From Acidobacteriaceae bacterium (GTDB lineage: Bacteria > Acidobacteriota > Terriglobia > Terriglobales > Acidobacteriaceae): a stretch of 32,100 nucleotides of DNA. Made by a program: the position numbers and the translations under genes. The stretch covers positions 1 to 32,100 of the forward strand of contig DAHUZH010000032.1 in the NCBI GenBank assembly GCA_027306695.1, in the 5' to 3' direction. This document shows positions 1 to 32,100 of this stretch, one piece after another (within the stretch, counting starts at the first letter, position 1; the number at the start of each line of letters is the position of its first letter). The notes beneath the pieces are model-generated. The model saw only the letters and a list, made by a program, of their open reading frames with translations. It ran no database searches and was not told where the DNA came from.

Positions 1-242
1 AGTTTCCTACATCCCTGCCGCTGCCCTGATAGATACAAGAATGACTCATTTTGTCATTGAGCTACGTTAACCATCAATCGGCTCTAGAATCCAGAATTGC
101 TGGCGCGGATGACAGGCCATGCGGGGCCAACCCAGCCTGGCCGCCGAAACTAATTTCCCGAGCGTCCAGCTTAACTGTCTACGCCCGATGCGGATATTCG
201 GCGGTACAATACAGCGCAGCCGGATATAGCAGGGGAGACCCT
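1..242. other. Upstream region without a supported gene
   Basis: The reading frame of the radical SAM gene stays open back to position 51, but the residues upstream of 243 show no family resemblance and the clear ribosome binding site lies just before 243. A small inverted repeat (AATGAC, 7-nt spacer, GTCATT) sits near 41-59. I see no convincing promoter or RNA gene here. Confidence 0.5.
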
Positions 243-1730
243 ATGAACATATTGCTATTGTCGATGCCGGATTCGTTTGAGCATATGCCTTCGATTGTGA
301 TCCGCATGCCGAACGGGGCGTTAAGCTCGCTGGCGGGCAACGTCGATGGGCACCACAGAGTGGCGGTCGCCGATCTCATCCTGTGCCAGCGACGCGTACG
401 GGAGACGGTAACGCGTCTGGTCCAGGAGCTTGATCCTCAGGTCGTTGGACTCTCGGTCATGACGTTCCAGCGCAGGACCGCCGAACGCATTATACATCTG
501 ATTCGCCGCCTGAAACCGGACGCCAAGATCGTAGTCGGCGGGTATGATCCCAGCCTGGCGTCTGAGGCATACCTCGCCATGCCAATCGACTTCATCGTGC
601 GCGGTGAGGGAGAGGTCACATTCCGTGAACTGACGCGTGCGCTGGAAGGGCACGGCGACATGCACTTTATTTCTGGCCTGTCGCATCGACATGAAGGGCG
701 ATGGATTCACAACCAGTTGCGCGCGCCGAGCCTGCTGGAGAGCGAGGAGATCCGTCTGCCAAATCGAAGCGCGCGGGTGTTGGAGGGGTACACGATGCTG
801 GGGCGGCAGGTCGATGTGATCGAGACATCGCGCGGCTGCACCTATGACTGTAGCTTCTGCTCCATCATTGAAATGCGCGGACGCAATTTTCACACTTACT
901 CCTTCGACCGTGTGATCGCCGACATTCGAGACGCCAAGGAGCACGGAGCGCGTACGCTTTTCCTGGTCGATGACAACATCACGCTGAACGTGCGCCGTTT
1001 TGAAGCGCTCTGCAATGCGATCATTGAGGCCGGTCTCCATACCCTCGACTACTTTCTTCAAGGCATGACTTCGGCAATCGCCAACCATGGAGAGCAGTTG
1101 GCCCCTCTGATGAAGCGTGCTGGATTTCGCTACGTGTTTCTGGGAATCGAGAACATTCTGGAGAGCGACCTGAAGCTGCTGCAGGCGAGTGCAAAGAACA
1201 CGGCCCGCGTGAATGGGCACAGTACCGGCAATGCAACGCTGCAAGCGATCGAGTATCTGCATCGCAACGGCATCTACGTCGTGGGAGGGCTTATCGTCGG
1301 CAGTCCGAACGATACGGTGGAGTCGATCGAGGCGAACCTCGCCTTTGCGCGCAAGTATGTGGACTGGCCGTATATTCAGCATCCGACGCCATATCCTCGC
1401 ACACCCATGACGGACGATTTTCGCCGCCGCGGACTCATCGAACACGAGCGATTTGAAGAGTACGATGGGACCACTTCAGTCGTGCACAATGAGAACATGT
1501 CCGCCGACGAGATCGAGTATCTACGCTGGAAGGCTGAGCGCGGGATGAAGACGCGCCACCTGCCCAGCGTGTTCCTGCATGATCCGTGGTTCGTTGCGCG
1601 CAACGCAATGAAAATGGCTGCGCACACCTATCGCGGCTCGACGCTGCGCACCGTGCTCGGGCTGGAAAACGATCGGCAAGCCTTCGCCCGGTACAAGCAG
1701 ATTCGCGGCAAAGAGCGCGAATACGTCTGA
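243..1730 (+). CDS. B12-binding domain radical SAM protein
   Basis: This is a predicted cytosolic radical SAM enzyme of 495 residues. The N-terminal part (about 1-160) has the look of a cobalamin-binding Rossmann domain, with the stretches VVGLSVMTF, KIVVGGYDPS and DFIVRGEGEVTF. The radical SAM core follows, with the [4Fe-4S] motif C199-TYD-C203-SF-C206. Later come LFLVDDNIT and a GLIVGSPNDT segment typical of the barrel. The start at 243 is chosen because AGGGGAG precedes it and the protein then begins with the family-like MNILLLSMP. Members of this B12-binding group include methyltransferases and lipid- or cofactor-modifying enzymes. The substrate cannot be read from the sequence and no biosynthetic partner lies next to it. 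The tRNA-Met gene follows 178 nt downstream. Confidence 0.88.
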   Translation: MNILLLSMPDSFEHMPSIVIRMPNGALSSLAGNVDGHHRVAVADLILCQRRVRETVTRLVQELDPQVVGLSVMTFQRRTAERIIHLIRRLKPDAKIVVGGYDPSLASEAYLAMPIDFIVRGEGEVTFRELTRALEGHGDMHFISGLSHRHEGRWIHNQLRAPSLLESEEIRLPNRSARVLEGYTMLGRQVDVIETSRGCTYDCSFCSIIEMRGRNFHTYSFDRVIADIRDAKEHGARTLFLVDDNITLNVRRFEALCNAIIEAGLHTLDYFLQGMTSAIANHGEQLAPLMKRAGFRYVFLGIENILESDLKLLQASAKNTARVNGHSTGNATLQAIEYLHRNGIYVVGGLIVGSPNDTVESIEANLAFARKYVDWPYIQHPTPYPRTPMTDDFRRRGLIEHERFEEYDGTTSVVHNENMSADEIEYLRWKAERGMKTRHLPSVFLHDPWFVARNAMKMAAHTYRGSTLRTVLGLENDRQAFARYKQIRGKEREYV

Positions 1731-1908
1731 TCCATCTGTGGCACTCTGCCTGGAGATGGAATCCTACTGCGAATGGAAGCAGCAGAATCTCATCCGGGAC
1801 GTGGGCATGCGCTACAATAATGCCTGCTGCGGATTTGGGAGCGCTTGCTCTGCCGCAGCCCTCGATGCGTGGTCTCTCCGTCATCGCGATGCAGCAATTT
1901 CCCTTACT

Positions 1909-1985
1909 GGCGGCGTAGCTCAGATGGTTAGAGCGACGGACTCATAACCCGTAGGTCGGTGGTTCGATTCCACTCGCCGCCACCA
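1909..1985 (+). tRNA. tRNA-Met (anticodon CAT), elongator type
   Basis: This is a complete 77-nt cloverleaf with an encoded CCA end. The acceptor stem GGCGGCG/CGCCGCC pairs perfectly. The D stem is GCTC/GAGC, the anticodon loop is CTCATAA, and the T arm is GGTGG-TTCGATT-CCACT. The G1-C72 pair argues against an initiator tRNA, which has a mismatch there. The body resembles elongator tRNA-Met rather than the lysidine-modified tRNA-Ile with the same anticodon. One oddity is an A31-C39 mismatch closing the anticodon stem, where a T39 would pair. Confidence 0.95.
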
Positions 1986-2019
1986 GATTTGCATCGTTTT
2001 CCACCTCAAACTGAGGCAC

Positions 2020-3366
2020 TCAAGCACCGTAGATATTGGTGCGGAGAAATTGATTGTGGAATTTTCCGCCAGGATCGTAATGGTCGAGCAGCGCTCGATA
2101 CTCGGGCAGCTTGGCGTACATGGGTTGGATTGTTGACGGCGGCATGGTAAACAGCTTGGCCCAGTGCGGCCTGGCGTGGAAAGGAGCCAGCTTCGCTTCA
2201 ATCAAGGGAAGCACCTTTTTGACCGCAGGCCATTCCGGCTTCCAGGTAAAGTGCAGGGTCATGGAGGGCCGTTCGTAGCAGGGACTCATCCAAAGATCGT
2301 CCGCAGCAATGGTGCGCAGTTCGGTGATAAAAAGATGCGGAGTGATCTGGTCGCGTAGTTGTTCGACGGCCAGAATGGCTTCGTATCCTTTGTCGCAAGG
2401 AACGAAGTATTCCGTTTGCAGTTCGGCGCCGCTGCTGGGAACGAAGCCCATGCGGAAGTGGGGGAGCCTGTCATACCAGGGGCCGGGAATGCCCATCTGT
2501 TCGGTGCAGCTTTCCGCCGAGTGCCCTGGAAGCGGGTGAAGTTTCCGGGTTGCGAGTTTGGCGCCGAAAAATTCCGGTGCCAGGTCGGGCTTGGAGCCGG
2601 TTTCATAGCGGCGCTTGATCCATACCTGGGCGATGCGATGGTCTTGCCAGTTCGTAAACAGGCTAACACTGTAGCCGCTGGCAAAGATTTCTTCCAGATG
2701 GCCGCGCAGGTGGTCCATCGAAAGATTCTCATAAACGACCTGCGTCATTTGATACGCAGGTACGACCTTCAACGTGATGCTGGTGACGATGCCCAGGCCG
2801 CCCAGCCCGACAACGGTTCCGGGAAACTTGTCGCCATCGCGCTCTTTGGAAAGTGAGATCAACTCGCCATTTGCGGTAACGATTTCCATTCCAGTCACAG
2901 CAGTGGAAAGGTTGCCGTTCGCGTTGCCGGAGCCATGCGTCGCCGTCGCGCACGCGCCCACGACAGAAATCTGCGGCAAAGAAGCCAGGTTCTGCAATGC
3001 GTAGCCGTGCTGGTCGAGGTACGGGCCAAGCTGGCCGTAGATGACGCCCGCGCCGACAGTGATGGTCCTCGCCTTGGGGTCTAAAACCATCCGATCAAAT
3101 TGCTTCAAAGAGATTTGATTGGCGCTGCTGTCGGCGATCCCATTGAAAGAATGGCGCGTGCCGAGCGCCTTCAGCTTGCTGCAACTCTTTGCGATCTTTT
3201 GCACATCTCCGATGGTTTGGGGAACGTACAACCGTTCGGTATGGTAGGCGAAGTTTCCAGCCCAGTTGGTTCGAGGTTCGATTTGCAGGTCGCCGGATGC
3301 ATAGCGGGACAGCAGACCACTGGCAAGGAAAACACTGGAGGTTTTCAGGAAGTCTCTTTTATCCAT
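2020..3366 (-). CDS. FAD-linked alditol oxidase (AldO/xylitol oxidase-like), exported
   Basis: This 448-residue flavoenzyme resembles the VAO/PCMH-fold sugar-alcohol and aldonolactone oxidases. The match is best to alditol (xylitol) oxidases, which oxidise the terminal hydroxyl of polyols to an aldose and release H2O2. Visible marks are NWAGN near residue 34, GTRHSFNG with H72 at the expected covalent FAD attachment position, LASLPQISVVGACATATHGSG, and the C-terminal HYDPGGKFHNQFL typical of the family. The N-terminus DKRDFLKTSS followed by a hydrophobic run looks like a Tat signal in which the first Arg is Lys. Start at 3366 is chosen because the longer frame adds 35 unrelated residues; GGAAAGG lies about 14 nt upstream, which is rather far. 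It is divergent from the S41 homologue. Substrate preference is inference only. Confidence 0.85.
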   Translation of the reverse strand: MDKRDFLKTSSVFLASGLLSRYASGDLQIEPRTNWAGNFAYHTERLYVPQTIGDVQKIAKSCSKLKALGTRHSFNGIADSSANQISLKQFDRMVLDPKARTITVGAGVIYGQLGPYLDQHGYALQNLASLPQISVVGACATATHGSGNANGNLSTAVTGMEIVTANGELISLSKERDGDKFPGTVVGLGGLGIVTSITLKVVPAYQMTQVVYENLSMDHLRGHLEEIFASGYSVSLFTNWQDHRIAQVWIKRRYETGSKPDLAPEFFGAKLATRKLHPLPGHSAESCTEQMGIPGPWYDRLPHFRMGFVPSSGAELQTEYFVPCDKGYEAILAVEQLRDQITPHLFITELRTIAADDLWMSPCYERPSMTLHFTWKPEWPAVKKVLPLIEAKLAPFHARPHWAKLFTMPPSTIQPMYAKLPEYRALLDHYDPGGKFHNQFLRTNIYGA

Positions 3367-3487
3367 ATAGCTATGTTCTACCTTTCCATTCGCGCCTTTA
3401 GCATGTATTTCCCTGGATATCCATTGCGACGGGGAGAAAGTTGTACACTGGGGCCAGTGGTTGTTTGCCAAACCGCGCCTTTAATGT

Positions 3488-4756
3488 ATGCCTAAAGCAC
3501 TCAAGCTTTCTCTTCTCGCCATCTCCGTGCTGCTGGTCGTGTTTGTGTTTCTTGGCGGCATTCTGCCTGGCGGTGTCAGCGCCGGCACAGACGCCACCGC
3601 CTATCAGCAAATCGAAGTCTACAGTGAAGTGTTGCAGCACATCCAGAACGATTATGTCGTCACGCCGAATATCCAGGACGTCACGATCGGATCGCTGCAT
3701 GGATTGCTGGAAGGACTCGATCCCGATTCCGGTTATCTGACGCCTGCAGAGTTCAAGATCTATCAGTCGCATCAAAGTGAGATCAAGGCCCAGGTTGGCG
3801 TCGACATTTCCAAGCGCTATGGATATGCGACCGTGGTCTCTGTGATTCCCGGCAGTCCAGCCGACAGAGCGGGGATCGTCGATGGAGACGTGATCGAGTC
3901 GATTGGCAATCAGAGTACGCGGGTCATGCCGATCCAGATGATCGAGTTATTGCTGGATGGCCAGCCGGGCACGAAGGTCAGCTTCTCCGTGATCGAACCG
4001 ACCAGCGCCACGCCCAACGCGATGACGCTGACGCGCACGCTGCCACAATATCCGGTGCTGCATGTGGATGAATATGAAAACAGCAGCATTTTGTATCTAA
4101 AGCCCTACGACCTGCAGAAAGATCGCGTGGATGAGGTGCTGGCGCGGATCGCCCAGGTGCAAAAAACGGGCCAGCAAAAAATTCTGCTCGATCTGCGCGA
4201 CGTTGTCGATGGCGAGATGGATCCCGCAGTGCAACTGGCGAATGCATTTCTCAAATCGGGCACGATTGCGACGCTCGAAGGACAGAAGTATCCACAACAG
4301 ACGTGGACTGCCGCACCAAAGAACTTTGTTACCGCTGCTCCGCTGATGGTCCTGGTGAACCATGGCACAGCCGGGCCGGCAGAGATCGTAGCGGCTGCGC
4401 TCAAGGACAACAATCGCGCCCAGTTGGTGGGCGACCGCACGTTCGGTACTGGCTCCGTGCAAAAGCAGATCCCCTTGCCGGATGGCGCTGTACTGTTTCT
4501 GTCGGTCGCCAAGTATCGCGGGCCGGACGGCAAAGTGATCCAGCATGATGCGGTGATGCCGAACGTATTGGTGGCCGCGAACAATGGATTTGGGATGGGC
4601 GCGCCGTCGGCTGCCAAGTCCACGTCCGGCCCGGTGACGAAACCGACCGTCCCGGCTACAACTCCGGCGCAGCCGCCAGCGCAGCCATCGGTCGCACAAC
4701 CGGATGACCAGTTGGACAAGGCGTTGGCCCTTCTAAAGCAGGAGAAAGCCGCCTAG
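3488..4756 (+). CDS. S41 (C-terminal processing) peptidase homologue, catalytic residues missing
   Basis: This 422-residue protein has the Ctp/Prc family architecture. It carries an N-terminal membrane anchor or signal (about 5-31), a short helical segment with LHGLLEGLDPDSGYLTP, a PDZ domain (about 100-180, VVSVIPGSPADRAGIVDGDVI), and the S41 core from about 200 to 360. It ends in a Pro/Ala-rich tail (about 375-405). In active members the core reads SASASEI...D...FGKG. Here the same segment reads TAGPAEI...D...FGTG, so the Ser position is Gly296 and the Lys position is Thr321, while Asp307 remains. It is therefore probably not a working protease by the standard Ser/Lys dyad and may act as a scaffold or regulator in the periplasm. 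The PBP1A-like gene follows 159 nt downstream on the same strand. No strong ribosome binding site precedes the ATG. Confidence 0.88.
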   Translation: MPKALKLSLLAISVLLVVFVFLGGILPGGVSAGTDATAYQQIEVYSEVLQHIQNDYVVTPNIQDVTIGSLHGLLEGLDPDSGYLTPAEFKIYQSHQSEIKAQVGVDISKRYGYATVVSVIPGSPADRAGIVDGDVIESIGNQSTRVMPIQMIELLLDGQPGTKVSFSVIEPTSATPNAMTLTRTLPQYPVLHVDEYENSSILYLKPYDLQKDRVDEVLARIAQVQKTGQQKILLDLRDVVDGEMDPAVQLANAFLKSGTIATLEGQKYPQQTWTAAPKNFVTAAPLMVLVNHGTAGPAEIVAAALKDNNRAQLVGDRTFGTGSVQKQIPLPDGAVLFLSVAKYRGPDGKVIQHDAVMPNVLVAANNGFGMGAPSAAKSTSGPVTKPTVPATTPAQPPAQPSVAQPDDQLDKALALLKQEKAA

Positions 4757-4807
4757 TTGATAGCGGGTGTATTGCCGCGTGTTCCAATCTGCTCTCATCC
4801 GAACAAG

Positions 4808-4825
4808 CTGCAAATAGATTTGCAG
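4808..4825. promoter_or_regulatory. 18-bp perfect palindrome upstream of the PBP gene
   Basis: CTGCAAAT and ATTTGCAG form a perfect 8-bp inverted repeat with a 2-bp centre. It lies in the 159-nt gap between the S41 homologue and the penicillin-binding protein, about 90 nt before the latter. The size and symmetry fit a dimeric repressor operator. No run of T follows, so it does not look like a terminator. The bound regulator is unknown. Confidence 0.4.
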
Positions 4826-4915
4826 GAAGTTTCCTCGTGCGCAGTCGCACGCGCTGCCGTTAGGATAGGGGCATACTGCTGTATTTTTTAGCGGCGTCAT
4901 GCATCGGGACTGTCC

Positions 4916-7207
4916 TTGACCTTTACACCTCCAGCACAGCCACACTCTTCCTACACGCGCCGCGTGAACTTCCGACCGCCTTCCAGCCGGCGTAAGAAAC
5001 TGGCAGGCTCGACTGCGTTCGCGGTCCTGGCGATTCTGGCGGCAATGTTCGGCTCGCTCTGCGGGCTGCTGCTGATCTATACCGTCGACTTGCCGCAGAT
5101 TCAGGAACTGGAACGCTACCGGCCCAATACAACGACGGTGTTGTATGACATTCACGGCGTGCAGATAGGTTCGTTTGCGCTGGAGCGTCGCATTGTGGTC
5201 GGGTATGACGACATCCCTCCCGTACTGCGGCACGCTGTGATTTCCATTGAGGACAAGAATTTTGAAAGCCACTGGGGCGTCAATCTTTTTCGCGTCATTG
5301 GGGCCGCGTATCGCGACCTGACTGCGGACCGGCGTGCGCAGGGTGCTTCGACACTCACCATGCAATTGGCAAAAAATCTTTTTTTGTCGCCGGAGAGATC
5401 CTTCCGCCGCAAATTGCAGGAAGTGCTGCTTTCCATCCAGATTGAGCGGAACTTTACCAAGGAGCAGATTTTCACTTTATACGTGAACCAGATTTATCTG
5501 GGCCAGGGTGTTTATGGGTTTGAGGCTGGATCGGAGTACTACTTCAGCAAGCATGCGCGCGATTTGACTCTACCGGAAGCGGCGTTATTGGCTGCTTTGC
5601 CGCGTGGGCCATCGTATTACTCCCCGGTTACGCATTCGGAGCGGGCCTTGGAGCGCCGCAATCGCGTGTTGAACGCCATGCTGGAAGATGGCGTGATTAC
5701 GGCGCAACAGGCGTCGGAGGCCAAAGCGGCTCCGCTGGGGCTGCACATTGAGCCGCCTCCGAATACAGCAGCTCCGTGGTTTGTCGAGGAGGTGCGCAAA
5801 GAACTGGACCAACGGTTCGGCTCGGACATGGTGCACCAGTCCGGCCTGCGCGTCGACACAACACTGGATTTGAAGTTGCAGCAAGCCGCCAACCAGGCCG
5901 TGCTGGATGGACTGGCCACCTACGAGCGACGCCGAGGCTGGCAGGGGCATCTGCTGAATGTGATTGTGGCGGGTAGTTCGGTGGATGCATTTCATCATCC
6001 AGATTGGGTCCTTCCTCCGACACCAGGGGCCTATATTCACGGCGTAGTGACAGAGGTGTTGCCGTATGAAGTGACGGTGCGCGTTGGCGACCATCAGAGC
6101 GCGATTCTTGCACCGGAGGACTGGACATGGACGAACGATAAGCTGGCCAGCGATTTTTTGAAGACGGGCGATATCGTGTATGTGCACATTTTACCGGCCC
6201 AGAGCGGCGATAGCGGCAGCGTGTTGCACGCTTCGCTGGAGCAGGATTCCGGCGCGCAGGCCTCATTGATGGCGGTCGACAATGCCAGCGGCGACGTGCT
6301 CGCCATGGTGGGCGGGCGCGACTTCAACCTTTCGCAGTATGACCGTGCCATGCAGGCGCAGCGGCAGACTGGGTCATCGTTCAAAGCGTATGTCTATACC
6401 ACCGCTATGGAGGCCGGCGACAAGCCGGACAGCATGGTCCTGGATGCGCCAGTCACATTTCACACGGCCTCTGGAGCGTACTCGCCGCACGATTACGACA
6501 ATCGTTATCAGGGCAACATCACGCTGCTGCATGCCTTTGCGGACTCGCGAAACATTCCCGCTCTAAAACTGGCGCAACGGCTTGGGATCAGCAATGTGAT
6601 TGCGACCGCGCATCGTTTCGGCGTCACCTCAGACATTCCGCCTTTCCTGCCCATTGCCCTGGGCGCGGCGGGCATCAGCCTGTATGAACAAGTGGCCGCC
6701 TACAGCAGCTTTCCGAATGATGGCATCCGCCTCACACCACATTTTGTACATAAGGTGACGACCGCAGATGAAGAGGTGCTGTGGGAGGACACGCCGGACG
6801 TCCACGTTGCTACCGACGCGAAGACGGCGCGGGAGATGATGCAGTTGTTTGAGGCGGTCATCCATCAGGGTACTGGCGTGGCAGCCGGGCAATTGCATCA
6901 TCCGCTGGGCGGGAAGACGGGCACAACCAACGATTTTACGGATGCATGGTTCCTTGGGTTTTCGCCCTCTGTGACGTGCGGGGTCTGGGTTGGTTACGAC
7001 GATCGCCAGAGTCTTGGCCCCAAAGAAACGGGCGCGCGAGCGGCGCTGCCAATCTGGATGGGCTTCATGCGCGCTGCGATTGCGGACCATCCCGACGAAA
7101 ATTTTCCGGGTGAAAGACCGGTTGCGGCCCCGGTCGGTTCGTTCGCGACATCCTCCACGAAGGGCACAACATCCCGTCTTGGCGCCGTGCTGCAGGCGGC
7201 ACATTAG
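4916..7207 (+). CDS. Class A penicillin-binding protein (PBP1A-like, bifunctional)
   Basis: This 763-residue peptidoglycan synthase has a basic cytoplasmic tail and one transmembrane helix (about 33-55). The GT51 glycosyltransferase domain follows, with catalytic E112 in IEDKNFESHWG and GASTLTMQLAKN. The transpeptidase domain has S487-S-F-K490 (SxxK), S544-R-N546 (SxN) and K667-T-G669 (KTG), so both activities appear intact. A linker of about 120 residues between the domains (about 345-450) fits the OB-like insert of PBP1A proteins. It acts at the periplasmic face, polymerising lipid II and cross-linking stem peptides. The start is TTG at 4916, with GGGA about 7 nt upstream; a GTG at 4964 is possible but has no ribosome binding site. 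The preceding S41 homologue could be functionally linked. Confidence 0.93.
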   Translation: MTFTPPAQPHSSYTRRVNFRPPSSRRKKLAGSTAFAVLAILAAMFGSLCGLLLIYTVDLPQIQELERYRPNTTTVLYDIHGVQIGSFALERRIVVGYDDIPPVLRHAVISIEDKNFESHWGVNLFRVIGAAYRDLTADRRAQGASTLTMQLAKNLFLSPERSFRRKLQEVLLSIQIERNFTKEQIFTLYVNQIYLGQGVYGFEAGSEYYFSKHARDLTLPEAALLAALPRGPSYYSPVTHSERALERRNRVLNAMLEDGVITAQQASEAKAAPLGLHIEPPPNTAAPWFVEEVRKELDQRFGSDMVHQSGLRVDTTLDLKLQQAANQAVLDGLATYERRRGWQGHLLNVIVAGSSVDAFHHPDWVLPPTPGAYIHGVVTEVLPYEVTVRVGDHQSAILAPEDWTWTNDKLASDFLKTGDIVYVHILPAQSGDSGSVLHASLEQDSGAQASLMAVDNASGDVLAMVGGRDFNLSQYDRAMQAQRQTGSSFKAYVYTTAMEAGDKPDSMVLDAPVTFHTASGAYSPHDYDNRYQGNITLLHAFADSRNIPALKLAQRLGISNVIATAHRFGVTSDIPPFLPIALGAAGISLYEQVAAYSSFPNDGIRLTPHFVHKVTTADEEVLWEDTPDVHVATDAKTAREMMQLFEAVIHQGTGVAAGQLHHPLGGKTGTTNDFTDAWFLGFSPSVTCGVWVGYDDRQSLGPKETGARAALPIWMGFMRAAIADHPDENFPGERPVAAPVGSFATSSTKGTTSRLGAVLQAAH

Positions 7208-7286
7208 AACGAATTGATGGTTAGTGTGGCCGAATGGCTCGCTTGCCATCTGTGTGCCACAAGCTGTCAATCCGCTCAATCGAACA

Positions 7287-8264
7287 TTAACTATCCAGCG
7301 AACGCGGCGTCATTCCCGAAACAGCATCGAACAAAGCGAAATAATGCCGGGCGCGGGAAATATCGCGGTCAATTTGCTCCTTCAACGCCTGGGGCGATGG
7401 CCACTGAATCTCAGGCCGGATGCGGTCGAGAAAGCGCAGCCGGAGTGGCGTGCGTTCCTTTAGTTCGATGGGATTAAAGTTGAGAATATGGCTTTCGACG
7501 GCTAAGGAATCTTTACCGAATGTAGGTCGATTGCCGATGTTGGTGACGGACTGGAAGGGTTCGCCGTTCACCGCCAGGCAGGTGATGTAGACACCATTGG
7601 CCGGAAGCAACTCGGTGTAATTCGCGAGGTTGATGGTCGGCACTGTGTAGCGCGAGCCGTAACCACGGCCGGGCGCTGGCGTTGAAATAATTTCAAAAGG
7701 CCGGCCAAGAAGCTGCCGCGCAGCACGCATGTTTCCGTCCGCGATGACGGCGCGGACAACGCTGCTCGAAACTACAATACGCCGCCACAAGGTAGGCCGG
7801 TGCACGCGGGCCTGGAATCCCAATTCCTTTCCAAGAATTGCCAACTCGCTGACATCGGCGGTGGCGTCCGCGCCGAAGCGAAAATTTTCTCCCTCCTGGA
7901 CTTCGATGGCCCCCAGCACGTCCCGCAGGATGCCGCGCGCAAACTCCGGTGCGGTCAGCCGGGAGAGTCGATGGGTGAAGGGAAGGACAAGCACGGCATC
8001 GAGGCTGGTCTGCGCCAGCAAAGTAAGTTTTTCTTCCAGTGGAGTGATCAGGCGAAGCGGAGTTTGCGGACGCAGCACGCGCGCGGGATGAGGCTCGAAG
8101 GTCACGGCCACGGAGCGCGCATGGAGCGCCCGCGCCCGCTCGATCACTTCCGAGAGAACGGCCTGGTGTCCGCGATGCACGCCATCGAAGTTGCCGATGG
8201 TGACGACGGAAGGGCCGTAATGCGCGGGAATTTCCTGGAGCGAGCGGAAGATTTGCATGGTCAT
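7287..8264 (-). CDS. ribF: Bifunctional riboflavin kinase / FAD synthetase RibF
   Basis: This 325-residue enzyme phosphorylates riboflavin to FMN and adenylates FMN to FAD. The N-terminal nucleotidyltransferase domain begins with VVTIGNFDGVHRGHQAVL, holding the HxGH-type motif, and continues with ARSVAVTFEPHPARVL. The C-terminal kinase domain holds GRGYGSRYTVPTINL, ITCLAVNG, VTNIGNRPTFG and VESHIL. Its length matches the family. The ATG overlaps the stop codon of the upstream metallohydrolase gene as ATGA, so it is probably translationally coupled as the last gene of the minus-strand operon that starts with the ygfZ-like gene. It converges with the PBP gene across about 80 nt. Confidence 0.95.
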   Translation of the reverse strand: MTMQIFRSLQEIPAHYGPSVVTIGNFDGVHRGHQAVLSEVIERARALHARSVAVTFEPHPARVLRPQTPLRLITPLEEKLTLLAQTSLDAVLVLPFTHRLSRLTAPEFARGILRDVLGAIEVQEGENFRFGADATADVSELAILGKELGFQARVHRPTLWRRIVVSSSVVRAVIADGNMRAARQLLGRPFEIISTPAPGRGYGSRYTVPTINLANYTELLPANGVYITCLAVNGEPFQSVTNIGNRPTFGKDSLAVESHILNFNPIELKERTPLRLRFLDRIRPEIQWPSPQALKEQIDRDISRARHYFALFDAVSGMTPRSLDS

Positions 8265-9043
8265 AGCTCGAATGGAATGCGCAGGCCGTCATAGGCCAGC
8301 CGGACGTGTCGGGGCAATTCGCTTTCCGTTTCCACATGTCCCAGGTCGTGCGACATATGGGTGAAGTAGGCGCAGCGCGGACGGATTTTCTCGACAAACT
8401 GTAAGGACGTTTCCAGGTTGGAGTGGCTGGGATGCGGCGTTCGGCGCAGTGCGTCGAGGATCAATACGTCGAGGTCTTCGAGCAGTGCAAAGCTCGATGT
8501 GGGAATGTCGCTCATGTCCGTCAGATAGGCGGCGGTGCCGAAGCGGAAGCCAACGGTTGAGAGATCGCCATGCAACAGCGGAACGCTGAGAAAGTCTGCG
8601 CCAAATAAATGCGTGCTCGATTGCAACGGATGGAGGGCGACGCGGGCCTTGTGAGGATAATGGTTGTTCTCGGAAAAGGTGTATTCAAAGATGTGGCGCA
8701 GCACGTCCGCCGTCACCCGGTCGGCATATAGGGGAATTTTTTCGGCGTTCTTGAAGCTGAGCGGGCGCAGGTCGTCCAGGCCGAGGATGTGGTCGGCGTG
8801 GGCGTGCGTATAGAGCACGGCATCGATGCTGCGCAGATTTTCGCGAAGGGCCTGCTGGCGAAAGTCGGGACCGGTATCGATGAGGACCGTCCGGGTTTTC
8901 TCGCCATCGGGGAAGGCGATGGCGATCGAAGGCCGGGTACGGCGGTCGCGCGGATCGCTGGAGGTGCAGACGTGGCAGTTGCATCCCAGGGTCGGGACGC
9001 CCATTGAAGTGCCGCTGCCTAAAAGAACGATCTCCGCCTGCAT
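8261..9043 (-). CDS. MBL-fold metallohydrolase, PhnP-like
   Basis: This 260-residue metallo-beta-lactamase-fold hydrolase resembles PhnP, a phosphodiesterase acting on cyclic ribose phosphates. It opens with VLLGSGTSMGVPTLG, then C21-x-C23-xx-C26, which matches the extra zinc site of PhnP-type proteins. The main metal motif is T-H80-A-H82-A-D84-H85, and DMSDIP and THMSHDLGH supply further metal ligands. No other phn gene is in the window, so a role in phosphonate use is not supported and a housekeeping phosphodiesterase role is more likely. It lies 18 nt after the DUF1844 gene and overlaps ribF by 4 nt. GGGAA lies about 5 nt before its start. Confidence 0.88.
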   Translation of the reverse strand: MQAEIVLLGSGTSMGVPTLGCNCHVCTSSDPRDRRTRPSIAIAFPDGEKTRTVLIDTGPDFRQQALRENLRSIDAVLYTHAHADHILGLDDLRPLSFKNAEKIPLYADRVTADVLRHIFEYTFSENNHYPHKARVALHPLQSSTHLFGADFLSVPLLHGDLSTVGFRFGTAAYLTDMSDIPTSSFALLEDLDVLILDALRRTPHPSHSNLETSLQFVEKIRPRCAYFTHMSHDLGHVETESELPRHVRLAYDGLRIPFEL

Positions 9044-9061
9044 TCGTTTCCCACGCCTCCG

Positions 9062-9739
9062 CTATTTTCGCTTGGGTGGGGGCTGCTGGCCTGGATTGGC
9101 CGCATTGCGCGCGATGGCGTTCGTGATTTCGAGAAACATCATGCGTAGCTCGAACAGCGCGCTTTCGAGCAGCCGCTGCTCGTCGGCGCTCAGGTTGCCC
9201 TTGGTCTTTTCTCCCAGCACGCCCAGCAGATCGATGGTCTGCCGCGCGCCCATCAGATCGATGCGTGGCTTCTCTCCCGGCTGCGTGCCTGCGCCGAGGC
9301 CCATCATGGCGGTCATGTACATGGACTGCACCAGATGCTCGAAGGACACTGGGCCGAGGCGGGTGGAGTCCGGCGCTTTGGCGCGCAGCATCTCGTCGAG
9401 CTGCTGCGTGGTCTGCCGATAGGCGGCATGCGATTCCGCAGTCTCCTGCGCGGTCGGCCCCTCGGGCATGGCGCTATCCTGCGTATCTGGCTGGGCGGCA
9501 TGCGATTCCGCCGATTTACCGGCAAAGGCGTTGATTGGCGTTGGGGCGGGCGGCACAGCGGTTGGACGGGCGGGGGGCTTTTCCGCTTCTCGCCGGGCTG
9601 CCTCTTGACGCTCTGCATCTCTGCGGTCGGCTTCACGACGGTCCGCTTCGCTCTGGGCGGCGGCTTCCGGGCGGATTTCTCCATCGGAGGAGATTTTGCG
9701 GCGGTCAGTAAATGTCACCTGGGGTTCTTTATCTGCCAT
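9062..9739 (-). CDS. DUF1844 domain protein
   Basis: This 225-residue protein has two halves. Residues 1 to about 125 are low-complexity and rich in Ala, Arg, Glu and Pro, probably disordered and locally coiled coil (the ADRREADRRDAER region). The C-terminal half carries a DUF1844 domain, with VSFEHLVQSMYMTAMMGLG and IDLMGARQTIDLLGVL, ending in helical ESALFELRMMFLEITN. DUF1844 proteins are small, conserved and of unknown function. The gene starts with ATG after AAGGAA and sits in the presumed operon between the ygfZ-like gene (54-nt gap) and the metallohydrolase. The family call is confident; no function is proposed. Confidence 0.85.
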   Translation of the reverse strand: MADKEPQVTFTDRRKISSDGEIRPEAAAQSEADRREADRRDAERQEAARREAEKPPARPTAVPPAPTPINAFAGKSAESHAAQPDTQDSAMPEGPTAQETAESHAAYRQTTQQLDEMLRAKAPDSTRLGPVSFEHLVQSMYMTAMMGLGAGTQPGEKPRIDLMGARQTIDLLGVLGEKTKGNLSADEQRLLESALFELRMMFLEITNAIARNAANPGQQPPPKRK

Positions 9740-9794
9740 GGAACTTGTTCCTTCTCTCGGTTACGACTGGTTGATTGCAAAATGCGGCCACTTC

Positions 9795-10925
9795 TTAAGG
9801 CTGGACTGCCGTGCTGGCGAAGTCAAATGGAAGCGCGGCGGGCGTGACGGGCTGGGCATCGGCGGTCAGGCCAGTCTTGCGGTCCAATGCTTCCCGGCGA
9901 ATATGGCCCAGCGCGAGCACCTTTTCGCCGATTCCCGGAATTGAGATACGGGCGACGCTGGTGAGTTCGCCGACCGGTTGGCTCTCGGCAAGTATTGGAG
10001 TTTTCGCGGCGGGATCTCCGCTTTCCACTACAAAACCTCTGAATGCGCGGTGGACGTTGCCGCGCGAGCGAATTCGCTCCACAATCTCCTGGCCGAGATA
10101 GCAGCCTTTGGCGAAGTGCAGGGCGCGCATCTGGTTGGTTTCCTGCGGTAAATCGCGGTTGGTGATGTCGATGGAATATGCAGGCGTCCCTTCGAGGATG
10201 CGCAATTGTTCGAGCGCGTCCGCGCCGCACGGGGCAGCACCCGCGTCCACGAGCATCTTCCATAAGTCGAGCACCCGATCTTGCGCGGTCCAGATTTCAT
10301 AACGCGGCACGCGCGGACTGTGCGCCGCAACAAGGACGACGGGATGGTCCCGCCAGACCGCTTCGGTGAGATGCATCGGTGAAAGGGCGGCAACCGGCAG
10401 GCCAACAGCGGCAAGCTTGTTCGCGGCATCTGGCCCGGCGATGCCGATGGCAGTCCATCCCTGCGCGGGTTCGAGCACCACGTCGTCCATGATGATGTAG
10501 TGGTCGAGAAATGCTGCGAGCGTCTCGATCTGTGCGCGGTCTGTCTGGAGCCACAGCGAATCGACGCGCCGGTAGATATCGATGTCGCCTTGAATGCGGC
10601 CCTGGGCGTTCAATACGAAGGCGTAACAGCCGGAATTTTCTTCCAGGCCATTGACGGAGTTCGTGACCATGCCGTTCAGCCAGCGTACGCGGTCTTCACC
10701 GGAGCAGCGAAGAAATGTGCGCCAGCCTAGGTCATACACGCCCGCGCGGGTCAGCAGTGCGGCCAGTTCTTCCGAAGCGCTCGAAAAAAAACTTGCAGTC
10801 TGCGCGCCGCGATAGTCCCTGAGAGAGGCAGATGCCTGCAAGGCAGCCGCCAAAGGAGTGACGGCCGTTCCTGCCGTGGGATTCCCAGAGTGGACTTCGA
10901 GCGGGTTGGAGATGGGGTGACTCAT
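9795..10925 (-). CDS. YgfZ/GcvT-family folate-binding protein
   Basis: This 376-residue protein belongs to the GcvT/YgfZ family. The YgfZ signature K273-G-C275-YLGQE followed by ERIRSRGNVHR is clear and separates it from true aminomethyltransferases. In E. coli, YgfZ uses tetrahydrofolate and this Cys to support assembly or repair of certain Fe-S enzymes such as MiaB. The N-terminal part contains DLGWRTFLRCSGEDRVRWLNGMVTN, as in the family. Start at 10925 is chosen because the longer upstream frame adds 141 low-complexity residues, overlaps the oppositely transcribed neighbour and lacks family resemblance. It is the first gene of a likely four-gene minus-strand operon ending in ribF. Confidence 0.9.
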   Translation of the reverse strand: MSHPISNPLEVHSGNPTAGTAVTPLAAALQASASLRDYRGAQTASFFSSASEELAALLTRAGVYDLGWRTFLRCSGEDRVRWLNGMVTNSVNGLEENSGCYAFVLNAQGRIQGDIDIYRRVDSLWLQTDRAQIETLAAFLDHYIIMDDVVLEPAQGWTAIGIAGPDAANKLAAVGLPVAALSPMHLTEAVWRDHPVVLVAAHSPRVPRYEIWTAQDRVLDLWKMLVDAGAAPCGADALEQLRILEGTPAYSIDITNRDLPQETNQMRALHFAKGCYLGQEIVERIRSRGNVHRAFRGFVVESGDPAAKTPILAESQPVGELTSVARISIPGIGEKVLALGHIRREALDRKTGLTADAQPVTPAALPFDFASTAVQP

Positions 10926-11013
10926 GCTGGTGGGGTGCGCGGCCAATCCACGCAACGGTACACTCAAAATTATAGCGGTCGGGCAAGGACAAGCAGGTTT
11001 GGGAAGAGGTTGC
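10926..11013. promoter_or_regulatory. Divergent promoter region between ygfZ-like and metallopeptidase genes
   Basis: This 88-nt gap must hold promoters for both directions. On the minus strand there is a perfect TATAAT at 10974-10969, about 44 nt before the ygfZ-like start. Minus-strand TTGTCC (10992-10987) is only 12 nt away, too close for a standard -35. For the plus gene I see only GGGAAGAGG, a good ribosome binding site, and no clear promoter. Confidence 0.35.
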
Positions 11014-12705
11014 ATGAAGAAAGACATATCGTTGCTGGCGCGCGGCATCGCGGGACGTAGGAGTGTTTGCGGATGCTGGCGCGCATGGCTATTACGGGTG
11101 GGCGTGGTTCTCACTTGCGCCGGGTGGACGCTGTTCCCGCTAAGCGCACAGTCTAGTGCTCCGCAGTCCAGTGCGCCGCAGGGAAGCACTTCGCAGGCAG
11201 GCGCACCGCAGTCCAAGCCTTCGCAGCCCAATGCGAACCAGCCCACGCACATTACGCCCGAGCAGGCCCAACAGCTCTTCGGCTCCGTCGATGCAATTTT
11301 GCAGTTTGACAGCCAGGACACGGGCCTTCCAATTCTGCATCCCGTCAAGCGCAGCCTGGTGACTCGCGATGAAGTGGAACACTACTTGATGCAGCAGTTG
11401 CACGATGACCGCGATGCAAAGCGGCTGCAACGAAGTGAACTGGTGTTGAAGAAATTCGGTCTGCTCGACCGGGATTTTCAACTCCAGCCGTTTTTGATTC
11501 GGCTGCTGCGCGAGCAGATTGCAGGCTATTACAACGACAAGACGAAGACAGTAAATCTGCTGGACTGGATTCCGCCGGAGGAGCAGAAGCCGGTGCTGGC
11601 GCATGAGTTGACCCATGCGCTGCAGGACCAGCACATCCACCTGGAAAAGTGGGACGCGCAGAGCGACCAGACCGTCGCGAAAAACGTGAAGCAGGACAAC
11701 CGCCATATCGCCACCGATGAGGAAGACACCGTGCGCGATGCTGTGGTGGAAGGGCAGGCAATGGCGGTCTTTCTCGACTATTCTCTTGCGCCCAGCGGAA
11801 AAAATATCCTGACTGCGCCGGGTGTTGTGGACAAAATGAACGAGGCGATGAGCGACGATTCGGATTCCTCCGTCCTCTCGAACGCTCCCTTGCTGCTGCA
11901 ACGGTCGCTGCTGTTTCCTTATGTCGATGGGTTGAATTTTGTTCGTACGGTGCTGGCTGCAAAAGGCAAACATGCCGCGTTTGCCGGGATGCTGGACCAT
12001 CCACCTTCCTCGACCTATGAGGTCATGACGCCGAAGGTCTACCTCAATCATGAAAGCGTGCCGCTGCTACGCATGCCGGACATTCATCCTTTAATTGATG
12101 CGGATTATCGACCGTATGACATTGGCGTGATGGGCGAGTTCGATGTGCAGATTGTGACGGAACTTTTTGGCGGCCAAGCTGCGGCCAAAGCACTGGCCCC
12201 GGCGTGGCGCGGCGGTATTTACTATACGGCTCAAATCAAAGCGGCGAAGACCAGTGAACAGCAGGATTCTTTGGGATCGCTCGCACTGCTGTACCTGTCG
12301 CGCTGGGCGACTCCGGCGGCGGCACAGTCTTTTGCTGCGATTTATGCGCGGGAAGTTTCCCGCAAGTACGAGCACGCCGTCGCGCAGCCCGGCGAAAGCG
12401 CGCAGGAAGAAAACGCAGGCACTGTCAGCCGCGTATGGACGACTCCCGAAGGCCCGGTGCTGATCGTCGTTTCCGGGCGGACGGTCTTCATCAGTGAAAG
12501 TTTCCCGATGGATCTGGCGCGCAAGCTCCAACTGGTGATGATGGGCAGCATCGTGAACAGCTCTGGTACTGAAGTCGTGCAGAATGTATTGCCGCAGAAA
12601 GACCTGACGGCGGATTTGCGGCACTTGCTGTTGGCCGTAGGCGCTCCGCGCGTAGCACTGCAATCTTGCGTGCGGAGTCCATGGGCCGAGACAGTTCAAA
12701 AATAA
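11014..12705 (+). CDS. Secreted putative zinc metallopeptidase (HExxH)
   Basis: This 563-residue protein is probably exported. A basic N-terminus is followed by a hydrophobic run ending in FPLSAQS (about 46), then a low-complexity Ser/Ala/Pro/Gln region (about 48-85) that looks like a flexible linker. The zinc motif is H197-E198-LT-H201 in VLAHELTHALQDQH. E246 in DAVVEGQAMA is a good candidate for the third ligand, as in gluzincins. The pattern AGYYNDKTKTVNLL just before HExxH is common in uncharacterised bacterial peptidases of this kind. Substrate and exact MEROPS family are not recognised. Start 11014 follows GGGAAGAGG; the longer frame from 10924 is rejected. It is divergent from the ygfZ-like gene and probably monocistronic. 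Confidence 0.75.
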   Translation: MKKDISLLARGIAGRRSVCGCWRAWLLRVGVVLTCAGWTLFPLSAQSSAPQSSAPQGSTSQAGAPQSKPSQPNANQPTHITPEQAQQLFGSVDAILQFDSQDTGLPILHPVKRSLVTRDEVEHYLMQQLHDDRDAKRLQRSELVLKKFGLLDRDFQLQPFLIRLLREQIAGYYNDKTKTVNLLDWIPPEEQKPVLAHELTHALQDQHIHLEKWDAQSDQTVAKNVKQDNRHIATDEEDTVRDAVVEGQAMAVFLDYSLAPSGKNILTAPGVVDKMNEAMSDDSDSSVLSNAPLLLQRSLLFPYVDGLNFVRTVLAAKGKHAAFAGMLDHPPSSTYEVMTPKVYLNHESVPLLRMPDIHPLIDADYRPYDIGVMGEFDVQIVTELFGGQAAAKALAPAWRGGIYYTAQIKAAKTSEQQDSLGSLALLYLSRWATPAAAQSFAAIYAREVSRKYEHAVAQPGESAQEENAGTVSRVWTTPEGPVLIVVSGRTVFISESFPMDLARKLQLVMMGSIVNSSGTEVVQNVLPQKDLTADLRHLLLAVGAPRVALQSCVRSPWAETVQK

Positions 12706-12748
12706 AGTCCAGAAAGATGGACGACCGGTGGATGGGTGTGTTGACGCA

Positions 12749-12770
12749 TGTGCCCTGCTCCGCAGGCACA
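12749..12770 (+). promoter_or_regulatory. Hairpin upstream of mtnP
   Basis: TGTGC, bulged C, CTGC, a TCC loop and GCAG-GCACA form a 9-bp stem with one bulge. It sits between a TTGACG (12741-12746) and a TATACT (12774-12779). Those two are 27 nt apart, too far for a normal promoter pair. No T-run follows, so terminator function for the upstream gene is doubtful. It may be a leader or operator structure. Confidence 0.35.
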
Positions 12771-12841
12771 CGATATACTCCATTTTGCGGCTTGGTTTGC
12801 ACTAGCCGGTCAACGAATCGAGCAGGCGAGCGTCTAAAAGC

Positions 12842-12875
12842 TACGAATAGCAACCATTTACGAATAGCAACCATT
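12842..12875 (+). repeat. Perfect 17-bp tandem duplication in the mtnP leader
   Basis: The unit TACGAATAGCAACCATT occurs twice head to tail with no mismatch. The second copy ends directly against the AAGGAG ribosome binding site of mtnP at 12876. It looks like a recent slippage duplication, although it could alter leader structure. Confidence 0.85.
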
Positions 12876-12892
12876 AAGGAGTACACCCAAAG

Positions 12893-13756
12893 ATGTTTCA
12901 TGCGGAAATTGGCATCATTGGAGGCAGCGGACTGTATCACATGCCCGGACTTACCAACGTGCGCGAGGAGCAGATCAGCACGCCATTTGGAGATCCCTCC
13001 GATTGGTTGACGTTTGGCGAACTGCAAGGGCGCAAGGTGGCGTTTCTCGCCCGGCATGGCCGTGGACATTGCCTGTTGCCGACCGACATCAACTATCGCG
13101 CAAACATTTATGCGATGAAGCAGGTCGGAGTGAACGCCATTCTTTCGATTTCCGCCGTCGGTTCGCTGAAGGAAGAACACAGGCCGGCGACATTTGTGGT
13201 CCCCAACCAGTTCATCGACCGGACCTACGCGCGGCGCAGCACGTTCTTTGGCCCAGACATCGCGGTGCATGTATCGATGGCCGATCCCGTGTGTTCTGAA
13301 ATCGGCAACACGCTAATGGCCGCGTGCGGCAGCAGCAACGTAACGGCAAGCAAGGGCGGGACCTACGTGTGCATGGAAGGCCCGCAATTTTCCACGCGCG
13401 CGGAGTCGAACCTGTATCGCTCCTGGGGCGCAGATGTAGTTGGCATGACCAACCTGCAGGAAGCCAAGCTGGCGCGCGAGGCCGAGATTTGCTATGGCAC
13501 GCTGGCCATGGTGACGGACTACGATTGCTGGCATCCGGGTCACGATTCTGTAACCACAGAGCAAATCGTCGATGTGCTGGAGCAGAACAATGCGGCGGCG
13601 CTCAAGGTGCTCGACGCCGCTGTGGCCGCATTGCCGGCCAAGCGGAGCTGTCATTGCCAGACAGCGTTGAAAGACGCCATCCTAACCAAGCCTTCGGTTG
13701 TTTCTTTCGCCACGCGGCAGAAGTTGCGCTTGCTGCTGGAGAAACATCTACAGTAA
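12893..13756 (+). CDS. mtnP: S-methyl-5'-thioadenosine phosphorylase
   Basis: This 287-residue cytosolic nucleoside phosphorylase cleaves methylthioadenosine with phosphate to adenine and methylthioribose 1-phosphate, the first step of methionine salvage. Visible family marks are IGIIGGSGLYHMPGL at the N-terminus, the phosphate-binding ARHGRGH, NYRANIYAMK, VVPNQFIDRT, CMEGPQFSTRAES and AMVTDYDCWH. The TDYD stretch is typical of MTA/inosine-type phosphorylases with 6-amino purine preference. AAGGAG lies 11 nt before the ATG. No other methionine-salvage genes are visible nearby. The next gene, a PfkB kinase, starts 41 nt downstream and is probably co-transcribed. Confidence 0.93.
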   Translation: MFHAEIGIIGGSGLYHMPGLTNVREEQISTPFGDPSDWLTFGELQGRKVAFLARHGRGHCLLPTDINYRANIYAMKQVGVNAILSISAVGSLKEEHRPATFVVPNQFIDRTYARRSTFFGPDIAVHVSMADPVCSEIGNTLMAACGSSNVTASKGGTYVCMEGPQFSTRAESNLYRSWGADVVGMTNLQEAKLAREAEICYGTLAMVTDYDCWHPGHDSVTTEQIVDVLEQNNAAALKVLDAAVAALPAKRSCHCQTALKDAILTKPSVVSFATRQKLRLLLEKHLQ

Positions 13757-13797
13757 CGAAACCAGAAGAAAATCATTCAGGAAAGTCTTTCGTATAC

Positions 13798-14733
13798 ATG
13801 TCCATTCTCGTTGTGGGTTCGGTTGCATTTGACAGTATTCGTACACCGCATGGCACGGTCGACCGCTGCCTGGGCGGCGCGGCCACGCATTTTGCGCTGG
13901 CGGCCAGTTTTTTTACCCACATCCGTGTGATTGGCGTGGTAGGCGAGGACTTTACCGCGGAGCATGAGGCCGTATTTCATGCCAGAAAAATCGACATCGC
14001 AGGAATCGAGCGCGCCGCAGGCAATAGTTTTCATTGGACCGGGGAATATCGCGAGAACCTGAATGAGGCGCAGACGCTGCGCACGGACCTGAATGTGTTC
14101 GAGCGTTTTCAGCCCAAGATTCCCGAGGCGTACCTCGACAGCGAGTTCCTGTTCCTGGCCAACATCGATCCGGTCCTTCAGCATCAGGTGCGCAAGCAGA
14201 TGCCGCGCGTTCTCATGGTGTGCGGCGATACGATGAACTATTGGATTACCGGTCATGCCGAGAACCTGGCGCATATGCTGCACGATCTGGACGCGCTGTT
14301 GATCAATGACGGTGAGGCCAAGCTGCTGGCCAAGGAGGCGAACCTGGTGCGGGCCGCTGCGCGCATTATGGAGATGGGGCCGAAGACGCTGATCGTCAAA
14401 CATGGCGAGTATGGATCGACGGCATTTTTTGGCGAGCAGTCGTTTCCGGTGCGCGTGTGCAACCGGTTCTTCCGTGCTCCCGCATTGCCGCTGGAGGAAG
14501 TGGTCGATCCTACCGGAGCGGGGGACTCGTTTGCCGGCGGGTTCTTCGGTTATCTTGCATCGCAGCTGGAGATCACCCCGGCAGTTTTTAAGCGTGCGAT
14601 GTTTTATGGCGGCGTCATGGGATCTTTTACTGTGGAGCGCTTCGGCACGGAGCGATTGCAGCAGCTTACGCGGGAAGAGATCGACGAACGCTTTGGGCGT
14701 TTCCGGGAGCTTTCGCACCTCGATGCCGAATAA
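13798..14733 (+). CDS. PfkB-family carbohydrate/nucleoside kinase
   Basis: This 311-residue ribokinase-fold kinase transfers phosphate from ATP to a sugar or nucleoside. The start MSILVVGSVAFDSIRTPHG and the GGAATHFALAASFF segment fit the N-terminal PfkB signature. DPTGAGDSFAGGFFGYL is the C-terminal signature, with catalytic base D243. The start is at 13798, downstream of AGGAAAG; a much longer open frame upstream is only the shifted shadow of mtnP. Its substrate cannot be fixed from sequence. Its position right after mtnP suggests purine or methylthioribose-related salvage, which is inference. Its 3' end overlaps the next gene by 11 nt, indicating an operon. Confidence 0.88.
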   Translation: MSILVVGSVAFDSIRTPHGTVDRCLGGAATHFALAASFFTHIRVIGVVGEDFTAEHEAVFHARKIDIAGIERAAGNSFHWTGEYRENLNEAQTLRTDLNVFERFQPKIPEAYLDSEFLFLANIDPVLQHQVRKQMPRVLMVCGDTMNYWITGHAENLAHMLHDLDALLINDGEAKLLAKEANLVRAAARIMEMGPKTLIVKHGEYGSTAFFGEQSFPVRVCNRFFRAPALPLEEVVDPTGAGDSFAGGFFGYLASQLEITPAVFKRAMFYGGVMGSFTVERFGTERLQQLTREEIDERFGRFRELSHLDAE

Positions 14734-16354
14734 GCAGAGCACGCAACCCAGCGCCGGGCGCAGCATCGAATCCGCTACGGCTACGCTTCGCGAAGAATCC
14801 AAACTGGCGATGGCGGTGGCCGTTTTGTTGGCCACGGCTTCGCTTGTATATTGCGCGCGGCATCGTTGGTTGCTGCTGTATGGAGACGCGGTTGCGCATC
14901 AGCACATTGCGCGCCGCGTTTTCGATTCGCTCAACCCCGGCTTCCGGCAGCTTGGCTCGGTGTGGCTGCCGCTGCCACATTTGCTTCTGCTTCCTTTTGT
15001 GCAGCGCACCGACTGGTGGCAGAGCGGATTGGCCGGGGCGATACCGTCCATGGCGAGCTATGTGCTCGCGTGCATCGGCCTCTATCGTCTGGCGCGCCGA
15101 TGGCTCCAGCCCTTGCTGGCCATTCTGGTATTCGCCGCACTCGCGCTAAATCCAGGCCTGCTCTACATGTCCACGACCGCGATGACGGAGCCGCTGTTTC
15201 TGGCGTTGATGGTGTGGAGTGTCGTGTATCTCACGGCGTTTGAGTCTGCAACGCGCGAGGCGGATGCAAAGGCCGCACGCGCCGCGTTGTGGAAGTTGAC
15301 GCTGGTGCTGATTGCCGCCGTCTTCACGCGATACGATGGATGGATTTTAGGCAAGCTGGCGTGGATGCTGGTGGCGTATTGGACGCTGCAACGGGGCTGG
15401 TGGCGCGAGGCGGCGAATGCGCGCGCCCTGATTATTTGTACCGTGTTGTTGGTGGCCGCACCGCTGGCATGGCTGGGATACAACTGGCGCATCTATGGCG
15501 ACCCGCTGGATTTTCTGCGCGGGCCGTATTCGGCGAAGGCGATTGAGTTGCGGACGACGAAGCCGGGGTCGTGGCATTATCCGGGCTGGCATAACGTGTG
15601 GGTGGCGCTGCTCTATTATGTGAAGGCGGCGAAGATTGGAGCGGCGCCCTTGCAATGTGGTCGCTGGCTGTTGCTGATGGCCGCCGCGGGAACGGCGTAT
15701 GCGCTGCGCAATTACGGCAGCCGGACATTGCCTGCGGCGCTTTTGTTCTGGATGCCAGTCCCGTTCTACGCCTATGCGGTGGCGTATGGCTCGGTGCCGA
15801 TTTTTTTGCCGGTGTGGTGGCCGCACGCCTTCTACAACACGCGCTATGGCATGGAATTGTTGCCTGCGTTTGCGCTGTTCCCGGCATTTGCGGTGTTGGC
15901 GGTGGTGCGCAAGTGGCCGGAGTGGAGCCGGGCGATTGTTGGATTTGCGCTATTCACGATTGTTGCCAGCAACGCTTTGTTGCTGCGTGCGACGCCGCTG
16001 GTCTTGCAGGAAGCCAAAACAAATTCCGCCACGCGCATTCCGTTCGAGCAGGCGCTGGCGACCAGGCTGGTGCTGCTTCCTCCGCAGTCTAAATTGATGA
16101 TGTACACCTCGGCCCACATTGGGGCGTTGCAGCAAATTGGTTTTCCCTTGCGCCAGACGGTGAATGAAGGCGATTACAAGCTGTGGCAGTCGGCACTCAA
16201 TTCCCCGGCGAAGGCGGCGGATTTTGTCGTCGCCATCGATGGCGATTCGGTGGCGGACGCGGTGCGACAGCATCCGCAGGATTTGCAGCTTTTATTTCTG
16301 ATCTGTAGCACAGGCCAACCGTGCGCGCACATTTACCGCTCGACGGAAAAGTGA
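14723..16354 (+). CDS. Polytopic membrane protein, glycosyltransferase-like (ArnT/PMT type)
   Basis: This 543-residue integral membrane protein has roughly ten or more hydrophobic helices. After the first helix it has YGDAVAHQHIARRVFDS followed by GSVWLPLPHLLLLPF. An acidic residue in the first outer loop followed by a conserved hydrophobic W/P segment is the usual layout of GT-C glycosyltransferases that use polyprenyl-phosphate sugars. AMTEPLFLALMVWS and FTRYDGWILG fit the same superfamily. It would act at the outer face of the inner membrane. The donor and acceptor are unknown. The ATG at 14723 lies within the end of the PfkB gene (11-nt overlap). Confidence 0.75.
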   Translation: MPNKQSTQPSAGRSIESATATLREESKLAMAVAVLLATASLVYCARHRWLLLYGDAVAHQHIARRVFDSLNPGFRQLGSVWLPLPHLLLLPFVQRTDWWQSGLAGAIPSMASYVLACIGLYRLARRWLQPLLAILVFAALALNPGLLYMSTTAMTEPLFLALMVWSVVYLTAFESATREADAKAARAALWKLTLVLIAAVFTRYDGWILGKLAWMLVAYWTLQRGWWREAANARALIICTVLLVAAPLAWLGYNWRIYGDPLDFLRGPYSAKAIELRTTKPGSWHYPGWHNVWVALLYYVKAAKIGAAPLQCGRWLLLMAAAGTAYALRNYGSRTLPAALLFWMPVPFYAYAVAYGSVPIFLPVWWPHAFYNTRYGMELLPAFALFPAFAVLAVVRKWPEWSRAIVGFALFTIVASNALLLRATPLVLQEAKTNSATRIPFEQALATRLVLLPPQSKLMMYTSAHIGALQQIGFPLRQTVNEGDYKLWQSALNSPAKAADFVVAIDGDSVADAVRQHPQDLQLLFLICSTGQPCAHIYRSTEK

Positions 16355-16362
16355 GTGCTGTT

Positions 16363-16475
16363 TTCCTGAGCCCTTCGACTTCGTTCAGGGCAGGCTCCGC
16401 GAAGGGCCTTGTGTTTTCCTGATAACCGCAAGGTCCTTCGGTCGCGTCGCCGCGGCGACCTCAGGATGACAGGCT
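16363..16475. repeat. Compound intergenic inverted-repeat element (REP-like)
   Basis: The gap between the membrane protein and the kinase gene holds nested inverted repeats. GCCCTTCG (16370-16377) pairs with CGAAGGGC (16400-16407), and CCTGA (16365) pairs with TCAGG (16385). TCCTGA near 16417 pairs with TCAGGA near 16461, enclosing a GTCGCCGCGGCGAC palindrome. The CCTTCG...TCAGG and CTCAGGATGACAG wording resembles dispersed intergenic repeats I recall from soil Acidobacteriota genomes. Only one copy is in this window, so the repeat status is inferred. Confidence 0.55.
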
Positions 16476-16553
16476 GTTTGCTGCCGCGAACTTCGATGAA
16501 GTATGCGGCTTTCATCTCGACGCAACGTGCCAGCCGGTAGACTGGAGGCACGG

Positions 16554-19010
16554 ATGAAACGCAGATCCATTGCACAATATGAGTTGGAGCGGCGACTGGG
16601 CGAAGGCGGCAGCGGTGTGGTGTATCTCGCCAACGATACGCAATTGATGCGGCCCGTCGTATTGAAAGTGCTGAAGCGTGGCGGGCGGACGCTGGAAAAA
16701 ATGCGCAGCACGGTGCTGCGCGAAGCACGCCTGGCATCGGCGATTGAGCATCCGAACGTCTGCGCGATTTATGAGGTCGGCGAGGCGGGCGATGAAGCCT
16801 ACATCGCCATGCAGTATGTTCCAGGGCAGTCGCTGGACAAGATCGTGGCGCAAGGGCCAGCCAGTTTTCCGCTGGTGCTTTCCGTGGGAATTCAAATTGC
16901 GGATGGTCTGGCGGCGGCGCACCATCTAGGAATTTTTCATCGCGATCTGAAGCCGGCAAATGTGATGTTGTCCGACGGCGGCCTGGTCAAGATTCTCGAC
17001 TTCGGCCTGGCGCGCCGTATGCAACAGGATGAGGCCGTCGCCGATGCCGCGCACGCAGCCACAGCGCCGCCGACATATACCGCGCGCGGCGGGACCATTG
17101 CCTACATGGCCCCCGAACAATTTGTGACCGGGCGCAGCAGCGCGCAGAGCGATATTTTTGCTCTGGGAGTCATTCTGTATGAGCTGGTGAGCGGTCGCCA
17201 TCCGTTTCATCGACCCGATCTCGACGAGCTGACCAGTATTCGCGCCATCCAGTTTGTCGATCCGCCGCCGCTGACGGAGATTCGCGCAGAGACGCCGCCG
17301 GAGCTGGCCAGCGCCATCCAGCATTGCCTGGAAAAAACGCCTGCAGCGCGCTACGCCGCCGCCGCCGACATCCGCGAGGCGCTAAAGACTCTGATGAAGG
17401 CGCTCCAGTTTGAGACCGGCAGTATTCCCGGCGAAGCGGCTGCCCGGCTGCCGATCTCCGCGCCGGAGCAGGAGCGGCGCACCACGGGTTTTCTTTCCAT
17501 GTTGGCCGAGCGCTTTCTGGAGTCTTCCAACTCCGAACCGCAGCCCAACACGGTGCTGGTATTGCCCTTCGTCAACCTGGGCGCGCCGGAGGTGGCCCCG
17601 CTCTATGGGTTCGCGCTTGCGGACGCGATTGGCGCGCGGCTGGCGCGTGTCCCGTCGTTGGTGGTGCGGCCTTCCAGTTCGTTGATGGCGATTCCAGTGC
17701 AGCAGATGGATCCGTTGGAGGTGGGCCAGAAATTGCTGGTGCGCTATGTGCTGGTGGGAAATTTTATGCGTTCCGATCATGGCTTCGACCTGAACTGGCA
17801 ACTGCTCGACGTACAGAGCCAAAGCGTCCGCACCGGCGGCGCCATCAACGTGCCGAGCTTCGATCTGGTCGCGGTGCAGAACGAGATCAGCAATGAAGTG
17901 CTGGGGTCTCTGCATGCGGTGGGGCGATTGCATCCGCTAGCGCCCGGCGAACGCACGGCGCGCCGCACGCCGCTGGGAGAGGAGTTGTCGGAAGAATATC
18001 TCCAGGCCCGCGCGGTCTTGTCTTCATTCATGGCGCGCACCGGCAGCCGCGACGATTTGGACAAGGCCAGAAAACTGTTTGAGAATGTTGTTGCGCAGGA
18101 TACCTCCTTCGCGCCCGGCTGGAGCGGACTCGGCATCGCACATCTGCAATATGTGCGCAACGGTTTTGGTGGGCAGGCGCAACTGGTGGCGGCGCGGCGC
18201 AGCTTCGACAAAGCGCTGGCGCTCGACCCGGAGTCGATCGAGGCCAATCTCTACCGCGTGTATATGCTGCTCTCGCGCGGAGAAAAAGAGACCGCGCGGC
18301 ATGGCATCGAGCACCTGCTGCACACCGCTGAGAATGATTGGAACGTGCATCTGGTTGCCGGAATGACGCTGCGCCTGGACGGCATGTATGAAGAGGCGCT
18401 CGACCAGTTTCATCGTTCCTTGCAGCTCAATCCATCGAACGCTCCGGTGCTGTATAACCATCGCGCGCGCGTCTACCACTACCAGAACCAACTGGAGATG
18501 GCGGACGAGGAGCTGGAAAAAGGATTGATGCTGGAACCGCGCCATCCCATGCTGCGGACCTCACTCGGCTATCAACAAATGCGGCAGGGAAATATGCAGG
18601 CGGCAATCGCGACGCTGGAGTCTGTCTTGCAGGACGACCGCAGTTTGCGGATCGTCTATCCCACGCTGGCGCTCTGTTATTTGCAGATTGGCGAACGGGC
18701 CAAGGCCGCTGCGTTGATCGTCGATGAGACATTGTCCGCCGCGGAGGCGGATGGCGAGATGGCCTACCGGCTGGCGACATATTTTGCCGTCGAAGGCGAT
18801 GTTACCGAGGCATTGCACTGGCTGCGGCGGACCATCTATCTGGGAAATGAAAATTATCCCTGGTTCAGCAAGAACCCGGCGTGGAGCGGGCTGACCGAAC
18901 AGCCAGATTTTCAGAGGATTCTGGAAGACTTGAAGCGCCGATTTCGGGCCAACCAGCGAACCTGGCGGCGGTTGCTGGAGCAGGCGAACCCATCGACAAA
19001 GGAAAAGTAG
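16554..19010 (+). CDS. Serine/threonine protein kinase with TolB-like and TPR domains
   Basis: This 818-residue protein has three parts. Residues 6 to about 275 are a Hanks-type kinase with the glycine loop LGEGGSGVVYLA, ATP lysine K38 (VVLKVL), H129-R-D131-LKPANVM, D149-FGLARR and the MAPEQ activation-segment motif. All key residues are present, so it should be active. Residues from about 335 to 470 (VLVLPFVNLGAPEVAPLYGFALADAIGARLARV) match the TolB-like/FlgO-type domain often found in such fusions. The rest holds several TPR repeats. No transmembrane helix is evident between the kinase and the C-terminal part, so it is probably cytosolic. GGAGG precedes the start. Similar kinase-TPR fusions are abundant in Acidobacteriota; the signal sensed is unknown. 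Confidence 0.92.
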   Translation: MKRRSIAQYELERRLGEGGSGVVYLANDTQLMRPVVLKVLKRGGRTLEKMRSTVLREARLASAIEHPNVCAIYEVGEAGDEAYIAMQYVPGQSLDKIVAQGPASFPLVLSVGIQIADGLAAAHHLGIFHRDLKPANVMLSDGGLVKILDFGLARRMQQDEAVADAAHAATAPPTYTARGGTIAYMAPEQFVTGRSSAQSDIFALGVILYELVSGRHPFHRPDLDELTSIRAIQFVDPPPLTEIRAETPPELASAIQHCLEKTPAARYAAAADIREALKTLMKALQFETGSIPGEAAARLPISAPEQERRTTGFLSMLAERFLESSNSEPQPNTVLVLPFVNLGAPEVAPLYGFALADAIGARLARVPSLVVRPSSSLMAIPVQQMDPLEVGQKLLVRYVLVGNFMRSDHGFDLNWQLLDVQSQSVRTGGAINVPSFDLVAVQNEISNEVLGSLHAVGRLHPLAPGERTARRTPLGEELSEEYLQARAVLSSFMARTGSRDDLDKARKLFENVVAQDTSFAPGWSGLGIAHLQYVRNGFGGQAQLVAARRSFDKALALDPESIEANLYRVYMLLSRGEKETARHGIEHLLHTAENDWNVHLVAGMTLRLDGMYEEALDQFHRSLQLNPSNAPVLYNHRARVYHYQNQLEMADEELEKGLMLEPRHPMLRTSLGYQQMRQGNMQAAIATLESVLQDDRSLRIVYPTLALCYLQIGERAKAAALIVDETLSAAEADGEMAYRLATYFAVEGDVTEALHWLRRTIYLGNENYPWFSKNPAWSGLTEQPDFQRILEDLKRRFRANQRTWRRLLEQANPSTKEK

Positions 19011-19053
19011 AAAAAAGCAAGCGGTGAGGGAATGCCTCACCGCTGATTTCTTC
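19011..19053. terminator. Bidirectional Rho-independent terminator
   Basis: A perfect 10-bp stem, AGCGGTGAGG (19020-19029) with CCTCACCGCT (19035-19044), encloses the 5-nt loop GAATG. GATTTCTTC follows on the plus side, and an A-rich tract (AAAAAAGCA) precedes it, giving a T tract on the minus strand. It lies between the convergent kinase gene and the exported glycine-zipper protein and can serve both. Confidence 0.85.
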
Positions 19054-19078
19054 TGCTGCGCTGGCAGGAAACGCCACG

Positions 19079-19957
19079 CTATTCGTGGAACGAAACGAGC
19101 GACATAGGTTGCGTGAGTCCGAAGACGACTTGAGAATCTTTGGGCAGCACCGCTTGATGGCTTTCCAGCAACCAATGCGCGCCCACATAGCCCGCCGCAG
19201 CGCCGCCGGCAACCAGCGCCGCTGGACCGCCTGCGATTAAAAAGCCCGCTGCCGCAGCGCCGCCGCCAAGGAGACCAGCCTCCCCGACGGTGCGTTTGCC
19301 ATGGTCTACGCTCACGACATTTCCTTCAGCGTCAGGCTTCACGCTGTTGAATTTTCCCAGATCATAAACTTCGGCGTGCAGAAAATAGCGCGCGCCATCG
19401 GGTAAATCGACTTCATCCGGGCGCAGGCGAATGGAGGCCCCGCCGGTGACCCGCCGACCTGCGCTCACGGAAGTGACGCGGCCTGTGACGGTCGATCCGA
19501 CTGGAATCACAACGCGGCCATTTTTCGTCACGGCTTCAATCACGCGGGCGCTGAAAATTGCGCCAGGCTGCGTGGTAGCGGTAGACAGTTGTTGATTCAG
19601 CGAGACTTTGAGAATTGTTCCTTCCGGCAATTGGTTCGGGCCGGAGGGAACACTGGTCACAATGTCTGCGTCAGAATCGGAGTTGACGGTGGCGGTCGCA
19701 GGTCGGCTGACCAGTCCTGGATGGTTGACATAATTGTGGTCGGATGGAGACGTCGGCATAGCTTCCATGTGCGCTGCCGGCTGACTGATTGCGATCGCCG
19801 TGGAGTCGGATGCATTCGTCGATCCCAAGTCATTGGTCACAATGGCGTCATCTGGAGGATGAGAGACGCCCTGGTAGGGGCTGGGCTTTGCGGTTTGTCC
19901 AAACGCGGTTGCCGCCACAAATACAGCGGCCAGACCAGTTGTCGTAAAAATCCTCAT
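19079..19957 (-). CDS. Exported protein with glycine-zipper segment, function unknown
   Basis: This 292-residue protein has a clear signal peptide (MRIFTTTGLAAVFVAATAFGQ). Residues from about 100 to 200 contain LPEGTILKVSLNQQLSTA, GAIFSARVIEAV and VVIPVGSTVTGRV, a beta-rich arrangement reminiscent of the VirB10/TrbI-like barrel core. A Gly/Ala-rich hydrophobic stretch (about 238-268, GLLGGGAAAAGFLIAGG onward) follows, like glycine-zipper segments that pack in membranes. No type IV secretion partner is present, so the resemblance is structural at best. GGAGGTG gives an excellent ribosome binding site just before the ATG at 19957. I do not recognise a named family. Confidence 0.75.
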   Translation of the reverse strand: MRIFTTTGLAAVFVAATAFGQTAKPSPYQGVSHPPDDAIVTNDLGSTNASDSTAIAISQPAAHMEAMPTSPSDHNYVNHPGLVSRPATATVNSDSDADIVTSVPSGPNQLPEGTILKVSLNQQLSTATTQPGAIFSARVIEAVTKNGRVVIPVGSTVTGRVTSVSAGRRVTGGASIRLRPDEVDLPDGARYFLHAEVYDLGKFNSVKPDAEGNVVSVDHGKRTVGEAGLLGGGAAAAGFLIAGGPAALVAGGAAAGYVGAHWLLESHQAVLPKDSQVVFGLTQPMSLVSFHE

Positions 19958-21771
<1,814 letters not shown>

Positions 21772-21855
21772 ACAGGAAGGCGTGGCCCACTGGCTGCGCC
21801 CTTATCTTTTTGCTTGCAAGCCTGCCCCAGGCCGCACCTATGGAAGGTTGAATTC

Positions 21856-22503
21856 TTGTCAAGAATGCTGATTTTTAGACATTGCTCAATACTTGTGGCG
21901 CTCTTCTGCTTCCTGAGTGGCGGCCTGCTCGTCGCGCAGTCCCGGAGTTTGTCTGCGCCAGCCAAGTCAGCCCAGGCCACCCAGTCCAAGCCGTCTGGCA
22001 CAGTCAACGGATTGGCTCCCGTGGCCAACCCTGCCAGCTCCGCTCAGATTCGCGAGCTACTGGATTTGACTGGGGCCACTCGCAATGCGCATTTGATGGT
22101 GGGCCGCATGATCGAGCAGATGCAGGCGCAGGCCCCCGCATTTTTTCCGAAGGATTTTTGGACGGACATGCGACAGAGCTTTCAACAACTCGATGCCGAG
22201 AGCATACTGGTCCCGTATTACAAGAAGTACTATTCGGAGCCAGATGTCCAGAAGGCAATCGCTTTTTATCAGTCGCCTGCTGGAAAACGCCTGGTCGCAA
22301 TACAACCTGTCATTCTGCAGCAGACGCAAAAGGTTGTGATGCAGCGTGCGCAAGCTGTGGGTCAACAGGTGTGGGCCCGACACAAGCAGGAGATTGAGGC
22401 CCTGGCGAAGCAGTATCAGCAAGGCGGCACTTCCGGCAACACGGGGCAAGGGAGCGTAGCGTCGCATACGCAGCCTGGGATTCAGGGCGCTCCGAAGAAC
22501 TAA
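21856..22503 (+). CDS. Exported DUF2059 domain protein
   Basis: This protein of about 215 residues has a signal peptide (LIFRHCSILVALFCFLSGGLLVAQS). The DUF2059 domain covers about residues 60-190, with LLDLTGATRNAHLMVGRM, YYKKYYSEPDVQKAIAFYQSPAGKRLV and QQTQKVVMQRA. Its low-complexity C-terminus is rich in Gly, Gln and Ser. DUF2059 proteins are periplasmic or secreted and poorly understood. A TTG at 21856 has GGAAGG at 8 nt and is chosen here; the ATG at 21865 has no ribosome binding site at normal distance but remains possible and would remove only three residues. It sits between eno and the phosphoglycerate mutase gene, probably in one transcription unit. Confidence 0.8.
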   Translation: MSRMLIFRHCSILVALFCFLSGGLLVAQSRSLSAPAKSAQATQSKPSGTVNGLAPVANPASSAQIRELLDLTGATRNAHLMVGRMIEQMQAQAPAFFPKDFWTDMRQSFQQLDAESILVPYYKKYYSEPDVQKAIAFYQSPAGKRLVAIQPVILQQTQKVVMQRAQAVGQQVWARHKQEIEALAKQYQQGGTSGNTGQGSVASHTQPGIQGAPKN

Positions 22504-22596
22504 TGCAATGATGAAACTACATTTGATTCCTGCTGGAGGCTGTGTGAACCATGGCCCTTGCCGGCCACGCCAACTTAGCTCAACCTAGGAATTTCC

Positions 22597-24201
22597 ATGG
22601 CAAATAACAAGCCGTTAGTGCTGACCATTCTGGATGGCTGGGGATACCGCGCTGAAATCAAAGGCAACGCAATTGCGCAGGCCAGGAAGCCAAATTACGA
22701 TCACCTTCTGGCGGAGTTCCCCAACACTTTATTGCGCGCGTCCGATCATTTCGTCGGCTTGCCAGATGGGCAGATGGGCAACAGTGAAGTCGGACATCTC
22801 AATATTGGTGCGGGCCGCGTCGTGCACATGGACATTACCCGCATTGACACTGCGATTGCAGATGGAAGTTTTTTTCAGCATCCTGTATTGACTGGTGCAA
22901 TGCAGTATGCCGCCGCGCACGGACGCCGCGTGCATCTACTGGGACTGCTTTCGGATGGAGGCGTGCATTCCCACCAGCGCCACCTGTATGCTCTGCTTCG
23001 GCTTGCAAAACAGCAGCATGTGACCCAGGTCTTCGTGCATGCGTTTCTCGATGGCCGCGATACCATGCCGACCAGCGGAGTGGGTTATCTGGAGCAGTTG
23101 CAGCAGAAAATGCGCGAGTATGGCACGGGCACAATCGCTTCCGTCTCAGGCAGGTATTACGCCATGGACCGCGACCGGCGCTGGGAGCGGGAAGAGAAAA
23201 CCAGCGATGCGATGGTAAAGGGCCACGCCGAAGGTGGCCTGCACGCAGACCCCATCGCGCGGCTGCGACAGTCCTACAACAATGGCGTGACTGACGAGTT
23301 CGTCATTCCCTTTGTCTGTGCGGATGCCAAAGGAAAACCGCTGGCCACAGTTGCCGATGAAGACGTATGCATTTGCTTCAACTATCGCGCGGACCGCGCC
23401 CGGCAAATTACGCGCGTGCTGGCGCGCAACAGCGGCCTGACCGCCCAAGATGGCCGCGATCTTTCCGGTGCGGAAGACCTGGATGCGCAGATTCCACGCA
23501 ACACCATCCCGAAGGGCCTGCGTTACATCTGTATGACGCAGTATGACAAGCTGTTCACGCTGCCAGTGATAATTCCGGCGGAATCGATGGACAACCTGTT
23601 GGCGAATTTGATGGCGCAGGCCCATCTGCGCAATCTGCGCGTGGCGGAGACGGAGAAGTACGCGCATGTCACTTACTTCTTTAACGGGGGCATTGAAAAG
23701 CCCTTTCCCGGCGAAGACCGTATTTTAGTCCCATCGCAAAAAGTCGCCACCTACGACCTGGCTCCTGAGATGAGCGCTGCGGGAATTGCGGATGTCGTCA
23801 TCAAAGCGGTTGCCGATACGGCTTTTGATGTGATCGTTGTAAATTTTGCGAATGCCGACATGGTGGGCCATTCCGGCAAGATCGAACCGACCATTCGTGG
23901 AGTCGAAACGGTGGATGCTTGTCTGGGGCGTATCTATCAAGTTGTTAAGCAGCACGGTGGGTCCATGCTGATTACAGCCGATCATGGCAACGCGGAGATG
24001 ATGATCGATCCCGTCGGCGGCGGTCCTCACACGGCGCACACCACCAATCCCGTGCCGTTCATCCTGGTGACGGAAATGGGCAAGGAACTCCATCTCAGAA
24101 ACGGAGGGTCGCTACGCGATATCTCTCCCACTGTGCTCGATCTATTAAAACTGCCAAAGCCAAAGGACATGACTGGCGAGTCGCTGATTCTTCATTCTTA
24201 G
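22597..24201 (+). CDS. gpmI: 2,3-bisphosphoglycerate-independent phosphoglycerate mutase
   Basis: This 534-residue metal-dependent enzyme interconverts 3- and 2-phosphoglycerate. It belongs to the alkaline phosphatase superfamily. The N-terminus [10 protein letters not shown] supplies the first metal Asp, and catalytic S63 lies in [97 protein letters not shown] and [11 protein letters not shown] are all recognisable. Length is typical. AGGA lies about 7 nt before the ATG. It works directly upstream of enolase in glycolysis and directly downstream in this cluster. Confidence 0.96.
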
Positions 24202-24220
24202 TTGGATAGCTGCGCCGCCC

Positions 24221-24727
24221 TTATTTGCTCGGCGATGATTCGCCCGCAACCGGATAGCCGTGTGCAACCCAATTTTTTCCAAAATTTGTTTCTAACATCA
24301 AAACATGAAGATGTGTGAAGCCCATCGCCTGGAGCGCCTGAAAAGCCGGTCGAATGTTGGGGCATTTACCGATTGGACAGCAACCGCAGTAGATATAGAT
24401 GTCCGCGTTCTTTGGCAGCCTGCTGACTGTATTCTTCAGCATTTGCAACCCTTCTGGAGTGGAGGCCGGTCCTGCATAGATTGAGTGGGGAATATGCTTG
24501 CTGCGGTATAAGACCTCAAATCCAACTTGCAGAATGACTGGTTTGACACCCGATTTTTTAGAAAGCATGGTAGCGAGCACGTTAGGCTGCGCAGCTTGCT
24601 TCTGCGTCCATGGGCCAGAAGTAAAGTCTTGTGCGAAGGCCGAAGCGCTGGAAATCTTTCCAAGACCAATGAGCATAAGTGCTACGGCCAGCACATGAAT
24701 AATAGATGGGTTCCGTTGGTTTGACAT
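24221..24727 (-). CDS. Exported rhodanese-like protein with Cys-rich active loop
   Basis: This 168-residue protein has a signal peptide (about 1-33). Its rhodanese-like fold is suggested by the segments PVILQVGFEVLYRSKHIPHSIYAG and LPKNADIYIYC, then a loop and AFQALQAMGFTHLHVLML. The loop expected to hold the persulfide Cys reads C114-G-C116-C117-PIGK-C122-PN, giving four Cys residues rather than one. Similar CCP...CPN loops occur in exported rhodanese-like proteins, and redox or metal binding is possible, but this is inference. It starts 23 nt after the membrane-protein gene, so they are probably co-transcribed, although no good ribosome binding site is visible. It converges with gpmI. Confidence 0.75.
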   Translation of the reverse strand: MSNQRNPSIIHVLAVALMLIGLGKISSASAFAQDFTSGPWTQKQAAQPNVLATMLSKKSGVKPVILQVGFEVLYRSKHIPHSIYAGPASTPEGLQMLKNTVSRLPKNADIYIYCGCCPIGKCPNIRPAFQALQAMGFTHLHVLMLETNFGKNWVAHGYPVAGESSPSK

Positions 24728-24750
24728 AATGAATCGAGTGTACTGCAAAT

Positions 24751-26898
24751 TTAGTGCGGCTGCAGCGGCAGAGCAGATAGCTCCCCAGCATTTACAGGAG
24801 AGGAACTCTTCAGGTAGCGGGCCATTACAGCCGAGCACATTTCATCCTTGTTTGTACTGAGGATCCAGGCAGGGCCGTCTGCAAGAGCATTCACTTTCGG
24901 ATGATCCAGATCGATGACCGCAATCTTTCCATCGTCATAAATCGATCGGTAGCTTGCCTGTAAATGATCGAACTGGTGGTGCGTCAGTATATTTATCAGC
25001 CACAAGGACATAAGCTCTTCTGAGTTGAGTAAAGGGCTTTCCAGGGCCTGACAAGCCTGTACGTCGGTCCAGCGGGCATATCCATAGTCGTAAATCACGT
25101 AGCGAACGGAATTTTCGGCAAGATATCGCTGGAGCGGCTCACTATTAGCTTGTAAAGGCCATGCTTTTGCTGGGCTTGCCGCTCCGGGCCAATCCGCGAC
25201 GAATATCTTGTGTTTGCGATAGTCAAACAGGAATGGATAAGCCGTATTTTCCAATGCAGGCCCGTTGCGTGGCAGCGAATTTTCTACCGCACTGTATTCT
25301 TCATTTATCTGAGGATCTTCCAGATGCAATCCACTCAAACTAGCGCGCAGAGAAGGCTGATAATCGTGCCACTCTAAATCGACCTGCCGAAAAGGATGAG
25401 GATTTTTTCCGGCTGCATCGTAATAGAAAATCATGGCAATCAGTGAAAGTATCGCAACGTAAAATGTCAAGCGCCCAGGACCCGAGCTAGGCTGAATGTC
25501 GATATTTTTTGAATTTGCAATATAAAAAATAATTACAGTGCAAAAAAATTGCGGGAAGTTGTAACGCCAAATGAAGTCTCCACCGCTTTTATAATTAAAG
25601 GCCGTAATCGCTATTGCGGCAGCCACTAGAATTCCAACGCTGAATGCCAACTTCCTACCCTTATTTCCAGTGAAAATCTGTAGGACGGCCAATATCAGCA
25701 ATGCGATGGCTTGAAGAAATATTTTAAGAAAAGTGCGATGCGAATTAAATCTATGTTTGATTTGGAGCATTCCATAACTGGAGTAATCCACGCCGTGTCC
25801 AAGAATTGGAAAAATATAAGTTCCACTGGTTAACTTCATGGCGATCATCCACGCCACCAATACAGTAATTGTTCCAAGTCCTGCGAACAGCGATAGTAAC
25901 AATGCCGTCTTTATTTTCGTCCTAGCTAAAATGAGCCAGTAGGGAATAATTAGAAAAGCACCTACCACTGGAAGGTAAGTTGACTTCAAAGAAGCTGTAG
26001 CGCCGCCTATCATTCCTACAATGAATGCATATTGAAACATCTTAGGAAAATTTTTTTCTGGGGTCTCCCATATAGTCCAGGCCATTACGAGCAGGAGTGA
26101 GATGGGTAAAATTATGAACGTAAGGTTGATCGTTTCTGCTGGAACAAGATAGACCAGAAGCTCCAACAATGCTATCTGGGGAATAGATAGACTGAATACA
26201 ATTCCTAAATCAAAAGTTATGCCACCAAGCAGGATCATGCCAAGCGTCCGGTCGGCCATCGCAACGTGCGTCAGCGAAGTTGCGGCCAGGAAAAAGTCTT
26301 GCAGTAGGTAGGAACCTCCCAAACTTGAAATTACCCGGCGATCACTGAATGGGTCGAAAGCAAAGTAATGCATTTCCAGCATTTTTTTGGGGAAGACCAT
26401 GTATGCGGCATTATCATCAAGGTTATTGAACATGCCGAGACGGATGGTTGCAGCTACCCGAAGCGAAACGGTGATGAGTGCGAGAAGCAGCAAGAGTTTT
26501 GACGAGTGTGAGCTATGTGTCCAAAAATTGAGCCATCGATAGGCTTCTGGACGTTCTTTGCGAAGAGGGAAGTAAAGTACAAGTCCAGCGGCGGTCAATG
26601 CAAAAAGCGTGCTGGGATAGATTGCATGAAGCAAATTGAGCCATCCGCCCAGAAAGATAATGACCGCAATCCCCAGTGAGCATGCAACCGAGGCTGGCAA
26701 ACGCTGCACGCGCAATAGTTTTCCGGTCAATCGTCCCCAACTGGTGAAATTCAAAAGTAACAGCCATGCCCATATAAGGGCATAGAGAAAATAGCTGATC
26801 GATCGTATAGTGATGGGTTGTGGCAGGCCAGTCACAGAGGGATAGGGTTGTAACTGAAAATCCTTCAATGTCTGTATCAATGAAATGGAAAAATGCAT
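24751..26898 (-). CDS. Large polytopic membrane protein, AT-rich, function unknown (GT-C-like)
   Basis: This 715-residue integral membrane protein has about twelve hydrophobic helices over residues 30-500. A C-terminal, mostly soluble part of about 200 residues follows. The layout of many helices followed by a soluble domain fits GT-C glycosyltransferase-like or O-antigen-related proteins, but I see no decisive motif. FNNLDDNAAYMVFPKKMLEMHYFAFDPFSDRR in an early loop could be the acidic catalytic loop. The ATG at 26898 is preferred to the GTG at 26913 because AAGGGA lies 5 nt upstream. Base composition is clearly more AT-rich than the neighbours, with A/T-ending codons, suggesting horizontal acquisition. 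It probably forms a unit with the rhodanese-like gene downstream. Confidence 0.7.
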   Translation of the reverse strand: MHFSISLIQTLKDFQLQPYPSVTGLPQPITIRSISYFLYALIWAWLLLLNFTSWGRLTGKLLRVQRLPASVACSLGIAVIIFLGGWLNLLHAIYPSTLFALTAAGLVLYFPLRKERPEAYRWLNFWTHSSHSSKLLLLLALITVSLRVAATIRLGMFNNLDDNAAYMVFPKKMLEMHYFAFDPFSDRRVISSLGGSYLLQDFFLAATSLTHVAMADRTLGMILLGGITFDLGIVFSLSIPQIALLELLVYLVPAETINLTFIILPISLLLVMAWTIWETPEKNFPKMFQYAFIVGMIGGATASLKSTYLPVVGAFLIIPYWLILARTKIKTALLLSLFAGLGTITVLVAWMIAMKLTSGTYIFPILGHGVDYSSYGMLQIKHRFNSHRTFLKIFLQAIALLILAVLQIFTGNKGRKLAFSVGILVAAAIAITAFNYKSGGDFIWRYNFPQFFCTVIIFYIANSKNIDIQPSSGPGRLTFYVAILSLIAMIFYYDAAGKNPHPFRQVDLEWHDYQPSLRASLSGLHLEDPQINEEYSAVENSLPRNGPALENTAYPFLFDYRKHKIFVADWPGAASPAKAWPLQANSEPLQRYLAENSVRYVIYDYGYARWTDVQACQALESPLLNSEELMSLWLINILTHHQFDHLQASYRSIYDDGKIAVIDLDHPKVNALADGPAWILSTNKDEMCSAVMARYLKSSSPVNAGELSALPLQPH

Positions 26899-27264
26899 CC
26901 CGATCCCTTGCACTGCGTCTATTTGACAAATCTATATTGCGATAAAACGATACAATCGCGAAACAGGTTCGACGCGCCATAAATTTGAAACTGACCCATC
27001 CACGGGTGGAGCGGTGGATTCCGTAATTTCCATGAAGATATCAGAAATCGACCCGATCACTACATGTCCATGGGGATAGCGAACAGAAAATTGTGGTTCT
27101 GAGATTCTTCCCGGCGTCTATGGCGTGCATCGGCAGTTTAATTTTTGAGTACCGGGGCCAAGGCTCGTGTTCTTTTGAATTGATGTATGCTGCCTATCGA
27201 GAAAGAGTGGCGACATCTCACTCCACGATTGCCCCGCATTTCATTTCGGACCATATAACACCCT
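26899..27264. other. Intergenic region, no supported gene
   Basis: The 366 nt between the AT-rich membrane protein start and the GH30 stop codon contain no convincing gene. A 63-codon plus-strand frame at 27093-27284 lacks a ribosome binding site and family signal. Near 26940-26958 lie CGATAAAAC and TACAATCG, which resemble sequences in the GH30/TonB-receptor promoter region. No consensus minus-strand promoter was found. Confidence 0.5.
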
Positions 27265-28695
27265 TTACCAAACCAGCGATGTAATCGAATCGGAAGGCAT
27301 CTCCAGCTTTAGGGCCTCAGCACCCAGAGTGCACTGTACACGCTGGGCTGCGCCTCGATTGGTGAGCACGAGTACGCGGCTACCGTCTGGATTCTCGGCT
27401 GCAACGTGTGAAATTCCCGGCAACTCTCCTGAAGAACCCAGAATACTGGCGCCACGTTGCATCACCTTGGAGTAATGAGCAAAAGCCCAATACTGGCCGC
27501 TACGGATGAGGTGCTGTGTTTTGGAGTGGAGAGTCACTATGCCACCGCAGTTGAAGGGGCCGATATTCGGGCCCCCTTTTTCGTCGAGCACGAGGTTCCA
27601 GCCAACGATGCATCGTGCCCAGTTGTGTAGGATACCGCTGAAAGTCTCGGACCATTTGGACCAATCCGTTGCATAATCCGGCTGTGTGAAATCCGGTCCA
27701 CCTTCGGTCCAGTAAGCATGTTTCCGTGGGAACATGTCATGCACACGAGTCATTGCATCGGGCAATCCCGCGTAGCCGTGCCATGCAACTCCGTCCACGT
27801 ATTTGTAAACCGCAGGATCGCTTAATTCGTCAACTACGCGGCCCCACAGGTTGTAATTATGGTCGAGAATCCAGATTTTTGTGTCTGGCGATACATGCGC
27901 AAGAGTCGGGCCAAGATGGTCTTTAATAAAATCGGCTTCATACTCCTGTCCCCACAACGCCTGGGGCATTCTGCCATCCTGGTCTGTGTCCACTTCGTTC
28001 TGAATGGTGATGGCCCTGATTTTTACGCCAGCAGCAGAGTATGCCTTTAGGTATTTCAAAAAATATTGCGCGTAGGGGTCGAAATAGCGTGCCCTCATGG
28101 AGCCGCCCAACAGCGAGCCGCCAGATTTCATCCACCCCGGTGGACTCCAGGGAGAAGCAAAGAGAAATAAATCGGGATTGATCTTTGCAGCGTCTATCAG
28201 AGTGGGAAGGACATAGGCGCGATCATGTTCGATGCTGAATTTCTTCAACTCGGGGTCCGGCGCTGGGGAATCGTCGTAGCTGTATGCGGTTCGAGAGTAG
28301 TCACTCGACCCAATCGCCGTTCTTCCGATAGAGAGTCGCAGCCCAGTCGGCCCGTAGAGTTCCGACAGAAGTGTCTGTCGTTTCTGAGGGCCAAGTTGAC
28401 TCAATAGATAGCAAGACGCATCGGTGAATGCCCCACCGAAGCCAAGGATGGTCTGCAAACGCTGCTCGGCGTGGAGTGAAATGCCCATGGAAGAAACGCC
28501 GGACCAGGGTTGCCACTGCGGCGCTTCAATCGATTGGAACCGGCTGTCTTTTGTGGTGCTCCATGCACGTACCTGCGTAGCAACGCCGGCACTGGCGAGC
28601 AAAGGAGGGCCACCCACTGCCAGAGATGCGGCAACGGTAGTGGCCAGCCTCATAAAATCGCGCCGGCTTTTAGGGTCTGTAGTTGTTTGGTCCAT
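27265..28695 (-). CDS. GH30-family glycoside hydrolase, Tat-exported
   Basis: This 476-residue retaining glycosidase resembles GH30 glucosylceramidase/beta-glucosidase/xylanase-type enzymes. A Tat signal is present (KSRRDFMRLATTVAASLAVGG, followed by ALA-like cleavage near LLASAG). Catalytic residues are visible: acid/base E234 in TIQNEVD and nucleophile E331 in YWTEGGPDF. GFGGAFTDASCYLL, FASPWSPPGWMKSGGSLLGG and VDGVAWHGYAG are further family marks. It would act in the periplasm or outside on beta-linked sugars. Two in-frame ATGs exist; 28695 is preferred because AAGG lies about 6 nt upstream, while at 28701 it touches the start codon. It is divergent from the TonB receptor, and the pair could form a glycan-use locus. 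Confidence 0.88.
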   Translation of the reverse strand: MDQTTTDPKSRRDFMRLATTVAASLAVGGPPLLASAGVATQVRAWSTTKDSRFQSIEAPQWQPWSGVSSMGISLHAEQRLQTILGFGGAFTDASCYLLSQLGPQKRQTLLSELYGPTGLRLSIGRTAIGSSDYSRTAYSYDDSPAPDPELKKFSIEHDRAYVLPTLIDAAKINPDLFLFASPWSPPGWMKSGGSLLGGSMRARYFDPYAQYFLKYLKAYSAAGVKIRAITIQNEVDTDQDGRMPQALWGQEYEADFIKDHLGPTLAHVSPDTKIWILDHNYNLWGRVVDELSDPAVYKYVDGVAWHGYAGLPDAMTRVHDMFPRKHAYWTEGGPDFTQPDYATDWSKWSETFSGILHNWARCIVGWNLVLDEKGGPNIGPFNCGGIVTLHSKTQHLIRSGQYWAFAHYSKVMQRGASILGSSGELPGISHVAAENPDGSRVLVLTNRGAAQRVQCTLGAEALKLEMPSDSITSLVW

Positions 28696-28760
28696 GTCCA
28701 TCCTTAAAGAGGGTTTCGCAACCGCTGGAGGGTCTGCCACGCCATCAGGTACAAGGTAAA

Positions 28761-28870
28761 CGATTGTCTATACGATAAAACTATATTTTTCCGCTTGACA
28801 ATCGCAACTTGCGGGTGGTTTAATCCACGACGGTCAACTGTGCGTCGCTTATTTGTCGTGAAGACAATCG
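28761..28870. promoter_or_regulatory. Three copies of GACAATCG in the GH30/TonB-receptor intergenic region
   Basis: The 8-mer occurs inverted at 28761-28768 (CGATTGTC) and direct at 28797-28804 and 28863-28870. The first two form a perfect inverted pair with a 28-nt spacer, and the second overlaps the -35 box of the receptor promoter. This placement fits an operator for a regulator shared by both divergent genes. The regulator is not in the window. Confidence 0.5.
28795..28824 (+). promoter_or_regulatory. Promoter of the TonB-dependent receptor gene
   Basis: A perfect TTGACA (28795-28800) is followed after 18 nt by TTTAAT (28819-28824), five of six matches to the -10 consensus. Transcription would start near 28831, leaving a leader of about 150 nt before the receptor start at 28979. 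Confidence 0.65.
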
Positions 28871-28978
28871 GTTGTTTATAGGCAGATTGAGAAATGCCAC
28901 CGTAAGATTTGTCCGATCGGGCTTTCATGCCCGGTTGGAAAGGCTGTCGGGAACGTGGTTCAACTTTCAGGAGGCTTT

Positions 28979-31678
28979 ATGCGCAACATAACGCGTTTCA
29001 GTATCGCGCTGGTCGTCTCGCTCTGCACCAGCTCAGCATTTGCACAAAACACAAACTCCGGCGACATTCGCGGTACGGCGACGGACTCAACCGGGGCCGT
29101 TGTACCGGGCGTTACGGTCACGGTGGACGATATCGATAAGAACGTCACCCACACCTATGTGACCGATGGCGCTGGATTGTACGACACCGGCTCGATCGTC
29201 CCGGACCACTACACGGTGACGTTTACCAAGACTGGGTTTACCACCTTCGTGCGCGGCCCCATCACCCTTCAGGTTGGTATATCGACCGTCAACGGGCATC
29301 TGACGGTAGGGGCCACGACGCAGACGGTAACGGTCAATACGGACATCCCGCTTCTGGATACGGAAAGCGGCGCACAATCGACGACGCTGACGTCAAAAAC
29401 TATGTTGCAGTTGCCGCAGGTTGGTGCGGACTGGGAGAACTTTGTGATTCTTCTGCCCGGCACGTCCGGCACTCCCGAGAATGCCTCGAACCCTCTGAAT
29501 CCGGGTCAAGTCGCATCGATGGATGGAAACCTTCCTTACAACAGCATGCTGGCGGATGGCGCGACCACGACGTTGCCAATGAGCCAGAACTCAGACGTCA
29601 TGGTGTTTGAGACCGTATCTGAGGTGAAAATAAGCGATTCCGCTTTCTCGGCCCAGTATGGCATCGGTGGGGCCATCTTCAACCAGATCAGCAAGGGAGG
29701 AACGGACCAGTTCCACGGCGTAGGGTATGAATACTTTCAGAACAATGCATTGAACGCCAATCCTTATGCTTTCGGCGCGAAGGGCGCTACGGTCCCAATC
29801 CTGCGCTACAACAACTTTGGCTTCTCGGTTAGCGGCCCTGTCATAAAGAAGAAGATGTTCTTTTACTTCAACTATGACAAAACCGACGATTTTGGAGGGG
29901 CTTCCAACGGATTTATCAATATTCCGACGGCGGCGATGCAAAGCGGCGACTTCACCGGGCTGCCTACGATCTACGATCCGACCACGCAGACAGTCACCAT
30001 GACGGCCAATGGGCCTGTTGTTACCAGGAAATCATTCGCGGAGGAGTATGGGAACGGGAACAAAATTCCCACCAGCATGATCGATCCCGTCGCCAAGGCA
30101 ATTCAGTCCTACTATCCCACGCCGAACCAGACGGGAATAGTCGTCAACGGGTTTGTCCAGAATAACTACTTTTACAATGTGCCGAGTTCCAATCCCTTTA
30201 CCAAGTTTTTTGGCCGCCTGGACTACGACGTCACTTCCAACAACCGGATCACGATCTCAGAGACGGAAAGCGACAACCCAGCCACATTTTTGAACCAGGG
30301 AATCTGTCCGATCAATTGCCAGCATGGTGACGTCAGCCGTGACAATGCGCAGATTTCCGATGTCTGGACCATTCGCCCGGATCTCATCAATGAAGCCCGC
30401 ATGGGATTTACTGACCAATTGAATTTCTTTACGCCTTACTCCATTGGCGAGGGCTACCCGGCCAAGCTGGGATGGCAGTTTGCCAAAGCCGATGTTTTCC
30501 CGAATATCGGCCTAACTGATGAGTATGGCCCCTCGTCATCGACAAACGCGGTCTACAAGGAATTTGTCTTCGATCCATCCGACGTGGTCACGCTGATCCA
30601 TGGCAAGCACGTTCTCCACTTCGGCGGTGAAATACTGATCAATCGTGCAGATTCCACAGCCTGGGGCAATATCAATGCCGGCAGCATGAACTATAACGGC
30701 GACTACACGTCATACAACGGCACTCCAGGTGCAACCGTCGCAGGTGGTCCTGTCGGCGGGACCGGTGGCATTGATTACGCGGATTTTCTGCTTGGACAGA
30801 CAAACAATTGGAACGCACAAGTCACGCCGGAATTTGGAGGCAGATGGAAGAGTCCGCAGGCATTTATCCAGGATGACATTAAAGTACAGCCCAATCTGAC
30901 CGTCAACATCGGTTTGCGCTATGAGATCGAGACGGGCTGGTCGGAAGTCAAGGGCAATGAGGCTGTCTTCGATCCGACCATCTTCAACTCCGGTTCCAAT
31001 AGCTACGGCGCCATGTGGTACGGAACCAGCGCCAGCCAGAACAACTTAACGTTGATCAACGATCATACCAGCCGGCAATCGCTGCAGGCCCCGATATACA
31101 GCATTTTTCTGCCTCGACTGGGCTTCTCCTGGCTCGTCCGTCCCAACACAACCATCCGCGGCGGTTTCGGTATCTATGCAGATAGCTGGAGCGAAGACAC
31201 CTATGGCGGCGGAATGGGGAACGCTTTTGGAAGCAGCGGAAACGACAGTGACCAAACCAGCGGTGTTTGCCCTGTTGTGCAGCTTAGCGGGACGGGTAAT
31301 ACACCGGACACTGTAGACCCGGGCTGCGCAATCTTAAACACAACAAGCATCAACTCGAAGTATTTGAATGCACCTACACTTCCAACGTCTCGTAACGGGC
31401 AAGGTGTGACTTATAACCCATATCACACGCCGGTTCCGACCAACTATCAGTGGAACTTGACGGTGCAGCGCCAGTTGACCACCAACCTTATGGCCGAGGT
31501 TGCCTACGTCGGCAATCATGGTAAGAACCTGCAATTTCCGGGCGACGTCAACCAGGTGCCGGAGAATGCCCTAGCAGCCCGTGGTGTAAGTACCGATTTT
31601 CCGGCACGACGTCGGCCGGGCGCGGAGCAGCGTTTTTGTCGGCCGGACTTCGCGACAGCAGCCATTCGGTCTTTCTGA
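28979..31678 (+). CDS. TonB-dependent receptor (Oar-like), C-terminus lost to an IS insertion
   Basis: This outer-membrane receptor has a signal peptide (MRNITRFSIALVVSLCTSSAFAQ). An N-terminal carboxypeptidase regulatory-like domain (about 24-110, DIRGTATDSTGAVVPGVTVTV) follows, then a plug and a beta-barrel with aromatic-rich strands. CAGGAGG lies 4 nt before the ATG at 28979. Such receptors in Acidobacteriota usually run to 1,000-1,200 residues and end in an aromatic. Here family-like sequence stops near residue 864 (NQVPENAL, about 31570), and the last 35 codons are IS sequence read out of context. The barrel closure is therefore missing and the gene is probably non-functional. Intact, it would import or bind large oligosaccharides, consistent with the divergent GH30 enzyme. 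Confidence 0.88.
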   Translation: MRNITRFSIALVVSLCTSSAFAQNTNSGDIRGTATDSTGAVVPGVTVTVDDIDKNVTHTYVTDGAGLYDTGSIVPDHYTVTFTKTGFTTFVRGPITLQVGISTVNGHLTVGATTQTVTVNTDIPLLDTESGAQSTTLTSKTMLQLPQVGADWENFVILLPGTSGTPENASNPLNPGQVASMDGNLPYNSMLADGATTTLPMSQNSDVMVFETVSEVKISDSAFSAQYGIGGAIFNQISKGGTDQFHGVGYEYFQNNALNANPYAFGAKGATVPILRYNNFGFSVSGPVIKKKMFFYFNYDKTDDFGGASNGFINIPTAAMQSGDFTGLPTIYDPTTQTVTMTANGPVVTRKSFAEEYGNGNKIPTSMIDPVAKAIQSYYPTPNQTGIVVNGFVQNNYFYNVPSSNPFTKFFGRLDYDVTSNNRITISETESDNPATFLNQGICPINCQHGDVSRDNAQISDVWTIRPDLINEARMGFTDQLNFFTPYSIGEGYPAKLGWQFAKADVFPNIGLTDEYGPSSSTNAVYKEFVFDPSDVVTLIHGKHVLHFGGEILINRADSTAWGNINAGSMNYNGDYTSYNGTPGATVAGGPVGGTGGIDYADFLLGQTNNWNAQVTPEFGGRWKSPQAFIQDDIKVQPNLTVNIGLRYEIETGWSEVKGNEAVFDPTIFNSGSNSYGAMWYGTSASQNNLTLINDHTSRQSLQAPIYSIFLPRLGFSWLVRPNTTIRGGFGIYADSWSEDTYGGGMGNAFGSSGNDSDQTSGVCPVVQLSGTGNTPDTVDPGCAILNTTSINSKYLNAPTLPTSRNGQGVTYNPYHTPVPTNYQWNLTVQRQLTTNLMAEVAYVGNHGKNLQFPGDVNQVPENALAARGVSTDFPARRRPGAEQRFCRPDFATAAIRSF

Positions 31679-32100
31679 ACGCCGATGGCGATCCTGGCGC
31701 CTTATAAACAGCGCAAAAATGAACAAAACCAGCGCGCCACCGCGGTTGATCCACTCTCGCGGTGTGCCTGCGCCCAGGAGCTTGCGGAAGATCAGGCTCA
31801 GGTTGAATGCGCTGACATGGATCAGTTGCCGCTTGAGGATGTTTTCATGCTTGCGCAGATGGGTGCGCCGCATGCCTCCGGTGTCGTAGCAGTGCGCGAA
31901 GCTGCGTTCCACGAACTCCCCGCGCCGCCTCAGTAGGCTCTTGCCGTAGCTGCCCCGTACCCGCCGCCGATTGGCGTACACCGCCTGCTGCTGTCCAGCC
32001 TTGCCGTCCCAGTTGCGCTGTCCCTTCTGCTGTCGCTCCGGAATATAGGTACGTACCTTGTAAATCCGTATCCGTTCCAGCGCCGCACCAGAGTGATAGC
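31571..32100 (-). mobile_element. Insertion sequence end (IS1182-like), right boundary outside the window
   Basis: Sequence from about 31571 onward encodes a transposase on the minus strand and interrupts the TonB receptor. The join lies at CTAG (31571-31574), and the terminal sequence CAGCCCGTGGTGTAAGTACC begins right after it. Several IS1182-type elements insert at CTAG. The other end and the target duplication lie outside the window, so the exact boundary is inferred. A direct repeat GTCGGCCGG occurs twice near 31613 and 31649. Confidence 0.75.
31571..32100 (-). CDS. DDE transposase, C-terminal part (partial at window edge)
   Basis: The frame is open from the right edge of the window (codon at 32098-32096) to a TAG stop at 31573-31571, giving at least 175 residues. 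Recognisable transposase sequence includes YHSGAALERIRIYKVRTYIPE, YANRRRVRGSYGKSLLRRRGE, and FVERSFAHCYDTGGMRRTHL with ENILKRQLIHVSAFNLSLIFRKLLGAGTP. This is the C-terminal part of an IS4/IS5-superfamily DDE transposase, most like the IS1182 group; the Glu in RRGEFVERSF is probably the last acidic catalytic residue. The protein ends in TTGC and its stop codon is part of the CTAG at the insertion junction. The start lies outside the window. Confidence 0.82.
   Translation of the reverse strand, partial: YHSGAALERIRIYKVRTYIPERQQKGQRNWDGKAGQQQAVYANRRRVRGSYGKSLLRRRGEFVERSFAHCYDTGGMRRTHLRKHENILKRQLIHVSAFNLSLIFRKLLGAGTPREWINRGGALVLFIFALFIRRQDRHRRSERPNGCCREVRPTKTLLRARPTSCRKIGTYTTGC

Follow-up and report, generated by a model that had tools for sequence, protein, structure and literature searches.

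The gene at positions 3488-4756 of the window (the whole analysed stretch of DNA, 32,100 nucleotides from an Acidobacteriaceae bacterium) encodes an S41A Ctp homologue in which both residues of the catalytic Ser-Lys dyad have been replaced. An earlier note on this DNA had read it as a non-proteolytic adaptor for peptidoglycan synthesis. The first part of that reading is well supported, as conservation, phylogeny and dN/dS point to a pseudoprotease that selection has kept for some role other than proteolysis, and gene order supports a link to peptidoglycan. The proposed role as an adaptor for the neighbouring class A PBP fares poorly and may at most be one lineage's use of the protein. On balance, we lean slightly towards an ancient Acidobacteriota S41A pseudoprotease that takes part in peptidoglycan remodelling as a scaffold and does not cut.

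Gene, domains and neighbours

The reading frame is intact, as had been claimed, and runs from ATG to stop over 422 amino acids on the forward strand. The gene, the parts of its protein and the gene that follows are located as below.

3488..4756, forward strand: S41A/PDZ pseudoprotease gene, 422 aa (open reading frame, Pfam, alignment)
3494..3562, forward strand: N-terminal hydrophobic helix, residues 3-25, a probable membrane anchor or signal (modelled secondary structure, sequence)
3794..3994, forward strand: PDZ domain, residues 103-169 (Pfam PDZ_6)
4088..4570, forward strand: Peptidase_S41 domain, residues 201-361 (Pfam)
4706..4744, forward strand: C-terminal helix, residues 407-419, DDQLxKALxxLK in close relatives (model and alignment)
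4916..7207, forward strand: class A PBP of the PBP1A family, directly downstream (Pfam/NCBIfam; SxxK and KTGT intact by eye)

Peptidase_S41 matches residues 201-361 with an E-value of 2e-32 and 112.5 bits, above its cut-off of 24, and PDZ_6 matches ahead of it at 1.1e-10 and 41.6 bits (cut-off 27). The C-terminal processing peptidase model TIGR00225 of NCBIfam gives 186.5 bits, below its curated cut-off of 218.6. The position directly upstream of a class A PBP, also given by the earlier note, was verified by the PBP1A-family gene listed above. On the other side lies a divergent gene for an FAD-linked oxidase with an ALO domain (window 2020-3471, reverse strand); an ALO-type oxidase gene was matched in just two of the 80 close loci described below (L034 and L036). 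Further away, window 51-1730 encodes a B12-binding radical SAM protein whose best NCBIfam match, BchE, falls far under the cut-off. A scan of positions 3300-5100 found one promoter-like site (0.9 expected) and four terminator-like sites (1.4 expected), and none of either kind on the forward strand between the pseudoprotease and PBP1A genes, a result that is uninformative on co-transcription.

The source genome, G000, consists of 381 contigs and is 91% complete. It carries two further S41 matches, a canonical Ctp with the core GTASAAEI..FGKG (L001, on the 3.6-kb contig G000:C127) and L003, which is a more remote S41-domain protein.

Loss of the catalytic dyad and of other functional residues

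Residue positions were assigned by alignment with CtpA of H. pylori, CtpA of P. aeruginosa and L001. The core GTASAAEI..FGKG reads GTAGPAEI..FGTG in the window protein, and the alignment with these three Ctp sequences confirmed the Gly at the Ser position and the Thr at the Lys position that had been reported for it. The Ser-Lys dyad by which an active S41A enzyme is recognised is absent. The altered and retained sites are the following.

4373..4375, forward strand: Gly296, at the catalytic Ser position (alignments)
4448..4450, forward strand: Thr321, at the catalytic Lys position (alignments)
3725..3727, forward strand: Asp80, in place of a conserved His (P. aeruginosa CtpA His84) that is found in 99% of active copies
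3791..3793, forward strand: Gln102, replacing the first Gly of the PDZ carboxylate-binding loop (alignment)
4187..4213, forward strand: LDLRDVVDG for LDLRxNPGG, with NPG lost and DxR kept (alignment)
4460..4462, forward strand: Gln325, the kept accessory Gln (CtpB Gln338; alignment)

For P. aeruginosa CtpA, the available portion of PMC11021448 reports that S302A and K327A abolish activity, that Q331A has a minor effect and that His84 is the proposed acid. Of the accessory residues, the window protein has Asp80 at the equivalent of His84 and keeps Gln325 at that of Gln331. B. subtilis CtpB has Ser309-Lys334-Gln338 and the loop Gly113-Ile-Gly-Ala, as far as the accessible description goes, and of these the window protein keeps only the Gln and one Gly.

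Losses beyond the dyad became apparent when 74 active copies were compared with 104 copies of the dyad-less lineage (dead copies; L172, introduced below, was placed with them). The Asn and the first Gly of LDLRxNPGG, found in 99% and 100% of active copies, respectively, are mostly lost in dead ones. The Gly that opens the PDZ carboxylate loop is there in 100% of the active copies but in just 17% of the dead ones, so that the usual binding of C-terminal peptides may be lost in most of the latter. Across dead copies His80, Gly102, Asn239 and Gly241 are mostly gone, while Asp235, Arg237, Gly315, Gly320 and Glu299 stand at 99-100% and Gln325 is retained in 70%. Structural residues kept and several functional sites lost make up the pattern of a pseudoenzyme, and the window protein is presumably inactive as a protease. 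Asp307, which the earlier note listed among the parts kept, is no mark of retained function. It is Glu in some congeners and is Asp in 97% of active versus 44% of dead copies; the source passages on the catalytic residues of CtpB and CtpA do not list its equivalent.

The protein would still be a protease if another residue, for instance Thr294, acted as nucleophile. Position 294 is Thr in 92% and Ser in 8% of readable dead copies, and the frequent retention of Gln325 would fit as well. Nevertheless, an alternative catalytic pair was sought and rejected, as the residue comparison found no Lys, His, Asp or Glu that is conserved specifically in dead copies at the 70% level. Since active enzymes also have Ser or Thr at 294, its conservation is probably structural, and an enzyme using such a nucleophile is very improbable.

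Predicted fold and structural relatives

AlphaFold2 on 64 orthologues gave a model with a mean pLDDT of 83.2 and a pTM of 0.76, in which residues 26-35, 38-42, 56-60 and 369-390 fall below a pLDDT of 50. According to VIA-align, the closest solved structure is 9ku0_D, from H. pylori CtpA (Z 36.5 and 31% identity, with 327 residues matched at 3.2 A), followed by P. aeruginosa CtpA chains of 8sxe, 8sxf, 8sxg and 8sxh (Z 35) and B. subtilis CtpB (Z 33.5). The model thus indicates that the S41/PDZ fold is kept, and the earlier claim that the rest of the fold, including the PDZ domain, survives is upheld by Pfam and by AlphaFold2/VIA. VIA rows ranked under the S41 entries cover the PDZ domain only and are uninformative on other whole-length folds.

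The S41-fold domains of IRBP/RBP3 are not known to be proteolytic. IRBP/RBP3 modules share an S41-like fold with the window protein and match its model at VIA Z 15.6-19.0, but they are eukaryotic, retinoid-binding according to their entry titles, and far more distant. By analogy, the window protein could bind a small molecule, a lipid or another ligand unrelated to the cell wall, with its cell-wall neighbours being incidental. The degraded PDZ loop would agree with such a role. However, varied cell-wall neighbours recur in different lineages, and we consider a ligand binder of this kind improbable.

Closer at hand are the bacterial Ctps. H. pylori CtpA is an active enzyme, and the entry for its disabled mutant (9ku3) bears the title S300A/K325A/Q329A. 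B. subtilis CtpB, a PDZ-gated S41A dimer, resembles the window protein in its S41A/PDZ make-up. P. aeruginosa CtpA, an EnvC-linked S41A enzyme activated by LbcA, shares with the window protein the fold, the domain order and the short architecture, and the C-terminal helix of the latter resembles the C-terminal stretch of the former. They differ in that P. aeruginosa CtpA is active and follows envC, whereas the window protein has Gly/Thr at the dyad and precedes PBP1A.

Conservation and selection among close orthologues

A scan of genome contigs yielded 350 confirmed relatives, of which the best 80, named here as loci, form the close set. Their titles are of Acidobacteria type except for L059 ('bacterium'), L084 (titled Rhodanobacteraceae) and L108 (Verrucomicrobia). 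The last two show 53% and 51% identity to the query, respectively, and have PBP1A downstream, as the window does; their contigs are probably mislabelled or come from contaminated MAGs.

Gly296 is present in 79 of the 80 close loci, and Lys occurs at position 321 in none of the 79 that are readable there, which excludes chance or sequencing error as the source of Gly296/Thr321. With the window included (81 rows), the 296/321 pairs are Gly/Glu in 63 rows, Gly/Ser in seven, Gly/Ala in three and Gly/Asp in three. Single rows have Gly/Thr (the window itself), Gly/Met, Gly/Gln, Ser/Glu, and Gly with position 321 lost to a contig end. Conservation of the Gly/Thr pair, which had been put forward as a check, therefore holds for the Gly; the Thr is seen in one of the 81 rows. 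The exceptional Ser belongs to L057 (8001-9194), an otherwise typical close orthologue whose Lys position holds Glu.

Selection on the window gene is purifying. Fourteen whole-gene comparisons among it and its nearest relatives gave dN/dS values of 0.04-0.17, to be taken with caution in the 11 where dS exceeds 1; the three with dS below 0.6 give 0.09-0.17. Together with the conservation of the site, these values rule out a lone decaying copy in one MAG.

In the second family of the order, a Gly/Glu copy was found in 13 of 14 genomes. An order-wide search, in which canonical copies were counted too, gave a match in 294 of 298 genomes, the exceptions being G203, G222, G236 and G288. When a profile was used, G288 yielded an active copy, and G203, G222 and G236 gave neither a dead nor an active match.

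Distribution and phylogeny in the Acidobacteriota

Two samples were drawn from the phylum. The first comprised 40 stretches from the best hits, 37 of them outside the window's own family; the full dyad is absent in 39 of the 40, a figure biased because the stretches were picked by their score against a dead-copy profile. The second, 61 further genomes with one per remaining family code, allows a fairer count, and as it covers top matches only (E up to 1e-18) dead copies may have been missed. A copy without the full dyad was found in 50 of these 61 genomes, 49 of which also have an active Ctp, and the other 11 yielded active copies only.

The 180 loci classified (L114-L293, in which L114 and L164 are one gene counted twice) divide into 75 with Ser and Lys, 101 without Lys, two with Lys and without Ser (L205 and L285) and two with an unreadable motif (L135 and L293). 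The Ser position of the 101 Lys-less loci is Gly in 87, Ser in four and another residue in 10, and their Lys position is mixed. Outside the phylum, a search of a plasmid collection matched 113 records, all below 60% identity. Seven of these were examined, and they and two PDB chains have the dyad in 9 of 9 sequences.

In a maximum-likelihood tree of 88 rows (a chosen subset, quick search, SH-aLRT values with no bootstrap, dyad and NPGG columns removed), a branch with an SH-aLRT of 100 separates 35 active rows from 53 rows of the dead lineage, and the window protein groups with the dead copies, apart from the active Ctps. Nine of the active rows are from outside the phylum and represent Pseudomonadota, Campylobacterota, Cyanobacteriota, Bacteroidota, Bacillota and Fusobacteriota, the two PDB-chain rows being presumed to belong to the phyla that their species names imply. 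Two unusual loci are among the 53. L172 (G635:C130:34000-48000, open frame 6454-7830, forward strand) has both Ser and Lys (TASGAEI..YGKSIVQ) and is nested in the dead lineage, where its sister is L205 (G357:C28), with Gly and Lys; the dyad has there been either kept or regained. A FastTree phylogeny of 175 rows, from which short, truncated, masked or duplicate sequences were omitted (L293, L135, L129, L127, L123, L114, L166, L141 and L143), agrees, with L172 as the sole Ser/Lys row off the active side. The simplest reading of these trees would be a single loss of the dyad, which depends on the root lying on the active side; fast evolution could also have grouped the dead copies falsely.

The regular presence of an active Ctp in genomes that have a dead one raises another explanation, that the window protein is an obligate non-catalytic subunit which gates the genome's active Ctp in a mixed oligomer. 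Known hexamers make this the strongest rival. In CtpA of both P. aeruginosa and H. pylori, only one subunit of each dimer in the hexamer is active, and the resting subunit of the P. aeruginosa enzyme extends a loop to the active site, according to the available parts of PMC11021448 and PMC12749690. An end helix with D-x-Q like that of the window protein was seen in three of six active copies viewed (L203, L219 and L238). Yet active Ctps are near-universal in the sample, so that their co-occurrence with dead copies says little, and the 11 genomes with active copies only count against it. Active Acidobacteriota copies are also longer (median open frame 559 versus 424 aa for dead ones). The strict C-terminal motif was found in 27 of the 103 dead copies and in 9 of the 75 active ones, which makes shared oligomer surfaces uncertain. 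A mixed oligomer is accordingly rated as unlikely, although it deserves attention ahead of the other rivals.

Genomic context

In 73 of the 80 close loci a PBP1A gene follows on the same strand, and its match begins no more than 0.9 kb away. Four of the remaining seven end within 457 nt; L067, L072 and L075 have room for the gene. This linkage speaks for a protein that serves PBP1A specifically, as its adaptor or activator. Nevertheless, conservation of the PBP neighbour, which the earlier note had singled out, stops at the family: among phylum-wide loci PBP1A follows in the window's own family only. A PBP-like gene lies downstream of five of the 105 loci without the full dyad, two of the five being the same gene. 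Another of the five, L145, comes from a different family of the same class; what follows there, at a distance of about 185 nt, is a 285-aa frame whose sole domain is Transgly (PF00912; 5628-6482, reverse strand), a further peptidoglycan neighbour that was seen once. Even a genome with both genes may have them apart, since G192 carries its pseudoprotease and its PBP1A on different contigs. G001, G007, G013 and G548, from two related families, have the pseudoprotease, yet their PBP1-type matches are distant (best E 4e-54 to 2e-57). PBP1A is thus no required partner across the lineage, and a role centred on it is improbable.

Apparent gene fusions were dismissed on inspection. The single pseudoprotease-PBP1A fusion, a 1134-aa frame in L088, is an artefact of an 'nn' scaffold gap near 8064, and the usual C-terminus (ILKQKNA, stop) lies in another frame. 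A 1233-aa open frame in G215 proved on re-reading to be a 411-aa frame followed by PBP1A.

Neighbours were surveyed across the phylum for the 105 loci without the full dyad (L135 and L293 included) and the 75 Ser/Lys loci. An EnvC-like M23 gene lies upstream on the same strand in 42 of the 105, mostly abutting (1.3 kb away in L161), and in 2 of the 75, one of which is L172. Thus, among the sampled loci, it is usually a dead Ctp that occupies this operon, and the active one is encoded separately by a longer gene. 'EnvC-like' was assigned from an M23 domain, a profile and position; as five loci of the set went into the profile, the matches of L172 and of four among the 42 were built in. In 63 of the 105 no EnvC-like gene was seen upstream, an absence that is weak because flanks extend from less than a hundred bases to about 7 kb and many do not exceed about 1.5 kb. 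In 25 of the 105 the next gene downstream encodes a divergent polysaccharide deacetylase of YibQ type. Other lineages have RuvX or MltG as neighbours, found upstream on the other strand in 24 and 20 of the 105, respectively. Pfam confirmed M23, Polysacc_deac_2, YceG (MltG) and RuvX in representative loci.

The order envC-ctpA-yibQ/sddA is known from proteobacteria, in which the Ctp is active. The available text of PMC12569750 gives the P. aeruginosa operon as envC-ctpA-PA5135, with PA5135 the yibQ/sddA orthologue, and this is the order of many dead-lineage loci. Sinorhizobium meliloti also has envC-ctpA-yibQ/sddA, with the Ctp dyad intact. The window locus does not have this arrangement, as its upstream neighbour is the ALO oxidase gene, on the opposite strand, and its downstream neighbour is PBP1A. 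Tentatively, and at slightly less than even probability, a Ctp of the division operon may have lost its dyad early in the Acidobacteriota, become fixed as a non-proteolytic part of the cell wall machinery that most sampled families keep, and been re-paired with EnvC, MltG or PBP1A by lineage.

A candidate non-cutting scaffold of the cell wall

CtpA and Prc destroy hydrolases and in this way control the growth of the cell wall. The scaffold or protector role favoured here would take the place of this degrader role of proteobacterial CtpA. The window protein, probably periplasmic, would be a membrane-anchored dimer or higher oligomer that binds cell-wall proteins. Its PDZ and S41 surfaces would hold partners without cutting them, such as EnvC-type activators, hydrolases and synthases of the peptidoglycan remodelling and division machinery. 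As a counterpoint, adjacent genes do not equal interaction.

Pseudoproteases are already known, and non-proteolytic proteins of S41 fold are known in eukaryotes, with IRBP as the example. A protein that works in a like manner is SipA of S. pyogenes, which, as described in the accessible part of the source, has a Ser-Lys protease fold minus Ser and Lys, retains the cleft for peptides and is required for assembly; it differs in belonging to an unrelated signal-peptidase-like family and in serving pilus assembly. In C. difficile, the pseudoproteases CspC and CspA form a signalling heterodimer, according to the part of the source available. Among the titles and abstracts listed by searches of the open-licence literature, none dealt with a bacterial S41 pseudoprotease lineage or with the Acidobacteriota gene; PMC6411480 tabulates PDZ proteins per phylum, and nothing on inactivity was found in its accessible part.

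If most families of this large phylum keep a non-cutting Ctp, often at the same place in the operon, then holding, gating or protecting would matter enough to have been retained over deep time. The automatic label 'S41 family peptidase' may often name a non-peptidase in the Acidobacteriota. Lastly, a genome with both an inactive and an active copy would offer a direct way into the resting half of a Ctp oligomer.
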